The notes under the pieces are model-generated. The model saw only the letters and a list, made by a program, of their open reading frames with translations. It was not told where the DNA came from and did no database searches. Positions 1-64,000 of a DNA stretch of 64,000 bases are shown in pieces. A program made the translations under genes and the position numbers. Within the stretch, counting starts at the first letter, position 1. Every line of letters starts with the position of its first letter. The DNA comes from Herpetosiphon geysericola (GTDB lineage: Bacteria > Chloroflexota > Chloroflexia > Chloroflexales > Herpetosiphonaceae): assembly GCF_001306135.1 (NCBI RefSeq), contig NZ_LGKP01000011.1, positions 124,001 through 188,000 of the forward strand, given 5' to 3'.

Positions 1-2
1 CC

Positions 3-1304
3 GATTACACCATGCTCTTTGGGGCTGGCAATAGCGGGGCCGATGGCGAAGTTGGTGAGATGGGTTTTTGTACTGGAGGCAATGGCGTGGTCGATCCCGA
101 TTCGCTGTTGACCCCAGCCACTGCCAAGAATGTGATTACGGTTGGAGCTAGTGAAAGCCCACGCCCAACTGGTGGGTTTACCAGTTTGCCTTGGCTTTTG
201 CTGAGCTTTTGTTTTGCAACCGAGCCAATTCTTTCGGATACCCTTTCCGACGATGCCAACGGGATGGCGGCGTTTTCATCGCGCGGGCCAACTGACGATG
301 GCCGGATCAAGCCTGATTTAGTCGCACCTGGGACGAATATCGTTTCTACCCGATCATATGGTAGTGGCGCGACGACTTTATGGGGTGTGCACGAAACCAA
401 TGGCAACTATGTCTACTCTGGTGGTACTTCGATGGCAACGCCCTTGGTTGCTGGCACGGTTGCGTTGATTCGCGAATGGCTGGCAACCGAAGGGTTGAGC
501 ACTCCCAGCGCAGCAGTGATTAAATCCATTGCTCTGAATACGACCGTGGATATTGCCCCAGGCCAATATGGCACTGGCGTAACCCAAGAAATTCCCTACA
601 ATCGCCCAAATAGTGTGGCTGGTTGGGGGCGCAGCAATTTGAGCTTTATCACCAATGCAGCGCCCTATGATCTTTGGGTCGATGATCATGCCGCAGGCTT
701 GAGCACTGGCCAAACAGTGAACTACAACCACACCATGAGCCAACCATTAACCGTCTTGACCAATAGCCAACCATTGCGGGTAATGCTCAACTGGACTGAT
801 CCACCAGCATCGTTGGCTGCTGCCCAACAATTGGTCAATGATCTTGATTTGGTGGTGATTGGGCCTGATGGCACGCGCTACTATGGCAACAATCAGAGCA
901 CTGGCGATCGGACTAATAATCTCGAAGGCGTGATTATTAATACGCCGCAACTTGGCGCTTATCGAATTGAGGTTATTGCCCATAATGTGCCGATTGCCAG
1001 TCAAGCCTATGGTTTAGCTGTTGCTGGGCCATTCCGCGAAGGCGACGGCGGCGGTACGCCAACCCCAACAACTGGCCCAACCACCACGCCAACGACTGGG
1101 CCGACCAACACAGCAACCGCAACCAATCCACCAACGATCACGGTGAGCAACACGCCAACCGCGACAACCGCACCAAGCAATACGCCGACAGCGACAACCG
1201 CACCAAGCAACACGCCGACGGCGACAACCGCGCCAACCAACACCGCAACCAGCACAGTTGTGGTAAGCCAGCACGCGGTTTGGATTCCGTGGGCTAGTAA
1301 ATAA
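3..1304 (+). CDS. Secreted subtilisin-like serine protease (S8), 5' end outside window
   Basis: This is the C-terminal part of an extracellular S8 peptidase. The reading frame is open to the window edge, so the catalytic Asp and His lie upstream. The oxyanion-hole Asn sits in GAGNSG near the start, and the catalytic Ser is in GTSMATP at about 430 bp. After the catalytic domain comes a beta-rich domain (about 690-1040) with the pattern LVNDLDLVVIGPDGTRYYGN, typical of KP-43-like subtilases. A Thr/Pro-rich linker made of 30-bp repeats follows, and the protein ends in a short hydrophobic tail (HAVWIPWASK). The linker and tail suggest surface tethering or sorting, which is inference. A strong intrinsic terminator follows the stop. 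Family assignment is firm; the substrate is unknown. Confidence 0.93.
   Translation, partial: DYTMLFGAGNSGADGEVGEMGFCTGGNGVVDPDSLLTPATAKNVITVGASESPRPTGGFTSLPWLLLSFCFATEPILSDTLSDDANGMAAFSSRGPTDDGRIKPDLVAPGTNIVSTRSYGSGATTLWGVHETNGNYVYSGGTSMATPLVAGTVALIREWLATEGLSTPSAAVIKSIALNTTVDIAPGQYGTGVTQEIPYNRPNSVAGWGRSNLSFITNAAPYDLWVDDHAAGLSTGQTVNYNHTMSQPLTVLTNSQPLRVMLNWTDPPASLAAAQQLVNDLDLVVIGPDGTRYYGNNQSTGDRTNNLEGVIINTPQLGAYRIEVIAHNVPIASQAYGLAVAGPFREGDGGGTPTPTTGPTTTPTTGPTNTATATNPPTITVSNTPTATTAPSNTPTATTAPSNTPTATTAPTNTATSTVVVSQHAVWIPWASK
1149..1238 (+). repeat. Three 30-bp tandem repeats coding a TPTATTAPSN linker
   Basis: Three in-frame 30-bp units (1149-1178, 1179-1208, 1209-1238) encode NTPTATTAPS-type decapeptides in the protease linker. 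They differ mainly at third codon positions, so the peptide is conserved while the DNA has drifted. Such units can expand or contract by slippage. Confidence 0.9.
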
Positions 1305-1316
1305 CTTCCATTCATC

Positions 1317-1355
1317 CAAAACCGCGATCAAACGTTTGATCGCGGTTTTGTTTTG
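1317..1355 (+). terminator. Intrinsic terminator after the subtilase
   Basis: A perfect palindrome covers 1317-1350, with core arms CCGCGATCAAAC and its complement meeting between 1333 and 1334. It is flanked by AAAA on the left and TTTTGTTTT on the right. It separates the protease from the TetR operon promoter 20 bp downstream. Confidence 0.9.
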
Positions 1356-1369
1356 CCCAAAAATCACCC

Positions 1370-1398
1370 TTGACAGCCCAATCAGCATTCTTTATACT
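1370..1398 (+). promoter_or_regulatory. Sigma70-type promoter of the TetR-ABC operon
   Basis: TTGACA at 1370-1375 and TATACT at 1393-1398 are separated by exactly 17 bp, close to the bacterial consensus. The operator palindrome begins at the next base, so a bound repressor would cover the transcription start. Confidence 0.9.
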
Positions 1399-1420
1399 CT
1401 TGATTGAACGTTCAATCAAG
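1399..1420 (+). promoter_or_regulatory. 22-bp palindromic operator, probably for the adjacent TetR regulator
   Basis: This is a perfect inverted repeat with 11-bp arms (CTTGATTGAAC and its complement) and no spacer. It lies between the -10 box and the ribosome binding site (TTGGAG) of the TetR gene. Its position and symmetry fit autorepression, the usual TetR arrangement; binding itself is inferred. Confidence 0.85.
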
Positions 1421-1435
1421 TTTTTGGAGTAGCAT

Positions 1436-2044
1436 ATGACTGATGACCAAGGCGAGCGCCGCGCGGCGATTTTGGAGGCAGCGCGGGCTGAATTTGCTGA
1501 AAAAGGCTTTCGAGGCGCTACGATCAAATCGATTGCGACGCGGGCCAACATTCAGTCGCCAGCCTTGATTTATTGGTATTTTCCGAATAAAGAAGCCTTG
1601 CTTGAGGCAGTGATGCAAGGCCAAATGCCGTTTTTGCAAACCACCCAAGCGCTTGATGCCTTGCTTGAACGTGAGCCAAGCCAATTGCTGCCACTTCTGG
1701 CCAAAGGCTATTTGCAAGCAGGCGATAATCAGCGCACCGTGCAGATAATGCGGGTTATCTTGGGCGAAATGCTGCTTGGGCGCAACCCAACCGATGTGCT
1801 CAACCAGCAGTTTGTGCCACAGGTCAAGCAATTTTTGGAGCGCTATTTTCACCATCAAATTCAGCTTGGCCGCATGCGCGCGCACGATACCCGCGCCAGT
1901 AGTCGGGCTTTTATGGGGATGTTAATGCCACAAATGCTGAGCAAGGTTATTTTTCCTAGCCTCCAAGCAGACGGCTTAACCGACGACGAACATATTGCAA
2001 CCACGATTGAAATTTTCCTGAATGGACTCAAGCCAAAGGAGTAA
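1436..2044 (+). CDS. TetR/AcrR-family transcriptional repressor
   Basis: A 202-residue one-component regulator. The N-terminal HTH (about residues 8-55) shows the family pattern: ILEAARAEFAEKGFRGATIKSIATRA, then ALIYWYFPNKEALL. The C-terminal ligand domain carries the signature of AcrR-like proteins but no recognisable ligand clue. It is the first gene of an operon with an ABC exporter ATPase (5-bp gap) and permease, so the likely job is to derepress export when a toxic or signalling ligand binds. A perfect 22-bp palindrome at the promoter is the probable operator. The family is certain; the ligand and exported substrate are unknown. Confidence 0.95.
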   Translation: MTDDQGERRAAILEAARAEFAEKGFRGATIKSIATRANIQSPALIYWYFPNKEALLEAVMQGQMPFLQTTQALDALLEREPSQLLPLLAKGYLQAGDNQRTVQIMRVILGEMLLGRNPTDVLNQQFVPQVKQFLERYFHHQIQLGRMRAHDTRASSRAFMGMLMPQMLSKVIFPSLQADGLTDDEHIATTIEIFLNGLKPKE

Positions 2045-2048
2045 ACCC

Positions 2049-2903
2049 ATGAACGCAGTTGAAGTTCGGGGTCTCACCAAACGTTACGGCAATGTCCACG
2101 CCCTCCAAGGCATCGATTTAAGCGTGCCTGAAGGCATGATTTTTGGCTTACTTGGTGCAAATGGCGCAGGCAAATCGACCTTAATCAAAGCTTTGGTTGG
2201 CGCACTCAAGCCCAACAGCGGCGAATGGCAGGTGCTTGGTCTGAATCCATTACGGGATCAAGCCAAATTGCGCGCATTAATTGGCTATATGCCTCAAGGT
2301 GTAGCGCTCTACGAAGATCTTTCGGCGCGCGAAAATTTACGTTTTTTTGGCAGTGCGCACGGCGTACCAGAATTAGAGCAACGGATTCAAGCAGCGCTGG
2401 AATTTACCGAATTGACCAGCCGTGCTGAGCATGCGGTCTATGGCTTTTCTGGTGGCATGAAAAAGCGGGTTTCGTTGGCCTGCGCGTTGTTGCACCAACC
2501 ACGTATGCTGTTTCTCGATGAACCAACGGCGGCGGTCGATCCGCATCTCAAGGTGCGTTCGTGGCAACTTTTTCGCGAATTGGCCAACGCTGGCACAACC
2601 CTGTTTATTAGCACCCACTTGATGGATGAAGCGCTGCTCTGCGATCGCCTCGCCATTCAGCAAGCTGGCAAAATTTTGATTGTCGACACGCCGCAGGCAA
2701 TTTTGGAGCATGGTCAAACTCAATTAACCATCGAACAAGCTGGACAAACCAACACCCAGCAAATCGCCAGCACGCCCAGCGCCTTGGCTGAATGCTTGCG
2801 TGGCTATGGGCTTAATCCAGCAGTGCAAGCCATTGCCTTGCAACCAGATTCATTAGAAACGATTGTGTTGCGCATGCTGCAAAAAAGCGAGGTGGCCAAA
2901 TGA
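2049..2903 (+). CDS. ABC exporter ATP-binding protein
   Basis: A 284-residue ATPase of the ABC-2 drug/antibiotic exporter type. Walker A is GANGAGKST, the signature is FSGGMKKR, Walker B is MLFLDEPT, and the H-loop follows in FISTHLMD. The start at 2049 is chosen because AAAGGAG lies just upstream; an in-frame upstream start at 2022 would lie inside the TetR gene. The last four bases overlap the permease start (ATGA), so the two are translationally coupled. A C-terminal extension of about 70 residues follows the NBD. It should energise the membrane partner encoded next. Confidence 0.95.
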   Translation: MNAVEVRGLTKRYGNVHALQGIDLSVPEGMIFGLLGANGAGKSTLIKALVGALKPNSGEWQVLGLNPLRDQAKLRALIGYMPQGVALYEDLSARENLRFFGSAHGVPELEQRIQAALEFTELTSRAEHAVYGFSGGMKKRVSLACALLHQPRMLFLDEPTAAVDPHLKVRSWQLFRELANAGTTLFISTHLMDEALLCDRLAIQQAGKILIVDTPQAILEHGQTQLTIEQAGQTNTQQIASTPSALAECLRGYGLNPAVQAIALQPDSLETIVLRMLQKSEVAK

Positions 2904-3637
2904 GCAGAATTTTGATTGTTGCCAAACGAGTATTAACCCAATTACGCCACGATAAACGTTTGCTTGGACTGTCGGTGATGGCTCCATTATTAATTATTTA
3001 TCTGTTGAAAATTTTCTTCGATACCATGCCCAAGGGCTTCAACAATGCCCGTTACGTTATGCCGATTACGGCGTTTATGGTGCATTTTTTGGCCTTCTTG
3101 CTGTGTGCAATTGTGTTGGTGCAGGAGCGTACCGCTGGAACCCTAGAGCGCATGTTTATCAATGGCTTTCGGCGGATCGAGATTATTGGTGGCTATGTGC
3201 TGGGCTACATTCTGCTGGCCACATTTCAAGCCATGATTGCCTTGGCCGAGGCCTTATGGCTATTTGATTTGAGCTATGCTTGGGGTGATTTGGCGCTGTT
3301 GTTTGGGGTGATTTGGCTTTTAGCAATCACATCGGTGATGTTGGGGATGTTTATCTCGACCTTTGCTCGCCACGAAGGCCAAGTGTTTCCGTTTATTCCA
3401 TTAATAATCTTGCCATCGGTATTTCTTTCTGGCTTGTTGATCAATCCTGAGCAACTGCCAACGTGGGCCAATTGGCTTGGCCATGCGTTTCCGTTGTTCT
3501 ATGCCAACGATGCAATTCAAGAAATTATTGGCAAAACGCCAAGTTCCAGCGTTATTTGGACGAATATTGTGATTTTGCTTGGCTATGGCTTATTTTTATT
3601 AACCTTGGCCTCGCGCACCTTGAAAGATGTTGAATGA
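2900..3637 (+). CDS. ABC-2 type exporter permease
   Basis: A 245-residue membrane protein with about six transmembrane segments. The ABC-2 permease signature region is LVQERTAGTLERMFINGFRR after TM2. The long stretch near residues 160-185 (PFIPLIILPSVFLSGLLINPEQLP) is the usual re-entrant or periplasmic feature of DrrB/NodJ-like permeases. It pairs with the ATPase encoded upstream through a 4-bp overlap. The substrate cannot be read from the sequence. Transcription probably ends in the CACGAAG hairpin that starts three bases after the stop. Confidence 0.93.
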   Translation: MSRILIVAKRVLTQLRHDKRLLGLSVMAPLLIIYLLKIFFDTMPKGFNNARYVMPITAFMVHFLAFLLCAIVLVQERTAGTLERMFINGFRRIEIIGGYVLGYILLATFQAMIALAEALWLFDLSYAWGDLALLFGVIWLLAITSVMLGMFISTFARHEGQVFPFIPLIILPSVFLSGLLINPEQLPTWANWLGHAFPLFYANDAIQEIIGKTPSSSVIWTNIVILLGYGLFLLTLASRTLKDVE

Positions 3638-3639
3638 AT

Positions 3640-3706
3640 GATCCACGAAGAGCACGAAGAACCACGAAGGTTAATTACTTCGTGCTCTTCGTGCTCTTCG
3701 TGGATC
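3640..3706. repeat. CACGAAG repeats arranged as a 21-bp stem hairpin
   Basis: Left arm 3640-3660 (GATCCACGAAGAGCACGAAG...) is the exact reverse complement of 3686-3706. Inside it, CACGAAG (3663-3669) pairs with CTTCGTG (3678-3684). The hairpin lies between convergent genes and could stop transcription from both sides, although neither side has a real T-tract. The units belong to the dispersed CACGAAG family found in other gaps of this window. Confidence 0.9.
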
Positions 3707-3723
3707 AAAACGAAAGCTAATTC

Positions 3724-4839
3724 CTACTGATAACTTACATTATCCAAACTGGGCATGGCAGCGATCCAGATTGGGCCAGCAGGAAAGACAATTTCAGCCT
3801 CAGCGCTATCGTAAAAGCGCAATGGCGCTGATTCGCTAGTTTTGCGCCACGTTGCTGTTTGCAGCGAACCATTGGCGAAAACCAAGGCGCGACCTTCGCC
3901 AACCACTTGCTGATCGATGCGGCCTTTGTCGTCGCCGATAATTGGCGCTTCGAAAACTTCCATCGTCACGATGCTTTTGAAGGTCAGTTGTTGCTCACTT
4001 ACCGCGTCGATATGCGGCCTGCCGCGGCGCAAACGAGCATATTCGTTGGTGTCTTGGTTGTAGCGCCAGCCAGCAGGATCGTCGGGGTAGATGAAGAAAT
4101 AATCGATGGTGCTAATTGGCTCAGCAACTGGCGCTTCAGGCTCAAACAAATAGCCAACCTCGCTCACATCTGCTTCGGCGCTGGAGCTAGCGCGCTCGGC
4201 GACATACTTGCCAATTTCTGCAGCGCTAGTATACAAATTATGCGGAGCTTCGCGTTGCAACGAACGGCGCGAATAATCGAAGATCTGACGGCCTTCTAAG
4301 CTCACCAAATCAATATCAATCACCAAATCGTTGCCGTCGGCTACCAAGCGCTCCAAGCCCTCGGGGCTACCACCAGCGTGGGTATAAACCGCACGAAAGC
4401 CCATGGCCCACTGCACAAAGTAGAGCCGTGCAGAGCGGACTGGCCCTAAATCGCCTGCAACTTCAACCAAATCGGGAGTGAAAACCGCCATATAGCGGGT
4501 GACGCCATACTCGGCCAAGGCCTCAAACACAATCGCTGCTTGGTCTAAGCCAGTTTGCGGATAGGCCGCTGGAAAGTTGTCGATCATCGTGATGTATGGG
4601 CGTTGGGTGAGCGTGCCACGCGCCATGGCAGGCCGCCCAGTGCGTGGGTCGCTACTGATCGGTGTAGCTGTTGGCACAAGGGTTGGGCTTGGTGGCGTGG
4701 TTGCGGTTGGCGCAAGCGTTGGGCTTGGCTGTGTTGTCGCGGTTGGGCTGGGTTGGGCTGGCACAGTCGCAGTTGGTGCTCCGGTTGTGCTGCACGCTGC
4801 TAGGATTAACAGCAAAATGATAAAAAACCATCGACGCAT
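3724..4839 (-). CDS. DUF3048 (YerB-like) lipoprotein
   Basis: A 371-residue predicted lipoprotein. The signal peptide ends in the lipobox LAAC (Cys16), followed by a linker of Thr/Pro repeats (residues 20-60). The remaining region matches the DUF3048 pattern of Bacillus YerB: RPYITMIDNFPAAYPQTGLD, then ALAEYGVTRYMAVF and GPVRSARLYFVQWA. YerB-like proteins are surface-anchored and of unknown biochemical role. It stands alone on the minus strand, downstream of a membrane protein gene, 46 bp away. Family assignment is good; no function is claimed. Confidence 0.88.
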   Translation of the reverse strand: MRRWFFIILLLILAACSTTGAPTATVPAQPSPTATTQPSPTLAPTATTPPSPTLVPTATPISSDPRTGRPAMARGTLTQRPYITMIDNFPAAYPQTGLDQAAIVFEALAEYGVTRYMAVFTPDLVEVAGDLGPVRSARLYFVQWAMGFRAVYTHAGGSPEGLERLVADGNDLVIDIDLVSLEGRQIFDYSRRSLQREAPHNLYTSAAEIGKYVAERASSSAEADVSEVGYLFEPEAPVAEPISTIDYFFIYPDDPAGWRYNQDTNEYARLRRGRPHIDAVSEQQLTFKSIVTMEVFEAPIIGDDKGRIDQQVVGEGRALVFANGSLQTATWRKTSESAPLRFYDSAEAEIVFPAGPIWIAAMPSLDNVSYQ

Positions 4840-4885
4840 GCAAAAACCCCCTGACGCTGAACATTCAGATTATGATTAATCAGAT

Positions 4886-6259
4886 CTATGGGCGCGAAAA
4901 GACCTGATAGGTTTGATTTTGGCTTACTATTTGCCAATTATCTGTTTGTAAATTTTTGGCAATCGGGCTATCAATTTCAACTAAGGCACATTTAATTTGA
5001 TATTGATCAAACAATGGCTTGTATACACCATTATCTTCAGTTTGCATATTGCTATTCATAAAATCTCTTGGATATGGATCAAAGCGATTATCAATAAATA
5101 CTGGCCGTTCAGGCAAATACCAAATCAAATCACCGCCACTATTATAGGAATTGTAAATATTTCCCGAGCAATTTTTGATTGAATCGAGAATTGATTGCGA
5201 TAGTAATGGTGTGCGTTGAATCCAGCTAAAAGTAACTAAACTGATTGCGATAATCGCCGTTAGGCCTAAGATAACTCCTTGCATTGGCTCGAATGCACTG
5301 GTTTTGCTTGGTTTATAGGGTGTAGCTGCAAACATTTTGAATAATAACAAGACTGCTAGTACATCAAAAAATACATTTTGGCGTACTGAACGAAATGCCA
5401 TAAAGCCAAATAAAATCGTAGCCAAGGCTAAAAACCATTCGTAATTGGTGCTTGGCTTATAGCGCCGTCGATACCAGGTTAATCCAACAACCAGAACCAG
5501 CAAGAAATAGGGATAGCTGGCAAGGCTGGTAAAGCGTTGCGGTTGCCATTCTTCAATATAGGCATAGGTGCTGCTATCGAGCGAATTGAGCGTAAAGAGC
5601 CATAATTCATAGCCATGAGGATTACATAAGCTAGCGAGAAATGAAAGCGCACTGATTGCTAGCCAGCGTACAACATCTTGGCGTTGCACAATATTTACGG
5701 TGGTAATAATGCCAATTAGCACCATCCCAACCACAAAGCCAGCATGCAGATTGGCCCAAACCAACATGAATGGGATAATCCACCAGTGATATTTCCGCTG
5801 CTGAATCATCAAAATTAACAGAACAAATAAAAAAATGGTGATAATTTGTGGTCGAATACTCCAACCTTTAACATTATCAACAATTCCTAGCGTTAATAAT
5901 AAAATTGCTAATTTAGGGTTGATTTTTTCTGAACGATAAATTAAATACCATGTACAGAAAATAATGCTAGCAAATACTGCAACCAATAATGGATAACTCC
6001 CAATTGCATATACTATATACATAATTGTTTGGGTTAACCATTCATGATTTGGCCAAAAATTACCTTGATTTGTCCAACTATAGAGATCAGTGGTGATAAT
6101 TGTGCGTTGCTGGACAATATCTTGGCCTGTGCGCAATAACCACCACGTATCACTTTGTAATGGAACGAGTAATGCCATCCCTAGTAACATGAGGCCAGAA
6201 ATCCATAACAGAAACCGATCAAACGACCATTCTTGTGGTTTGAACCAAGCTTTGATCAT
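4886..6259 (-). CDS. Polytopic membrane protein, GT-C glycosyltransferase-like
   Basis: A 457-residue protein with roughly ten transmembrane helices. After TM1 comes an external loop with the acidic motif SDTWWLLRTGQDI (residues 36-48), then DLYSWTNQG and WPNHEWLTQ. This layout is typical of GT-C-fold membrane glycosyltransferases that use lipid-linked sugars. A C-terminal extracytoplasmic domain of about 100 residues (from GNIYNSYNSGGDLIWYLPER) is also seen in such proteins. It lies 52 bp downstream of the Wzt-like ATPase gene, which suggests a role in surface glycan assembly. Its bases are more A+T-rich than its neighbours. Fold-level inference only; the exact activity is unknown. Confidence 0.6.
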   Translation of the reverse strand: MIKAWFKPQEWSFDRFLLWISGLMLLGMALLVPLQSDTWWLLRTGQDIVQQRTIITTDLYSWTNQGNFWPNHEWLTQTIMYIVYAIGSYPLLVAVFASIIFCTWYLIYRSEKINPKLAILLLTLGIVDNVKGWSIRPQIITIFLFVLLILMIQQRKYHWWIIPFMLVWANLHAGFVVGMVLIGIITTVNIVQRQDVVRWLAISALSFLASLCNPHGYELWLFTLNSLDSSTYAYIEEWQPQRFTSLASYPYFLLVLVVGLTWYRRRYKPSTNYEWFLALATILFGFMAFRSVRQNVFFDVLAVLLLFKMFAATPYKPSKTSAFEPMQGVILGLTAIIAISLVTFSWIQRTPLLSQSILDSIKNCSGNIYNSYNSGGDLIWYLPERPVFIDNRFDPYPRDFMNSNMQTEDNGVYKPLFDQYQIKCALVEIDSPIAKNLQTDNWQIVSQNQTYQVFSRP

Positions 6260-6311
6260 AGAGTTTTCCCCGTGCTAAAAATCGAGGGCTTAGCTAATTC
6301 CATTATGTTGC

Positions 6312-7595
6312 TTATTTATGCCAATGCCATTGCGAAGGAATGTAAATTGCGCCAAATTGCTCGCCAATCGAAGCAGCATAGACCCGCAAATCGTGCTTGC
6401 GATCGTGATGATCATACGGATGGGTCAGGGTGTGATCGTACAAGGCAACCGAAAGCTCGTAATTGCCTTCGAGCAGCGGCAAATTTTCGATGTGATAATC
6501 GACATAGCCTTGTTCGGCAATTTCGGGAATTTCGAGGCCAGCAAAACGCGAATTTGGCCCATTGATATGAAAGCCAGTTCGATGATGAATCGCAACCCCA
6601 AAAACTGGTTTTTCAATTGGCTCGTGCGCTTGATAGTGCATGCGAATGGTTAAGGCTTGGCCGGTGGTCGCGGTCTGAATCTCTTCGCCAGCGGCGTTGA
6701 GCAATTCAACCTTATAGATTTCGGCCTCGTGGCTACCCCAACGCCGAGGATCGAATTCGACAGCTGGCTCGGGCGCTACTGCTTCGCTTTCAGTTTCGCT
6801 GCTGCCAACTTCTGGCTCAGGAGCTTCAGCGGCTTTTTCGGCCTCAATTCGCTCTGCATCACGTTGGTTAGTTTCGGCCAAATAGTCATCGATGGTTTCG
6901 GTTGGCGTGCTGTCGGTCATCAAATTGCCATGATGAAACCACAAGGCGCGGTCGCACAAATCGCGCACTTGGCCCATGGCGTGTGAAACAAACAAAATCG
7001 TCTTGCCACGGCGCTTGAGTTGATAAATGCGGTCGAGACATTTGCGCTGGAACAACTCATCGCCAACTGCGAGCACTTCGTCGGTAATCAAAATATCGGG
7101 ATCGACGTTGATTGCCACAGCAAAGCCCAAGCGCATATACATTCCCGATGAATAGTGCTTGACGGGCATATCGATAAATTCTTCTAGCTCGGAGAAGCGA
7201 ATGATTGCTGGGACTTTTTCGGCCATTTCGGCGCGACTGAATCCAAGCAGCGAGCCATTCAAAAAGATATTTTCGCGGCCTGTCAGGTCGGGGTGAAAGC
7301 CAGAACCAAGCTCCAGCAAGGCCGAAACCCGCCCATCGACCACCACCTTGCCACTGTTGGGTTGCAAAATGCGCGTAATTAATTTGAGGGTTGTCGATTT
7401 ACCAGAACCGTTGTGGCCAATCAGGCCAACCGTTTCACCACGATTGATCGTAAAACTTACATCGCGCAAGGCCCAAAAATCTTCGTCGGGAACTGCTTGG
7501 GGCTTGAACAAGCCTGCGATACGTTCCTGAATGCTATTGCGCCGATCGCGCTTGATCGTAAAATGCTTGGAGACGTTTTCAAAAATAATCATCAT
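6312..7595 (-). CDS. Wzt-like polysaccharide ABC exporter ATPase
   Basis: A 427-residue ATPase of the O-antigen/teichoic acid exporter class. The NBD (1-230) has Walker A GHNGSGKST, signature HYSSGM, Walker B ILITDE and switch His in FVSHAMG. An acidic linker (Glu/Ala-rich, about 235-275) leads to a C-terminal beta-sandwich domain (about 285-425), as in Wzt proteins that recognise a modified glycan terminus. The partner permease is encoded 8 bp upstream. The first ATG at 7595 is followed directly by a second at 7592, which is better spaced from GCGAGG. It should drive export of an undecaprenyl-linked polysaccharide. Confidence 0.92.
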   Translation of the reverse strand: MMIIFENVSKHFTIKRDRRNSIQERIAGLFKPQAVPDEDFWALRDVSFTINRGETVGLIGHNGSGKSTTLKLITRILQPNSGKVVVDGRVSALLELGSGFHPDLTGRENIFLNGSLLGFSRAEMAEKVPAIIRFSELEEFIDMPVKHYSSGMYMRLGFAVAINVDPDILITDEVLAVGDELFQRKCLDRIYQLKRRGKTILFVSHAMGQVRDLCDRALWFHHGNLMTDSTPTETIDDYLAETNQRDAERIEAEKAAEAPEPEVGSSETESEAVAPEPAVEFDPRRWGSHEAEIYKVELLNAAGEEIQTATTGQALTIRMHYQAHEPIEKPVFGVAIHHRTGFHINGPNSRFAGLEIPEIAEQGYVDYHIENLPLLEGNYELSVALYDHTLTHPYDHHDRKHDLRVYAASIGEQFGAIYIPSQWHWHK

Positions 7596-7603
7596 TGCCT
7601 CGC

Positions 7604-9316
7604 TTAGAGTTCTTCGCCAAATCGGGCGCTGTAATGGTTAAACACATAGGCTCCGAAACACAGCACAATCAAGGCGGTGAGGCCAGTTCGTGCCACGCCG
7701 TCGAGGCTTGGCAAGCCAGGCGTTGGATAATCGGGAACATTCGTGACCCCACCATAGGCGATATCGCGATAGAAATCGACAATCGAGGCCATGGGGTTGA
7801 GCCAACGCACCAGTTTGGCATAATTGGCGCTAGCAATATTATCTAAGGGATAGAAAACTGGCGTGATAAAAAACCACAATTGCAGCACAATCCCCATAAT
7901 ATGCGAAACATCGCGATAAAACACAGTGATCGACGATAAAAACAGAATCATGCCCAAAATAAACATGCTTTCGATCACAATAATCACGGGCATCAATAAA
8001 AGCGTGGCTTTGATTGGTGCTCCAGTAATGAACATAATCAAAAACATAATTGGCAAAGCCAGCATAAAATTTACCAAATTGGAAATTAATGTGGTGATAG
8101 GCAAAATTTCGCGTGGAAAATAAACCTTTTTGATCAAGTTGGCATTGCTGATTACGCTCATCATACCTTCAGCCATGCCACCGATAAAATAATTCCATGG
8201 TAATAACGCCACCATCAAGAAAATATGAAAATGGCGAATATTAGAATTGAGCAGCAGGCCAAAAATTAAATAGAAGATCGAAATCATCAACAATGGGTTG
8301 AGCAACGACCAAACGTAGCCCAAGGCCGAATTTTTGTAGCGTGAGCGTAAATCGCGCAACACCAAGTTGCGAATTAACTCACGATAAGCCCACAGCTCAC
8401 GCACTTTATCGACAATGCCAATTGCGCGATCAGCTAGCACCAACAAAATGCCGCCAACGATCCCGACCACCAAAGCCAAGCCAAATTTGAGCGCGAAGTT
8501 TTGCGAACGGGCTTGGGTTGGCAACAAGGCTGCTTGTTTGACATACGCTGCACTGGCTTTACTATCATCGGATTGGTAGCGCGGGTCGGAGTAGAGCACA
8601 TCGGTTAGGATGGTGCCAATCAAGCCGCGCGCGGTTTTGAGGTCACGCACCCGTTCTGCTGCTAAATCTGGTTGCCGTAATTCAACAGCAATCTGATCAA
8701 AGCGCACCTCAAACGCCCGCACCAGATCATTGAGATCTTCGGCGTTGATTGCTGGCAGTTCAGTGCTGGCGTGTAGCGAAAAATCAAAGGCTTGGACGCC
8801 GATTAATTCGCGCAAACGGCGCCCAAGCTCATTGTTGGCTGGCTGATTTTTGAGCAATAAACCAAGCTCATATTCCATCAAGCGGCGCAAACTATCGCGG
8901 CCACCAGCCGCCCGCACCTGCTGAATCAGCTTTTGGGCGGTGTAATCGGCGGCGGCTTGGGCATCTTCTGGCGAGGTAGCTTGGGCAGTCAGAATTAAAC
9001 TGCCATCAGCAGCAGGTGCGCCACAGGCTGAGCCAAAGGTATTGCTGCCAAATTTAGGCAAAATGCTTTTGACCACATTGCGACTAGCATCGCACAACTG
9101 ATTTTGCAAGGCTTGCTCGGCCATAAAACTGCGATAGCGTTGCGGATTAAGTTGAATTGTGGCGCTTGCATCGTATTGAACTGTTTGGAAAAACAGGGTT
9201 GGTGCCGAAATCAGCAAGGTCATGCCAATTGTCAGCAACAACAAAAACCAATGAAAGCCGCCCAACCGACGACGTTTGCCATTTACGGTACGTGCGGCGT
9301 TGATGGTTTGAGCCAT
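7604..9316 (-). CDS. Wzz-like domain fused to a Wzm-like polysaccharide ABC permease
   Basis: A 570-residue protein in two parts. Residues 1-300 look like a polysaccharide co-polymerase: TM at 21-43, an extracytoplasmic domain of about 230 residues starting with YDASATIQLNP, and a second TM at 277-297 preceded by LPTQARSQN. Residues 305-570 are an ABC-2 permease of the Wzm/TagG type (ELIRNLVLRDLRSRYKNSAL, then LGYVWSLLNPLLM). Ordinary Wzm proteins are about 260 residues, so this one doubles the usual length. Its start lies 34 bp inside the deacetylase gene. It pairs with the Wzt-like ATPase. The fusion would put chain-length control and export in one polypeptide, which is inference. Confidence 0.88.
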   Translation of the reverse strand: MAQTINAARTVNGKRRRLGGFHWFLLLLTIGMTLLISAPTLFFQTVQYDASATIQLNPQRYRSFMAEQALQNQLCDASRNVVKSILPKFGSNTFGSACGAPAADGSLILTAQATSPEDAQAAADYTAQKLIQQVRAAGGRDSLRRLMEYELGLLLKNQPANNELGRRLRELIGVQAFDFSLHASTELPAINAEDLNDLVRAFEVRFDQIAVELRQPDLAAERVRDLKTARGLIGTILTDVLYSDPRYQSDDSKASAAYVKQAALLPTQARSQNFALKFGLALVVGIVGGILLVLADRAIGIVDKVRELWAYRELIRNLVLRDLRSRYKNSALGYVWSLLNPLLMISIFYLIFGLLLNSNIRHFHIFLMVALLPWNYFIGGMAEGMMSVISNANLIKKVYFPREILPITTLISNLVNFMLALPIMFLIMFITGAPIKATLLLMPVIIVIESMFILGMILFLSSITVFYRDVSHIMGIVLQLWFFITPVFYPLDNIASANYAKLVRWLNPMASIVDFYRDIAYGGVTNVPDYPTPGLPSLDGVARTGLTALIVLCFGAYVFNHYSARFGEEL

Positions 9317-11073
9317 ATCGTAATCTCCTCGGCGGAGTTTGCTGGTAAATCAAGAATCAACCGATGGTGGGCCTGATCAAAGCTGCCTTTATCGCTGCCA
9401 GTGCTTTCAGCAGGAAGCCGCAAGCTGAGCTGAGCCAAATCGAAACGACTTTGGTTGGCTAGGCGAATTTGGAGTTGTTCAGGAGTTTGTTCGATGGTGA
9501 GTTGAATGGATTTGAGCGCGCGCCAGCGGTCGCCAATCTCCGGCACAGTGGCGATCCACGCTTGAGCAGCAACCGCCTGTTGAATCGCGGTTTGCCACAC
9601 GGCAATTTGCTCAGGGTTGTAAATTTCGTAATTATGAGCATAGATGTCGATAACGCCGCCGCTGGCCATGGCTTGCTGCAAATAGGTGGTTGCAGTGAGA
9701 GCGGTTTGCGGCGTGAGATAAACATCTGGCAAGGCAACCAAATCGTGGCCTGGCAATTGGCGCGGTTGCCACCAACGGCGATCGATCAACAAGTGGCGAT
9801 CGTTTAATCCGCGTTGGATGTTGGTTGCATCGAGCACCCGGGTGCGTACCACGGTGCGAATGCCTGCGGTGTGCAAGGTTTGCCAATGGGCTTCAGTTAC
9901 GCCGTCGCTGCCACCATAGGGAAACGCGAGGCTGCTGGCGGGTGCGATGCCTTGGCTACTTGCCAACGCTTGCCACTCGTTAGTGTCGCTGGCTAGCTCG
10001 TTGGCCTGAGCAAAACCAACGTACATATGGCTAAATGTATGACTTTCGATTGTTTGTTGGGCGGCCTGCAATGGCGCAAGCAAATCGCCAAAATACCAAG
10101 CTGGATCGCTCGCGACGGTGCCATAGGGATCGTAGCTGAACCATGGCGTTTGCGACCAATCGATGGTTTGCCAACGGCGTGGCGTGCTGGCAGCCCAAGC
10201 AAAGGTTGGGTCGCCCATCCAAGTACGGCGCTCTTGATTGCCGAATAAAAAATTGTAGCCATTGCCAAACCATGTGCCGCGAATCTGATGCGGCGCGAAT
10301 AAAGCGAGCAAATTATGCGTGCCTTGGCGCGCTTGCAAGCCCAAACTCGTAGCGCTGCTAATCGCATCGGTTGGCAAACTGAGCGAGTGAATCGCCCCGC
10401 CCATAGCTGTTTCCCAATCGACGCTGAAGCTCACGGCGGCAACTGCGCCCTGCGGATAGGGTTCGATATAAATGCCAGCCGCTGCCATACTCAAATTATC
10501 GAGATAAATCGTGTCATCGGAAAGTGCGTGGATTGAAATTGCAACCCAAGCGGCTTGGCTGGGGCTTGGCTCGGTTTCAACCAGCAGCGGCGTCCAGGTT
10601 GGTAAACCTTGGCTATCGAAGCCCAGCAAAACTGGCGCTTGTTTATCAAGCCGAATATCATCGCCTGCGGCGTCGATCCAATGCACCCAAACCTGAATTT
10701 GGGCGCCAACACTGCTGCGTTGGGTGCCAGGGTCGATTAATGCTTGGAAGCCAAGCCGATAGCGCTGGCCTGTTTGGGCGGTTAATCGCGGCGAGCGGGC
10801 AAAACTATTGACCCCATACAGTTGCAAGCTATATTGATCATCGAGCACATAGCCATTGGTGGTATCAGCGCGTTTGAGGCCATTGCCCGTCCAGCCGTCA
10901 GGAATCCCGTTATCGGCGGCGCTGCGCCAATCGGCGTTGGCCAGAATGTTGCCGCCAGTCCATGTGCGTGGCGAGCGATCGGGGCGTAACCATTGAGCGA
11001 TCAGTAGGCCGCCAAGGCCAAACAAAGCCATGGTCAACATAATAAATATCGAGGATTGACGAAACCGCTGCAT
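9283..11073 (-). CDS. Membrane-anchored polysaccharide deacetylase-like protein
   Basis: A 596-residue protein with an N-terminal membrane anchor (residues 8-27). A carbohydrate-binding-like beta domain follows (about 40-200, starting GGNILANADWR). A NodB-type deacetylase domain covers about 210-505: the metal-binding motif 1 region is SVDWE (about 217-221), motif 2 is SHTFSH (about 343-348), and FPYGG stands for motif 3. A short beta tail ends the protein. Known family members remove N- or O-acyl groups from surface glycans. It is the first gene of the export operon, with its own promoter at 11115-11143, and its 3' end overlaps the permease gene by 34 bp. The likely substrate is the exported polysaccharide. 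Confidence 0.82.
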   Translation of the reverse strand: MQRFRQSSIFIMLTMALFGLGGLLIAQWLRPDRSPRTWTGGNILANADWRSAADNGIPDGWTGNGLKRADTTNGYVLDDQYSLQLYGVNSFARSPRLTAQTGQRYRLGFQALIDPGTQRSSVGAQIQVWVHWIDAAGDDIRLDKQAPVLLGFDSQGLPTWTPLLVETEPSPSQAAWVAISIHALSDDTIYLDNLSMAAAGIYIEPYPQGAVAAVSFSVDWETAMGGAIHSLSLPTDAISSATSLGLQARQGTHNLLALFAPHQIRGTWFGNGYNFLFGNQERRTWMGDPTFAWAASTPRRWQTIDWSQTPWFSYDPYGTVASDPAWYFGDLLAPLQAAQQTIESHTFSHMYVGFAQANELASDTNEWQALASSQGIAPASSLAFPYGGSDGVTEAHWQTLHTAGIRTVVRTRVLDATNIQRGLNDRHLLIDRRWWQPRQLPGHDLVALPDVYLTPQTALTATTYLQQAMASGGVIDIYAHNYEIYNPEQIAVWQTAIQQAVAAQAWIATVPEIGDRWRALKSIQLTIEQTPEQLQIRLANQSRFDLAQLSLRLPAESTGSDKGSFDQAHHRLILDLPANSAEEITIWLKPSTPHVP

Positions 11074-11114
11074 GCAAAGCCCTTCGAGTTAGTGCGTGCT
11101 AAACGCAATAGCGC

Positions 11115-11143
11115 ATTTTAACACAGGGCTGGCGGCTTGACAA
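11115..11143 (-). promoter_or_regulatory. Promoter of the polysaccharide export operon
   Basis: On the minus strand TTGTCA (11138-11143) and TAAAAT (11115-11120) are spaced by 17 bp, giving an untranslated leader of about 35 nt before the deacetylase start at 11073. Confidence 0.75.
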
Positions 11144-11162
11144 AAAATGAGGCTCCCACGCT

Positions 11163-11861
11163 TTAGTCAGCTAGGCGCAGACACTCGCGCTGCTGCACCT
11201 GCATTTCTTCGGTCGAGCGAGGGCAAGCCAGCGCAGCGGCGTATCCAGCAGGCGCAGCGAGTGGCTGCACATGCCATTGATCGAGGGTATTTTCGCGGTT
11301 CCATTCCAGGGCTTGATCAATGTGCGGTTCGATTGAGACGGCAAAGCTAGAGAGTGGCAACGATAAACCCATGCCATGGGCTTTGATATAGGCTTCTTTG
11401 CGCGTCCAGCAGCGAAAAAATGCCGCAGTCTGATCAGCAGCATTCAGCACTGCGTGGCGCTCGCTGGGCGCAAAATAATGTTGGGCGATGCTCGCCAAGT
11501 CGTCGACTTGACGTTCTTGCTCAATATCCACGCCGATGGTGCTCAATTGGCTGAGGCCGAGCAAGCCATAGTTGCCAGCATGTGAGAGGTTAAAGCTCAG
11601 TTCAACATCCGCCAGCAAGGGCTTGCCATAGCTGTTTTGGCTAAATTCGAGGCTGCTTGGGTCGCTGCTAAGGTATTCGGCCAAAATCAGGCGCATTGCG
11701 CCACGACAAATCGTGTAGCGCAGCTGATCGCGCTCGAAGTGAAAACGTAGCGCCCGCGCTTGCTCCTCAGGGTTGAGTACAGCCCAAAAGCGGCTCCGTT
11801 GAGGTCGTAGCCGCGTCAAGTCGATCAGCCAAATGTCGATAGTATTAGCGTTTAAGATCAT
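11163..11861 (-). CDS. Sfp-type 4'-phosphopantetheinyl transferase
   Basis: A 232-residue enzyme that moves the 4'-phosphopantetheine arm from CoA to the Ser of carrier domains. It shows the two diagnostic Mg-binding and catalytic motifs of the Sfp/HetI group: GVDIE (about residue 110) and WTRKEAYIKAHGMGL (about 152-166). The size matches Sfp (about 224). It lies downstream of the NRPS genes, separated by 275 bp of repeats, so it is the obvious activator of the two PCP domains encoded there. Confidence 0.95.
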   Translation of the reverse strand: MILNANTIDIWLIDLTRLRPQRSRFWAVLNPEEQARALRFHFERDQLRYTICRGAMRLILAEYLSSDPSSLEFSQNSYGKPLLADVELSFNLSHAGNYGLLGLSQLSTIGVDIEQERQVDDLASIAQHYFAPSERHAVLNAADQTAAFFRCWTRKEAYIKAHGMGLSLPLSSFAVSIEPHIDQALEWNRENTLDQWHVQPLAAPAGYAAALACPRSTEEMQVQQRECLRLAD

Positions 11862-11873
11862 AGAGAGCTTTTT

Positions 11874-12136
11874 TAACCACGAAGAGCACGAAGGCGAGTT
11901 GGCTATTGGCTGTAGGCTATAGATCTCAAGTTTTTACCAAAATCTCCGATAGTTGATAGCCTACAGCCTCAATTCCTCTGCGCCTCTGGGTTAAAGTTTT
12001 TAACCACGAAGGACACGAAGTATATTTAATTTTTATCTCTTAGCGTAGCTTCGCGTTCTTCGCGGTTATAACTGAGCCTTTTTGACTTCTGACTTTTGAT
12101 TTTTGTCTTTATCCTTCATCCCTCATCCTTCATAAT
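11874..12136. repeat. Mosaic of short degenerate repeats between NRPS and PPTase genes
   Basis: This gap holds CACGAAG units (11877-11893, 12003-12020), GGCTATTGGCTGTAGGCTATAG and its inverted counterpart TAGCCTACAGCC (11898-11972), CCTCTGCGCCTCTGGGTT (about 11974-11993), GCGTTCTTCGCGGTT (12053-12067), TTCTGACTTTTGATTTTTG (12084-12104) and TATCCTTCATCCCTCATCC units (12110-12136). The last family runs into the stop codon of the NRPS gene. No gene or clear promoter was found in it. Confidence 0.9.
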
Positions 12137-15100
12137 TCATCCTTTTACTGTCGTGGCGATTATACCATCGGCTTGAGCTTGAATCGTATCGCGGTCGCTG
12201 GCGATTTCAGCGTCAGGAATGGCATCGGGCAGCGCATCTTCCATATAACGTAATGGCCGATAATTGAAGCCGATCAAGGCCCAAATTGCTGCACCTAAGC
12301 CAACTACCACCATCAACAGGCCAATCCCGCGATCAGGCCCAACCCCGAAGAGCCAACCCAAACTGCTGCTGAGTGCGCCGTTTGGTTCGAGCAACGGGCC
12401 AAACAATTTATCGGCCAACGGCCCAGCCAGCCAATAGCCCAGCGGGATGCTGAGCATTGCCAGCATTTGGTTGGTTGCTTGGACTCGCCCTTGTAGCTCT
12501 AGGCCAACTTTGGTTTGGATGAGCACTTGCCAGTGGGCGTTGACGAGCGAAATCGCAAACCACATTCCAAACATTGCCAAGGCCACCAACCATACCGAAG
12601 GCCGCAACCCAGCCAAAGCAATGAAAAAGCCTTCAAGAATGACGAAGCCGACCATGCCTTCGGCACGACGCTGCAAGCCGCCCCATAAGCTCATAAATAA
12701 GCCGCCGAGAAAGCCACCCAAAGCACAAGCTGCGCTGACAATGCCTAATTCGGCAGGCCCGCCAAACGAGAGCACCAACGGACTCATACTGATGCTGGCG
12801 ATGCCAAACCAGATGTTGCCCAAGGCAAAAAACAGCACCATCGCCACCAAACTTGGGCGCTTGATGATATATTCCCAGCCGCGCACAATTTCGCGCAGCA
12901 ATGGTTCCTCGCGCTTGTGATAGAGCGTGTTGGGGAAGCGTACCAAGAACAACACCCCAATCCCCAAGCTGAACGAGATGAAGTCGAGCAAAAAGACTCC
13001 GCCCAAGCCAAAGAATGCCACCATACCGCCTGCAATAAATGGTGCAATCAGTCCGCCCGTAGCCGAGCCAAGCTGAATCACGCCATTGGCATGGCCTAGA
13101 TATTGTTTGGGCACAAGCTGGGTCATGGCTGCGGCATAGGCTGGGCGCTGGAAGGTTCCGGCAATCGAGCTAACTGCTGCCGTGAGGTAAATATGCCAAA
13201 CCTCAAGTTTATTGGCCCATAGCAGCATGGCAATCACAATTGTCGAAAGCGCCGAAATTGTATCGGCAATAATCATAATCCAACGCCGATCCCAGCGGTC
13301 GGCGATTGCTCCAGCCAATGGCGAAACCAGCAAACTTGGCAGCATTGAGGCAATTGCGGTAAAGGCAAAATCGCTGACTGTGCCAGTTCGTTGATAGATC
13401 CAAATCCCCAAGGCAAAGCTTGATAAGCTTGAGCCAAGCATCGAAACTAGCTGGCCCAAGGCGACCATAAAGAAGATTCGTAGGCTGGGCATGCTGGTTT
13501 TGTGCGATTTTGATTTGGCGGCGGTTGGCTGAATTGGCCTTGGTTGTTGCCATTGCTCAGTTTGTTGATCGATGATTTGGCCTAGTTCGCTGGCCTGATG
13601 TTTGAGAAAATAATGGCCAGCGTGGGGAATCACATGCAGCGTGACGTTGTTGCTGAAATATTCCCATTCGCGGTAGCGCTCTTGGTAATATTCGGTCGCT
13701 CGATCCATCTCGCCGATGATACAGGCAATTGGGGCTTTGAGTTGTTGCGGCTGTTTTTGGGCAAAGGCTTGGGTGAAATAACGCTCAACTTCGCGGGCAT
13801 CGTGGCGCAAACTGCGCATGACAAAGGTTTGCTCAGCTGGATCGACAATTTCGGTGAAGCCACCCAACGCCCGCAGAAAATCGCGATATGTCCGATCCGA
13901 CATCCAACGATCGGCGGGCATAAGTTTGTTGAGCCATTCAAAGAAGCGGCCTGGCACGCGAGCCGCCGGAAAATTGCCACCGAGCACAATCCCCTGAACG
14001 TCGCGGCCTGCTTGCTCCAACAAGCGGCCAATTTCCACGGTCATGGCGCTGCCAACGCAATGGCCATACAACACAATTGGCCCTTGGGTTTTGGCTTGAA
14101 TTTCGCTGGCAAGCTGACTCGCCACCACTTCTAAGGCTTGCAATGGCTCGTCGGGGCGGCTGAAATCGTGGCCAGGTAGCTCGGCGGCTAATAACCGATA
14201 GCCCTTGGGCATGGCTTGGGCCAATGGTTGATAGGTGATCGCACTGCCGCCACCATAGGGAATTGCCACAATCGTGGTGTGGTGTTTAGCCTGCGCTTTG
14301 GTTAATTCATAGAGCATGCCGCCGCTCTCAGTGCTGCTTGCACCGGAAAGATGGGCTGCCAATTCACGCACTGTCGGATATTTGAATAGCGTCATAACGC
14401 TGACATGGCTGCCAATTTTGCGCACAACCCGAATCGCTTTAAATGATTCGCCGCCTAAATCGAAGAAATTATCGTCGATGCCAACCTGATCAAGCCCCAA
14501 AACCTCGGCCCAAATTCCTGCCAATTCATGTTCAGTGGCGGTTTGTGGCGCAACGTAGCTATCGAGATTGCGCTCGTTGCTAGGGGCGGGCAAGGCACGG
14601 CGTTCAATTTTGCCATTGGGATTAAGTGGTAATCCAGCTAATTCAACAAAGGCGGTTGGCACCATATAATCGGGCAAGCTATTGCGCAAGGCCTCGCGAA
14701 TGCTACCAATATTCAGGCTCTGGCCCGCTTCGGGCACGATATAGGCGACCAAGCGCTTATCGCCTGGTGTGTCTTCGCGCAAAATCACTACGCTATTGGC
14801 AACCTGCGCTTGGGACTGAATCGCAGTTTCAATCTCGCTTAACTCGACGCGATAGCCACGAATTTTGACTTGCAGATCGATCCGTCCCAAAAATTCAATC
14901 GCGCCATCAGGCTGATAGCGTACCAAATCGCCGCTGCGATAGAGCCGTGATCCGGCTTCGGCACTAAATGGATTGGGCACAAAACGCTCGGCAGTCAGAT
15001 CGGGCCGCCCGATGTAGCCGCGCCCCACGCCAGCGCCGCCAACATAGAGTTCACCTGGCACACCTTGCGGCGTTGGTTGCAGCTGGCGATCGAGCACATA

Positions 15101-17587
15101 AATTTGCACATTGCCCAATGGCCTGCCAAGTGGTACGGTGCTGCTGGGGTAGCGCGGTTGACTGGGAATTGGGTAGGTCAGCATCGAAACCGTGGTTTCG
15201 GTTGGCCCATAGTGGTTTTGCAGTTGTACGCTAGGCTGAAGTTGGCGAATATCAGCGAGTTGCTCCCAAAGGCTGGCTTCGCCCGCCAAAATCAAGCGCT
15301 GCTTGGGAATGACATCGGCCAAGTTGTTTAGGCCGCGCATGGCCTCGAAATGGCTGGGCACAAGTTTCATCACATCGATGCGATGCTGGCGAAAATAGGC
15401 TGCGAAGGCTTCGGGATCGGTGGCGCGTTCGTAGGCCACGATGTGTAATTCGCCGCCGCTGCACAAGGCTCCATAAACATTGGTTGTGCCAAGGTCGGCG
15501 GCAAAGGTCGAAACCAAGGCATAGCTCCAGCCATCTTCGGCTGCAATTCGTTGCAATAAACCTTGAATATAATTGACATAATTGCGGTGTTCGATTGCCA
15601 CACCTTTGGGGCGACCAGTCGAGCCAGAGGTAAATAGCACATACATCAAACTGCGCGGCTCAAGCGCCAAATTCAAGTTTTGGGTTGGCGCTTGAGCAAT
15701 TGTCGGCCAAGCCTCATCAAGGCAGAGCACCTCAAGATCGAGCGCTGGCAAATCGGCGGCTAGCTCGGCGTGCGTAATCAGCAAACTCACCGCGCCATCT
15801 TCGAGCATAGCACTGATGCGATCTTGGGGGTAAATCGGGTCGATTGGCACATACGCCGCGCCCGCCTTGAGAATCCCCAACGCGCCCACCAACAAATCCA
15901 ACGAACGATCAATAAACAAGCCAACTCGCATATCGCAGCCAATGCCGCGTTGATGCAAGCTATGCGCTAGTTGGTTGGCGCGTTGATTCAGTTCGGCGTA
16001 GCTCAGGCTTTGGCCTTCAAAATGCAAGGCTGTGCGCTCTGGCACTCGCGCCGCTTGAGCTTCGAACAAACTCACAATTGAATCGACTGCTGGATAATTG
16101 GCGTTGGTGCTGTTCCAGGTTTGCAGCAATTGTTGGCGTTCGCTGCTGCTCAGCAAGGGCAAATGCTCGATGCAGGCATCGGGATTGGTCACCGCATATT
16201 CCAACAAGCTATGGAAATGGCTGGCCATGCGTTCGATCGTGCTGCGCTTAAACAAATCGGTGTTGTATTCGAAGGTGGCACGATTGGCGGCTAAATTCAG
16301 ATTAATATCAAATTTAGCGCTGCCAGTTTCAATTGCCCCGCCAAATTGTAAGCCAAATTCACCTGAATCGACAGTTTGAATGCTGGTGGTTTGATGCACA
16401 AACAAGGCTTGAAATAGTGGGTTATGGCTCAAACTGCGTTCGACTTTGAGCACATCAATCAAGTGTTCGAGCGGCATATCTTGATGCTCAAAAGCGGCCA
16501 ACGAGGTTTGGCGCACTTGAGCAATCAGGCTACGAAAGCTAGGTGAGCCAGCCAAATTAACCCGAATTGGCAGGGTATTGACGAAAAATCCAATTAGATT
16601 TTCGATTTCGCGGCGGGTGCGATTGGCAATCGGCGTACCAATAATTAAATCGCTTTGGCCCGAATAGCGATAGAGCAAAACCTGAAAAGCCGCCATAAAC
16701 AGCATAAACGGCGTGGCTCGCTCTTGGCGGCTCAAGCGTTCAACCGCCTCGACCAAACTCCAAGGCAGATGATATTCGACGGTTGCCCCAAGATCGCGTT
16801 TGACCGCTGGTCGCGCATGGTCGGTTGGCAAATTGAGCAGGGGTAGTGGGCCGCTCAATTGTGCTTGCCAAAAATTCAAATGTTGCTGATAAACTTCCTC
16901 AACCACATAACGTTTATGCCAAACCGCAAAATCGGCATATTGAATTGGCAGCGCTGGAAGCTCAAGCTGCTCGCCGTGTAGCCCAGCTTCATAAAGTTGG
17001 CCAAGCTCGCGCAACAAGACCCCAATCGACCAACCATCGCAAGCAATATGATGAATCGTCAATACCAATTCAGCGTGATCATCAGCCGTGTGCAGCAACA
17101 AGCCACGCAGCATTAAATCTTTGCTGAGATCAAACGGTTGCTGACTGTGGCGCTCGATCTGCTGCTGGCGTTGGCTGGCTTGTTGCTCGTTGCTCAGCCC
17201 ACGGAGATCAACAAGCTCCAAATCAAGGCTGCGGAATGGCTGAATGACCTGCATTGGCTCGTCGTTGAGCACTTCGATCGTGCTACGTAACACTTCATGG
17301 CGCTGAATAATTTTATCAAGACAAGTTTGCAGTACAGAAACATTAATTTCACCAGCAATGCTGAATGTAGCTGGGATGTGATAAGCGGCGCTTTCTGGTT
17401 GCCACTGGCTTAAAAACCACAGTCGTTGTTGGGCAAACGAAAGTTCAAAGGCTGGGTGTTCACCGACGCGGGCCAGCGCTGGAATGCTGGGCACTGGCTT
17501 GGCGGCTTGGCGTTGGCGCAAACGTTGGGCCAACAAGGCGCGGCGTTCTGGCGAAAGATCTTCAAGCTGGCGTGCGACTTCGGTCAT
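12137..17587 (-). CDS. NRPS C-A-PCP-TE with C-terminal MFS exporter
   Basis: An 1816-residue protein. Residues 45-480 are a condensation domain with HHIACDG (179-185). Residues 500-1000 are an adenylation domain with LFTSGSTGRPKG (651-662), NHYGPTE (791-797) and NPNGKIERR (989-997). Residues 1015-1085 are a PCP with the Ppant Ser1048 in LGGES. Residues 1105-1345 are a thioesterase whose nucleophile elbow reads GHCVG, with Cys1177 in place of Ser, and a likely catalytic His1325. Residues about 1368-1790 are a 10-12-TM major facilitator. The A4 region reads STFAADLG, so the Asp that normally holds the substrate alpha-amino group is not at its place. The stop TGA lies inside a repeat unit. The start overlaps the glycosyltransferase stop by 4 bp. 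Confidence 0.95.
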   Translation of the reverse strand: MTEVARQLEDLSPERRALLAQRLRQRQAAKPVPSIPALARVGEHPAFELSFAQQRLWFLSQWQPESAAYHIPATFSIAGEINVSVLQTCLDKIIQRHEVLRSTIEVLNDEPMQVIQPFRSLDLELVDLRGLSNEQQASQRQQQIERHSQQPFDLSKDLMLRGLLLHTADDHAELVLTIHHIACDGWSIGVLLRELGQLYEAGLHGEQLELPALPIQYADFAVWHKRYVVEEVYQQHLNFWQAQLSGPLPLLNLPTDHARPAVKRDLGATVEYHLPWSLVEAVERLSRQERATPFMLFMAAFQVLLYRYSGQSDLIIGTPIANRTRREIENLIGFFVNTLPIRVNLAGSPSFRSLIAQVRQTSLAAFEHQDMPLEHLIDVLKVERSLSHNPLFQALFVHQTTSIQTVDSGEFGLQFGGAIETGSAKFDINLNLAANRATFEYNTDLFKRSTIERMASHFHSLLEYAVTNPDACIEHLPLLSSSERQQLLQTWNSTNANYPAVDSIVSLFEAQAARVPERTALHFEGQSLSYAELNQRANQLAHSLHQRGIGCDMRVGLFIDRSLDLLVGALGILKAGAAYVPIDPIYPQDRISAMLEDGAVSLLITHAELAADLPALDLEVLCLDEAWPTIAQAPTQNLNLALEPRSLMYVLFTSGSTGRPKGVAIEHRNYVNYIQGLLQRIAAEDGWSYALVSTFAADLGTTNVYGALCSGGELHIVAYERATDPEAFAAYFRQHRIDVMKLVPSHFEAMRGLNNLADVIPKQRLILAGEASLWEQLADIRQLQPSVQLQNHYGPTETTVSMLTYPIPSQPRYPSSTVPLGRPLGNVQIYVLDRQLQPTPQGVPGELYVGGAGVGRGYIGRPDLTAERFVPNPFSAEAGSRLYRSGDLVRYQPDGAIEFLGRIDLQVKIRGYRVELSEIETAIQSQAQVANSVVILREDTPGDKRLVAYIVPEAGQSLNIGSIREALRNSLPDYMVPTAFVELAGLPLNPNGKIERRALPAPSNERNLDSYVAPQTATEHELAGIWAEVLGLDQVGIDDNFFDLGGESFKAIRVVRKIGSHVSVMTLFKYPTVRELAAHLSGASSTESGGMLYELTKAQAKHHTTIVAIPYGGGSAITYQPLAQAMPKGYRLLAAELPGHDFSRPDEPLQALEVVASQLASEIQAKTQGPIVLYGHCVGSAMTVEIGRLLEQAGRDVQGIVLGGNFPAARVPGRFFEWLNKLMPADRWMSDRTYRDFLRALGGFTEIVDPAEQTFVMRSLRHDAREVERYFTQAFAQKQPQQLKAPIACIIGEMDRATEYYQERYREWEYFSNNVTLHVIPHAGHYFLKHQASELGQIIDQQTEQWQQPRPIQPTAAKSKSHKTSMPSLRIFFMVALGQLVSMLGSSLSSFALGIWIYQRTGTVSDFAFTAIASMLPSLLVSPLAGAIADRWDRRWIMIIADTISALSTIVIAMLLWANKLEVWHIYLTAAVSSIAGTFQRPAYAAAMTQLVPKQYLGHANGVIQLGSATGGLIAPFIAGGMVAFFGLGGVFLLDFISFSLGIGVLFLVRFPNTLYHKREEPLLREIVRGWEYIIKRPSLVAMVLFFALGNIWFGIASISMSPLVLSFGGPAELGIVSAACALGGFLGGLFMSLWGGLQRRAEGMVGFVILEGFFIALAGLRPSVWLVALAMFGMWFAISLVNAHWQVLIQTKVGLELQGRVQATNQMLAMLSIPLGYWLAGPLADKLFGPLLEPNGALSSSLGWLFGVGPDRGIGLLMVVVGLGAAIWALIGFNYRPLRYMEDALPDAIPDAEIASDRDTIQAQADGIIATTVKG

Positions 17588-18897
17588 ACTTGCTCACCTC
17601 GGCGTTGTTTCAAGCGTTGAGCTAAGAGCGCTCGTTGTTCAGCGGGCAGGGCTGCCAACTGGGCGGCTCGTTGCACTTTGGGGTCGGGAGTCAAGCTTGG
17701 CACGACGCTAGTTTGGCGCGGTTGCAGGTTGAGAAAATAGCGTTCGAAATGTTCGATGCCAATATTGTTGATAAAATTGAGGGCCGCAGCTTGCGAACGT
17801 TGAGCCAAATCGTTGTAATGCTCACGATCATTCAGCAAACGGCGCAAGGTTGTTTCCCAAGGCGTAACATCTTGGGTCGGCACAACTGGAATTGCCGTAT
17901 AAACTTTGGCTGAAATGCTGCTATATTCGCGAATTTGGGTGACTGGCAGCAGATATTCTACGCCCAGTTTGGCTTCGGGCAAGCCGCCAACATCGCTTGC
18001 CAGCACTGGAATGCCGCGCAGCATCGCGTCAACCACCACCTGGCCAAACGATTCGCCCCACAGCGATGGCACCAGCAGCACCTTGACATGCTTGAGCACC
18101 TCGTTCATATCGGGCGAGGGCTGAATAAATTGTACATTTGGCAAGGCTTCGAGAATCGCTCGATCTTTGCCAGTGGTTGACCACGTGGGCACGGCTGCAA
18201 ACTGTACTTCGGGCATGCGCTGGGCTAATTCAATAAAAATTGGGCTGCCCTTGAGCATCGACGGATTGATCATTGTGACCGCGCCTTGATCGAAGTTGGC
18301 AAGGAAGGGAAATGGGCCTTCGCCATACGATGGAAAGCGCAGCACGGTCGAATCGAGATTGCCCCATTCTTTGGCGTAGCGTTGCAAATATTCGCTCACG
18401 CAGATTAAATCGGCCATTTGTTGCAAGGTGCGGGTTTTGGTGGGGTCGTCAACGAAGCATTCGGGGCCGAATGGCAGGGTTGCTTGGCTATGCGAAAGAA
18501 AAATAGCGCGGCCCGGATTGGCTTCGTGGGCCACCTCGACCCATAAAAATGAGCGATCTTCGGTGACAATCGTCCAATCGATGTTAAATTCTTTAGTAAC
18601 TTGGTGAATGAGTTTGGTGAAGAAGCTCAGTGAGCCGCCTGAGGCATAGACATCAACCCCATTCATGTGGTAATGCACCATATCGGGATGGGTTGCATCG
18701 ACCACCTGAATTTGGCGTTGTTCAAGTTGCTTGAGCAACTTTTCTTTGCCATTCTTTTCGCGATTTTCTTCCAGCGGGTAGAGCACGATACATTTGTGGC
18801 CGCGCTGGACGAGGCCTTCCATCAAAAAACGATTGGCTTTATGTGCCCCGCCAGAGACGAACAAATAATCAAGCGGCTGAATCAGCAAAAAATTCAT
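17584..18897 (-). CDS. GT4-type glycosyltransferase within the NRPS operon
   Basis: A 437-residue GT-B-fold transferase. The C-terminal donor-binding part has VVVDAMLRGIPVLASDVGGLPEAK, the usual GT4 nucleotide-sugar signature with its acidic residues. Both gene borders are ATGA overlaps (4 bp) with NRPS genes, so it is co-translated with them and probably glycosylates the peptide product. The last 24 residues (LAALPAEQRALLAQRLKQ...) are not part of the glycosyltransferase fold. They closely resemble the N-terminal leader of the following NRPS protein (DLSPERRALLAQRLRQR), which suggests a docking or duplicated linker segment. Acceptor and sugar are unknown. Confidence 0.88.
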   Translation of the reverse strand: MNFLLIQPLDYLFVSGGAHKANRFLMEGLVQRGHKCIVLYPLEENREKNGKEKLLKQLEQRQIQVVDATHPDMVHYHMNGVDVYASGGSLSFFTKLIHQVTKEFNIDWTIVTEDRSFLWVEVAHEANPGRAIFLSHSQATLPFGPECFVDDPTKTRTLQQMADLICVSEYLQRYAKEWGNLDSTVLRFPSYGEGPFPFLANFDQGAVTMINPSMLKGSPIFIELAQRMPEVQFAAVPTWSTTGKDRAILEALPNVQFIQPSPDMNEVLKHVKVLLVPSLWGESFGQVVVDAMLRGIPVLASDVGGLPEAKLGVEYLLPVTQIREYSSISAKVYTAIPVVPTQDVTPWETTLRRLLNDREHYNDLAQRSQAAALNFINNIGIEHFERYFLNLQPRQTSVVPSLTPDPKVQRAAQLAALPAEQRALLAQRLKQRRGEQV

Positions 18898-20783
18898 GCG
18901 GTGAGCGCTCCTTCATCAGCTAACAAGGCTTGAATTTCTTCATCGGAGAGGCCATCAAGTTCGTTCAACAGGTCGGCTAGTTCGGCATCATCGGCGTTGG
19001 CAATTTGATACTGCTCGATCAATTGGGCGGTGGCGGCGATGGTTGGCTCAACGCCCAGCAACACTGAGAGCGGAATTTCCACCGCAAAGGTGCTGCGAAT
19101 TGCTGAAACAATTTGGGTCGCTAACAGCGAGTGTCCGCCAGCATCAAAAAAATCATCAAGCACACCAATGTTGGGCGTATCCAAAATATTTTCCCAAATT
19201 GCGGCGATCTGCTGTTCAAGCGGCGTGCGTGGGGCAACATAATGTTCACTAACGGTCAGCAAGGCAAAATCTGGCTCAGGCAAGGCTGCTAAATCGAGCT
19301 TGCCATTGGGTGTGCGTGGCAATTCTTTCACGACGGTATACGAGAGCGGTACCATATATTTGGGCAGCATACTCTCCAAATAGCGGTAAATATCGCGATA
19401 GTATGGTATCACTTCGCCGTGTAACACCAAATACGAGACCAAACGCTCGGTCTGGTTATGGTCGTGATGCAGCGTTACGACGGCGTGGCGCACATTGGGA
19501 TATTCCATCAACAGCATTTCAATTTCGCCAGGATCGATCCGATAGCCGCGATGCTTAATTTGATGATCGATGCGTCCGCGAAACTCAAGGCTGCCATCAT
19601 TCAAGCGCCTCACCAAATCGCCAGTGCGATACATTCGACTGCCCGCTTGGTCGCTCCATGGATTGGGCAAAAAGCGCTCGGCAGTTTGTTCGCCAAGGCC
19701 GAGATAGCCATGGGCTAAGCCAACGCTGCTGACCAATAATTCGCCAACCGCCTCGCCTTCGACCAAATTTAAGTGTTCATCGACGATATAGGTTTGGCTA
19801 TTGCTAATCGCGTTGCCAATGCTGACGGCCATGCCATAGCGCAAAGGCTGGCTCATGGTGGCGCAAACCGTAACTTCGGTTGGGCCATAGGCATTGATAA
19901 AACGGCGGTTTGTCCCCCAACGCGCTACAATTTCGGCAGTACAAGCCTCGCCTGCAGAAACAATGGTTTGTAAATTGGGCAAGTCGCGTGGATCGAGCAA
20001 CGCCAGCACTGAAGGCGGCAGGGTTGCAACCGTGATGTGGTGATCCCGTAGGGTCGTCAATAAATCTGGGCCTGGTAAAAGATCGTTCGTTGGGGCTACA
20101 AACAAAGTCGCAGCCTGAAAAAAAGCTGTGATCATTTCAGAAATCGAAGCATCAAAGCTTGGCGAGGCAAATTGCAAAACTCGCGATTGGCTGTTAATGC
20201 CAAAGCGTTCAGCTTGGGCAGCCGCCAAATTGGCCAAGCCGCGATGTGGCACGAGCACACCTTTGGGCTTGCCAGTCGAGCCAGAGGTATAAATGATATA
20301 AGCGAGATCGTCGGGTGTAAGTTGATGTTCAGGGGCATGGCTTGGTTGCTGGGCAAGCTCAGCGGCTAATTGCTCAACAGTATGCAATTGTTGCTCAGGA
20401 AATTGGCTGGCGGTGAGTTGGGTTGCCAGTACCAAACTCGCGCCGCTATTGCCCAACATATATTTAAGCCGTTCTTGGGGATAACTCGGATCAAGCGGCA
20501 AGTAGACTGCGCCCGCCTTCCAAATCGCCACGGCGGCGATCATTGCCTCGACTGAGCGCTCAAAGCATGCGCCAACTGTGTGGCCACGGCGCACTCCTTG
20601 ACGGTGCAAATAATGGGCAAGCTGATTGGTGCGCTGTTCGAATTCAGCGTAACTTAACTTGAATGTGCTGGTAGCAATGGCAATAGCCTGTGGTGAATGC
20701 TGGGCGTGCGTGCTGATAACATCATGCACAAAAACTGTGCCTGTGCGGTCGGCGGTGATCGGCGCTAATGTCGCTATTGACAT
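18894..20783 (-). CDS. NRPS loading module: adenylation and carrier domains
   Basis: A 629-residue A-PCP protein. The start at 20783 (MSIATLAP) is chosen because AAGGAG precedes it by 7 bp; an upstream in-frame extension has no such site. The A domain has YTSGSTGKPKG (165-175), SFDASISE (209-216), NAYGPTE (297-303) and the usual NGKLDL. The PCP carries AGGHSL. Aligning the pocket positions by eye with GrsA gives D-A-S-T-V-A-A-V-C plus Lys, very near the GrsA Phe pocket (DAWTIAAICK), so an aromatic amino acid (Phe or Tyr) is the likely substrate. No C domain precedes it, which fits an initiation module. Confidence 0.93.
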   Translation of the reverse strand: MSIATLAPITADRTGTVFVHDVISTHAQHSPQAIAIATSTFKLSYAEFEQRTNQLAHYLHRQGVRRGHTVGACFERSVEAMIAAVAIWKAGAVYLPLDPSYPQERLKYMLGNSGASLVLATQLTASQFPEQQLHTVEQLAAELAQQPSHAPEHQLTPDDLAYIIYTSGSTGKPKGVLVPHRGLANLAAAQAERFGINSQSRVLQFASPSFDASISEMITAFFQAATLFVAPTNDLLPGPDLLTTLRDHHITVATLPPSVLALLDPRDLPNLQTIVSAGEACTAEIVARWGTNRRFINAYGPTEVTVCATMSQPLRYGMAVSIGNAISNSQTYIVDEHLNLVEGEAVGELLVSSVGLAHGYLGLGEQTAERFLPNPWSDQAGSRMYRTGDLVRRLNDGSLEFRGRIDHQIKHRGYRIDPGEIEMLLMEYPNVRHAVVTLHHDHNQTERLVSYLVLHGEVIPYYRDIYRYLESMLPKYMVPLSYTVVKELPRTPNGKLDLAALPEPDFALLTVSEHYVAPRTPLEQQIAAIWENILDTPNIGVLDDFFDAGGHSLLATQIVSAIRSTFAVEIPLSVLLGVEPTIAATAQLIEQYQIANADDAELADLLNELDGLSDEEIQALLADEGALTA

Positions 20784-20834
20784 AACACGGCTCCTTCGCA
20801 TCGTTTTAGATTGTAGTTTTAGCATTGTTGCGAT

Positions 20835-20885
20835 GCCTATGGGCGCAGCGATAGCCTCAGCGCAACCGCCAAAGGCCCCGTAGGC
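20835..20885 (-). other. Stem-forming segment in the NRPS operon leader
   Basis: GCCTATGGG (20835-20843) and CCCGTAGGC (20877-20885) pair with one mismatch, enclosing a G+C-rich 33-nt stretch that can fold further (GCGCAGCG...CAGCGC). It lies in the roughly 150-nt leader between the promoter and the first NRPS gene. No known riboswitch class was recognised. Confidence 0.5.
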
Positions 20886-20941
20886 AGGGCATGAGAAATC
20901 TAGTTGAGGATTGATTAAATGACACGACTCTTCAAGGCCAT

Positions 20942-20971
20942 ACTATACGCCAAAGCCGCGGCGTTTGTCAA
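20942..20971 (-). promoter_or_regulatory. Promoter of the NRPS operon
   Basis: On the minus strand TTGACA (20966-20971) and TATAGT (20942-20947) are separated by 18 bp. The predicted transcript starts near 20935 and carries a leader of about 150 nt before the A-PCP gene. Confidence 0.8.
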
Positions 20972-21028
20972 TTTGTTGGATGAACAAACAATTGAACAAA
21001 TATGAAAATTCCTACGATTGCTTGTAGC

Positions 21029-23917
21029 TTAATCGGCTAAACAATCAGCCAAAAAGACGATCGGATGCTGGGCAATTACGCCTGTGCCAGCCTCAATCTG
21101 ATGGCGACAAGACATGCCAGCCGCGAGAATTGGCTGTTGACTGTTACGAACTGCTGGAAAAAGGCGTTGCTCGCCACAAGCCAGCGAAACTTCATAATGT
21201 TCGCGTTCATAGCCAAACGAGCCAGCCATACCACAACAACCGCTTTCAATTTCCTGCACCGCCAAGTTTGGCACGAGCCGCAACATCGCCAAGAGTGGGT
21301 TGGTGCTGATCAAGGCTTTTTGATAGCAATGACCATGGACTAGCACTTCATCAGATGGTCGTTGTTCTTTCCAATGCCAATTAATGCCTTCAGCAGCCAA
21401 TTTAACTAAAAATTCTTCGATGAAATAGCTTTGTGCCGCCACGATTTTGGCAGCGTTGGTCGTCACCAGCGCTGGGTATTCATCGCGAAAGCTGGCAATA
21501 CAACTTGGCTCTAGGCCAATAATTGGCACGCCCAGCTCAGCAAATGGCGCAAGCAGTTTGATGTTGTGTTCAGCATTGGCCCGCGCTTCTGCCAACATGC
21601 CCTTTGAGATCAACGGCCTGCCACAACAGCGCCGTTCGTTGATTAAGTAAACCTTGTAGCCCGCTGCGCTGAGCAACTTCACGGCGGCTTGGCCAATTTG
21701 CGGTTCGTTGTAGAGCGTAAAGGTATCATCCCAAAGAATTAGCGGGCCACGCGGTGCAGCTTGAATTTGGCTTTGGCGTTTAAACCATGTCCGAAATGAG
21801 CTATTTGCCAAGGCTGGCAATTGCCGTCGTTGATCGATGCCCAAACTGCGGTCGAGCAGCCAACGGGTGATTGGTTGGGCTAGCAACCAATTATTTAAAC
21901 GTGGAACCAGCATGCCGAGTTGGTTGATTTTGGCGATCTGGCCAAACAAACGGCTGCGCAATGGCACGCCATGAGTTGCTTGATACTGCGCCAGCCATTC
22001 CGATTTGAGCCGTGCCATATCCACAATCGACGGGCATTCACGTTTACATGCCTTGCATTCAAGGCATAAATCCATAGCTTCATGCAATTCAGGGCTACTC
22101 AAGCCCTCGGCTCCAAGCTGGCCTGTCATCGCTGCCCGCAACGCATTGGCTCGGCCTCGTGTTGAATGAGCCTCGTCGCGAGTTGCCATATACGATGGGC
22201 ACATCACACCAGCATCAGCTTTGCGGCAAACGCCTTGGCCATTGCACATCTCGACTAAGCCAGCAAAACCGCCATCAGGCGTGAAATCGAAGAAGGTCAC
22301 GCTGGGCGCATGCGGTGTTTGGTAGCTGGGGTTGATGCGCAGAATTTCTGCTTGCCACGGCTGCGGTGCTGCCAAAATTTTGCCTGGATTGAAGATTTGC
22401 TTGGGATCGAACAATTGCTTGATTTCGCCGAAGGCTTGGTGCAATTCTGCGCCATACAATTGTTGGTTGAAAGCTGAGCGCGCCAGACCTTCGCCATGTT
22501 CGCCAGTCGTTGTGCCGCCAAGGCTCATTGCCAAACTAGCAACGGCCTGCGAAATATGCGCCATTTGGGCCAAACCACGCTCAGTTTTTAAGTTAATTAA
22601 TGGATTGATGTGTAAGCAGCCAACCGAGGCATGGGCATAAAAACTAGCTTCTGTACCAACCTCGCGACAAATCGCCTCAACTCCACGGGCATAGTCGGCC
22701 AAACGGGCAACTGGCACAGTCGCATCATCGACAAATGCTAGCGGTTTGGCATCGCCGCGTTGGCTCATCAACAAGCCTAAGCCTGCCTTGCGCACCGCCC
22801 AAACATTGGCAATGGCAGCGGGCGTTGTTTCGCGCACCACGCGGCCAGTTTCGCCCAACGCGCGCAAACAGCCTTCTAAGGCCGCATCGTTGGCGGCTAA
22901 TTCGTTGGAATCGGTTCCCGCCCATTCAACAATTAAGACCACGCGCGGCTCACCAACCACAAAACTCAGGCGTGAACCGTACTCAGGGTTTTGGCGGGTC
23001 AAATTAATAAAATAGCGATCAAATAATTCGACAGCACTTGGCTGAAAATTTAATATTTCGGGCACTAAGGCCAAGGCACGCTTCAGATCATCAAAATGCC
23101 ACAGGGCTAGCCGCGTAACCTTTGGCCGTTCGACGAGGCTAAGTTGTGCACTAACTGTTAAGCTTAATGTGCCTTCGCTGCCAACCAAAATTGGCACAGC
23201 GCTAAATGGTTGTTGCTGCTGCTGGCGTTGCAGCATACGCTGAAGATTGTAGCCCGCGACATTGCGCCAAACCTGCGGGTAATCGCGCTCGATGGCAGGG
23301 GCATAACGCTCAACAATTTGGCTAAGTTGGGCTTGAATCTGCTGCTGACGCGGATTATTGGCTGCTTGGGTTGACCAGGTTGCAACTGAGCTATCATCCA
23401 AAATGGTTTCGATCGCGAGGGTATGATCAACGGTCATGCCATAGACAATCGAATGCGAGCCAGTTGAATTATTGCCGAGCATGCCGCCAATCGTCGCCGA
23501 AGCACTCGACGACGGATCGGGGCCGAACATCAGACCATGTGGTTTGAGAAAATTATTCAAACGGTCGAGGGTGCAGCCAGCTTCGACCCAAATCTGGCGG
23601 CTGCTAGGATCAAACTCGCCAATTTGATCGAATGAATGCGAAAGATCGACGATAATGCCCGCGCCAATCGCTTGGCCCGAGAGGCTCGTGCCACCGCCAC
23701 GCGGCACAATTGGCACGCAAAAGCGTTGAGCAATCTCGACGATGGCCTGTAAATCGGCGCGATCGCGCGGAATAGCCACCGCTTTGGGCATGACGGCGTA
23801 GGATGAGGCATCGGTGCTATAGAGCGCACGTGTCAAGCGGTCGGCGTGAACCTTGCCACGAACCGACCGCTGCAGTGCAGCTAAAACCTCAGCCTGAAGT
23901 TCTGCTGCGTGGTTCAT
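21029..23917 (-). CDS. FAD-linked D-2-hydroxyacid dehydrogenase with Fe-S and CCG domains
   Basis: A 962-residue fusion of a GlcD-like flavoprotein and a GlcF-like iron-sulfur protein. The FAD domain (about 40-230) has IVPRGGGTSLSGQA. The FAD-oxidase C domain follows (about 260-510). Two 4Fe-4S sites come next: CNGQGVCRKADAGVMCPSY and CLECKACKRECPS. Two CCG-type domains end it (RCCGRPLISKG, then HGHCYQKA and SGCCGMAGSFGYE). Length and order match E. coli YdiJ and related D-2-hydroxyglutarate or D-lactate dehydrogenases, which pass electrons to the respiratory chain. It starts three bases after the isochorismatase-like gene, so the two form an operon. The exact hydroxyacid is not known. Confidence 0.92.
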   Translation of the reverse strand: MNHAAELQAEVLAALQRSVRGKVHADRLTRALYSTDASSYAVMPKAVAIPRDRADLQAIVEIAQRFCVPIVPRGGGTSLSGQAIGAGIIVDLSHSFDQIGEFDPSSRQIWVEAGCTLDRLNNFLKPHGLMFGPDPSSSASATIGGMLGNNSTGSHSIVYGMTVDHTLAIETILDDSSVATWSTQAANNPRQQQIQAQLSQIVERYAPAIERDYPQVWRNVAGYNLQRMLQRQQQQQPFSAVPILVGSEGTLSLTVSAQLSLVERPKVTRLALWHFDDLKRALALVPEILNFQPSAVELFDRYFINLTRQNPEYGSRLSFVVGEPRVVLIVEWAGTDSNELAANDAALEGCLRALGETGRVVRETTPAAIANVWAVRKAGLGLLMSQRGDAKPLAFVDDATVPVARLADYARGVEAICREVGTEASFYAHASVGCLHINPLINLKTERGLAQMAHISQAVASLAMSLGGTTTGEHGEGLARSAFNQQLYGAELHQAFGEIKQLFDPKQIFNPGKILAAPQPWQAEILRINPSYQTPHAPSVTFFDFTPDGGFAGLVEMCNGQGVCRKADAGVMCPSYMATRDEAHSTRGRANALRAAMTGQLGAEGLSSPELHEAMDLCLECKACKRECPSIVDMARLKSEWLAQYQATHGVPLRSRLFGQIAKINQLGMLVPRLNNWLLAQPITRWLLDRSLGIDQRRQLPALANSSFRTWFKRQSQIQAAPRGPLILWDDTFTLYNEPQIGQAAVKLLSAAGYKVYLINERRCCGRPLISKGMLAEARANAEHNIKLLAPFAELGVPIIGLEPSCIASFRDEYPALVTTNAAKIVAAQSYFIEEFLVKLAAEGINWHWKEQRPSDEVLVHGHCYQKALISTNPLLAMLRLVPNLAVQEIESGCCGMAGSFGYEREHYEVSLACGEQRLFPAVRNSQQPILAAGMSCRHQIEAGTGVIAQHPIVFLADCLAD

Positions 23918-23920
23918 CGA

Positions 23921-24562
23921 TTAATAGCCGCGACTAGCATTAACCATGGCACTGCGTCCGCTCAAAATTTCGAGGAATTGCTGGTGATCCATGGGATGCG
24001 AGAACATTGGATAATCTTTGCTAATTGCGCCTGCTTGCTCTTCAGCGCTGGTGGCGGCTACACAATCGGTCAGGGTAATCACGTTATAGCCACGTTCGTA
24101 GCCTGAGCGCATCGTCGATTCAACGCAGCAATTGGTCAAAAAGCCCGCCAAAACCAAGTTGCTCAAGCCCCGACTGCGCAAAATAAAATCAAGGTTGGTG
24201 CTGGCGAAGGTATCAAGGCCACGTTTGCCTTCGACCACAATATCGGCGCTGTCCGGAGCCAGCACATCAACCAATTCTGCGCCCCATGTGCCTTTACGAA
24301 AGGCATTGTTATCGACCACACCTTTGAGAATGCCATAGGGTTGGTTGGTAATTTCGCGATAGCCTTCGGCAAATGAAATTGGCGCATGAATGATCGTCAC
24401 GCCTGCTTCACGCGCTTGTTTGACCGTTTCGAGCGTGTTGGCCAGCATATTGGTAGCTTGCATGCTTTCGGCAACTGCGCCGTGGAGTGCTCCGCCTTCC
24501 GAGGTGAAATCGTTTTGAAATTCGATGAGAACCAACGCGGTTGTGGATGGATCGATCTGCAT
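23921..24562 (-). CDS. Isochorismatase-family cysteine hydrolase
   Basis: A 213-residue alpha/beta hydrolase of the isochorismatase/nicotinamidase group. The catalytic Lys lies in VVEGKRGLDTF and the Cys in LTNCCVESTMRSGYERG, the hallmark of the family. The first motif reads LVLIEFQNDF, with Glu where the family usually has the catalytic Asp (VIDxQNDF). The gene is followed after 3 bp by the FAD dehydrogenase. Reactions known for relatives include isochorismate, nicotinamide, ureidoacrylate or oxamate hydrolysis; none can be chosen here. Confidence 0.9.
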   Translation of the reverse strand: MQIDPSTTALVLIEFQNDFTSEGGALHGAVAESMQATNMLANTLETVKQAREAGVTIIHAPISFAEGYREITNQPYGILKGVVDNNAFRKGTWGAELVDVLAPDSADIVVEGKRGLDTFASTNLDFILRSRGLSNLVLAGFLTNCCVESTMRSGYERGYNVITLTDCVAATSAEEQAGAISKDYPMFSHPMDHQQFLEILSGRSAMVNASRGY

Positions 24563-24654
24563 ACTATCTCCCTTGTGGCTGAAATGGAGAACGCTGATCG
24601 GGCGGCATTAATGTGAGCTACATTGCCCAATCCCATTATCACAAACAAATCACG

Positions 24655-25160
24655 CTAGATCAAGTATGAAGGATGAAGTATGAGGGATGAAAGTCAGAAC
24701 AGAAGGCAAAAGTCAGAAAAGAACAGTGAGCAGAGAACATATCAAGTATGAAGGATGAAGGATGAGGGATGAAAGTCAGAACAGAAGGCAAAAGGCAAAA
24801 AAGAACAAAGAACAAAGAACATAAAGGCAAAGGGCAAAATGGGGATCGGGGATCAGGGGTCAGGAATTGAGGCGAGGTTTTAACGCAGAGGCGCAGAGGG
24901 ATGAGGCTATAGGCTGTAGGCTATGGGAAGCATAATTAGGGAAATCTGTGGGAATCTGTGGCCAACGGCAAGGATGAATGATGAGGGATGAGAAGGATGA
25001 AGGATGAAGGGCTATGCTCTCCACATTGAGCATGACGTTCTTTGTGCCCTTCGCGTTCTTCGCGGTTCCATTCTCTTCGTGCTCCTCGTGGATCAAAACC
25101 GATCCCCAGCCCCCAACAACCGACATGCACCTATGTTCTATGTTCTTTGCTCTATGCTTG
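24655..25160. repeat. About 500 bp of mosaic degenerate repeats
   Basis: No gene is seen in this gap. From left to right come AGTATGAAGGATGAAGTATGAG units (24661-24690, 24745-24772), AGTCAGAACAGAAGGCAAAAG units (24691-24716, 24776-24800), AGAACAAAGAACATAAAG units (24720-24740, 24800-24826), GGGGATCAGGGGTCAGG (24841-24864), AACGCAGAGGCGCAGAGG (24882-24899), GAGGCTATAGGCTGTAGGC (24902-24926), AATCTGTGGGAATCTGTGG (24943-24961), GATGAATGATGAGGGATGA (24973-25010), TTCGCGTTCTTCGCGG and TTCGTGCTCCTCGTGGATC (25050-25095), and CTATGTTCTATGTTCTTTG (25131-25150). This is the fullest copy set in the window. Confidence 0.92.
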
Positions 25161-25161
25161 G

Positions 25162-25190
25162 TTGATCAGCAACCATAATTACGGTAGAAT
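25162..25190 (+). promoter_or_regulatory. Promoter of the zinc-ribbon gene and cysE operon
   Basis: TTGATC (25162-25167) and TAGAAT (25185-25190) are 17 bp apart and lie right at the end of the repeat mosaic, 64 bp before the GTG start at 25254. Confidence 0.7.
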
Positions 25191-25253
25191 GAGGCAATGT
25201 GCCTTTTGGGGCTTTGTTGCGTTAAACTTTCATCCTGTCGGAGGTATGGTAGC

Positions 25254-25580
25254 GTGCCAACCTATGTGTATGCGTGCCAAGCATGTGGCGCCCAATTCGA
25301 GCAATTTCAACGCTTCTCTGACGAGCCGCTGACAATCTGTCCGCGCTGTCAAGGCACGATCAAACGTGTATTTCAGCCGGTTGGGGTGGTATTCAAGGGT
25401 AGTGGATGGTATATTAATGATAGTCGTTCAGGCAATAACAGCAGCACCAGCAAAGCGAGCACTCCTGCAGCGCCAAGCAGCGATGCCAGCCCTGCTGCGC
25501 CTGCGGCTGCAACTAGCGAAAGCAAGCCTGAAGCTCCCAAAGCCGAAACCAGCAAATCAGAGCCTTCGGCTGCGGCCTAA
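25254..25580 (+). CDS. FmdB-family zinc-ribbon protein
   Basis: A 108-residue protein beginning [15 protein letters not shown] and containing a second CPRCQG pair: two CxxC knuckles that bind one zinc, typical of FmdB/CxxC_CxxC_SSSS proteins. Start GTG at 25254 is preferred over an upstream ATG at 25197, because GGAGG precedes it by 9 bp and family members begin MPTYxY. Residues from about 60 on are an Ala/Ser/Pro/Lys low-complexity tail. FmdB proteins are proposed regulators of amidase genes, but most have no proven role. A terminator follows. Confidence 0.9.
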
Positions 25581-25594
25581 AGCGACATTCAAGA

Positions 25595-25640
25595 ACCCAA
25601 GGTACTTGGCTTAAGGCTAATGGCCTTGGGCTTTCTTTTT
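25595..25640 (+). terminator. Terminator between the zinc-ribbon gene and cysE
   Basis: CCCAAGG (25596-25602) pairs with CCTTGGG (25624-25630), followed by CTTTCTTTTT. The stem has a 21-nt loop that could pair further (CTTGGCTTAAGG). It may attenuate rather than fully stop transcription into cysE, which has no separate promoter visible. Confidence 0.6.
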
Positions 25641-25663
25641 GTCTGCGAAAGGAATGGATCGAT

Positions 25664-26425
25664 ATGAGGCATTGGTGGCGTTCGGTTCGCGAAGATATTC
25701 AAACGATTTTACACAATGACCCAGCAGCGCGCTCGATCTTTGAGGTGTTGCTCTACCCTGGCTTTCAGGCTGTCCAAATCCATCGCCTAACTCACTGGCT
25801 TTGGAACCAAAAGTTGCCCTTTATTCCGCGTTTGCTCTCGCAACTTACGCGCTTTTTGACGGGCATTGAAATTCATCCAGGCGCGACGATTGGCCGCCGT
25901 TTGTTTATCGACCATGGCATGGGCATTGTGGTTGGCGAAACGGCAGTTATCGGCGATGATGTGGTGATGTATCAAGGCGTGACGCTCGGCGGAACTGGCA
26001 AGGAAATTGGTAAACGTCACCCAACAATTGGCAACCACGTGGTGATTGGGGTTGGAGCCAAGGTGCTTGGCGCAATTACCATCGGTGAAGGCGCACGCAT
26101 TGGCGGCGGTGCGGTGGTGGTCAAGCCAGTGCCTGCCTATTCAACCGCAATTGGCGTACCTGCGCGGGTCGTCGCCACCCGCGACCCCCAAACGGGCCAA
26201 ACCAACCGTGTCGAAATGTTGCCCGACCCTGAGGGCGCAATGTTGCGCTCGCTCCACGAATCAGTCCAATCGCTCAATCAACGGGTGATCGAGCTTGAAA
26301 GTGCCATGGGTAGCCAAGCCTACCATATTGCCGCGCTCAGCGCTCAACGTACCCCTGGCGATGATCCCTTCGATTGCCTTGAAGATTTGCAAAGTTACGA
26401 AATGCACTACGCTGACGGTATTTAG
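25664..26425 (+). CDS. cysE: Serine O-acetyltransferase
   Basis: A 253-residue enzyme that makes O-acetylserine, the precursor of cysteine. The N-terminal helical domain begins [21 protein letters not shown]. The left-handed beta-helix has hexapeptide repeats with the signature [27 protein letters not shown] and the loop [20 protein letters not shown] tail of about 70 residues beyond the usual end (from [10 protein letters not shown]) is predicted helical. AAAGGA lies upstream of the ATG. The next gene, cysS, uses cysteine, so synthesis and charging are neighbours. Confidence 0.96.
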
Positions 26426-26456
26426 CTCTTTATTATTGTGTTGAGGAGCCACGTTT

Positions 26457-27857
26457 ATGGCATTAGCAATTTACAACACCCTTAGCCGCCAGACCGAGCC
26501 GTTTACACCGTTGGTTGCTGACCATGTGTCGATGTATGTCTGTGGGCCGACGGTGTATTCTGATGCTCATATTGGTCATGCGATGTCAGCTGTCGTGTTC
26601 GATGTGGTGCGGCGTTATTTGGAGTGGTCGGGCTATACGGTGCGCCATGTGATGAATTTTACCGATGTTGATGATAAAATTATTCGCCGCGCCAACGAGC
26701 AGGGCCGCGACCCCATGGAATTGGCCGAGAGCTATACCTTGGCCTTTCTTGATCAATTGGGCCAATTGAATGTACTGCCCGCCACGGCTTATCCTCGGGT
26801 TTCAACCACCATTCCGCAAATTATTCAATTTATCGAAGGCTTGATTGCCAAAGATGCAGCGTATCACGCTAGCAATGGCGATGTCTATTTTCGGGTGCGT
26901 GCTGATGAAGATTATGGCAAGCTTTCGCGCCGCGCCGTCGATGATATGCGTTCTGGCGCACGGATCGCTCCCGACGAAGCCAAAGCTGATCCTTTAGATT
27001 TTGCCTTGTGGAAAGCGGCCAAGCCAGGCGAGCCAGCTTGGGAAAGCCCGTGGGGCCAAGGCCGACCTGGTTGGCATATCGAATGCTCGGCCATGAGTTT
27101 GCACGAATTAGCTGAGCAAATTGATATTCATGGCGGTGGTAACGACCTAATCTTCCCCCACCACGAAAATGAAATTGCCCAAACCGAATCGTTGACCGGC
27201 AAGAATTTTGCCCAAATCTGGATGCATAACGGCATGCTGCAATTGGCTGGCGAGAAAATGAGCAAATCGCTGGGCAATTTGATCACGATTGATCAATTTT
27301 TAAGCGAACACTCCGCCGATATTATGCGCTTGCTGGTACTTTCTGGCTCGTATCGTGCGCCATTGGTTTATAATGAAGAGGTTTTGGCCGACACCGAACG
27401 CAAGCTCGAACGCATCATGTCGGCTTTCAAGCCAGCGCATGGCACGACGACCAGCGGCGCGGTGGTTGATACGCTCAACACGATTGTGGCCAAAGCGCCA
27501 ACCGATTTTCGCAGCGCGATGGATAGCGATTTCAATAGTGCGGCGGCGTTGGCTGTATTGTTTGATTTAGTGCGTTCGATCAATGCTGCCCGTGATGCTG
27601 GCGTTGGTGGCGAGCCATTTGCGGCAGCGCAAACTTGCTTGCGCGAACTAGCGGCGGTGCTCGGCTTGCGCTTGGAAGCAAACAGCGCTGGCAAAACCGA
27701 TGCCGCTCCATTTATCGAACTATTGATTGAGCTACGCGCCGAATTGCGCAAAGCCAAGCAATGGGCGCTCTCCGATTTGGTGCGCAACCGCCTGAGCGAG
27801 CTTGATGTGCAGCTCGAAGACGGCCCAAGCGGCACAACGTGGACGACGAAAGGCTAA
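26457..27857 (+). CDS. cysS: Cysteinyl-tRNA synthetase
   Basis: A 466-residue class I synthetase that charges tRNA-Cys. HIGH is at 38-41 in [16 protein letters not shown] at 267-271, and the zinc ligands are Cys29 (YVCGPTVY), Cys in [10 protein letters not shown], and HHEN. The length matches E. coli CysRS (461). The start is supported by GAGGAG upstream and follows cysE by 31 bp. The stop TAA is fused to an AATCAAAAGTCAGAAGG repeat. Confidence 0.97.
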
Positions 27858-28033
27858 AATCAAAAGTCAGAAGGCAAAAGTCAGAAATCAAAACAGAGAA
27901 TACTCTGAAATTTTAACTTTTGCCTTGAATAGAGCTTTTTTGCCTTTTGAACTTTAAGTTTTGCTGATAGACGTATTTGCCTTGTGATTTTGATAGTGTT
28001 TTGACCTTTGACTTTTGACCTTTGCCTTGAATA
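27858..28033. repeat. AAGTCAGAAGGCAAA-family repeats in both orientations
   Basis: The gap begins at the cysS stop with AATCAAAAGTCAGAAGGCAAAAGTC and continues with the inverse form (TTTTAACTTTTGCCTTGAATAG, TTTGACCTTTGACTTTTGACC). TTTTGCCTTGAATAG occurs three times (27918-27932, with variants near 27948 and 28020). TTGACC/TTGACT hexamers in the inverse form could serve as -35 boxes for prmA. Confidence 0.85.
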
Positions 28034-28042
28034 GGGGTTTTT

Positions 28043-29008
28043 ATGCAGTGGCTCGAACTGAGCGTGACCGTCGATACTGAAGCGGTCGAAAGCGTGGCGG
28101 AATTATTTGCCCAATATGGCTATAACGGTGGCGTGGCAGTCGAAGAGGCCATCATTCCATCGCTCGACTCGCCCGAATATCAAATTGATACCAACAAACC
28201 AGTGATTGTGCGCACCTACGTGCAGGCCAACGAGCAAGCAGCAGATGCCCAAACCCACATCGAACGTGGTTTGTGGGTGCTTGGCATGATGCGTCCAGTT
28301 GGCGAATTGCAGATTAAAGCCATCGCCGAAGAAGATTGGGCCAATGCTTGGAAAGAGCACTATCGCACTCATCGCATCGGCAAGCGCTTTGTGATTGTGC
28401 CTTCGTGGTTGGAACATGAGCCTGTGGCAAACGATGTAGTACTGAATCTCGACCCAGGCATGGCTTTTGGAACTGGCTTGCACCCAACCACCCAACTCTG
28501 CCTTGAGTTAATGGAATTGATCGAGTTTAACAACACCACGGTGCTTGATCTTGGCTGTGGCTCGGGGATTTTGGCGGTTGGCGCTGCCAAGCTTGGCTCG
28601 CAACGAGTTTTGGCTTTGGATACCGACCCAATTGCGGTTGAAGCGACCGCCGAAAATGCGCGCATCAACCATTCTGCCGAATTGGTGACTGCCTTGGAAG
28701 GCAGTTTGGGCGATGCGCCTTTGGAACACTGGCTTGGCTGGGAAGGTGCCCAACTTGGCACACCGCAAAGCTATCGCCATCACAACGAGTTTGATGTGAT
28801 TTTGGCCAATATTTTGGCCAAGGTGCATGTCGTGTTGGGTAATGATTATCTTGCGGCGCTGAAACCAGGCGGCGTGCTGATCACCTCAGGCATTATCAAC
28901 GAGCGCGAAGCAGATGTAGTGGCAGCATTTGAGGCGGTTGGCTTAGAGCAAGTTGAACGCCGCACCCAAGGCGATTGGGTTGCTTTTACTCATCGCAAGC
29001 CAGTCTAA
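28043..29008 (+). CDS. prmA: Ribosomal protein L11 methyltransferase
   Basis: A 321-residue SAM-dependent enzyme that trimethylates ribosomal protein L11. The N-terminal substrate-binding domain begins MQWLELSVTVDTEAVESVAE. The methyltransferase domain has motif I VLDLGCGSGILAVGAAKLG and the post-motif NILAKV used by PrmA. The conserved linker NLDPGMAFGTGLHPTT precedes it. The stop codon shares a base with the RsmE start (TAATG), so the two rRNA/ribosome-modifying enzymes are translationally coupled. Confidence 0.95.
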   Translation: MQWLELSVTVDTEAVESVAELFAQYGYNGGVAVEEAIIPSLDSPEYQIDTNKPVIVRTYVQANEQAADAQTHIERGLWVLGMMRPVGELQIKAIAEEDWANAWKEHYRTHRIGKRFVIVPSWLEHEPVANDVVLNLDPGMAFGTGLHPTTQLCLELMELIEFNNTTVLDLGCGSGILAVGAAKLGSQRVLALDTDPIAVEATAENARINHSAELVTALEGSLGDAPLEHWLGWEGAQLGTPQSYRHHNEFDVILANILAKVHVVLGNDYLAALKPGGVLITSGIINEREADVVAAFEAVGLEQVERRTQGDWVAFTHRKPV

Positions 29009-29751
29009 TGAAAAATACCTATCGCTTTTTTGTGCCAGCTGAGGCCATTCAAGGCGAAGCGTTGCATGTGAGCGAGCGTGAGCTGCTGCACCAATGGAAC
29101 AACGTGCTGCGTTTGCGGGTTGGTCAGCATATTGCGCTGCTCGATGGCCTTGGCACGGGCTATATTGCCGAATTGGTCAGCTTGAATAAGCGCGAAGCTC
29201 AAGGCCGTATTTTGCAATGCTATGCGGCTAATGGCGAGCCAAGCCTCAACGTTACGCTCTATCTTGCCTTGACGCGCGGCGAACGCTTCGAAATCGCCTT
29301 GCAAAAATGCACTGAATTGGGTGCGACTGCGTTTGTGCCCTTGCTCTGCGAGCGCTCGCAAGCCGACGTGACGCCAACCAAACGCGAGCGTTGGCAACGG
29401 ATTATACGCGAGGCTGCCGAGCAAGCTGGGCGTGGGCGTTTGCCGATCTTGCACCAAGCCCAAACCGTGGCCCAAGCCTTGCCTCAAGCTCGTGGGCATT
29501 TGTTGTTGGCCGAAACTGGCCAGACGCTGGCTTTCAAGGCTGCCTTAGCTTTGGAGCCACGTAGCGAGCTAGCGCTTTGGAGCGGCCCCGAGGGCGGTTG
29601 GACTGAAGCAGAGCTTGAAGCCGCCAACCACGCTGGCTTGATCAGTGTTAGTTTAGGCTCGCGCATTTTACGCGCCGAAACTGCGCCAATTGCCGCTTTG
29701 GCAGCGATCATGTTTCAATTCGATCAGTGGTTTAGCCCAAATTCGTGCTAG
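29008..29751 (+). CDS. rsmE: 16S rRNA m3U1498 methyltransferase
   Basis: A 247-residue SPOUT-class enzyme. The start at 29008 follows directly from the prmA stop; an upstream in-frame start at 28975 would lie inside prmA. Family motifs are ERFEIALQKCTELGA, SGPEGGWTEAELEAA and the C-terminal knot SLGSRILRAETAPIAALA, where SAM binds. RsmE methylates N3 of U1498 in the ribosomal decoding region. The prmA-rsmE pair is common in bacteria. Confidence 0.95.
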   Translation: MKNTYRFFVPAEAIQGEALHVSERELLHQWNNVLRLRVGQHIALLDGLGTGYIAELVSLNKREAQGRILQCYAANGEPSLNVTLYLALTRGERFEIALQKCTELGATAFVPLLCERSQADVTPTKRERWQRIIREAAEQAGRGRLPILHQAQTVAQALPQARGHLLLAETGQTLAFKAALALEPRSELALWSGPEGGWTEAELEAANHAGLISVSLGSRILRAETAPIAALAAIMFQFDQWFSPNSC

Positions 29752-29896
29752 CATGAACCATAGCCTGAGAGGCAATGCCGCGTAACCTATCCATGTCGAT
29801 TACTAATGCCAACCTAACCTACAAGCAGTTGCTTAAGTTGTACACTGCATACAGGCTGGCTTAGCCTAGCTTAAATTGCGTGAAACGAGGTTTTCT

Positions 29897-31312
29897 ATGA
29901 GCGAATTCCAGCCCATGTCGGGCGGCAACCCAGCACCATCCAGATTGTGGCTGGTGTTGAGTGGAATTGTCGGGGTCTTGCTGGTTGTGGCCATTGCCTT
30001 GGGGGCTGGATATTTTTGGGGCAGCTCATCGAAAGAGCAATCGATGACGGCAGCGAATCAGGCGTTAGCAACCGAAACTGCCCAAGTGATCCAACAAACC
30101 CAGCAGGCCTTGCCGCCTGCCAATGCAGACGAAAATTTTCAAACCTTTTGGGAAGTTTGGAATCTGGTCAATAAAGAGTTCTATCATACCGAGCCAATTG
30201 ACGAAAAACAAATGATGTATGGCGCAATTCGCGGCATGTTGCAATCGCTCGGCGATGATTTTACTGGGTTTCAAGAGCCAGAATCAGCCGAACGCTCACG
30301 CGAAGATATGCGCGGCAATTTCGAGGGCATCGGCGCCTACGTCGAATATAAAGATGACCAGATTATGATTGTCTCGCCAATCGAAGGCTCACCAGCAGAG
30401 AAAGCCAATGTGCGCGCTGGCGATATTGTGGTGGCCGTCGATGGCAAACAAATTAGCGAAGTTATCGCTAATCTTGAACGAGATCAGGCCTTGGCTGAGG
30501 CAATTAAGCTGATTCGCGGCCCCAAAGGCTCGCAAGTGGTGATCACGGTTTATCGCACAAGCACCGAAAAACAAATTGATATTCCGATTGTGCGCGATAC
30601 GATTCCCTTGATTAGCGTGCGTTCAACCATGATTGGCGATATTGGCTATATTCAATTGAGCGAGTTTAAGCAAACATCCTACGATGAAATGGATCAAGCA
30701 ATTGCCAAACTCAAGCCCAATAATCCTAAAGCGATTATTTTTGATTTGCGTAATAACCCAGGTGGCTATGTCAATCAGGCCCAAAATATTCTGGGCCGAT
30801 TTACCAAAGATGGTGTGACTCACTATCAAGAAAATAGCAACGGGGTCCAAAAAGAATATCGTACCTTGCAACAGGGCGATGCGCAAGAATTATTCGATCT
30901 GCCCGTAGTTGTGTTGGTCAATGGTGGTTCGGCAAGCGCTTCGGAAATTGTTTCTGGCGCAATGCAAGATACCAAACGCGCAACCTTGATTGGTGAAAAA
31001 ACCTTTGGTAAAGGTTCAGTCCAAAGCGTGCATACTCTTGGCGATAAATCCGAAGCACGGATTACGGTTGCCCATTGGTTAACACCTAACAAGCGCGCAA
31101 TCCACAAGCTGGGAATTACGCCCGATTATGTGGTGCCATTCTCAGACGATGCAACCCAATATCCGGTGGAATGTATTTTGAATCGCACGCCAGCAGATGG
31201 CGTAACGGCCTGTGCTGATTCACAATTGTTCTGGGCGCTGAAGTTTTTGGATGAACAACAAACCCCACCACCACCGCCAACCCCAACCATTACGCCAACG
31301 CCTGGTAAATAG
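29897..31312 (+). CDS. S41-family C-terminal processing peptidase (CtpA-like)
   Basis: A 471-residue membrane-anchored serine protease. TM at about 20-42, then an N-terminal helical part, a PDZ domain (about 135-215: GIGAYVEYKDDQIMIVSPIE, then VRAGDIVVAVDG), and the S41 core. The catalytic Ser is in NGGSASASEIVSGA and the Lys in GEKTFGKGSVQ. Start ATG 29897 has ACGAGG upstream; a TTG 21 bp earlier is less likely. The C-terminus is a short Pro/Thr tail. Such enzymes degrade or mature extracytoplasmic proteins from their C-termini. A strong terminator follows at once. Confidence 0.95.
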   Translation: MSEFQPMSGGNPAPSRLWLVLSGIVGVLLVVAIALGAGYFWGSSSKEQSMTAANQALATETAQVIQQTQQALPPANADENFQTFWEVWNLVNKEFYHTEPIDEKQMMYGAIRGMLQSLGDDFTGFQEPESAERSREDMRGNFEGIGAYVEYKDDQIMIVSPIEGSPAEKANVRAGDIVVAVDGKQISEVIANLERDQALAEAIKLIRGPKGSQVVITVYRTSTEKQIDIPIVRDTIPLISVRSTMIGDIGYIQLSEFKQTSYDEMDQAIAKLKPNNPKAIIFDLRNNPGGYVNQAQNILGRFTKDGVTHYQENSNGVQKEYRTLQQGDAQELFDLPVVVLVNGGSASASEIVSGAMQDTKRATLIGEKTFGKGSVQSVHTLGDKSEARITVAHWLTPNKRAIHKLGITPDYVVPFSDDATQYPVECILNRTPADGVTACADSQLFWALKFLDEQQTPPPPPTPTITPTPGK

Positions 31313-31320
31313 GCTGCAAA

Positions 31321-31357
31321 AACGCCCGCTCAACTCTGAGCGGGCGTTGGTTTTTTT
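31321..31357. terminator. Terminator after the CtpA-like gene
   Basis: AACGCCCGCTC (31321-31331) pairs perfectly with GAGCGGGCGTT (31338-31348) around a 6-nt loop and is followed by seven T. The T-run touches the stop codon of the convergent gene. Confidence 0.95.
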
Positions 31358-32534
31358 AGCGTTGTTGGCTAGCGTATAAGTCGCGGGGAACCATTTGGAA
31401 GCTGCTCCAGTGGGCCGACATTAACGGGTCATCTTCGTCGCGCGGCAGGTGATGGAAGGTCATCCCATACCAAACGATTGGGTCGACCAAGGTTTGGTTA
31501 TTCACAAAACCACTAACATCATCAGCGCAGGTATTGCCATCGTTGCGCGAAGCCCAGCGTTCGCAGGGGTTGTTTTCAGTCACATAGACATCGTTCTTGG
31601 TCCATGGCTCAAATGAAGGGCCACGGAACACATGATCGGAGTTGCCAATGATGTCATACGAGATCTGGTGCCCATCGCTATTCAGGACAGTGCTATTTTT
31701 GACCCGCCATGAGCGAAAATTTTCCGGATTGACTTGAGCGGCGGTTTCAGTGGTATAGGTTTGTACTTGTAAGCCACGTTGGGCTGTGCCGCTTGAATCG
31801 AATTCGATCTGCTCAACGACGTTATTGGTGTTGCCACCAAGCGCAAAGTCGATCCGCCAGTAGTAATTGTGAACGTGCGATGTGCCATATTGACAGCTAT
31901 TTGCATCGATCTTCCAGCCATATTTGGCTACATTGGTACATTTTTGCAATTTACCAGTTGCGCCGATGCCTGGTTCAATCGTGGCATCATCGTGGAAAAT
32001 CCACTGGCTAACATAGTTATAGGCACCAATGTGCGAGACGGAGCGCACCACCAAGGCCGAGCCTTGCTTGACTTGGGCATAGTATTTGTAGGCATAGCCG
32101 GTTGGCACAAGCGTAGCACACAGCACATTGCGCCCATTATTTTGCAGCAAGGTTCCATCTGGGCAATCTGCTGCTGTCATGTTATTCAGGTGGCCACCAC
32201 CCAAGCCATAATCGGAGAGGTCGTGGAAGCGGGCGGTGTTATCGTCGTATGGAACGTGAATTTGGGCCAAATTAATTTGGTTGATAATCGAAATCGCGTT
32301 GCCACCTGGTGGGGTGTAGCGGATGCCACGCAGCACAATCCCTTCGCTGCTACGTTCTTCCCAACATAAGGCCCAATTGGCGCCATTTTCCAAGGTTTTA
32401 TTAATGATAAAACTGCCGCCAGAACAACGGTCGCGGGTTTGGGCATTGGCCGCTTGCTGCGAGTTTGTGCTAAGCAGACTGGCCCCAATTAATAGCATGC
32501 CAAGCAGCATGCCCCAACGTGCTGAAAGCTTCAT
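31356..32534 (-). CDS. Secreted copper amine oxidase catalytic domain, stand-alone
   Basis: A 392-residue protein with a signal peptide (cleavage near ANAQ, 29-32). It matches the C-terminal catalytic domain of copper amine oxidases. The proposed catalytic base is Asp105 in FHDLSDYGLG, the copper ligands are His220 and His222 (TSHVHNYYWRID), and the third is His362 (HHLPRDED). Tyr172 aligns with the topaquinone precursor, but the motif reads GAYNY instead of GNYDY. Full enzymes have 640 or more residues with N-terminal N2/N3 domains. Those appear to be encoded by the next upstream gene, 10 bp away. Oxidative deamination of amines is the family reaction; activity with the altered motif is uncertain. 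Confidence 0.82.
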   Translation of the reverse strand: MKLSARWGMLLGMLLIGASLLSTNSQQAANAQTRDRCSGGSFIINKTLENGANWALCWEERSSEGIVLRGIRYTPPGGNAISIINQINLAQIHVPYDDNTARFHDLSDYGLGGGHLNNMTAADCPDGTLLQNNGRNVLCATLVPTGYAYKYYAQVKQGSALVVRSVSHIGAYNYVSQWIFHDDATIEPGIGATGKLQKCTNVAKYGWKIDANSCQYGTSHVHNYYWRIDFALGGNTNNVVEQIEFDSSGTAQRGLQVQTYTTETAAQVNPENFRSWRVKNSTVLNSDGHQISYDIIGNSDHVFRGPSFEPWTKNDVYVTENNPCERWASRNDGNTCADDVSGFVNNQTLVDPIVWYGMTFHHLPRDEDDPLMSAHWSSFQMVPRDLYASQQR

Positions 32535-32544
32535 CGCCAGGCTC

Positions 32545-33309
32545 CTAACGCTTCAAACTAACCACAAGGCCATTCGATAGATCGACAATCGGAGTGCTCT
32601 CAACCGCCCATTCATTATCGGCGCTGAGGAGCAATTGAACACAGCGATTTTGTTGGCAACTGCGCAAAACAGCAGCATTATCAACCTGTGGCTCGGCAAT
32701 ATAGACGAAGCCTGCTGCCCGTAATTGGCTGGCCTTGGTCAGGCTTTTGCCAGTCAAGGCTTGATACTCGCCACGTAGTTGTGGCCCAAACGAGGGATGA
32801 TCCAAGACCAATTGCAGCGCGCGCGTGGTTTCGCGATCGGTCGGGTGTGGTTGGCTGCCGCGGGCTTGATCAAGCAGATCGACGTTGCCAGTGCTCAGGT
32901 TGACCAACACGGCAACCAAGCTGTTTTTGGCATAATCGAAAATCAGCACATCGGCGCGGCGTTGCCATGTGCCCTTGTTGTACACCGCTTGAATTTCTTC
33001 GTGGCGTTCGGTTTTGACGAATTCCAACTGCGCATCAGCAGGTACGGCTTTGTTTTCGACAACGTTGCCGCGTTTGGCTTGCCATGCGTTGAGCGCAATC
33101 TTCTGGGCTTGCTCAATTTCGGCCAACGATAACGGGTCATAGCCTGAGCGATTGCTCTGGGCGGCAATTTCGACCTTGCCAGTAACCGTGTTCGGGGCGG
33201 CGGTGGCCTGCGGATCACGCCGCAGATAGACGATCAGCAGGGCAACCAACGCGCCGCATGTCAGCCATGCAACGTTTTTGAGCACTGCCCGTGAGCGAGA
33301 TACGACCAT
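32545..33309 (-). CDS. Membrane-anchored protein resembling N2/N3 domains of copper amine oxidase
   Basis: A 254-residue protein. Start 33309 is chosen for AAGGAG upstream; a start 30 bp earlier lacks a site. One TM (about 13-30) anchors it outside. The pattern YDPLSLAEIEQAQKIALNAW recalls the N2 domain start of amine oxidases (HPLDPLTAEEI). RADVLIFDYAKNSLVAVLVNL and QPHPTDRE, with HPSFGPQLRG, recall N3. It lies 10 bp upstream of the catalytic-domain gene in the same operon. I infer a split enzyme whose N-terminal domains are membrane-tethered. An unrelated secreted protein is possible. Confidence 0.6.
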   Translation of the reverse strand: MVVSRSRAVLKNVAWLTCGALVALLIVYLRRDPQATAAPNTVTGKVEIAAQSNRSGYDPLSLAEIEQAQKIALNAWQAKRGNVVENKAVPADAQLEFVKTERHEEIQAVYNKGTWQRRADVLIFDYAKNSLVAVLVNLSTGNVDLLDQARGSQPHPTDRETTRALQLVLDHPSFGPQLRGEYQALTGKSLTKASQLRAAGFVYIAEPQVDNAAVLRSCQQNRCVQLLLSADNEWAVESTPIVDLSNGLVVSLKR

Positions 33310-33425
33310 CGGACTCTCCTTACAGCAGAAATGGTTCAATAATCAAGCAGCCGCATTGCGATGGGCGTTGGGCCAGAAACCAACATAACCCAGAACTTGC
33401 GTCACTGCCTGAATCATAGCCTAAA

Positions 33426-33451
33426 GGGTATGAACACTGCTGTTCATACCC
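33426..33451. repeat. Perfect inverted repeat between aminopeptidase and amine oxidase genes
   Basis: GGGTATGAACA (33426-33436) and TGTTCATACCC (33441-33451) are perfect 11-bp arms around CTGC. The T-tract is weak (CCCTTTAGG on the minus strand), so it may be an operator or a poor terminator of the upstream gene. Confidence 0.75.
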
Positions 33452-33486
33452 TCGAACATGCTTAAGTTGGAAGAATAAGGGAAGGT

Positions 33487-34590
33487 TTAGACGACGAATG
33501 TGCCGTTTTTCTCGAACAGTTGGCCATCGACATAGACTTCGCTGTTTTGGCGCAAATCGCAAACCATATCCCAGTGGATTGCCGATTGGTTTAAGCCGCC
33601 AGTTTCAGGGTAGGAAGCGCCGAGGGCCATGTGGATTGTACCACCCATTTTCTCATCGAATAAAATGTTGCGGGTGTAGTTTTTGATGTTGGGGTTGGTG
33701 CCAAAGGCAAATTCGCCCAAAACCCGTGCTCCAGCATCAACATTCAACATTTGCTCAAGGAAATCTTGGCCGCTCTTGGCAGTTGCCTTAACAACTTTGC
33801 CAGCTTCAAAGGTCAATTGCACATCTTCGACTTCGCGGCCATTATAGATCGCTGGGAAGGAGAAGCGTACAATCCCGTTGACATTCGTTTCTTCTGGGCC
33901 AGTAAAGAACTCACCATCGGGAAAGTTTGAATCGCCAGCACAATTGACAAAACTGCGCCCTGCAATCCCCAAGCGAATATCGGTGCCTTCGCCCACGATA
34001 TGCACTTCGCGCTTGCCTTCCAAGAAATTAATCAAATGGGCTTGCTTGTCGTGGAGTTCTTGCCACTTGGCAATGGGGTCGGCTTCATTCAAGAAGCACA
34101 CGCCATAGACAAAATCTTCAAAATCGGGCAAGCTCATGTTGGCATCTTGGGCCAAGCCCTCGGTTGGAAAGAGCGTGACACACCAGCGAAAATCGCCAGC
34201 ATGGGTGCGCGACATCAATTTGCCCATCAATTCGCTACGCGATTTTTGAAACACCGATTGGCGCTCTGGGTCGACCTGCGAGAGTTCGCGGGTGTTGCTT
34301 TGGGCATCGATCCGAATCCGCACATCGGCGGTTTCAATTCCCAAACGATCGTAGGGCGAGATCCATTGTAACTGCTGATCGTTGCCATGGTTCAGCAAAA
34401 TGCGCGAGATGCCAGGCATAACGGTGTGGACGACTGGATTACCACCGACCAACAAAATTTCGCGATACATTTCTTTAATCAAGGGTGCGGCAGCTGGTTC
34501 GCTTTGCAAAACCACCATTTCGCCTTCTTTGATCTTCATCGAATAATTGACCAAGGTATGGGCCATTTTGACAACCCGTGGATCGGCCAT
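33487..34590 (-). CDS. M29-family metallo-aminopeptidase
   Basis: A 367-residue cytosolic aminopeptidase related to thermophilic aminopeptidase T and staphylococcal AmpS. It begins ADPRVVKMAHTLVNYSMKIKEGE, as the family does. The metal-binding C-terminal half has FPDGEFFTGPEET, GEFAFGTNPNIKNY and the His/Asp-containing SAIHWDMVCDLR. The length is normal. It lies downstream of oligoendopeptidase F on the same strand, so both may serve peptide recycling. A hairpin at 34616-34640 lies between them. Confidence 0.93.
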   Translation of the reverse strand: MADPRVVKMAHTLVNYSMKIKEGEMVVLQSEPAAAPLIKEMYREILLVGGNPVVHTVMPGISRILLNHGNDQQLQWISPYDRLGIETADVRIRIDAQSNTRELSQVDPERQSVFQKSRSELMGKLMSRTHAGDFRWCVTLFPTEGLAQDANMSLPDFEDFVYGVCFLNEADPIAKWQELHDKQAHLINFLEGKREVHIVGEGTDIRLGIAGRSFVNCAGDSNFPDGEFFTGPEETNVNGIVRFSFPAIYNGREVEDVQLTFEAGKVVKATAKSGQDFLEQMLNVDAGARVLGEFAFGTNPNIKNYTRNILFDEKMGGTIHMALGASYPETGGLNQSAIHWDMVCDLRQNSEVYVDGQLFEKNGTFVV

Positions 34591-34615
34591 GTCAGCTCCT
34601 TACACAACACACCAA

Positions 34616-34640
34616 CTCGCCCTTCACAACGAAGGGCGAG
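34616..34640. terminator. Hairpin between pepF and the aminopeptidase
   Basis: CTCGCCCTTC (34616-34625) and GAAGGGCGAG (34631-34640) form a perfect stem with a 5-nt loop, 13 bp after the pepF stop. The following minus-strand sequence is only moderately T-rich (TTGGTGTGTTGTG), so termination may be partial. Confidence 0.65.
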
Positions 34641-34653
34641 GATTGAACGAAGA

Positions 34654-36465
34654 TTAAGCAGTTAATTCATCGAGTTTGGTCACCAAATCGCCGAAGCGGT
34701 TCATGGCTCGATGAATTGGGTCTGGCGTAGTCATATCGACCCCAGCGCCCTTGAGCAAGTCAATTGATGATTTGGAATTGCCACCGCGCAAGAAATTGAC
34801 ATAATTTTCGGCAGCCTGAGGGCCTTCGGTCAAAATCTTGTCGGTCAAGGCAAGGGCTGCTGAAATGCCAGTTGAATATTGGTACACATAGAACGAGCGA
34901 TAGAAATGGGGAATCCGTGCCCATTCAATATCCAATTCTTCATCGAAAACCAATTCAGGGCCATAGTATTGCTCGATCAAGCGGCGATACAAGGCGCTGA
35001 GGTTATCGGCGGTCAGGGCTTCGCCTTGTTCGGCCATGCGATGGGTTTCGCGCTCGAATTCTGCAAACAAGGTTTGGCGCAACAAGGTGCCACGAATATC
35101 ATCAATTTGCTGGGTGACCAATTGTAAGCGTAAGGCTGGATCATCGCTGGTTTTGAGCATATATTCGGCCAGCAAGGCTTCGTTTAAGGTCGAAGCAACT
35201 TCAGCCACAAACAAGGTGTAGCTGCCATAGGTATAGGGCTGATTTTTGCGGGTCAGCAACGAGTGCATCGAGTGACCAAGCTCGTGGGCCAGGGTAAACA
35301 GGCTATTCAAGTTATTTTTGTAATTCATCAAAATGAATGGTTGCGAGGTGTAGCAACCCCATGAATAGGCTCCTGAGCGCTTGTTTTTGTTTTCATAGCG
35401 GTCAACCCAGCGCGATTCAAGCCCATGGCCGAGGCTTGAGCTATATTCAGCACCCAGCGGCTCTAAGGCGCTCAGAATTAACGAAGCCCCTTGCTCGAAA
35501 TCAATTTTGGTTGGTGCAGCCCCATTCAAGGGCACAAACCAATCGTAGGCATGCAGGCTGTCGATGCCCAAAATGCGCTTGCGCACTGCCCCATAACGAT
35601 GTAATTTGGGCAAGTGCTCGTGCACCGTGCTGATCAAATTATCATAGACGCTCATAGGAATTTCTTTGGGTTTTAAGCTGGCCTCCAAGGCCGAATTGTA
35701 GCCGCGCGCTTTGGCATAGAAAATATTGCTGCGCACGTTGGTGGCATAGTTTGCCGCCAACATGTTGCGAAACTGGCGATAGGTGCTGTGGATGCTCATA
35801 AAGGTGTCGCGGCGAATCCGTTGGTCGGGGTTTTCCAACAAGACCGAATAGCGACCCATGGTGACTTCAACTGGCTTGCCTTGATCGTCTTCAATGGGCG
35901 GGAATTTGAGGTCGGCATCGCTAAACATGTTGAAGGTAGTTTGGGCGCCACGGCTAATCTCGCCGCTTTGGGCCAATAATTCCTCAACTTCTCCAGAGCG
36001 GGTATGTTCGCGCAAGCGAATTTGTTCTTCTAAGGCACGGCGATAGACTTCGAGGGACGGCAAGGCGTTAATGTAGCCCAAAATTTGCTCGTCGGAAAGT
36101 GCCAACAACTCAGGCTCGATCCACGACGTGGCGGCGCTGGCCTTAATCGAGAGCGCGGTGGCCCGTTCTTCGAGCGCCTGATGATGCTGGTTGGCGGTGT
36201 CTTCGTCGGCGCGCAGGCTGGCGTAGACATAGATTTGTTCGAGCACCATGCCAAGTGCTTCTTGGGCTTGAAACACTGCCAATAATGCCTCAGGACCGTT
36301 GGCTAGGCTGCCTTGCAGGCTGGTCAAGGCTGGCAGCAAATCGTTGCTAATCCGTTCAACGTCAGCCTCCCAAGCCGCTTGGTCTGCATACAGACTACTA
36401 ATATCCCAAGTGTCTTCGGCGCTTACTTCCTCGCGGGTTGGTACCTGTTCTTCAACCATGGTCAT
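34654..36465 (-). CDS. pepF: Oligoendopeptidase F (M3B)
   Basis: A 603-residue zinc peptidase that cuts short peptides. The HExxH motif is AHELGHSMHS, with the third ligand Glu in VAEVASTLNEALL. The N-terminal oligopeptidase domain (about 20-200) starts TWDISSLYADQAAWEAD. The length is typical (about 600). Start 36465 has GGGAG upstream; a second Met two codons later is possible. It works in the cytosol on imported or proteolytic peptides, fitting the neighbouring aminopeptidase. Confidence 0.96.
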   Translation of the reverse strand: MTMVEEQVPTREEVSAEDTWDISSLYADQAAWEADVERISNDLLPALTSLQGSLANGPEALLAVFQAQEALGMVLEQIYVYASLRADEDTANQHHQALEERATALSIKASAATSWIEPELLALSDEQILGYINALPSLEVYRRALEEQIRLREHTRSGEVEELLAQSGEISRGAQTTFNMFSDADLKFPPIEDDQGKPVEVTMGRYSVLLENPDQRIRRDTFMSIHSTYRQFRNMLAANYATNVRSNIFYAKARGYNSALEASLKPKEIPMSVYDNLISTVHEHLPKLHRYGAVRKRILGIDSLHAYDWFVPLNGAAPTKIDFEQGASLILSALEPLGAEYSSSLGHGLESRWVDRYENKNKRSGAYSWGCYTSQPFILMNYKNNLNSLFTLAHELGHSMHSLLTRKNQPYTYGSYTLFVAEVASTLNEALLAEYMLKTSDDPALRLQLVTQQIDDIRGTLLRQTLFAEFERETHRMAEQGEALTADNLSALYRRLIEQYYGPELVFDEELDIEWARIPHFYRSFYVYQYSTGISAALALTDKILTEGPQAAENYVNFLRGGNSKSSIDLLKGAGVDMTTPDPIHRAMNRFGDLVTKLDELTA

Positions 36466-36698
36466 GAGGGGGTTCTCCCGTTTAATGTCAATGCTTCAGT
36501 GTTGCACCATCGCAGCACTGGTCTCATAACTATACAACCTAATCGATACAGTATGCTGATTTTAGCATAAACTGCACGATTTGCACTACCCGACTTTTGG
36601 CTGAACTGCGGTTAATCTGCTGCAAAGTTGCTGCTCCATGCGCCGTGCATTGGCTATAGTAAAGCCAGTCGATTGATTCAAGCAAAAGCGAGGTAGTT

Positions 36699-37211
36699 AT
36701 GCAGTATCCGAATGAGCCTGTCTTTCCCCACTATTCAAAGCCTGAGCCACCACAGGTGTTGCCAGCCCATGGCGTTAGTTGGCAACGCTGGTTTTGGCGT
36801 GGCTGGGGCTGGATTATCCTTGCGAATACAGCTCTGACCATGAACCTTGGTGGTATGGAAGGATTACTGTTTTTTGGGGTGCTCGGGTTGTTGGTTGGCG
36901 TGGTTTTAGGTTTCTGGGTCAGCGTTTTTAGCACAATCGGCTTATATCAACGTGAGTTTGAGTGCCAGCCAGCCTTTTGGTTTGCTGTGCATTATGCAGC
37001 GTGGGCTGCCATTGTGGTGTTGATTTTTTATTTGCTAACCTCAGCGTGGAATATCTGGAGCTTCGATAACGATCATTTTCGTATTCTAAGCGTTGAGCTG
37101 CCAATGGCGTTTTTTATGCTGGCCAGCGGTCTGGTTGGTTGGCATATGCACGGTTGGTTAAATCGTCAGCAGCCTGCTGCGGCAGAAGCTCCGCCACCGC
37201 CTGAAAGTTGA
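36699..37211 (+). CDS. Small polytopic membrane protein, paralogue 1
   Basis: A 170-residue protein with four predicted transmembrane segments and a Pro-rich C-terminus. It shares with the next protein the order WxRWFWRGWG...ILANTAL, VLGFWVSVFSTIGLYQRE and PAFWFAVHYAAWAA. The GFWVSVFxTIGLY motif lies at the cytoplasmic end of TM2. No known family was recognised. It is the first gene of a run leading into an ABC exporter, and may be an accessory subunit of it; this is only context. Confidence 0.75.
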   Translation: MQYPNEPVFPHYSKPEPPQVLPAHGVSWQRWFWRGWGWIILANTALTMNLGGMEGLLFFGVLGLLVGVVLGFWVSVFSTIGLYQREFECQPAFWFAVHYAAWAAIVVLIFYLLTSAWNIWSFDNDHFRILSVELPMAFFMLASGLVGWHMHGWLNRQQPAAAEAPPPPES

Positions 37212-37233
37212 TTGATTTACAAGCGGGGTTACA

Positions 37234-37728
37234 ATGGACTATCAGGTTCCTAGCAGTGAATTGGTTAAAATAGTGCGCTGGCAAGCATGGTTTTGGCGTA
37301 GTTGGCGAGAGATCATTCTTGGTACGGGTCTAATCAATGGGGTTTTGGTTATGGTAACTATTTCTGGAATAGCCATATCGCTCATAGACCCCTTTTTGTT
37401 TTATGTTGTGCTTGGTGGATTGATTGCGCTGGTTTTGGGCTTTTGGGTTAGCGTTTTCACCACGATCGGGTTGTACAAACGTCAAATTAAGCGTGATAAA
37501 ACCTTTTGGTTTTGTCTCTACTATGCCATTGGGGCGGCAATAATGGCTTTGGGTTTTGGTTCTTTGGTGCCATTTTGGGATCTTTGGTCGCTAATACCAC
37601 CTTGGTTTGGCCAGGAGTATTTCGGTTTTCGGCTTGGATTCCTCGAGGTGCACATGCTTAATTTTATTGTGGCCAATGCCTTGGCTGGTTGGCGAATGCA
37701 GAGTTGGTTAAAACAAACTGGGCACTAG
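37234..37728 (+). CDS. Small polytopic membrane protein, paralogue 2
   Basis: A 164-residue protein with four predicted TM segments and the same GFWVSVFTTIGLYKRQ motif and FWFCLYYAIGAA segment as the gene 22 bp upstream. The pair clearly arose by duplication; TM2 and TM3 are best conserved, the ends least. Both end in an amphipathic AGWxMQSWLK-type segment. Function unknown. An ABC ATPase gene starts 104 bp downstream. Confidence 0.75.
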   Translation: MDYQVPSSELVKIVRWQAWFWRSWREIILGTGLINGVLVMVTISGIAISLIDPFLFYVVLGGLIALVLGFWVSVFTTIGLYKRQIKRDKTFWFCLYYAIGAAIMALGFGSLVPFWDLWSLIPPWFGQEYFGFRLGFLEVHMLNFIVANALAGWRMQSWLKQTGH

Positions 37729-37832
37729 CAGCACAATTGGACTATGGTAGGCTTGACAAGCGAGGGTTTTTGCGGTCTGGTATTGGTACGCCCTTTTTTC
37801 ATGATGGTGGCGGTTTGGATAGGAGTTCTGCA

Positions 37833-38813
37833 ATGATTGTTGCTGAAGAGTTACGCAAGCAATTTGGAGATTTTCACGCTGTCAAGGGCGTTTCGCTTGA
37901 AGTTAAACCTGGTGAAGTTTTAGCCTTGCTTGGCCCCAATGGCGCTGGCAAAACCACCAGCATTCGCATGTTGGCGGCAATTCTTAAGCCAACCAGCGGG
38001 CGGGCAATTGTCGGCGGCTTTAATGTTGAAACCCATGCCCGTGAAGTGCGCCACGCCGTTGGCTTGCTCACCGAATTTCCAGGCCTCTACCATCGCATGA
38101 AATCGCTTGATTATTTATTGTTTTTTGGGCGGCTGCAAGGCATGAACGACCGTGATTGTGGCAAGCGCGCGATTGAGTTATTGCAACAATTTGGCCTGTG
38201 GGAAGCCCGCGAAAAACGGATCGATGGCTATTCCAAGGGCATGAAACAAAAACTGGCCTTAATTCGGGCCATGATCCACGATCCCAATATTTTGTATCTC
38301 GATGAGCCAACCACCGCCATGGACCCGCATTCAGCGCGCACGGTGCGCGATGCGATTGCTGGCTTGCGCTCGGCTCAGCGCTCGATCATTCTGTGTACCC
38401 ACAATTTGAACGAGGCCGAAGAACTAGCCGACCGCATCGCTGTTGTCCACGATGGCGGCATTGCCGTGCAGGGCACGATTGCTGAGCTGAGCCAAGAATT
38501 GATGGGCGACCCAATTTGGGAATTACGCTTGGCTCGACCTCAACCTGAGCTAGCCGCTCGCTTAGCCGATTTGCTCACAATTGAGGCAGTTGGCGATAGT
38601 TGGTTGCGCTATCGCACCACCGAGCCACACGCGCTTAATCCTAGCCTCATTCAACGGATCAGCGGTTGGGGCTGGCCGTTACTATCGATCAACGAGGTGC
38701 AGCGCTCGTTAGAAGATGTCTATCTGACGATTGTTGGCCAAACTCATAACGAACGGGTTCGCAACCAGCCTGTGCAGCCAAACGCTGCTGCGGTAGCCGA
38801 GGTAGCCGTATGA
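37833..38813 (+). CDS. ABC exporter ATP-binding protein (NatA-like)
   Basis: A 326-residue ATPase with Walker A GPNGAGKTT, signature GYSKGMKQK, Walker B ILYLDEPT and H-loop CTHNLNEAEE. Start 37833 is preceded by AGGAG; the frame is open upstream into the previous gene, but that part has no homology and no start signal. The C-terminal 90 residues form the usual extension of sodium/bacitracin-type exporters. It overlaps the permease gene by 4 bp (ATGA). The substrate is unknown. Confidence 0.94.
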   Translation: MIVAEELRKQFGDFHAVKGVSLEVKPGEVLALLGPNGAGKTTSIRMLAAILKPTSGRAIVGGFNVETHAREVRHAVGLLTEFPGLYHRMKSLDYLLFFGRLQGMNDRDCGKRAIELLQQFGLWEAREKRIDGYSKGMKQKLALIRAMIHDPNILYLDEPTTAMDPHSARTVRDAIAGLRSAQRSIILCTHNLNEAEELADRIAVVHDGGIAVQGTIAELSQELMGDPIWELRLARPQPELAARLADLLTIEAVGDSWLRYRTTEPHALNPSLIQRISGWGWPLLSINEVQRSLEDVYLTIVGQTHNERVRNQPVQPNAAAVAEVAV

Positions 38814-41098
38814 GCAATCAGGCCCTAACCATTACGCGGCGCGATTTACGCGATACCCTGAGCGATTGGCGCACCTTGATTCCGCTGTGTATTCTTTCGG
38901 TGCTGTTGCCGCTGATCTTACGGGCGGGCGTGGCCCAGGCGGTGAGTTTTCTTGACGATGAATTTATCAGTCGCAGCTTAGTGCCGCTTGGCTTGTTGAT
39001 TGCTGGCTTCTTGCCTGCCTCACTTTCCTTGATTGGCCCGCTGGAATCGTTTGTTGGCGAACGTGAGCGCGCAACTTTAGAATCGCTTTTGGCGATGCCG
39101 CTGAGCGATCGCGGCTTGTATTTGGCCAAATTTTTTGCCGCCCTGCTGCCACCAGTTGGTTCCTCGGCTGTGGCAATGGTTATTTATAGCGTGGCGATTG
39201 AATTTGGGCGCCCTATCCGCATGGCCTCGCTGCCAAATCGCGTCTTTCTCAGCGAATATCTGACCAGTGCCTGGATTCTGGGGATTACGGCTATTTTGCT
39301 GATTAAAGTCTTCACCATGGTTGCAGCAGCGGTCTATGTTTCTTCACATACGACCAGCATTCGAGCTGCCAACTTACTTGCGAGTTTCATTCTGATTCCA
39401 ATGGCAATTTTGGTCCAGATTGAATCCTTGATCATCATTAATGGCATGGTTTTGCCAATTATCTTGATCAATGGATTGTTGCTGGTGGTTGGCCTGGTGA
39501 TGGTTGGCTGGGGTATGTATAGTTTCAATCGCGAAGAATTGCTTTCGCGTGAGCATGAAACGATCAGCAAACGCAGTTCAACCCAACGCCTGAGCCAAGC
39601 GACCACGACTCATGGCCCAGTGTTGACGATTTTGCGCCGTGAAGCAACTGATACCTTGAGTGATTGGCGGATTTTGATTCCGATTGGCTTGCTGACCTTT
39701 TTGGTGCCAATTGGCGCTTTGTTTGGCGTAATCTATGCCTACTCGAATGTTGAAACACCAGAGGGTGTGGTTAATTTAATGCCCTTTATTGTGTTGCTGG
39801 TGGGTTTTCTACCTGCGTCGTTTTCGTTGATTGTTGCGCTAGAGGTGTTTGTTGGCGAGCGTGAACGTGGCTCGCTAGAATCACTGTTTTCAATGCCAAT
39901 TAGCGATGGTCAATTGTATCGCGGCAAGTTGTTGGCGGCGATTGTGCCGCCAATTGGGGCCAGCCTCATTGCGATGCTGCTGTTTGGGGTTGGCCTGAGT
40001 ATTTTTGCCCCAACTGCCTTGCTTGGCCGAATCGATCTTGCGATCTTTAGTCAAATGGTGCTGCTGAGCATTGCCCAGGCTTTGGCAATGGTTTCGGCAG
40101 CAGTCGTGATTTCATCGCATACCAACACTGTGCGCTTGGCCAACTTATTAGCCAGTTTCATTTTGGTGCCAGTGGCAATTATGGTGCAGCTTGAGGCGGT
40201 GTTGATTATTGGCGAACGCTATGATGTGCTGAATGCAATTATGGCGGTGATGCTGATTTTGACGATTGTGCTCAGCCGCACTGGGATTGGCAGTTTTAAA
40301 CGCGAATCAATTCTGTCGCGTGAGCATTTAGCGCTTAATTTTAGCCAAATTAATCGCGCCTTGAATGCCTTCATCAGCGAAATTCGCCCTGCTGGCACGA
40401 ATCCCGATAAGCATCTGCCACTGTTTTATGTACAAACTGCGCATGGCCCAGAACGCAAGCTTAGCGCATGGATCAAACGCTTCTATCGCCAAGAATTGGC
40501 TGTGGTTTGGCGCGAAACCCGCTTAGCTTTGGCGGTGGTGCTGATTTGTTGTTTGGCGGCAATTATCTTTGGCAGCCAATTTACGCCAGAGAGCCAGCGC
40601 GAACAATCGTTGGCGAATATCATGACCCGCTTGGATGTCAATCGTGGGGCCTTGGTTACAGCTAAATTTGGCAATCTTTTGAGCACTAATCTGTTTGCAA
40701 TCTTTTTTGCTGGCCTGTTTTCAGCGCTTAGTCTGGGCTTTTTTGGCTTGATGCTGCCAGTGATTAACCTAATGAGCATCGCATTTCGGGCTAGCACGCT
40801 GGCGGCGAGTGGCGGGATTGGCGCAGGGTTGAATTATCTGGTGGCCTATGAATTACCTCATGGCCTGATTGAAATTCCATTAAGCATGTTTGCAGCGGCC
40901 TTGGCCTTGCGGCTGGGCGCATCCTTGGCCTTTGTGCCGCCAACCTATAGCGCCGGACGGCATTTGCTCTGGGCTTGGGGCATGTATTTGAAAGTATTTT
41001 GCTTGGTGATTGTGCCTGGGTTTGTGCTAGCAGGTTTAGTTGAGGTTTTGCTGACGCCTGTCGTATATCAAACGGTCTATGGCTTTTTGGGAATTTAG
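38810..41098 (+). CDS. Duplicated ABC-2 permease fused to a SpoIIM-like domain
   Basis: A 762-residue membrane protein in three parts. Residues 1-245 and 265-510 are two copies of one permease unit: each has LSDWRxLIP near its start, FLPASxSLI, the soluble motif VGERERxxLESL, and a later SSHT segment with RxANLLASFIL. Residues about 560-755 resemble SpoIIM: a TM, a large loop, GFFGLMLP, and ELPHGLIEIPLSMFAAALALRLG. One polypeptide thus holds a full ABC-2 membrane dimer plus a helper. It is coupled to the ATPase gene upstream. SpoIIM-like domains are known from sporulation engulfment complexes; their role here is unknown. Confidence 0.87.
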   Translation: MSNQALTITRRDLRDTLSDWRTLIPLCILSVLLPLILRAGVAQAVSFLDDEFISRSLVPLGLLIAGFLPASLSLIGPLESFVGERERATLESLLAMPLSDRGLYLAKFFAALLPPVGSSAVAMVIYSVAIEFGRPIRMASLPNRVFLSEYLTSAWILGITAILLIKVFTMVAAAVYVSSHTTSIRAANLLASFILIPMAILVQIESLIIINGMVLPIILINGLLLVVGLVMVGWGMYSFNREELLSREHETISKRSSTQRLSQATTTHGPVLTILRREATDTLSDWRILIPIGLLTFLVPIGALFGVIYAYSNVETPEGVVNLMPFIVLLVGFLPASFSLIVALEVFVGERERGSLESLFSMPISDGQLYRGKLLAAIVPPIGASLIAMLLFGVGLSIFAPTALLGRIDLAIFSQMVLLSIAQALAMVSAAVVISSHTNTVRLANLLASFILVPVAIMVQLEAVLIIGERYDVLNAIMAVMLILTIVLSRTGIGSFKRESILSREHLALNFSQINRALNAFISEIRPAGTNPDKHLPLFYVQTAHGPERKLSAWIKRFYRQELAVVWRETRLALAVVLICCLAAIIFGSQFTPESQREQSLANIMTRLDVNRGALVTAKFGNLLSTNLFAIFFAGLFSALSLGFFGLMLPVINLMSIAFRASTLAASGGIGAGLNYLVAYELPHGLIEIPLSMFAAALALRLGASLAFVPPTYSAGRHLLWAWGMYLKVFCLVIVPGFVLAGLVEVLLTPVVYQTVYGFLGI

Positions 41099-41102
41099 CC
41101 TG

Positions 41103-41132
41103 TTGACAAGCCATGAAGCGGCTTCGTACAAT
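41103..41132 (+). promoter_or_regulatory. Promoter of the CHAT gene
   Basis: TTGACA (41103-41108) and TACAAT (41127-41132) with an 18-bp spacer, five bases after the permease stop. It gives the CHAT gene its own transcript. Confidence 0.82.
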
Positions 41133-41168
41133 GGAGCCAGCACTTGGTACTGCTAGGAGGGTACTTTG

Positions 41169-43259
41169 ATGGTGGCTCCTTCTGCGCTTGCGTTAATTTT
41201 GCCTGCTGGTATGCCTTTGGCAACCGCGTTGATGATCGTCAATCAACGCCACGTCGATTGGCTGGTGATTACGCCTACGCCCAACCCCAAAGAGGGCGAT
41301 GCTGCCACGTTGATTGCTGTGGCTGAGCTGAAGCAAAGCAATGTTTCAGTCGTCGGGGCCTTGGCTGGCGTTACGGTCACGATCATCCGCATTTTTCCAG
41401 ATCGCACTGCGCATTGGCAGAGCGACCCGGTTGTACCCAAACATACCGACGATTATCGCGGCACAGATGAGACTGGGACTGTAGCTCCGCCGCCAACAAA
41501 CCAATTGCGGGTGATCAATGCTGCACTCTATTATGCAGATGATCCGCCTGATTTGGTTGCTGCGACTTCGACTTTAGCACTAGCAGGCCGCTATCATTTG
41601 CGGATTAATATTGGCCAGCGCCGCAGCGATTCGCGGATAGCTACTGCTGAAGCCTTGCCAACGCCCGAAACAAACGAGGATTTGCCTTTATTTATCAGTG
41701 TGTCGAGCAAAGGCCAGTATGTGGTGTTTGATGCACCGATGCATCATTTGAGTTTGCCACCAAGCGGCGATAGCCAAACCATCCAATTTAGTCTGACTGC
41801 CAACCAAGTGATCGATGATCTGCCTCTGTGGATTAATGTTTATTATAATTGGACTCTGCTGCAAACGCTTGAATTGCATTTCAAAATCACCCCCGTTGAG
41901 AGCGATTTGCCAGAGCCATTATTGGCACGGGTCAGCTATTCGCGCACGGCTGGCTTTGCAGATTTAGCATCAATTCGGCCCAAGCAAATCAGCTGCACAT
42001 TAACTGGCGATGGCGAGTTTTATCGCATGAGCGTGGCATGGCCAGCTGAAGGCACAAGCACGCGCCGCGAACAACGTGGCTTGAATGTGGTGTTGCCAAT
42101 CAATGCAGCCAGCTTGAGCAATGAAATTCTCCAAGCTCGCAACACGCTCTACGATATTACTTGGCAGCCATCGTATCGCCAAGGCACGCGCGGCAAGTTG
42201 GCTGAGCGGCGCGAAAGCTTGTATCAATTGGCAGTTGTTGGTAATCGGCTGTATGCTGCGTTATTTGCCCCAAGCGGCGCAACTGCTGAACAAGCAGCAT
42301 CGTTGGCGGCCTTGCGTGCATGGCTCGAAACAATTAGCGCTGAACAAAGCCTACCAGCCTTGCAGATTATTCACCAAGGTATGCCCAGCGGCGTGCCATG
42401 GGGCTTGCTCTACCCCGAGCCAGTCAACGACCCGAACAGTGTTGATTTGAGCAAATTTTGGGGTTGTCGCTATCGTTTAGAGATTATGACCACGCAGCTG
42501 GCCCAAAATGCGCAACAAGCGCCAAGTGCTCAGCAGCAATTGCAGATTGGCGGCGGAACCTATAATTTTCGCGTGCCAATCGCCGATAGTGTGGTTGATG
42601 TAACCCAACAGCACCGTGCAGCCTTGCAAACGTGGAGTGCTAGCCGTGGCAATGTTACGCTTGATCTGCGGGAGGCTGGCGATAAAACCAGCCTTGGCCC
42701 GTTATTCAGCCAAAGCGATATTGTTTATATGTATTGCCATGGCCACACCGCCAAAACTCCCGATGATACCTCGGATTGGGTGGCCAAGTTTCGTGATCAG
42801 ATGGCGCGTTTGGATGAAGGTGTGCGCAGCAAATACAGCGATTTGCTGAGTTTGAGCCAAAAAGAATATCAGCCAAGTGACCCAAATAGTAGCGATAGCT
42901 GGCTGAAATGGAACCAAAGCCTGTTGCCGTTGCGCTTGCTGAGCCAATGGGGCCTGAAACTCGAACGCAAACCGTTGGTGATTTTGAATATGTGTGAATC
43001 GGCCCAAGTGCTGCCAACCTTGAGCAGCGGTTTTATTCCTTTTTTTAGCCAACTTGGCGCACGCGGTATTTTGGGCACCGAATGCCCAATGCTCGCGCCA
43101 TTTGCGGCAGCCTTTGGCCAAAAATTAATCGAACGCTTGGGTCTGGGCGAGGCGATGGGCGATATTCTGCCAGCCCTGCGGCGCTACTTTATCGAAGAAG
43201 AGCGCAACCCCTTGGGTTTGGCCTATACCTATTATGGCGATGCTGATGCCAAAGTTTAA
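41169..43259 (+). CDS. CHAT-domain caspase-like protease
   Basis: A 696-residue protein; start ATG 41169 with AGGAGGG 7 bp upstream. The C-terminal CHAT domain has the catalytic dyad His524 (VYMYCHGH) and Cys609 (VILNMCESAQ). It ends with the CHAT hallmark GILGTECPMLAPFAAAFGQ and NPLGLAYTYYGDA. Upstream comes IIHQGMPSGVPWGLLYP, and before that a beta-rich region (about 115-300) and a separate N-terminal domain of about 75 residues. CHAT proteases act in regulated cell death and defence in several bacterial systems. The next gene codes a small protein with a hydrophobic segment, a possible substrate or effector. Its last 26 bp are repeated downstream. Confidence 0.9.
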   Translation: MVAPSALALILPAGMPLATALMIVNQRHVDWLVITPTPNPKEGDAATLIAVAELKQSNVSVVGALAGVTVTIIRIFPDRTAHWQSDPVVPKHTDDYRGTDETGTVAPPPTNQLRVINAALYYADDPPDLVAATSTLALAGRYHLRINIGQRRSDSRIATAEALPTPETNEDLPLFISVSSKGQYVVFDAPMHHLSLPPSGDSQTIQFSLTANQVIDDLPLWINVYYNWTLLQTLELHFKITPVESDLPEPLLARVSYSRTAGFADLASIRPKQISCTLTGDGEFYRMSVAWPAEGTSTRREQRGLNVVLPINAASLSNEILQARNTLYDITWQPSYRQGTRGKLAERRESLYQLAVVGNRLYAALFAPSGATAEQAASLAALRAWLETISAEQSLPALQIIHQGMPSGVPWGLLYPEPVNDPNSVDLSKFWGCRYRLEIMTTQLAQNAQQAPSAQQQLQIGGGTYNFRVPIADSVVDVTQQHRAALQTWSASRGNVTLDLREAGDKTSLGPLFSQSDIVYMYCHGHTAKTPDDTSDWVAKFRDQMARLDEGVRSKYSDLLSLSQKEYQPSDPNSSDSWLKWNQSLLPLRLLSQWGLKLERKPLVILNMCESAQVLPTLSSGFIPFFSQLGARGILGTECPMLAPFAAAFGQKLIERLGLGEAMGDILPALRRYFIEEERNPLGLAYTYYGDADAKV
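43233..43258 (+). repeat. Direct repeat copy 1: the CHAT gene 3' end
   Basis: 26 bp from TATGGCGATG to AAAGTTTA, the last codons of the CHAT gene. An identical copy lies at 43627-43652 and a shortened one at 43691-43708. Confidence 0.95.
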
Positions 43260-43612
43260 TGAAGGATGAGGGATGAAGGAAAGGCAGAAATCAAAAGTCA
43301 AAAGTCAAAAAGAACAGAGAGCATAGAGCAAGGATGAATTATGAGGGATGAAGTAAAGGCAGAAGGCAGAAGGCAAAAGTCAGAAGTCAGAAGGCAAAAA
43401 GAAAAGAGAACAGAGAGCATAGAACATAATCTTAAAATCTGTGCCAATCTGTGGCTAAAAAATGGTTATTCGTGTAATTCGTGCAATTCGTGGCTAAAAA
43501 ATGTCCTTCGTGCTCTTCGTGTTCTTCGCGGTTCCGATCCTTTGTGTGCCTTCGTGGCCTTCTTAGTGCCTATTTTTAACGCAGAGGCGCAAAGAAGCAA
43601 AGGATGAAGGAT
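43260..43612. repeat. Mosaic of short degenerate repeats after the CHAT gene
   Basis: Starting at the CHAT stop: GAAGGATGAGGGATGAAGG (43261-43280), AAATCAAAAGTCAAAAGTC (43288-43308), AGAACAGAGAGCATAGAGC (43310-43330), AGGCAGAAGGCAGAAGGCAAA (43357-43399), AGAGAACAGAGAGCATAG (43405-43423), AATCTGTGCCAATCTGTGG (43436-43454), ATTCGTGTAATTCGTGCAATTCG (43468-43490), CTTCGTGCTCTTCGTGTTC (43504-43524) and AACGCAGAGGCGCAAAGAAG (43579-43597). No gene is seen. Confidence 0.92.
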
Positions 43613-43626
43613 ACTACGCCGACGAC

Positions 43627-43652
43627 TATGGCGATGCTGATGCCAAAGTTTA
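43627..43652 (+). repeat. Direct repeat copy 2 of the CHAT gene 3' end
   Basis: Identical over 26 bp to 43233-43258. It is non-coding here and ends just before the tRNA-like fragment. The 368 bp between the copies hold the repeat mosaic. Confidence 0.95.
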
Positions 43653-43659
43653 GGCGAGG

Positions 43660-43685
43660 TGGTGGAGATAGCGGGAATCGAACCC
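43660..43685 (-). pseudogene. tRNA 3' end remnant (half T-arm, acceptor strand, CCA)
   Basis: On the minus strand the segment reads GGGTTCGATTCCCGC followed by TATCTCCACCA. This is the last 26 nt of a tRNA: the three inner T-stem pairs, the T-loop TTCGATT, the acceptor 3' strand, discriminator A and encoded CCA. It resembles tRNA-Ala ends. Pairing breaks beyond the inner T-stem, and no matching 5' acceptor (TGGAGATA-like) exists about 75 bp away, so it is not a complete tRNA. Such 3' ends are classic attachment sites of integrating elements. Confidence 0.8.
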
Positions 43686-43690
43686 TTGTT

Positions 43691-43708
43691 ATGCTGCCAA
43701 AGTTTAAC
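43691..43708 (+). repeat. Shortened third copy of the CHAT 3' end repeat
   Basis: ATGCTGCCAAAGTTTAAC matches the end of the 26-bp repeat (ATGCTGATGCCAAAGTTTAA) with one 3-bp deletion. It closes a bracket around the tRNA fragment. Confidence 0.7.
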
Positions 43709-43782
43709 AGTGTTATAGTTGAGTTGACAACGAACCTTTATTTCCAGCCAAGCATCATTATTCATTGTGTGAAGGAGTTGCT

Positions 43783-44352
43783 GTGAGCGATTCAACCAAT
43801 CAAGAAGCAGTGTTGGCCAGCCAAATTCAAACGCTGGTTGAGCTTTCGGAAGATGATTTATTTCGCAAGCTTGGGATTCAGGTCAAGCAAGCTGAAGAAG
43901 CCGATGCAGCGCAATTAGAGGCAGCGCAGGCCAACGGTGCATTTGCTGAGCCAGCTGAGATTGAAATGGGCTTGGGTAAGGATTTGCGGGCCTTTGGCGC
44001 ACGCTGGTGGGCCGAAATCGAACCAAAGCTCTACAATTTGTTGTGCTCCAGCGAAAGCAGCGAGCGCAGCCAAATTTTGGCCCAATTGCCCGCAGCCAAG
44101 GGTGGCACTGCAACGGCGGTGGTCGGTGGCGATAGCGGCAACGCTGCTGCTGACAATATCGCCACGGCCTTAGCGCCATTATTAATTGGCCTCTTGCCCT
44201 TTAATTTGCCAATTATTGCCTCAGTTGGCGCGACGATTGCCGCCAAAATGATTTTGAGCTCGGGCCTAAAAACCACCTGCGATATGTGGCAAGAATCGAT
44301 TGAAGCACGCGAAGCTGCTAAAGCCAAAACCGAAGCTAAGCCTGCTGAATAA
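43783..44352 (+). CDS. Small protein with hydrophobic segment, downstream of CHAT protease
   Basis: A 189-residue protein of unknown family; start GTG 43783 with GAAGGAG 5 bp upstream. Residues 10-60 are helical and acidic. Residues 62-105 (GKDLRAFGARWWAEIEPKLYNLL, then a Ser/Glu-rich stretch) are amphipathic. A Gly/Ala-rich linker (105-122) follows, then a hydrophobic segment at 124-160 (ATALAPLLIGLLPFNLP) with the motif GATIAAKMILSSGLKTTCD, and a charged Lys/Glu/Ala tail. It follows the CHAT gene on the same strand, 523 bp away across a repeat mosaic. It might be a membrane-acting substrate of the protease; that is inference only. Confidence 0.75.
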   Translation: MSDSTNQEAVLASQIQTLVELSEDDLFRKLGIQVKQAEEADAAQLEAAQANGAFAEPAEIEMGLGKDLRAFGARWWAEIEPKLYNLLCSSESSERSQILAQLPAAKGGTATAVVGGDSGNAAADNIATALAPLLIGLLPFNLPIIASVGATIAAKMILSSGLKTTCDMWQESIEAREAAKAKTEAKPAE

Positions 44353-44373
44353 TCATAATTCAGATAGCTGATT

Positions 44374-44403
44374 AAGCGCAGCACAATCTGTTGCGCTTTT
44401 TGT
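44374..44403 (+). terminator. Terminator after the small CHAT-linked gene
   Basis: AAGCGCAGC (44374-44382) pairs with GTTGCGCTT (44390-44398), with one G-T position, followed by TTTTTG. Confidence 0.8.
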
Positions 44404-44507
44404 TTGTTAAGGGTTCGGCTATTGCACCAAATTAGCCAACAAACGTCACGGAAGTTCAGCCCAAGCAGCGCTATAATATCAAGAGTATCGATTAAAGGAT
44501 TCATGGT

Positions 44508-45005
44508 ATGACATCAATTCGTAAGTTCCTTTGGGTAAGTCTTGGGACTTTTTTCTTGATATTAGGCGTAATTGGCATTTTCGTGCCGCTGATTCCAACC
44601 ACGGGGCCGTTATTGGTCTCGGCGGCGTGCTATATGCGTGGTTCGCAACGTTGGTATAACTGGCTGATGAGCAATCGCTATTTGGGCAGTTATATTCGTA
44701 ATTTTCGCGATAAACGCGGCATGCCGTTGCGGGCTAAGATTGTCACGCTGCTTTTGCTGTGGCCAACCTTAGCCCTTTCTGCCTGGCTTAAGCCGATTTG
44801 GTGGCTTTGGCTCATTCTTTTGGCGGTGGGGATTGGGGTGTCGTGGCTGATGTGGAAGCTTCCGACGTTGCAGCTTGATCCTCAGGGTAACGCCATGCCA
44901 AGCGCTGCTGAACCCGCGCCTCATAGCCATGATCTGTCGGGTAGTAATAGCGATGCCCCGCTAAATTCGGCGGTAGATGCTCCTGTTCAACCTGGGCATC
45001 TTTGA
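44508..45005 (+). CDS. DUF454 (YbaN-like) inner-membrane protein
   Basis: A 165-residue protein. Residues 1-120 match the DUF454 family: FLWVSLGTFFLILGVIGIFVPLIPTTGPLLV, then GSQRWYNWLMSNRYLGSYIRNF and two more TMs. Members have no proven role. A TATAAT box lies at 44472-44477, without a clear -35. Beyond residue about 125 the sequence is a Ser/Pro/Asn-rich tail that family members do not need. This tail runs antisense through the conserved end of rarA, with 194 bp shared. Confidence 0.88.
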   Translation: MTSIRKFLWVSLGTFFLILGVIGIFVPLIPTTGPLLVSAACYMRGSQRWYNWLMSNRYLGSYIRNFRDKRGMPLRAKIVTLLLLWPTLALSAWLKPIWWLWLILLAVGIGVSWLMWKLPTLQLDPQGNAMPSAAEPAPHSHDLSGSNSDAPLNSAVDAPVQPGHL

Positions 45006-46191
45006 AATCGTGGGCATATTGATAGCCCGACCCATAGCCCAGCCCCTTCATCAAGCCAGTGACCGCATTGCGCAAATGCAGCGGCACTGGTTCGTTGCGG
45101 GTGGCCTCTACATCGTGAATCACTGCCCCATAGGCTCGATAAACCGCATTGCTTTTCGGTGCTTGGGCCAAATAGACTACTGCTTGGGCCAAGGCCAACG
45201 CGCCTTCACCAGTGCCCATAAAATGTACTGCCTGCTGGGCGGCAACACAAATGCCTAAGGCCAGCGGGTCGGCAAGGCCAATATCCTCGACGGCCATACG
45301 AATCACCCGCCGCGCCACATACAATGGGTCTTCGCCGCCCTCAAGCATGCGTGCCATCCAATATAACGCGCCATCGGGGTCGCTATCGCGCACCGATTTG
45401 TGTAAGGCCGAGATTGCGTCGTAATGCAATTCGCCAGTTTTATCGTAGCTGACGTTGCGGCGTTGATAGGCCTCAACAATCGCCTCCAAATCGATCAGGC
45501 GTTGGCCGTTTGGCTCGGGAACTTGGGTTAATGCTGCTGCTTCGAGTGCGGTCAAGGCTGCGCGGGCATCGCCGCTGGCCAAATGGATGAGCATATCGCG
45601 GGCTTCGGGGCTGAGTTGCACTCGCTGTTTGCCCAAGCCGCGTTCATTATCGCTCAAGGCGCGTTCAATAATCGCCTCGATTGCCTGATCATCGAGTGAT
45701 TCAAGCACAATTACCCGACAACGTGAAAGCAAGGCACGATTAATTTCAAACGAAGGATTTTCGGTAGTTGCCCCAATCAAGGTGACAGTGCCATCCTCAA
45801 CCGCTGGCAGCACTGCATCCTGTTGCGCTTTGTTCCAACGATGAATTTCATCGATAAACAACACCGTGCGCTTGCCATACATGCCGCGGCGCTCGGTGGC
45901 CTCTTTGACCACTTTGCGCAATTCGGCCACGCCTGCGCTGACTGCCGACAGTGGCTCGAAATGTGCCGAAGAAGCCCCAGCGATAATCCGCGCGAGCGTG
46001 GTTTTGCCAGTGCCAGGCGGCCCCCACAAAATCAGCGAAATCAATTGATCGCGCTCGATCAGGCGGCGCAATAACCGCCCTTCGCCGACAATTTTGGTTT
46101 GGCCTTCGTATTCGGCCAACGTGCGAGGCCGCATGCGTGCTGCCAAGGGCGCATCGTTGCTTTGGCTCGCTTGATAGCTAAATAAATCCAT
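44812..46191 (-). CDS. rarA: Replication-associated recombination protein A (MgsA/RarA AAA+ ATPase)
   Basis: A 459-residue clamp-loader-like ATPase that acts at stalled replication forks. The start of the family is SNDAPLAARMRPRTLAEYEGQ. Walker A is GPPGTGKTT, Walker B is FIDEIHRWNKAQQDA, sensor 1 is GATTENPSFE, and the C-terminal tetramerisation region has SDPDGALYWMARMLEGGEDP. The conserved end YYYPTDHGYEARVQQR is followed by a 30-residue low-complexity tail that lies opposite the YbaN-like gene. It is divergent from the sugar dehydrogenase gene, with 41 bp between the starts. Confidence 0.96.
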   Translation of the reverse strand: MDLFSYQASQSNDAPLAARMRPRTLAEYEGQTKIVGEGRLLRRLIERDQLISLILWGPPGTGKTTLARIIAGASSAHFEPLSAVSAGVAELRKVVKEATERRGMYGKRTVLFIDEIHRWNKAQQDAVLPAVEDGTVTLIGATTENPSFEINRALLSRCRVIVLESLDDQAIEAIIERALSDNERGLGKQRVQLSPEARDMLIHLASGDARAALTALEAAALTQVPEPNGQRLIDLEAIVEAYQRRNVSYDKTGELHYDAISALHKSVRDSDPDGALYWMARMLEGGEDPLYVARRVIRMAVEDIGLADPLALGICVAAQQAVHFMGTGEGALALAQAVVYLAQAPKSNAVYRAYGAVIHDVEATRNEPVPLHLRNAVTGLMKGLGYGSGYQYAHDFKDAQVEQEHLPPNLAGHRYYYPTDHGYEARVQQRLAWRYPEDQAATSEASTSATTPQSPPPKE

Positions 46192-46232
46192 GAATTGTGA
46201 TACCTTTCTTATGATGATGTTTTGGAGGTACC

Positions 46233-47489
46233 ATGCGCAAATCTCTGCTCCTGATTAGTTTGCTTGGTGTGTTGGTAGCCTGTGGCGAGCAACAAGTCGA
46301 TGCGCCAATTGCGCCGACGAGTGTGCCACTCAACCAACCAGCTGGCAGTTCCGCTACTCCACTTGCTGAAGCAACAGCAGTCATTGTACCAAGCCCTGAG
46401 CCAACAACAAGTGCTGGTAAACCAGCGCCCAACGCGCCAACCGAAGTGGTTGCGCCAACCAATCCAATTAGCTTGCCCGCTGGCTTTGGCATTAGTGTGT
46501 TTCAAAGCAAATTGACTGGCCCACGTATGCTGACGATTGGCCCAGATGGCGCGATTTATACCGCCGAACGGGGCGAAGATCGGATTGTGCGCCTGCCCGA
46601 CCGCAATGCAGATGGCTTGGCTGATGGCGTTGAGGTGATTGCTGATGGCTTCGATTCGCCATCAAGCATGATTTTCGACCAAGCTGGCAACTTGTATGTG
46701 GCTGAAACCACCAAGGTGATCAAATTAACCCAGCCTGATGCTGAGGGCAAATATACTCAGCGCCAAACGATCATCGATGGTTTGCCAGATGGTGGCCATA
46801 GCACCCGCACCTTGCTGTTTAACGCCGACGAGAGCAAACTCTACGTGGCGATCGGTTCATCGTGCAATGTTTGCGACGAAGACGACGAACGCCGTGCCGC
46901 CGTGATGGAATATGATCCCGATGGCAGCAATGGCCGAATTTATGCCAAAGGCTTGCGCAACGCCGTCGGCATTACTTGGCGGCCTGGCAGCAACGAATTA
47001 TGGGCTACCAACAATGGCCGCGATATGCTGGGCGACGATCAGCCACCTGAAACCGTTAATGTTGCCACTAGCGATGGCTTGGATTTTGGCTGGCCGCGCT
47101 GTCACTCAGGCCGCATTGCCGACCCTGAGTTTGGCAAAGCTGCCAATGCCTGCGAAGGTGTTACGCCGCCAGCAGTTGAGATGCAAGCTCATAGCGCGCC
47201 ATTGGGCCTTGCGTTTGGCAACGGCAGCAACTTCCCCGAACCCTACCAAAGCGGCTTGTTTGTGGCCTTCCATGGCTCGTGGAACCGCTCAACCCCAACT
47301 GGCTATAAAGTCGTATTTGTGCCAATCACCGATGGCAAAGCTGGCAATGCCCAAGATTTTGCCACTGGCTGGCTGACCGATGCAGGCGCAGTTTGGGGTC
47401 GTCCCGTTGATGTCATTGTTGGGCGCGACGGCAGTTTGTATATTTCAGATGATGCTGGCGGGGCGATTTACCGCGTCTTTGCCAAGTAG
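46233..47489 (+). CDS. PQQ-type sugar (glucose/sorbosone) dehydrogenase lipoprotein
   Basis: A 418-residue predicted lipoprotein: signal peptide with lipobox LVAC (Cys17), a Pro/Thr linker (about 20-75), then a six-bladed propeller. It starts LPAGFGISVFQSKLTGPRML, continues with LYVAETTKVIKL, LPDGGHSTRTLLF, LRNAVGITWRPGSNELWATNNGRDMLGDD, and FHGSWNRSTPTGYKV. These are the family marks of sorbosone/soluble glucose dehydrogenase-like proteins. Cys pairs (SCNVCDE, RCH...NACEG) may form disulfides. PQQ use is known for relatives but not proven for this branch. A clear terminator follows. Confidence 0.9.
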   Translation: MRKSLLLISLLGVLVACGEQQVDAPIAPTSVPLNQPAGSSATPLAEATAVIVPSPEPTTSAGKPAPNAPTEVVAPTNPISLPAGFGISVFQSKLTGPRMLTIGPDGAIYTAERGEDRIVRLPDRNADGLADGVEVIADGFDSPSSMIFDQAGNLYVAETTKVIKLTQPDAEGKYTQRQTIIDGLPDGGHSTRTLLFNADESKLYVAIGSSCNVCDEDDERRAAVMEYDPDGSNGRIYAKGLRNAVGITWRPGSNELWATNNGRDMLGDDQPPETVNVATSDGLDFGWPRCHSGRIADPEFGKAANACEGVTPPAVEMQAHSAPLGLAFGNGSNFPEPYQSGLFVAFHGSWNRSTPTGYKVVFVPITDGKAGNAQDFATGWLTDAGAVWGRPVDVIVGRDGSLYISDDAGGAIYRVFAK

Positions 47490-47510
47490 CCACGTCTCGA
47501 TTTGTTTACC

Positions 47511-47538
47511 AAGGGTTGTTGCATAACAACCCTTTTTT
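47511..47538 (+). terminator. Terminator after the sugar dehydrogenase
   Basis: AAGGGTTGTT (47511-47520), loop GCAT, AACAACCCTT (47525-47534), then TTTTG: a perfect 10-bp stem. Confidence 0.93.
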
Positions 47539-47803
47539 GTTTAAACCACGGCTACCCTAGCAACAGGCCAAATGCGGTTCGACCTGCATTTAACTGTAAA
47601 AAATTATTGCTGTGCTTAATCCCCTTTACGGTGGATGAATCCGGTTCAACTATTCACAACCGTGGGGGATGAAGGCTAAAGCAAGACACGACTTTGGGCA
47701 TTTTGCACAAATTGCAAACTTGACGTAGCATAGATACAAGTGATCGATTGGATCAGATTGCTTTACACTCTATCGTTCGCTGTTGGTTTGAGGAGGTCGC
47801 TGC
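47539..47803. other. Gene-free stretch, no repeat mosaic
   Basis: After the terminator this stretch shows no open frame of interest and none of the short repeat families. TTGACG near 47720 and TTTGAGGAGGT (ribosome binding site of the next gene) are the only signals seen; no convincing -10 box pairs with the TTGACG. Confidence 0.6.
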
Positions 47804-48388
47804 ATGCGTTTCGCGCTTCGCCCGTGGTTTCGCCTATTGGTTATCAATCTGTTTGTTATGGGAAGCCTGATTGCTTGTGGCCAAACCACGACTGATCCTG
47901 CTAGCGCCTACACGGTGGTTACTCCTGCAACCATTAACGCTGGCGATCCAATTCCCGCCCCCAGTTCTGAGGTTGTTTTGAGCCTCAGCGGCCTGATTGG
48001 CCAAACCAATAATGGCCAGCAGCTTGATTTCAGCATGGAAACGCTTGAACAGCTTGGGGTGGTGGAATATACGCTCACTGATCCATTCTTGGGTCGAACC
48101 GTGACCTACCAAGGGGTGTTGCTCAGCAGCATTTTCGCTGCGGCCAAGGTTGGCGATAGCGCCAAAACGGTCAAAGCCATCGCCTTGAACGACTATAGCG
48201 TTGATATTGCGATCGATGAATTGCGCAGCATGCCTGTCATCTTGGCAACCCGCTTGGATGGCGAGCGCATGGCTGTTTCGGATAAAGGCCCACTGGAAAT
48301 TGTGTTTCCATACCACGCCTATAAACTTGAGCACGAGAAATATGTGGGCATGTGGATCTGGCAGTTGCGGAGTATGGAGATTAAGTAA
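47804..48388 (+). CDS. Lipoprotein with molybdopterin-binding oxidoreductase-like domain
   Basis: A 194-residue predicted lipoprotein: long signal segment, lipobox LIAC (Cys25). The rest resembles the small sulfite-oxidase-type molybdopterin domain seen alone in some periplasmic proteins: VVLSLSGLIGQTN, YQGVLLSSIFAAAKV, IALNDYSVDIAIDEL and the end YHAYKLEHEKYVGMWIWQLRSMEI. No Cys ligand for Mo is visible in the domain, so it may bind a ligand without catalysis. It overlaps the STAS sensor gene by one base (TAATG). The pair may be a binding protein with its membrane sensor. Confidence 0.75.
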   Translation: MRFALRPWFRLLVINLFVMGSLIACGQTTTDPASAYTVVTPATINAGDPIPAPSSEVVLSLSGLIGQTNNGQQLDFSMETLEQLGVVEYTLTDPFLGRTVTYQGVLLSSIFAAAKVGDSAKTVKAIALNDYSVDIAIDELRSMPVILATRLDGERMAVSDKGPLEIVFPYHAYKLEHEKYVGMWIWQLRSMEIK

Positions 48389-49527
48389 TGCAGCCTCGCA
48401 GTTGGATTCACCGATTGGTGCTTGCAGGCACAAGCTTGATCTTTTTGATCTTGCTTGTGCTCTTGGGCTTTAATTTACAAACCTTAAGTGTTGCCAACCG
48501 CTTCTTCACGCTTGATGGCGGCATTTGGAACCCAACCCAGCTTGAGCGCGAAATTTTGCGCCTGCGGGTAATTGCCAATGAAATTAGTATGGGCACGCCC
48601 AATTTAGGCAACGAGTTTGTGCTGCGACGTAATTTAGTTGGTAGCCGCATTAATATCTTGGGTGATTTTTATCGAGTTGAGCGCGAAGATCAACGCAGTT
48701 TGCTCGAACGTAGCTCGTTTGAAGTAATTAAGCGCGATTTCTTTACGCTCGAAACCCAGACCCGGCTTAATATTTCGACCAACTCGGTGCAGCAATTAAT
48801 TCCAGTTTTAAGCAATATGGAAACCAATGCGCGCACGATGGTCAATGAGCGCCGCCAAATTGTCGATCGCGCCGCGCAATTTCAACGCCAATCACTTGAA
48901 CGCTTACGGATCACGCTCTTATTTATTCTTGGCGGGATTATTATTCAAGTGCCGATTTTCTTTTTACTCAGTCGGCGGCGCTTTGATACAACCCTGCAAA
49001 AAGCCTATGGCGCATTGCAAGAACGCTCGAGCGCGCTTGAGCAATCGCAGCACGAATTGGCTAGCTCCAACGCGCTAGCGCAGCAGCAAAACGAGGCCTT
49101 GCAACAAACCTTGGCCGATTTAGAAAAAAGTATGGCTGAACGCAGCGTTTTGGAAACCACCGTGCAGCGCATGCAGTTTCCGATTATTCCGTTGCGTAAT
49201 CGCATGGCAATTATGCCAGTAATTGGCAATTTATCCAGCGAGCGGGTCAAAATTGCTACTGATTCTGCGGCGCAGTACGTCGAAGTCAAACGCATCAAAG
49301 TGCTTTTATTTGACATAACAGGAGTGTCGGCGATTGATCGCTCAGCGGCGGCTAGTATGCAACAACTGTTGCAGATGTTGCGTTTGCTTGGCTGCGAGCC
49401 GGTGTTGGTGGGCGTAACGCCTGATGTGGCCGAAGAATTAGTCCATACTGGCCTACCCCAACATGGCCTGCAAACCTACGCCAATTTGCAACAGGCAATC
49501 GAGGCCACCGCGAAAACGCTAGAGTAG
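48388..49527 (+). CDS. Membrane sensor with C-terminal STAS domain (RsbR-like)
   Basis: A 379-residue protein. TM1 at about 10-30, an extracytoplasmic helical domain (about 35-170, TLETQTRLNISTNSVQQL), TM2 at 172-195, a long coiled coil (200-255, rich in Gln/Glu), then a STAS domain (265-375) with PIIPLRNRMAIMPVIGNLSSERV and VLLFDITGVSAIDRSAAASM. RsbR-type co-antagonists carry a phosphorylated Thr/Ser right after the Asp; here the residue after Asp is Arg, followed by Ser. It may relay a signal from the lipoprotein encoded just upstream. The partner kinase is not in this window. Confidence 0.85.
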   Translation: MQPRSWIHRLVLAGTSLIFLILLVLLGFNLQTLSVANRFFTLDGGIWNPTQLEREILRLRVIANEISMGTPNLGNEFVLRRNLVGSRINILGDFYRVEREDQRSLLERSSFEVIKRDFFTLETQTRLNISTNSVQQLIPVLSNMETNARTMVNERRQIVDRAAQFQRQSLERLRITLLFILGGIIIQVPIFFLLSRRRFDTTLQKAYGALQERSSALEQSQHELASSNALAQQQNEALQQTLADLEKSMAERSVLETTVQRMQFPIIPLRNRMAIMPVIGNLSSERVKIATDSAAQYVEVKRIKVLLFDITGVSAIDRSAAASMQQLLQMLRLLGCEPVLVGVTPDVAEELVHTGLPQHGLQTYANLQQAIEATAKTLE

Positions 49528-49700
49528 GCATCAGGGGCTAGGGGTCAGGGATCGGGGATCAGGCGGCAGCTGTAACCGCGAAGAGCACGAAGAACCCGAA
49601 GGTTGAAACCGCGAAGGCCACGAAGAGCGCGAAGGGGATAAGTTTGGAGTATTGGCTTTTGGTCAATTATTCGTGTAATTTGTGTAATTCGTGGCTAAAT
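49528..49700. repeat. Mosaic of short repeats after the STAS gene
   Basis: From the stop codon on: GCATCAGGGGCTAGGGGTCAGG and GATCGGGGATCAGG (49528-49562), ACCGCGAAGAGCACGAAGAAC (49574-49598), ACCGCGAAGGCCACGAAGAGC (49609-49633), TATTGGCTTTTGG, and ATTCGTGTAATTTGTGTAATTCG (49670-49692). No gene is seen between 49528 and 49818. Confidence 0.9.
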
Positions 49701-49753
49701 TAATCTCTTTAGCCAATCCCGATCAATGACCCAACAACGACTGTCCGCTTGCC

Positions 49754-49793
49754 AAAAAAGAGATCGAGCTACGAGCAGCCCGATCTCTTTTTT
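49754..49793. terminator. Bidirectional terminator
   Basis: AAAAAAGAGATCG (49754-49766) pairs perfectly with CGATCTCTTTTTT (49781-49793) over a 14-nt loop. A/T runs on both sides allow it to stop transcription from both directions between convergent genes. Confidence 0.95.
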
Positions 49794-49818
49794 ATTCCTA
49801 CTACTTATGCTCTATGTT

Positions 49819-50262
49819 CTATGTTCTGAGCTCTATGCTTTGTGGTCCGCTCCAATTGCGGCTTGGGTCGATCAAGTTGGGAATTGCCTCGAAAAACATG
49901 CGCACTGAATGTTCTTCGCCAGCAGCGATATGTTTATAGACCTTGTTAAACGGATAAACCCAAATATCGCCGCCTTGGACGGGCAGGGCAATGCCCCAAT
50001 CGTTGCTCTCGCGTTCGAGGCCCCAACGTCCGCCGTAGTTGGCAATAATGCAGGCGCCCAAAAACGCACCGAGCGATTGTACCAAACTTGGGGGCACATT
50101 CTCAGGGTCGTGATTGGGCCGAATTTGTTCGATATAGGTATTGAGCCATTTCACTGCCAAGTGATTATACTCAAGTTCGATGCCAAGCTGGCTTTGCACT
50201 GAGCGCACAAAGTGTTGCGCCAAGTGCTCTAGGCCAGCGATAATTTGTTCATGTTGCGACAT
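49819..50262 (-). CDS. Uncharacterised soluble protein, DUF3806-like
   Basis: A 147-residue soluble protein with no membrane segment. The middle reads QSLGAFLGACIIANYGGRWG, then WGIALPVQGGDIWVYPFNKVYKHIAAGEE, a pattern recalling DUF3806-type domains; this is a weak match by eye. The last eight residues (PQSIELRT) and the stop TAG come from a CAAAGCATAGAGCTCAGAACATAG repeat, so the C-terminus was probably remodelled by repeat insertion. It lies 14 bp downstream of the PATAN-domain gene in one operon. Confidence 0.7.
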   Translation of the reverse strand: MSQHEQIIAGLEHLAQHFVRSVQSQLGIELEYNHLAVKWLNTYIEQIRPNHDPENVPPSLVQSLGAFLGACIIANYGGRWGLERESNDWGIALPVQGGDIWVYPFNKVYKHIAAGEEHSVRMFFEAIPNLIDPSRNWSGPQSIELRT

Positions 50263-50276
50263 AACGACCTTAATGA

Positions 50277-51302
50277 TTATTTGGTGGCCTGTTCGAGCAC
50301 GCGCAAGGTGACATGGGCTACACCAAAGGGTAATGGATGATTATTGGGCATTGGTTTTAGTCGGCTATTGCCCGATTCGTGCTCCAAGATGCCAATCACT
50401 TGGCCTTGGTAAAACGGCACATACAAGGTTGGTTTATCGGGCACGCTAATTTGCACGGCGCCGGTAGCGCTGCGCTTATGCACATCAGCAACAACCTGCT
50501 GCAAAATAGTTTTCGAGGCCGCAATCGCTGCTGGTCGATTAGGATCAGCGCCAACAATTGCGCTACAAGCCTCGATCAAGCGCGCTGGCGTTTGATACAG
50601 ATCGGGCTGCGAATGCGCGCTGGCCAACTGCTGCAAGGCTTGGTTAGCGCTAAACCATTGATCATTGCCCAAATCTTGGGCATGCACGCCACGCAAATTA
50701 CCCTCGCTGAACAGCACAATCCCCATCACAAAGCCAGTGCTTTGCGCGCCTGGCTGATAGTAAAGATAACCAGAAAAGCGTTGAGCATGTAAATATTCAA
50801 GTTGCTTGCCGAGCGGCAGGCTTTGCAATTGCTTGCTGCTATTCGGATCGTGCTCGCCTGGCGGCAGCACTAACGAACGCCGCACAGGCTGCGGAATTAA
50901 GGCCTCTTTGGGAATTGGCGCAGCACTTAGGCCAAAAAACTCCAGTGCAAAATCGTGCTCAGGTGGCCGATTTAAAATTTCACCTTCGACCATAATCGTT
51001 AATAAACGATCAAAATTTGCTACCATCTCTGCATTAATACTGTGTGCTGGCTTAAACAAGTTATCGGCGGCGTTCCATTCAAAATGGCCCGAACGCCGCG
51101 TTAATAGCCAATCAACTGCATCTTCGCCAATTTGGCCATGTGGGTCTACTTGGCCATGGCGCAAAATCCCATCGACAAAAAATAAATGCACCCGATCTAT
51201 GTGATCGATCCATGTGAGTCGGCCTGATAATTGTCGCCGTTTCACGGTTTCAACCACTTGTGGTAGATCGTGAAGGTGCGGGATTGCCGCCAATGAATTC
51301 AT
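50277..51302 (-). CDS. DUF4388 (PATAN)-like protein
   Basis: A 341-residue cytosolic protein. Start 51302 is chosen because GGAGG lies 5 bp upstream; an in-frame ATG 21 bp earlier has none. Residues 10-100 follow the PATAN/DUF4388 pattern: RRQLSGRLTWIDHIDRVHLFFVDGILRHG, then DAVDWLLTRRSGHFEW. A second, more distant unit begins LPLGKQLEYLHAQRFSGYLYY with VLFSEGNLRGVHAQD. PATAN proteins take part in two-component and gliding or taxis signalling in bacteria with surface motility. No partner kinase is adjacent. Confidence 0.8.
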   Translation of the reverse strand: MNSLAAIPHLHDLPQVVETVKRRQLSGRLTWIDHIDRVHLFFVDGILRHGQVDPHGQIGEDAVDWLLTRRSGHFEWNAADNLFKPAHSINAEMVANFDRLLTIMVEGEILNRPPEHDFALEFFGLSAAPIPKEALIPQPVRRSLVLPPGEHDPNSSKQLQSLPLGKQLEYLHAQRFSGYLYYQPGAQSTGFVMGIVLFSEGNLRGVHAQDLGNDQWFSANQALQQLASAHSQPDLYQTPARLIEACSAIVGADPNRPAAIAASKTILQQVVADVHKRSATGAVQISVPDKPTLYVPFYQGQVIGILEHESGNSRLKPMPNNHPLPFGVAHVTLRVLEQATK

Positions 51303-51353
51303 ACCATCCTCCACACCAAACAAGTAGCCCGTCGAATATGTGTATGCGTCTGA

Positions 51354-54300
51354 TTAATTTTCTGCATTCTGTGTTTGCCACCATCCACCGAAATACCACC
51401 CACAAAAGCCACAAAACAACACAAGCAAGGCTGCGCCATTTAGTTGCCAAGAACGTGGGGTTGTTGCAAGTAATGTTAGGGCTGCTGGCAAGATGTTTGC
51501 CAACCACAACGCCACCGCCAAAGCCAACCCATTCCAGCGCAACCTGCGGCCAAGCCAGATGCTGATCAGCACGCTTAGGCCTAAAATAAGCCATTGCACT
51601 GGTTCGCGTAATGGCAAAAGGGTTAATGCCATTCCAAGACAGGTTATTGCCAAGGCGATTTGCTGCTTCCCACGTACTACCCATGTTAGCATGCTCAGGC
51701 TACCGATCAAGAGCAAACTTGTGGTGATTGCCTCAAATGTTGCTTGTAATAGTATATCAAGCATTGCTGATTGTGCGTTGAGCGGTTGAACGCTGGCCCA
51801 AAAGCCAGCTTTGGCGGTCGTCATGTTAACAAGGCTACGAATCAGCAAGATCCATGGCACGAGCAAAATGCCCAATACCACGCTTTCGCGCCGCAAAACC
51901 TGCGCTCGATCAGCGACGAAATCTTGAATCCGATGCGGAATTGCCCGGATAAAGGCTTCAAGTGGCAATTGTTGCTCGCGTTTGGTCAGATTCCAAGCGG
52001 TTGCTGCTCCTGCACCCAACAAGGCTAGCTCGCCACCATTCAGCACAGCGTTGGCGATGGTTTGGCTAATTGCTAAAATAAAGCGTGGCCCTTCACTGAC
52101 TTGGGCAAATGTCCAGCGCCCTGCACCTTGAATCAAGTAGCCAATTCCCACCACAATCCCCAACCAAACCCACGGCCAAAGCTCGGTGCGCCGCCGAAAA
52201 ATGCCAATTAAGCCCAAAATTGGCAAGAGCGTGGCCGGAATGGTACGCAAAGCATTGCGCAGATTGCTCAGAATACTCTCGCCCAGCGTCGTTTGGTCGC
52301 GCTCGCGGCGATATTCTGGCGGTGTGTACATCGCAGGCGAGCTGGTAATCACTTGATCGCCTGCCACCGTTACCTCAAAACGCCGATAGGCTTGGCCTAT
52401 CCATGGCATTTTTGTCTGCCATACAAAGCTGTAATCGCTGCGGTTGGGTTTTTGGCTGGTGCTGGTATTGGTCAATTCATAATCATCAAGATTAATAAAT
52501 TGACTCGCATGGTTGGTTGCGATTGTTTGGGCCTGTTCAAGCGTGGTTGAAATGGCGCTAGCATTTTCGGGCAAGCTCAAGCGATACGAGAGCAACTGGC
52601 CTGCTGGGTCGAGATAGACCAACCAACTATATTCAGGCCGATCCCAATTCGACCAGCGCACGCTCCAAGCGCGAGGCGTACCCTTGGCAATAGCGGCCTC
52701 GATTTCTTGTTCATCAAGTTGATCGTAGATGTAAGCCAAATCGAGGTCAACCCAATCGGCAACGGCGGTAACGCTGGGATTCAAACCGCTCAAATCGATC
52801 GTGCGGGCTTGGGCGATGGCCTCAGTGCTGGCTACCAGATCTTCGCGCACGCCATTGCGAGCCAAGGTTGGCGCACGATTCAGCCCAATCACCAGCAGAA
52901 TAATGACCACCACGCCCGATAAACCAGCGAACAAGAGCCAATCACGGCGCCATTTCCAAGTTAATTGGGGCACAACTGCATCGGGCACGAGGGGCGGCAA
53001 GGCTGCGCGAATTGTATTGTCGTTTTCAAGCGGAATGCCGCGCAGTTGGCGAATAATTGAAGGCACAAGCAGCCACAATACCAAGGCTGCTGCAGCAATC
53101 CCGCTGAGCAAATAGAAGCTATTGGTTTTCCAAAACAGCGGCACATACAACGAGGCATTATAGGTATAGTGGGCCGCAATTGAGGCTAGCACGCCATAAC
53201 GCAAGCTCAAAAAGCCAAACAAGATGCCAATAATGCTTAATTCGACAACTCGAATATAAAATGGGCGTTGCGGATAGGTCGCATGCAACGATGCCCAAAC
53301 CACTGCTGTAACGATAATTGCTAACTTGGGGGGGCCAAAATAGCGGGTCAAAACCGTAATCCCGCCTAGGCGAAAGATCAATTCCTCGCCAATTGCAGGT
53401 AACAAGCCAAGCGCCATTCCATAGAGTGCGGGAAACGGCGTGGCAATCGTATCATCGTAGAGTGGTGTAACTGGCGACCAAACGTCAAAATAGCGGTTGC
53501 CCAAAGCATAAAAGGCCGATACAAAACCCAATTGGAAAATACCGACCAAGCCGCCAATCCAGAGCGCCTTCACCACCGGACGACTAACTAAGCCGCGCCG
53601 AGTCAGGGTTTCGCTCAACGAAACTGCGCCTTCGGTCTTTTCCCACACCAGCGCTTCGCCAGCCATGCCCGCCAAAATAATCGTGGTGGCAATAGTCACA
53701 AGTTGGCCAATGTAGCCGCCAAGCACGTTGCCCCAATAGACTGGCAAGCTTTGGTTCACGTCGTAATGGGCCAAATCGAGTGGAATACTGTTGAGCATGA
53801 CCAACACGCCAACCACCGCCACCGCCGCAAATAGGTGCAAGGCCCAGCGCCAGCGCAAACGGCCCCGCCGGGCTTGAATAAACCAGGCTACCCCGATCAA
53901 AGCAGTCAGAGCATAGGTCAAGGTCCAGCCCGTATGATTAAGCAGGCCGCCCCGCCGCAGTTGCCAATCTTTCTCCAGATACCAACTTTGGGGCAACCAA
54001 TAATACTCGCTGAGTTGGCCCAAATCATTACCTGCAATCGTCACGCTGTAACGATATTGCGCTTCAGCATCGGCCAGATCGCGGCGCTGCCAGATAAAGG
54101 TATGGTCGGTACGATTAGGCTGTTGGGTGGTGAATTGATCGAGTAAGGTTAATTGATCAAGTGGAATTTGCAACTTATTTTGAGCCAGCAGCAAGGCCTC
54201 TGCTTGGCTCAACGTAGCTCCAGCGGCTTCATCAGGACGACTATGATTAATCGCTAGAATTCGTCCGCTTGCTGGCGAAAGGCTAATTGTCCATTGCTCA

Positions 54301-54638
54301 GGGTCAAGTTCGCGCCAAAAGCGTACATTCCAGCTGCCCAGATTAAGATCTTCCTGTACTCGTTGATTGAGTGTTTCGCGGCCTCGTTCACGAATTAAAT
54401 ACGATTGAGCGTCATTATCCGAGCCAAAGGTAATGGTTTGGGTAAATTGGCTAGGATCGCCGCCTGCCGCCTGCAATGCTTCCGCTGAGCGTTGCAAGGC
54501 CGCATCACGATCCACGTTGAAGCGAATCTCGGCCATTGGGGTAGATTCAGCAGCAAATACAATGGCTAAGAAAATTCCAAATATGGCTAAAAGAACAAAT
54601 CCTAGGGGAATCAGTCGTTTGGTATCAGGCTTGTGCAC
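51354..54638 (-). CDS. Large CPBP (CAAX-type) intramembrane protease with duplicated sensor domains
   Basis: A 1094-residue membrane protein. TM1 at about 10-30, an extracytoplasmic domain (35-225), a multi-TM block (235-540) holding the CPBP motifs GEELIFR (Glu418, Glu419), His452 in SLHATYP and HYTYN, then a TM at about 575-595. A second extracytoplasmic domain (600-770) follows, and another multi-TM block (780-1090). The two outside domains share the order PNRxDxxFxWQxxxP...A.Y+..VTVAG.. and look like one unit duplicated. CPBP glutamic proteases process prenylated proteins, bacteriocins or act in immunity. Ordinary members have 200-350 residues, so this architecture is unusual. The second TM block lacks the CPBP motifs. 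Confidence 0.85.
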   Translation of the reverse strand: MHKPDTKRLIPLGFVLLAIFGIFLAIVFAAESTPMAEIRFNVDRDAALQRSAEALQAAGGDPSQFTQTITFGSDNDAQSYLIRERGRETLNQRVQEDLNLGSWNVRFWRELDPEQWTISLSPASGRILAINHSRPDEAAGATLSQAEALLLAQNKLQIPLDQLTLLDQFTTQQPNRTDHTFIWQRRDLADAEAQYRYSVTIAGNDLGQLSEYYWLPQSWYLEKDWQLRRGGLLNHTGWTLTYALTALIGVAWFIQARRGRLRWRWALHLFAAVAVVGVLVMLNSIPLDLAHYDVNQSLPVYWGNVLGGYIGQLVTIATTIILAGMAGEALVWEKTEGAVSLSETLTRRGLVSRPVVKALWIGGLVGIFQLGFVSAFYALGNRYFDVWSPVTPLYDDTIATPFPALYGMALGLLPAIGEELIFRLGGITVLTRYFGPPKLAIIVTAVVWASLHATYPQRPFYIRVVELSIIGILFGFLSLRYGVLASIAAHYTYNASLYVPLFWKTNSFYLLSGIAAAALVLWLLVPSIIRQLRGIPLENDNTIRAALPPLVPDAVVPQLTWKWRRDWLLFAGLSGVVVIILLVIGLNRAPTLARNGVREDLVASTEAIAQARTIDLSGLNPSVTAVADWVDLDLAYIYDQLDEQEIEAAIAKGTPRAWSVRWSNWDRPEYSWLVYLDPAGQLLSYRLSLPENASAISTTLEQAQTIATNHASQFINLDDYELTNTSTSQKPNRSDYSFVWQTKMPWIGQAYRRFEVTVAGDQVITSSPAMYTPPEYRRERDQTTLGESILSNLRNALRTIPATLLPILGLIGIFRRRTELWPWVWLGIVVGIGYLIQGAGRWTFAQVSEGPRFILAISQTIANAVLNGGELALLGAGAATAWNLTKREQQLPLEAFIRAIPHRIQDFVADRAQVLRRESVVLGILLVPWILLIRSLVNMTTAKAGFWASVQPLNAQSAMLDILLQATFEAITTSLLLIGSLSMLTWVVRGKQQIALAITCLGMALTLLPLREPVQWLILGLSVLISIWLGRRLRWNGLALAVALWLANILPAALTLLATTPRSWQLNGAALLVLFCGFCGWYFGGWWQTQNAEN

Positions 54639-54664
54639 GCCAGCCCTCCATCGCTGTTAGGTTG

Positions 54665-54925
54665 TTATTCCTAGTATAAAGCAAAGTCAAAAAGAACATA
54701 GAACAGAGAGCATAGAACATAGGGCAAGAGATGAGGGATCAGGATTCAGGGATGAGGCTATAGGCTTTGGGCTATGGGAACAATAATCAAGCTAATCTGT
54801 GTCATCTGTGGCAAAAAATAGTTATTCGTGGAATTCGTGGAATTCGTGGCTAAAAAATTAGCCTTCGCGTCCTTCGTATTCTTCGCGGTTTCTTTCCCTT
54901 CGTTCGTTTCATCGATTAAACTGAT
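54665..54925. repeat. Mosaic of short repeats upstream of the CPBP gene
   Basis: Contains AGTATAAAGCAAAGTCAAAAAG, AGAACATAGAACAGAGAGCATAG (54692-54721), GATGAGGGATCAGGATTCAGG (54730-54749), GAGGCTATAGGCTTTGGGC (54753-54773), AATCTGTGTCATCTGTGG (54793-54811), ATTCGTGGAATTCGTGGAATTCG (54824-54848) and CTTCGCGTCCTTCGTATTC (54862-54882). No gene between 54639 and 55049. Confidence 0.9.
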
Positions 54926-55049
54926 TCCTGAACCTTCGCCCTAACCCCTCGTTGCCAACTTGTCGAAAAAGAGAGATTAGGGTATTGTGTGCAGGCGTGG
55001 CCTTCAGATGCCACCCACCAAACCCCCACTTAAAGGAGCAGAAACACTC

Positions 55050-55700
55050 ATGTCAGCAATAATGGACAAAGTTCAAGAAATTATTACTGCGATTATTAAC
55101 TTATTAAGCTACCCAGGCATTGCGTTGGTGATGTTTGCCGAAAACCTCTTTCCGCCAATTCCTTCAGAATTAGTCATGCCCTTTGCTGGTTTTAATGTTG
55201 GTAAAGGCGAAATGAACCTTGTTGCCGTGATGATTGCGGGCACAATTGGCGCAGTTTTAGGCGCACTCGCCCTGTATTATATTGGCATGTGGGCTGATGA
55301 AACGATTATTCGGCGTTTTATTCGGCGCTATGGCAAATTCTTTTTCATTAGCGAAGCTGACATCGATAAAACTCTTGCCTTCTTTGAAAAACGCGGCGAA
55401 ATTGTGGTCTTTACTGGGCGCTTGATCCCCTTGGTTCGCAGTTTGATCTCGATTCCTGCTGGCATGAATCGCATGCCAATGGGCCGCTTTTTGCTCTGGA
55501 CGACCTTTGGCTCATTAATTTGGAATGGCATTTTGACCTATGCAGGCATCGTGCTTGGCGCCCAATGGGAAAATGTACTGGGCCTTGTCGATCGCTACGA
55601 AAAAGTTGCTTTTGCAATTATTGGGGTGTTCGGGATTTGGTTTATTGCAAGTCGGGTTGTCAAAGCTCGGCGCAATCGCGCTGAATCAAAGCGAGTCTAA
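55050..55700 (+). CDS. DedA-family membrane protein
   Basis: A 216-residue inner-membrane protein of the DedA/VTT group, relatives of which flip phospholipids or undecaprenyl phosphate and affect envelope stress and peptide resistance. Family marks: FAENLFPPIPSELVMPFAGF, then TIGAVLGALALYYIGMWAD, and GRLIPLVRSLISIPAGMNRMPMGRFL with the conserved Arg/Gly residues. Start 55050 follows AAAGGAG; an in-frame start at 54987 is less likely because it adds a non-homologous polar leader. Monocistronic by context; a hairpin follows. Confidence 0.93.
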   Translation: MSAIMDKVQEIITAIINLLSYPGIALVMFAENLFPPIPSELVMPFAGFNVGKGEMNLVAVMIAGTIGAVLGALALYYIGMWADETIIRRFIRRYGKFFFISEADIDKTLAFFEKRGEIVVFTGRLIPLVRSLISIPAGMNRMPMGRFLLWTTFGSLIWNGILTYAGIVLGAQWENVLGLVDRYEKVAFAIIGVFGIWFIASRVVKARRNRAESKRV

Positions 55701-55724
55701 GCAAAGCCATTCCCCCGACCGATT

Positions 55725-55770
55725 GCAAATCGATCACGGTACGTATGATTAGCTGCGTACCGTGATTTGC
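55725..55770 (+). terminator. Hairpin between the DedA gene and the next gene
   Basis: CACGGTACG (55735-55743) pairs with CGTACCGTG (55756-55764); the flanks GCAAAT and ATTTGC extend it across a small bulge. It lacks a T-tract and ends just before the next ribosome binding site (AAGGAG), so it may be a regulatory hairpin. Confidence 0.55.
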
Positions 55771-55788
55771 CGTTAACAAGGAGTTTTC

Positions 55789-56187
55789 ATGGCCGTTTTT
55801 GTCGAACAAGAAGCCATTTTAGAATTATTGCAAACTTCGCGGGCCGCTAGCCTGGCCGCGCTTCAACATTTGCCAGCAATCGATTTAGCCCAGTTGATTG
55901 CGCTTGAGCAACAAGCAACCAAGGATTGTGCTGACCATGCCAAGCAACCAGCGCAGCTTGTGGCAGCAGCAAATAGCTATGATCACTGGCAAGCGCAACG
56001 CCAACACTTGGCTGCAACCATCGCCGCAATTCCATGGGCCAGCTATGGCCAGCGCATCCAAACGGCGGCAGGGCCACTTTATTTGGGCGAGTTGGTCAAG
56101 CGCTTGATTGCTGCCGAGCATCAGCAATTGAGCCAGTTGCTTCAGGCGAGCCAACACCCGCCAATTATTGCCCAATGGGCCGATTAG
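55789..56187 (+). CDS. Small helical protein of unknown function
   Basis: A 132-residue soluble protein, very rich in Ala, Gln and Leu and predicted all-helical. An AAGGAG site precedes the ATG. Segments such as YDHWQAQRQHLAATIAAIPW and YLGELVKRLIAAEHQQLSQLL recall DinB-like four-helix proteins in a general way, but no family could be assigned. Its stop overlaps the 3' end of aroQ on the other strand by 4 bp. Confidence 0.7.
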   Translation: MAVFVEQEAILELLQTSRAASLAALQHLPAIDLAQLIALEQQATKDCADHAKQPAQLVAAANSYDHWQAQRQHLAATIAAIPWASYGQRIQTAAGPLYLGELVKRLIAAEHQQLSQLLQASQHPPIIAQWAD

Positions 56188-56618
56188 GCCTGCTTGCGTT
56201 GGTCAAACCAATCAATTGCATACAAATAGCCATGCCAGCCTAGCCCGCTAATTTGGCCTTGAGCAATCGCGGCCACAACCGAATGATGGCGAAACGTTTC
56301 GCGAGCGTAGACATTCGATAAATGAACTTCGATGATTGGCACATCCATCAAGGCCAAGCCATCGCGCAAGCTCAAACCATAGTGGGTCAGTGCGCCTGGA
56401 TTGATAATGATGCCCTGAATGTTGCCATAATGCGCATGCAGCGTATCGACCAACACGCCTTCGTGGTTCGATTGCACGAAACTCAATTCGATGCCTGCGG
56501 CGCTGGCGCGTTCGCTCATGGCGCTATGAATATCAGCCAGCGTGGTTGAGCCATAAATTGTTGGCTCGCGTTGGCCAAGCATGTTAAGATTTGGGCCTTG
56601 TAGGACTAAAAGATGCAT
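56184..56618 (-). CDS. aroQ: Type II 3-dehydroquinate dehydratase
   Basis: A 144-residue enzyme of the shikimate pathway that dehydrates 3-dehydroquinate. Family marks: LLVLQGPNLNMLGQREPTIYG with the active-site Tyr in TIYG, FVQSNHEGVLVD, IIINPGALTHYGLSLRDGL and the His in EVHLSNVYARETFR. The length is typical (about 145). CAGGAG precedes the start by 8 bp. It is a single gene, divergent from the unknown gene at 56702. Confidence 0.97.
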   Translation of the reverse strand: MHLLVLQGPNLNMLGQREPTIYGSTTLADIHSAMSERASAAGIELSFVQSNHEGVLVDTLHAHYGNIQGIIINPGALTHYGLSLRDGLALMDVPIIEVHLSNVYARETFRHHSVVAAIAQGQISGLGWHGYLYAIDWFDQRKQA

Positions 56619-56701
56619 GAATAGTGCTCCTGATTGCCAAATGCGCGGCTATTGTGCGCCGAAGCCAAAGCCTTGTCAATCGCAGCAAGCGAGGATAAAC
56701 C

Positions 56702-57196
56702 ATGGAATATGGATTAAACGCAACCCAGCGCGCGGCAATGCTGGCGATGTGGCAAAACCTGAGCGAGCAAGAGTTGCCAGAAGAGCGGCTTTCGTTTGCT
56801 GGCTTGCAGGCCTTGCCACGCTTGGTCGAGCAAGCCCTGAAGAATGGCGATCAAGCGGGCCTCACCGCCAGCCTGATCAATCCACTGTATTGGCATCAAA
56901 CGGCGAGTTATGGCCATGGTTTGTTGGCCCGCGAGCGCCGAGTGCCGATTGATCATGCGGCCTATCGTTTGAGTTGGTGGCTTTGGCTGCGGCTCTACAA
57001 TCTTGCCAACGCCAAGCTTTGGTTTGATCAAGGCCAGCGCTATGCCACACTGGTGCTGTTTAACGCAGAGCATCAAGAGCCAGCCACCTGCCCGCTAAAT
57101 AGTGAAACAACCGTCGAACTAGCAGCAGTGCTTGAACAGCGTTTGCTGGTGCCAAGTGGCTTTCATTGTCGCCATGGGCTGGTGGTAAGAGCATAG
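56702..57196 (+). CDS. Uncharacterised soluble protein
   Basis: A 164-residue protein with Trp/Leu-rich central part (YRLSWWLWLRLYNLANAKLWF) and no clear membrane segment or known motif. Its ribosome binding site is GAGGA. The stop codon is unusual: GTAAGAGCATAG belongs to an AGAGCATAGAGCAAAC repeat, so the last residues (VVRA) and the stop come from the repeat family that fills the gap behind it. Function unknown. Confidence 0.7.
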   Translation: MEYGLNATQRAAMLAMWQNLSEQELPEERLSFAGLQALPRLVEQALKNGDQAGLTASLINPLYWHQTASYGHGLLARERRVPIDHAAYRLSWWLWLRLYNLANAKLWFDQGQRYATLVLFNAEHQEPATCPLNSETTVELAAVLEQRLLVPSGFHCRHGLVVRA

Positions 57197-57540
57197 AGCA
57201 AACAACATAGAACATAAGGCAACCGAAACCACGAAGGACACGAAGAGCGCGAAGAACACGGAAGTGGCTATTGGCATTTGGCTATCGGGATTTCTGAGCT
57301 GCCACATCATGTTCCGATCGCCCATAGCCTTAGCCACGTTGACTTTATGTTCTATGCTCTCTGTTCTATGTTCTTATTTCGCCCTTTATCCTTCATAATT
57401 CATCCTTTCCTATGTTCTTCTTTTTGCTTTCTGCCTTCTGCCTTATGATTTGGCCTTCATCCCTCATCCTTCATAATTCTGACTTTTGATTTCTGATTTC
57501 TGCCTTCAGACTTTAGTCCTTTGACTTCTGACTTTTGATT
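57187..57540. repeat. Mosaic of short repeats between two genes, merging into the ileS promoter
   Basis: Contains AGAGCATAGAGCAAACAACATAG (57189-57211), ACCACGAAGGACACGAAGAGC (57229-57249), GTGGCTATTGGCATTTGGC (57264-57284), ATGTTCTATGCTCTCTGTTC (57349-57370), TATCCTTCATAATTCATCC (57387-57407), TTTTGCTTTCTGCCTTCTGCC (57421-57442), CTTCATCCCTCATCCTTCATAATTC (57452-57478) and TTCTGACTTTTGATTTCTG units (57478-57540). The last unit supplies the -35 box of the ileS promoter. Confidence 0.9.
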
Positions 57541-57550
57541 ATGGTACAAT
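57521..57550 (+). promoter_or_regulatory. Promoter of the ileS T-box transcript
   Basis: TTGACT (57521-57526) and TACAAT (57545-57550) with an 18-bp spacer. The -35 box and spacer lie inside the TTGACTTCTGACTTTTGATT repeat. Confidence 0.75.
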
Positions 57551-57551
57551 C

Positions 57552-57838
57552 GGGCCACAGGCGTTGACGGAGCCGAGTAGTTGGGCCAAATCCTGAACCA
57601 GCGAGCGTGCAACTGGTGTGAGGCACGTATCAGCAAGCCCAACCAAAATCTCTCCTGAGCCGAACGCTGAACCCATTGGCAGTAAGCGAACCGGGTATCC
57701 CCCGTTATCGGGATGACGTTGTGATGGCAACGGCTTAAAGTGGGTAGCTCGTGCAAACGACTATCAAGCAGGGTGGTACCGCGAGGTCTTTTCGATAACC
57801 TCGTCCCAGCAGTGTGGGGCGGGGCTTTGTGTTTTTTA
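57552..57838 (+). promoter_or_regulatory. T-box leader, isoleucine specifier
   Basis: A full T-box. In stem I, GTTGGGC (57580-57586) pairs with GCCCAAC (57637-57643). Below it GAGTAG (57575-57580) faces CAAAATC, whose ATC (57648-57650) is an isoleucine codon in the specifier position. The conserved T-box sequence AGCAGGGTGGTACCGCG spans 57767-57783. The antiterminator pairs CGAGGT with AACCTCG. The competing terminator is CCTCGTCCCA (57799-57808) with TGGGGCGGGG (57815-57824), then CTTTGTGTTTTTT. Uncharged tRNA-Ile should stabilise the antiterminator and switch on ileS. Confidence 0.93.
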
Positions 57839-57856
57839 GTCAACGAGGAGTCAACC

Positions 57857-60800
57857 ATGGCGTTTGCAGCAGTTGATCCCAAGGTGTCGTTTCCGACGCT
57901 CGAGGATGAGATCGCCGCTTGGTGGGAGGCCCATGGCATCGTCAAAAAGACGTTAGCCCATGGCGATGCTTCACGTCCGTTTGTCTTTTTTGAAGGGCCG
58001 CCAACTGCCAACGGTCGGCCTGGGATTCACCACGTTGAGGCTCGTTCGTCGAAAGATATTATGGTGCGCTTCAACCGCATGCTTGGCAAAAAGGTCATCG
58101 GCGCACGCGGTGGCTGGGATACCCACGGCCTGCCGGTTGAACTCGAAGTTGAAAAGAAACTGGGCTTCGCGGGCAAACCAGACATCGAAAAATATGGCAT
58201 CACTGAATTTAACGCTGCCTGCCGCCAATCAGTTTGGGATTATATCCAAGAATGGGAAAAGCTGACCCAGCGGATCGCCTTTTGGATCGATCTCGAAGAT
58301 CCTTACATCACCTACGATAACAAATATATCGAGTCGTTGTGGTGGATCTTTAAGCAATTGAATGAGCGCGAATTGCTGTATCGTGATTATAAAGTGACGA
58401 TGCACTGCCCACGCTGTGGCACGTCGCTCTCTGATCACGAAGTGGCCCAAGGCTACCAAGATAACACTGATGATCCATCGGTCTGGATTCGCTTTAAGCA
58501 CACGCCAAGCAACCATGCCTTGGATGCCCAAGTGGCCGATGCAGCCTTCTTGGCTTGGACGACCACGCCGTGGACCTTGCCAGCCAACGCTGGTTTAGCA
58601 GTCAACCCTGAGGCAACCTATGTGCTTGCTGAGCAAGAAGGCCAACGCTATATCTTGGCCGAAGCCTTGGTTGGCGCAGTGTTGGGCGAGGGTGCAACCA
58701 CCGTTGCGAGCTTTACTGGCGCCGATTTGCAAGGCTTGCGCTATACGCCGCTCTTCGCTGGCGTTGGTGATAATGGTGCAGCGATCGATTTGAGCAGCGC
58801 CTATCGCGTTGTTGCCGATGAATTCGTTTCGTTGGAAGACGGCACGGGGATTGTGCACATCGCGCCAGCCTATGGCGACTTGGAAATTGGCCGCAAGTAT
58901 GGCTTGCCAACCTTATTCTCGGTCGATTTGGCAGGCAAAGTGTTGAGCAGCTTTGAAAGCCTTGGTTTTGCAGGCTTGTTCTTCAAAGAGGCCGATCCCA
59001 AAATCACCCGTTATTTAAAAGAACAAGGCAGTTTGTTCAAATCAGGCCGCGTGCTGCACACCTATCCATTCTGTTGGCGCTGTAAAACGCCATTGCTGTT
59101 CTATGCTAAGCAATCATGGTACATCCGCACAACGGCCTTGAAGCAACAATTGATCGATAATAACAAAAAGATCAATTGGGTGCCTGAGCACATCCAAACA
59201 GGTCGTTTTGGCAATTGGCTCGAAAATAACATCGACTGGGCGATCAGCCGCGAGCGCTATTGGGGCACGCCGCTGCCAGTTTGGGCCTGCGATAACTGTC
59301 AGCATGTTGATGTCGTTGGCTCGTTGGCGGAGCTTGGCGAACGTTGGGGCCAAGATACGGCTGATCTTGATTTGCACCGCCCATTTGTTGATGCGCCAAC
59401 GTGGTCGTGTCATTCCTGTGAAACTGGCACAATGCAGCGCATTCCCGATGTGGCCGATTGCTGGTTTGATTCAGGCGCAATGCCCGTCGCACAATGGCAT
59501 TATCCATTTGAAAATCAAGAGCTGTTTGAAGTTGCCGGTCAAGCAGATTACATCTCGGAAGCAATCGACCAAACCCGTGGTTGGTTCTACACCTTGCACG
59601 CGGTTTCGACCTTGCTCTTCGATCGCCCAGCCTACAAGAATGTGATCTGTTTGGGTCACTTGTTGGATGGCAAAGGCGATAAGATGTCCAAATCCAAGGG
59701 CAACATCGTTTCGCCATGGGAAGTGGTCGAGAAGTATGGCGCTGATGCGGTGCGCTGGTATATGTTTGCCGCAGGCCAGCCCTACAACCCGCGCCGTTTC
59801 TCAGCCGATTTGGTCAGCGAATCGTTGCGCCAATTCTTGTTGACCTTGTGGAACACCTATAGCTTTTTCACAACCTATGCCAATGTCGATGGCTGGACAC
59901 CTGAGGTTGCCCAAGGCGATTTGGCGGCGATCGATCGCTGGGCCTTGGCGCGGCTCAATGGTTTGGTGCGCGATGTGCGCAACGATCTGACCAATTACGA
60001 CATGAACACGCCAGCCAAGCGGCTCGAACAGTTCGTTGATGAGCTTTCGAACTGGTATGTGCGGCGTAATCGCCGGCGCTTCTGGGGCAGCGAGATGAAT
60101 GGCGATAAGCAAGCTGCCTATTCAACCTTGTACACATGTTTGGTAACGATCAGCAAACTGATGGCTCCATTCACGCCATTCGTGGCCGAATCGTTGTATC
60201 AAAACTTGGTGCGCAGCTACGACCAAAACGCCGCCGAGAGTGTGCACATGGCCTTGTTCCCAGAAGCCGATTTGAGCTTGATCGATGATGAATTGATCCG
60301 CAAAACCGACTTGTTGCTCAAAGCCGTCAGTTTGGGGCGTGCTGCCCGCAAGAATGCTGGCCTACGGGTGCGCCAACCGCTGAGCGAGGTGCTGGTGCGC
60401 TTGCCTCGTGGTGAGCAACTTGACGAATTGAGCGCCGAACTCAGCGACGAACTCAACATCAAGTCGGTGCGCTGGCTGGGTGTTGGCGATGGCTTGGTCA
60501 GTTATCGCTTCAAACCCAATTTACGTTCAGTCGGCAAGAAGTTTGGCAAGCTCGTGCCAGCTTTGCGCGAGGTTTTAGCAGGTCTTAGCAGCGAGCAAGC
60601 AGCAGATGCAGCGCATAAAGTTGAAACTGGCGCCAGCTTCGAGGTCGAGGTCGAAGGCCAAACCCTCACCTTGGCTGCCGACGATGTGTTGATGGAAGCT
60701 TCATCGCCAGAAGGCTACGCTGTGGCTGAAGGCGAAGGCTTGTTGGTTGCTTTGGTCACAACTTTGACCGATGAATTGCTTCGTGAAGGGATCGCCCGCG

Positions 60801-61042
60801 AAATCGTGCGCAATCTCAACGATGCCCGTAAGGCCGCCGATCTGGCGATCACCGATAAGATCAACGCCACTTTAGGCAGCGAAGTGGATTTGGCCGCAGT
60901 TGTGGCTGAATATGCCGATTACATCAAGGCCGAAACCTTGTGCGAAAGCTTGAGCGTTGGCGATCCGAGCGCCAACCAACACACCAGCACAATGGAGTTG
61001 GAACAAGGCAAACTGAGCCTTGGTATCAGCAAAGTCGCCTAA
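57857..61042 (+). CDS. ileS: Isoleucyl-tRNA synthetase, type 2
   Basis: A 1061-residue class I synthetase that charges tRNA-Ile. The HIGH motif has the type-2 form GPPTANGRPGIHHVEAR (near residue 57), KMSKS is at 609-613, and the editing domain is present (TTPWTLPANAGLAVN). Type-2 IleRS proteins resemble the eukaryotic form and are often naturally mupirocin-resistant, which is known from other bacteria and inferred here. Start 57857 has GAGGAG 6 bp upstream; the open frame extends upstream through the T-box, but that part is leader RNA. Transcription is controlled by the T-box. Confidence 0.97.
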   Translation: MAFAAVDPKVSFPTLEDEIAAWWEAHGIVKKTLAHGDASRPFVFFEGPPTANGRPGIHHVEARSSKDIMVRFNRMLGKKVIGARGGWDTHGLPVELEVEKKLGFAGKPDIEKYGITEFNAACRQSVWDYIQEWEKLTQRIAFWIDLEDPYITYDNKYIESLWWIFKQLNERELLYRDYKVTMHCPRCGTSLSDHEVAQGYQDNTDDPSVWIRFKHTPSNHALDAQVADAAFLAWTTTPWTLPANAGLAVNPEATYVLAEQEGQRYILAEALVGAVLGEGATTVASFTGADLQGLRYTPLFAGVGDNGAAIDLSSAYRVVADEFVSLEDGTGIVHIAPAYGDLEIGRKYGLPTLFSVDLAGKVLSSFESLGFAGLFFKEADPKITRYLKEQGSLFKSGRVLHTYPFCWRCKTPLLFYAKQSWYIRTTALKQQLIDNNKKINWVPEHIQTGRFGNWLENNIDWAISRERYWGTPLPVWACDNCQHVDVVGSLAELGERWGQDTADLDLHRPFVDAPTWSCHSCETGTMQRIPDVADCWFDSGAMPVAQWHYPFENQELFEVAGQADYISEAIDQTRGWFYTLHAVSTLLFDRPAYKNVICLGHLLDGKGDKMSKSKGNIVSPWEVVEKYGADAVRWYMFAAGQPYNPRRFSADLVSESLRQFLLTLWNTYSFFTTYANVDGWTPEVAQGDLAAIDRWALARLNGLVRDVRNDLTNYDMNTPAKRLEQFVDELSNWYVRRNRRRFWGSEMNGDKQAAYSTLYTCLVTISKLMAPFTPFVAESLYQNLVRSYDQNAAESVHMALFPEADLSLIDDELIRKTDLLLKAVSLGRAARKNAGLRVRQPLSEVLVRLPRGEQLDELSAELSDELNIKSVRWLGVGDGLVSYRFKPNLRSVGKKFGKLVPALREVLAGLSSEQAADAAHKVETGASFEVEVEGQTLTLAADDVLMEASSPEGYAVAEGEGLLVALVTTLTDELLREGIAREIVRNLNDARKAADLAITDKINATLGSEVDLAAVVAEYADYIKAETLCESLSVGDPSANQHTSTMELEQGKLSLGISKVA

Positions 61043-61111
61043 TCGAAGTTCAATGCGGCGTATGCAGCAATAGCATGCGCCGCATTGAGCATTAATTATT
61101 TAAGGAAAATT

Positions 61112-61447
61112 ATGCTCTTGCACATTATTTCCCCCACAGAATGGCAACAGGCCGTGGCTGCTGGCGAATATCGCCCAGCCTCGTTGGCCGACGAAGGTTT
61201 TATCCATTGTTCAACGCTTGAGCAAGTGTTAACTCCAGCCAATTCGTTTTATCGCGGCCAAGCTGGATTACAATTGTTATGCATCGATCCTGCCTTGCTC
61301 CAAGCTAAATTGGTCTATGAAGATTGCTACGAAACTGGCATGCAATTTCCGCATATTTATGGCCCGCTCAACCTCGATGCTATCGTGAAAATCGTCGATT
61401 TTCCAGTCACGCCCGATGGCACGTTTGATCAGCCGCGGTTGGATTAA
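61112..61447 (+). CDS. DUF952 family protein
   Basis: A 111-residue cytosolic protein matching DUF952: LLHIISPTEWQQAVAAGEY, then FIHCSTLEQV, LLCIDPALLQAKLVYED and FPHIYGPLNLDAIV. The His and Cys in FIHCS are invariant in the family, whose biochemical role is not known. Start 61112 follows AAGGAAA; an upstream ATG 27 bp earlier is less likely. The stop TAA runs directly into ATCAGGGATCGTGGGTCAGG repeats. Confidence 0.9.
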   Translation: MLLHIISPTEWQQAVAAGEYRPASLADEGFIHCSTLEQVLTPANSFYRGQAGLQLLCIDPALLQAKLVYEDCYETGMQFPHIYGPLNLDAIVKIVDFPVTPDGTFDQPRLD

Positions 61448-61675
61448 TCAGGGATCGTGGGTCAGGTATCGGGGATCGCTGAAAAGCCGAGGATTAGGCT
61501 TCAACGCAAAGGCGCAGAGAAGCCATGGCTGATGGCTATTGGCTTTGGGCTATCGGAACATTGTTCGTGGAATTCGTGCAATCTGTGGCTAAAATGCCCT
61601 TCGTGGACTTCGCGTCCTTCGCGGTTCCCATGCTTCGTGGCCCTTCGTGTCCTTCGTGGATCAAATCCCGCTACA
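61448..61675. repeat. Mosaic of short repeats between the DUF952 and amylase genes
   Basis: ATCAGGGATCGTGGGTCAGG and ATCGGGGATCG (61447-61479), AACGCAAAGGCGCAGAGAAG (61503-61522), GATGGCTATTGGCTTTGGGC (61528-61549), ATTCGTGCAATCTGTGG (61570-61588), CTTCGTGGACTTCGCGTCC (61600-61618) and CTTCGTGTCCTTCGTGGATC (61642-61661). A TACAAT at 61672-61677 may be the -10 box of the amylase gene, without a clear -35. Confidence 0.88.
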
Positions 61676-61709
61676 ATAACCTAAGCACTCTGCTAGTGAA
61701 GGAATACCT

Positions 61710-63293
61710 ATGAAGAAGCTTTTGAGCGGCATGCTTTTAGCGGGAATCATCGTTGGCTGTGGTGGCCAAGCAACGCCGACCAGCGTTCCTGTGACGGCAA
61801 CTAGCCAAGCCTCGCCTACAACGCAAGCCCTGAATCCAACCGCAACGAGCGAATCTACTCCCAGTGTTGTTGCCAACCAAATCACGCCAACCCCATTGCC
61901 AAGCAAACCAACTGCGCCGATCTTTACTGCCGACGATGAGCGTTGGGCTGGCCGTTCAATTTATTTTATTATGACCGATCGCTTTGCCAATGGCGACCCA
62001 AGCAACGACAACGCCGATGGTTTTGCTGCTGATCGTAATGATCCACGGCGTTGGCATGGCGGCGATTTTCGCGGCATTATCCAACGCCTCGATTACATCA
62101 AAGGTATGGGCTTTGGCGGCATTTGGATCACGCCAGTCAGCAAGCAAAATTCGACCAATGCCTACCATGGCTACTGGCAGTACGACCCCTATCAAATCGA
62201 TCCCCATTTTGGCACGCTGGAAGAATTGCGTGAGCTGGTGAGCGAAGCTCACAAACGCGATCTGTTGGTGATGCTCGACGTGGTGCCAAATCATATGGGC
62301 GATTTCTTGCCAGGCTCAAACGCTGCGCCGCCGTTCGATGACCCAACGTGGTATCACAACAAGGGCAACATTCAAAATTATGGTAATCAACAAGAGGTTG
62401 AAGATGGCGATTTGCTGGGGCTTGATGATTTAGATCAGGATAATCCCACAACTCGAGCTGAATTGCTCAAATGGATTGCTTGGCTCAAAACCGAAACTGG
62501 GCTTGATGGTATGCGGGTTGATACGGCCAAACATCTGCCCAAAGATTTTCTGCGCGAGTTCGATCAAGCGGCGAACACTTTTTCATTGGCTGAAGTGTTT
62601 AGCAGCGATGCTGGCTATGTTGCGCCCTATACCCAATACAACGATGCAATTTTGGATTATCCATTGCACAGCGCCTTCAAAGAAAGTTTGGTTGGTGGGC
62701 GTACTCTGCTGGTGATTCAGCGGGTGCTCGAAAATGCCGACGCGAGCTATCGCAATGTGCATGTCAACGGCACATTTTTGGATAATCACGATAACGAACG
62801 CTTCTTATGCGTGGCAACAGGCGGCCCTGACGACCAAAAAACTACCCAATTACAACAGGCTTTGGCGGTGCTTTATAGTTTGCGCGGCATTCCAATCGTC
62901 TATTATGGCACTGAGCAAGAGCTGAGCGGCTGCAAAGATCCTTTCAATCGCGAAGATGCCTTTGAATTGGATTCAACCGCTGCGCCGTTGTATCAATGGA
63001 TTAGCCAGCTCAACCAGCTGCGCCAAGCCCACCCAGCCTTGCAACGAGGCAGCCTCGAAAGCCGTTCTACGGCTGATGATGGCTGGGCCTTCCAACGCAC
63101 TGCTGGCAACGATACCGTGGTAGTGTGTATTAACAACACCTGGAAACCGCTGGAAGTGGCGGTAACTGGCCTGACAGAGATTGCCGATGGCGAGGTCTTG
63201 ACCGATGCGCTTGGCGGCGGCCAAATGAGCGTCAAGGGTGGTGCAATGAATTGTGCCTTGCAACCAAAGCAAGTTATGATTTATACCCGTTAA
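61710..63293 (+). CDS. GH13 alpha-amylase-family lipoprotein
   Basis: A 527-residue predicted lipoprotein: signal with IVGC (Cys17), a Thr/Pro/Ser linker (20-70), then a TIM-barrel glycoside hydrolase. The conserved regions are DVVPNHMG, GMRVDTAKH (nucleophile Asp), SLAEVFSSD (acid/base Glu) and FLDNHDNER (transition-state Asp). It begins RSIYFIMTDRFANGDPSN, as surface maltogenic amylases do. It should cut alpha-glucans outside the cell. The final 90 residues form the usual all-beta C domain (NDTVVVCINNTWKPLEV). A terminator follows. Confidence 0.95.
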   Translation: MKKLLSGMLLAGIIVGCGGQATPTSVPVTATSQASPTTQALNPTATSESTPSVVANQITPTPLPSKPTAPIFTADDERWAGRSIYFIMTDRFANGDPSNDNADGFAADRNDPRRWHGGDFRGIIQRLDYIKGMGFGGIWITPVSKQNSTNAYHGYWQYDPYQIDPHFGTLEELRELVSEAHKRDLLVMLDVVPNHMGDFLPGSNAAPPFDDPTWYHNKGNIQNYGNQQEVEDGDLLGLDDLDQDNPTTRAELLKWIAWLKTETGLDGMRVDTAKHLPKDFLREFDQAANTFSLAEVFSSDAGYVAPYTQYNDAILDYPLHSAFKESLVGGRTLLVIQRVLENADASYRNVHVNGTFLDNHDNERFLCVATGGPDDQKTTQLQQALAVLYSLRGIPIVYYGTEQELSGCKDPFNREDAFELDSTAAPLYQWISQLNQLRQAHPALQRGSLESRSTADDGWAFQRTAGNDTVVVCINNTWKPLEVAVTGLTEIADGEVLTDALGGGQMSVKGGAMNCALQPKQVMIYTR

Positions 63294-63312
63294 ATTGAAA
63301 CCATAACGCCAA

Positions 63313-63340
63313 GAAGAGCCAAGCTAGCTTGGCTCTTTTG
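63313..63340. terminator. Terminator after the amylase gene
   Basis: AAGAGCCAAGCT (63314-63325) and AGCTTGGCTCTT (63326-63337) form a perfect palindrome, followed by TTG and preceded by AAG. It serves convergent genes. Confidence 0.85.
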
Positions 63341-63377
63341 ATCTAGAGAACACTATCGAAGTTTTCGCTCCTAATTC

Positions 63378-63914
63378 CTAGGATTCAAAATAGACAAAAT
63401 CGAAGAAGAAGCGTGAGCTAGTTGATAATGGATTGTGGGCTGCCATCGTGCGGAATTCATACTTGCCTGGGCCTGGCCCCCAGTAGAATTCAACCGTACA
63501 ATCTCGCTCAAGCGTTGGCGAATAGGCATCAATAATGCCCAATAATTGGCCTTCGTAGAACACGCTAACTTTGCCTGCATCAGGCCGCATTACATAGCCC
63601 ATTGCGAATTTATAGGGAGACGTAACAGCCGTATATGAAACCGTGTAGCCGCCGCCCATCGAGACATGCTGCGTGCCGTTATATGCATTAGCGAGTGGAT
63701 GCCCAGATTCGGCTTTCCAAACCCCAGTATACTTAACTGCTGGGTTGGTATCATCAATCATATAGTCGGTATTGCCAAGCCAAAGCGATGGCGAATCACA
63801 TTGAATATCCATCAATGGAACATCATTGGTTGCAGCTTTGGTGGTTGCTGGGGCAATCAAGCTTGGTGCGATGATGGTGGCTGCCAGCAGCAATGAAGTG
63901 AATATTTTACGCAT
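63378..63914 (-). CDS. Small secreted beta-rich protein
   Basis: A 178-residue protein. Start 63914 is chosen because AGGAAGG lies upstream and the frame then opens with a signal peptide (MRKIFTSLLLAATIIAPSL, cleavage near TKAA). The frame is open to 63989, but that part has no signal. The mature part is beta-rich with MIDDTNPAVKYTGVWKAE, a pattern seen in carbohydrate-binding-like jelly rolls, and Cys residues in IQCDS and ERDCTVEF that may pair. It may be a small lectin or matrix protein; no firm family. Confidence 0.75.
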   Translation of the reverse strand: MRKIFTSLLLAATIIAPSLIAPATTKAATNDVPLMDIQCDSPSLWLGNTDYMIDDTNPAVKYTGVWKAESGHPLANAYNGTQHVSMGGGYTVSYTAVTSPYKFAMGYVMRPDAGKVSVFYEGQLLGIIDAYSPTLERDCTVEFYWGPGPGKYEFRTMAAHNPLSTSSRFFFDFVYFES

Positions 63915-63960
63915 CAAAAAAGCCTTCCTACACACTACTAGGTTCTCTAGACAGATAGGT

Positions 63961-63989
63961 ACTTTAGGCGAGATTGCTGCATATTTCAA
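63961..63989 (-). promoter_or_regulatory. Promoter of the small secreted protein gene
   Basis: On the minus strand TTGAAA (63984-63989) and TAAAGT (63961-63966) are 17 bp apart, about 50 bp before the chosen start. Confidence 0.7.
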
Positions 63990-64000
63990 GCCCTAAATGA

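Follow-up and report, generated by a model that had tools for sequence, protein, structure and literature searches.

Cyanobacterial STRR are heptanucleotide repeats, the SDR of Nostoc are dispersed intergenic elements of 20-30 nt, and a CRISPR consists of an invariant repeat, about 24-40 nt long, alternating with unique spacers of comparable length. REP and BIME are short extragenic repeats for which binding of IHF, gyrase and Pol I as well as Rho-dependent termination have been reported; in the passages compared, REPs include an imperfectly palindromic sequence and are linked to transposases of the Y1 type (PMC2817692). Rehm et al. described, in the passages compared, the G-rich heptamers GGGGAYT and GGGAATC in Nostoc and Xanthomonas, and three heptamers for Calothrix (PMC4692102). 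The TAACTGA heptamer repeats of marine Beggiatoaceae, described by MacGregor, are presented in the part compared as a single family that lies mostly just upstream of start codons (PMC4679880). In Geobacter metallireducens, classes 1-3 of "predicted global regulator binding sites" comprise 24, 21 and 8 pairs; in the passages compared, the authors gave the three site sets as unique to that genome and proposed IHF/HU (PMC2700814). In the passages of these papers that were compared, short heptamer repeats are mostly treated one genome at a time, and polymerase slippage is given as a possible source.

The window, which is the whole stretch of 64,000 bp that was analysed (C46:124001-188000 of a 6,140,412-bp Herpetosiphon genome in 46 contigs), contains 51 arrays of short tandem units. 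The initial annotation had seen recurring phrases in nine gaps, and 49 of the 51 arrays lie there. The phrases are oriented, have a consensus of about 20-40 nt and are built from two to four degenerate units of 7-9 nt; some consensus phrases carry a head such as TTTTTTAGCCAC or AACC. The units of the nine families, which had been put at 9-12 bp, are shorter (Table 1). The + sign was fixed beforehand as the more purine-rich strand.

Table 1. Units of the nine families and arrays in the gaps of the window (window positions)
Feature	Position	Strand	Remark
Family A, ATGARGG			7-bp unit
Family B, AARKCAR			7-bp unit
Family C, AGARCAW			7-bp unit
Family D, GGCTNTN			7-bp unit
Family E, GGGRTCR			7-bp unit
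Family F, CGCAGAGR			8-bp unit
Family G, CACGAAGNN			9-bp unit, some spacings 10
Family H, CACGAATNN			9-bp unit, some spacings 10
Family I, CACAGATNN			9-bp unit, some spacings 10
Simple inverted pair G+ / G-	3644..3702		convergent genes either side
Mosaic G+ D+ D- G+ G- B- A-	11878..12133		
82-bp tandem duplication, A-B-C run (ATGARGG, then AARKCAR, then AGARCAW)	24659..24823	+	TRF period 82, 2.0 copies, 91% match
A+ arrays inside 82-bp duplication	24666-24690, 24748-24773	+	
B+ arrays inside 82-bp duplication	24702-24715, 24784-24797	+	
C+ array at 82-bp duplication	24802-24821	+	
E+ (GGGRTCR), F+ (CGCAGAGR), D+ (GGCTNTN) arrays	24842..24924	+	
Right side of 24.9-kb gap: I- 24944-24960, G- 25049-25064, E- 25101-25113, C- 25134-25153	24944..25153	-	
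B array straight after stop codon, 27856-27890; degenerate inverted partner, 27999-28028	27856..28028		partner read by eye
Mosaic A+ B+ C+ A+ B+ C+ I- H- G- F+	43259..43594		
Mosaic E+ G+ ... C-, H-like stretch in between	49534..49827		
Mosaic C+ D+ I- H-	54693..54848		divergent gap
Mosaic C+ G+ ... C- B- A- B-	57188..57535		
Mosaic F+ D+ ... G-	61505..61658		

Two-unit tandem matches were counted in the 253-kb contig: 19 for family A, 69 for B, 41 for C, 38 for D, 13 for E, 3 for F, 13 for G, 14 for H and 6 for I. Second-order Markov simulations of the whole contig (n=5) averaged 0-1.0 matches per family, simulations of its non-coding part (n=50) gave at most one match each, and reversed units gave 0-1 matches in the real contig. 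The real two-unit matches were mostly non-coding. Genes were called as longest ORFs rather than with a trained gene finder, and 29 "coding" matches lay partly inside small, probably spurious ORFs. Over the whole genome, the family A pattern GGATGARGGATGA had 288+194 = 482 matches against 0+1 when reversed, and the patterns of families C and D had 183 and 132 matches, each against 0 reversed. A 9-mer enrichment scan was dominated by ordinary coding words and did not bring out the phrases. The counts bear out the initial annotation in its central observation: at least nine families of intergenic repeats are real genome-wide and far above chance.

On contigs C1 and C46 (914 kb) there were 557 arrays in 146 clusters, and 114 of the 405 gaps of at least 60 bp carried arrays (27 of 60 convergent, 67 of 252 tandem and 20 of 93 divergent gaps). 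The arrays lie close to stop codons, at a median distance of 13 nt with 73/121 within 20 nt; the median distance to the start codon was 76 nt, and 15/107 were within 20 nt.

The arrays follow one polarity. In gaps having two or more arrays, the first was + and the last - in 92 of 100; + before - prevailed in 95 gaps and - before + in 0. Within-gap pairs read + then - in 608 of 669 cases (0.909), compared with 0.50 when orientations were shuffled within gaps (maximum 0.587 of 1000). By gap type, +- and -+ pairs stood at 358:47 in tandem, 91:5 in convergent and 159:9 in divergent gaps; 18 of the 20 divergent array gaps were +-, the remaining two being one single and one --. The chosen signs rank third among 256 sign choices, and H and I flipped fit slightly better (0.931 vs 0.909). 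In the 24.9-kb gap a single A+ array at 24980-25008, between I- and G-, violates the rule. The purine content of array gaps was 56% in the left halves and 44% in the right ones, with the left higher in 99/114; among the array-less gaps examined, the left half was purine-richer in just 31/72. The families also have a preferred place. The edge-to-centre order A B C E F G D H I, the best by exhaustive search, fits 465 of 568 ordered pairs, and the best of 100 shuffles, ordered by local search, reached 364/568. The claim that the phrases are joined in changing order and orientation is therefore wrong.

Gaps with one family per side had the same family on both sides in 12/18 cases (expected 5.1, p 0.0008). 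When all 97 two-sided gaps were taken, family sharing was not above chance (49, expected 60.6), and the outermost families of the two sides were independent (alike 17/92, expected 17.3). RNA folding was compared in 70 array gaps and 70 other gaps, with z taken from two-base-block shuffles (10 per gap). The median z of array gaps was -4.55 (n 23) in convergent gaps, against -1.28 in array-less ones (n 3 only). In tandem gaps it was -2.10 (n 39), not better than the -2.48 of array-less gaps (n 43). Folding was absent in divergent gaps, where the medians were -0.41 with arrays (n 8) and -0.72 without (n 24). Because of the family-sharing and folding results, we read the basic element as an inverted pair and the large gaps as mosaics, which keep polarity and not complementarity. 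Strict complementary hairpins were rejected as the cause of the polarity in composite gaps, whose sides do not share families. The two arms of simple pairs co-varied weakly (0.929 vs 0.916 for GAAG pairs). U-tract terminators were equally rare in gaps with arrays (7/118) and without (16/237). Termination can account for the arrays only in part, because divergent gaps, which have no gene end, share the polarity and do not fold.

CRISPR was ruled out, as the tandem-repeat periods in the gaps of the window are 7-10, 14, 16 and 21, plus the 82-bp duplication. The likeness to the SDR of Nostoc, going by their general description, is that of dispersed intergenic elements. Like STRR, the Herpetosiphon arrays are intergenic tandem heptanucleotides, with period 7 in families A-E. 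Unlike the STRR type, identical neighbouring units fall below expectation in Herpetosiphon for A (18 vs 28.7), C (34 vs 45.8) and, weakly, E (6 vs 11.1); D, G and H are neutral, and B is the exception, being somewhat homogenised (37 vs 27.2). Family E resembles GGGGAYT, and inverted copies occur with the Nostoc and Xanthomonas heptamers too; an ordered family mosaic, which Herpetosiphon has, is not described in the passages compared (PMC4692102). Like the TAACTGA repeats, these are short intergenic heptamer arrays with a patchy distribution over phyla; unlike them, as they are described in the part compared, the arrays are stop-proximal rather than upstream of start codons and comprise nine families rather than one (PMC4679880).

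Like BIME, the extragenic repeats of Herpetosiphon are combined in both orientations as a mosaic. Unlike REP, their units form 7-9-nt tandem phrases, and no palindromic unit was seen in the consensus phrases. The two genomes richest in family A, G003 (772 matches) and G005 (784), have no match to the Y1 transposase (PF01797, RAYT) at E 1e-3, on which ground mobilisation by RAYT was rejected. REP/BIME is the nearest functional analogue, but membership among REP fails. Of the traits of a MITE, inverted arms are present and a 26-bp direct repeat flanks one site; no general duplication was noticed in the gaps read. Rfam covariance models gave 0 matches above gathering score in the window, and a search of the open-licence literature with the phrase strings, and on Herpetosiphon intergenic repeats, did not find these phrases. 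The view that the repeats are neither CRISPR nor REP holds with one qualification, namely that the mosaic works like a BIME; that they are not one known element also stands. The repeats are a variant of interspersed mosaic repeats with a strong architecture, and they include a family that crosses phyla. Genome-wide counts against reversed controls, orthologous gaps and loci in other phyla point to one common architecture (stop-codon-proximal, purine arm first, inverted pairs).

We compared the array gaps with those of the sister species G003, whose flanks are about 93% identical. Arrays were present in both genomes in 39 comparisons (37 distinct gaps), in our genome only in 2, in G003 only in 3 (two of which concern the same gap of ours) and in neither in 145. 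In the 37 shared gaps the overlap of oriented family content was 0.546, against 0.179 for random pairing; the content was identical in 3/37 and had nothing in common in 3/37. Thus the G003 counterpart of the simple pair at 3644..3702 reads C+ D+ D- E-, and that of the 54.8-kb gap C+ D+ H- G-. At 27.9 kb, B arrays are found in our genome and G001, and an A-family inverted pair, with both arms changed, in G002, G003 and G004. Occupied gaps therefore persist as their contents change. Phrases are also common to different gaps: 111 of the 114 array gaps match another array gap (E 1e-5), and the matches include multi-phrase runs with their linkers, for example 119 nt at 88% identity reading B+ C+ I- H-. 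Since slots persist, contents change, phrases are shared and units are mostly not homogenised, whole phrases have probably been copied between fixed slots. None of the comparisons made showed a copying event directly.

We hold, with about even confidence, that the arrays are mosaic interspersed repeats at gene ends, with phrases copied between occupied gaps, and that they probably serve as a bidirectional gene-end signal. The basic form would be an inverted pair with its purine-rich arm first on either strand, mostly just downstream of stop codons, and in Herpetosiphon nine families would occupy common gaps. Whole phrases and multi-phrase runs would be copied between already occupied gaps, presumably by ectopic recombination or gene conversion, and through such copying between slots a gap would retain its mosaic as its words change. 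The changes would come neither mainly from local slippage nor, for the most part, from insertions into gaps that had been free of arrays. The likely role is that of an RNA hairpin or a protein-bound pair, which would end or insulate transcription in both directions. Three points are thereby opened to testing: the agent that spreads the phrases, the factor that reads them, and their possible part in ending transcription where U-tract terminators are few.

The mosaic at 43.3 kb lies between 26-bp direct repeats of a gene end (43233-43258 and 43627-43652, read by eye), and the gap is without arrays in three relatives (G001, G002 and G004); new occupation or loss therefore does happen. Positions 43655-43686 of the window, between gene-end copies, look like the 3' part of a minus-strand tRNA gene. 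In G002 a similar filler lies between two gene-end copies at this gap, and arrays are absent.

Beyond the window's genome, loci of H. giganteus and H. llansteffanensis bear the same phrase mixture. Family C was found in six Herpetosiphon genomes only (41 relatives searched). Family A had a match in 30/60 genomes, many having one or two; a few other genomes of the order have it in large numbers, and most have little or none of it. The 28-nt phrase AACCACGAAKNNCACGAAKNNCACGAAK, of G/H type, occurs in at least 120 stretches of a collection of 257 Gb, in which about 0.015 matches are expected by chance (arithmetic, uniform bases). Assigned by hand from organism names, the 120 stretches place the CACRRAKNN family in about 13 phyla among the matches listed: Pseudomonadota, Desulfobacterota, Acidobacteriota, Planctomycetota, Bacteroidota, Nitrospinota, Chloroflexota, Verrucomicrobiota with Kiritimatiellota and Lentisphaerota, Gemmatimonadota, KSB1, Latescibacterota, Hydrogenedentota and Sumerlaeota. 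In one representative per phylum the phrase lay outside ORFs of 130 aa or had an inverted unit downstream; the Chloroflexota representative is inside an ORF, and this phylum is counted on the strength of the genus to which the window belongs. A match in Myxococcota (Kofleriaceae) was not counted because it looks like a coding Thr-Thr-Lys repeat. The sources among the matches listed are mostly metagenome bins, plus cultured isolates (Singulisphaera, Thioalkalivibrio denitrificans, Methylobacter luteus, Mariprofundus micogutta and Stieleria).

The cross-phylum phrases show a similar placement. Among the matches listed, 110/136 phrases lay outside ORFs of at least 130 aa, against 20% of random positions, and 26/136 inside; where both neighbours were known, the gaps were convergent in 30 cases, tandem in 41 and divergent in 5. 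An inverted partner was found downstream of 64 and upstream of 6 of the 141 phrases among the matches listed, a count that takes in all 120 stretches including Herpetosiphon and enters palindromic elements from both arms. The Herpetosiphon stretches L105, L111, L161 and L163 were left out of the ORF and gap-type, co-occurrence, pairing, arm and unit-similarity counts; L174, also Herpetosiphon, stayed in. The other families were almost absent around these loci among the matches listed; therefore the mixture is a Herpetosiphon trait, as far as seen. The initial annotation had proposed a scan of related and unrelated phyla, and its outcome was not foreseen there: single families (G/H, A) reach other genera or phyla and the mixture does not.

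In viral contigs, family A pairs read + then - in 31 cases and - then + in 0, and family C had only 2 stretches, neither with other families. The CACGGA[GT] phrases of IMG/VR contigs (L392-L488), which may contain host DNA, have the same AACC head and are mostly unpaired; of the pairs, 5 read + then - and 1 - then + (97 loci examined of 98 stretches).

The repeats may instead be non-autonomous mobile elements, that is, inverted pairs moved by a putative transposase, also between species, and nesting into older copies. We consider this possible, though doubtful. The spread is indeed sporadic: CACRRAKNN x3, which had 1,623 matches vs 6 reversed summed over 44 genomes chosen because they match, was found in 13/120 Pseudomonadota genomes (0 reversed) of a set not chosen for the match, centre genome included, and in 27/151 Chloroflexota genomes, five of them of the own genus and the centre included, with reversed matches in 4 genomes. 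Within one genus, G030 has 146 matches, and G017, G023 and G028 have 0, 1 and 0. The AACC head stands on both arms of inverted pairs, though the search pattern demands one arm only, and the 43.3-kb block, which lies between direct repeats and has no arrays in three relatives, also speaks for this reading. However, the sister species share their occupied gaps (39 comparisons vs 2 and 3), contents change piecemeal, no general target duplication was seen in the gaps read, and the Y1 family, the one transposase family scanned, was without a match in G003 and G005.

A bolder extension, which we regard as quite unlikely, is that oriented phrases of 7-9-nt units form a class, without a common name in the papers compared, that moves horizontally through about thirteen phyla and is written, purine arm first, into gene ends by a putative common machinery, either a transposase or a repeat-synthesising reverse transcriptase acting at broken ends; Herpetosiphon would then have accumulated at least nine families, which recombine as a grammar.

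Another explanation, in our estimate an unlikely one, would be that the arrays are paired sites to which a nucleoid or regulatory protein binds and which selection maintains, along the lines suggested for IHF/HU in Geobacter metallireducens. Like the Geobacter sites in the passages compared, the Herpetosiphon repeats are tandem 7-9-nt units paired on opposite strands at variable distance. By hand comparison with the printed consensus, Geobacter class 2, TCTCCGTS[Y], is the complement of CACGGAGA, which is CACGGAG here, and class 3, MTYCTGA, is the complement of TCAGAAG, which corresponds to the B units (PMC2700814). The persistence of slots whose sequence varies is also consistent with such sites. 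Unlike the Geobacter sets as described there, the repeats number hundreds of sites, mix nine families in their gaps and include one family in about 13 phyla. The interchange of nine unlike families in one slot would be hard for one protein to accommodate, and the sporadic presence within genera also speaks against this explanation.

An origin by ordinary local slippage, as for STRR, is improbable. The 7-9-nt periodicity fits it, and outside Herpetosiphon neighbouring units are more alike than expected, for A in viral contigs (130 vs 90.6) and for cross-phylum G (23 vs 12.8) and H. Some 14-nt differences between our genome and G003 show 7-11 nt of homology; in the wider look at microhomology around indels, alignments of replaced segments made artificial gaps. 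In Herpetosiphon, however, the unit-to-unit alternation of A and C disfavours slippage as the main source, with B leaning the opposite way, and the same phrases, some with linkers, stand at many sites in a fixed order and polarity.

Bacterial reverse transcriptases (RTs) that add repeats exist; DRT10 adds 9-nt repeats, according to the part of the source compared (PMC12632851). Each of the 6/6 Herpetosiphon genomes has one long RT ORF (about 800 aa; open frame of 800-812 aa) with a partial RVT_1 match. In the window's genome, the one in which this match was examined, a 791-aa ORF at L491:1987-4362 (G000:C21), downstream of a hisG-like gene, matches PADLOC RT_UG37 over nearly its full length with 1200 bits. 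Similarly long RT ORFs with the same partial match occur in G007 and G016, both without family A matches. RVT_1 had no match in 8/24 phrase-bearing genomes, some of which are draft assemblies, and RTs present earlier may have disappeared; G097 and G293, among the genomes scanned, appear identical (same coordinates). The 7-kb stretches that surround the RT contained no arrays in either G000 or G003. That the arrays are scars of repeat-synthesising reverse transcription, with tandem-repeat cDNA added to both broken DNA ends that were then joined, would explain an inward polarity with non-matching sides, yet it is highly improbable, as the RT association is unsupported on the three counts just given and the phrases look copied rather than newly synthesised.

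Several other repeats were met with. Pure (GGCTATC)n arrays, which fit the family D pattern, occur in G013, G014, G017 and G020; the reversed control is void for them because reversing the pattern merely rotates it. The G020 pairs within about 260 bp (C35, C40, C51, C56, C59 and C85) read - then + among the matches listed, a polarity opposite to that of D in Herpetosiphon. Octamer arrays, (GTTCTTCT)n, were seen at L081 and L083 of G059, which belongs to the same order. In array-less orthologues of C1:437417-437892 (in G003) and C1:323959-324492 (in G001), other palindromic G/C-rich repeats are found instead, as though such gaps could take up palindromic filler of any kind. A repeat of about 67-80 bp (e.g. 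G000:C1:321564-321643) with about 85-100% identity is present at dozens of places or more in five Herpetosiphon genomes; some of its copies are 160-260 bp apart among the matches listed, and it probably is a separate repeat family.
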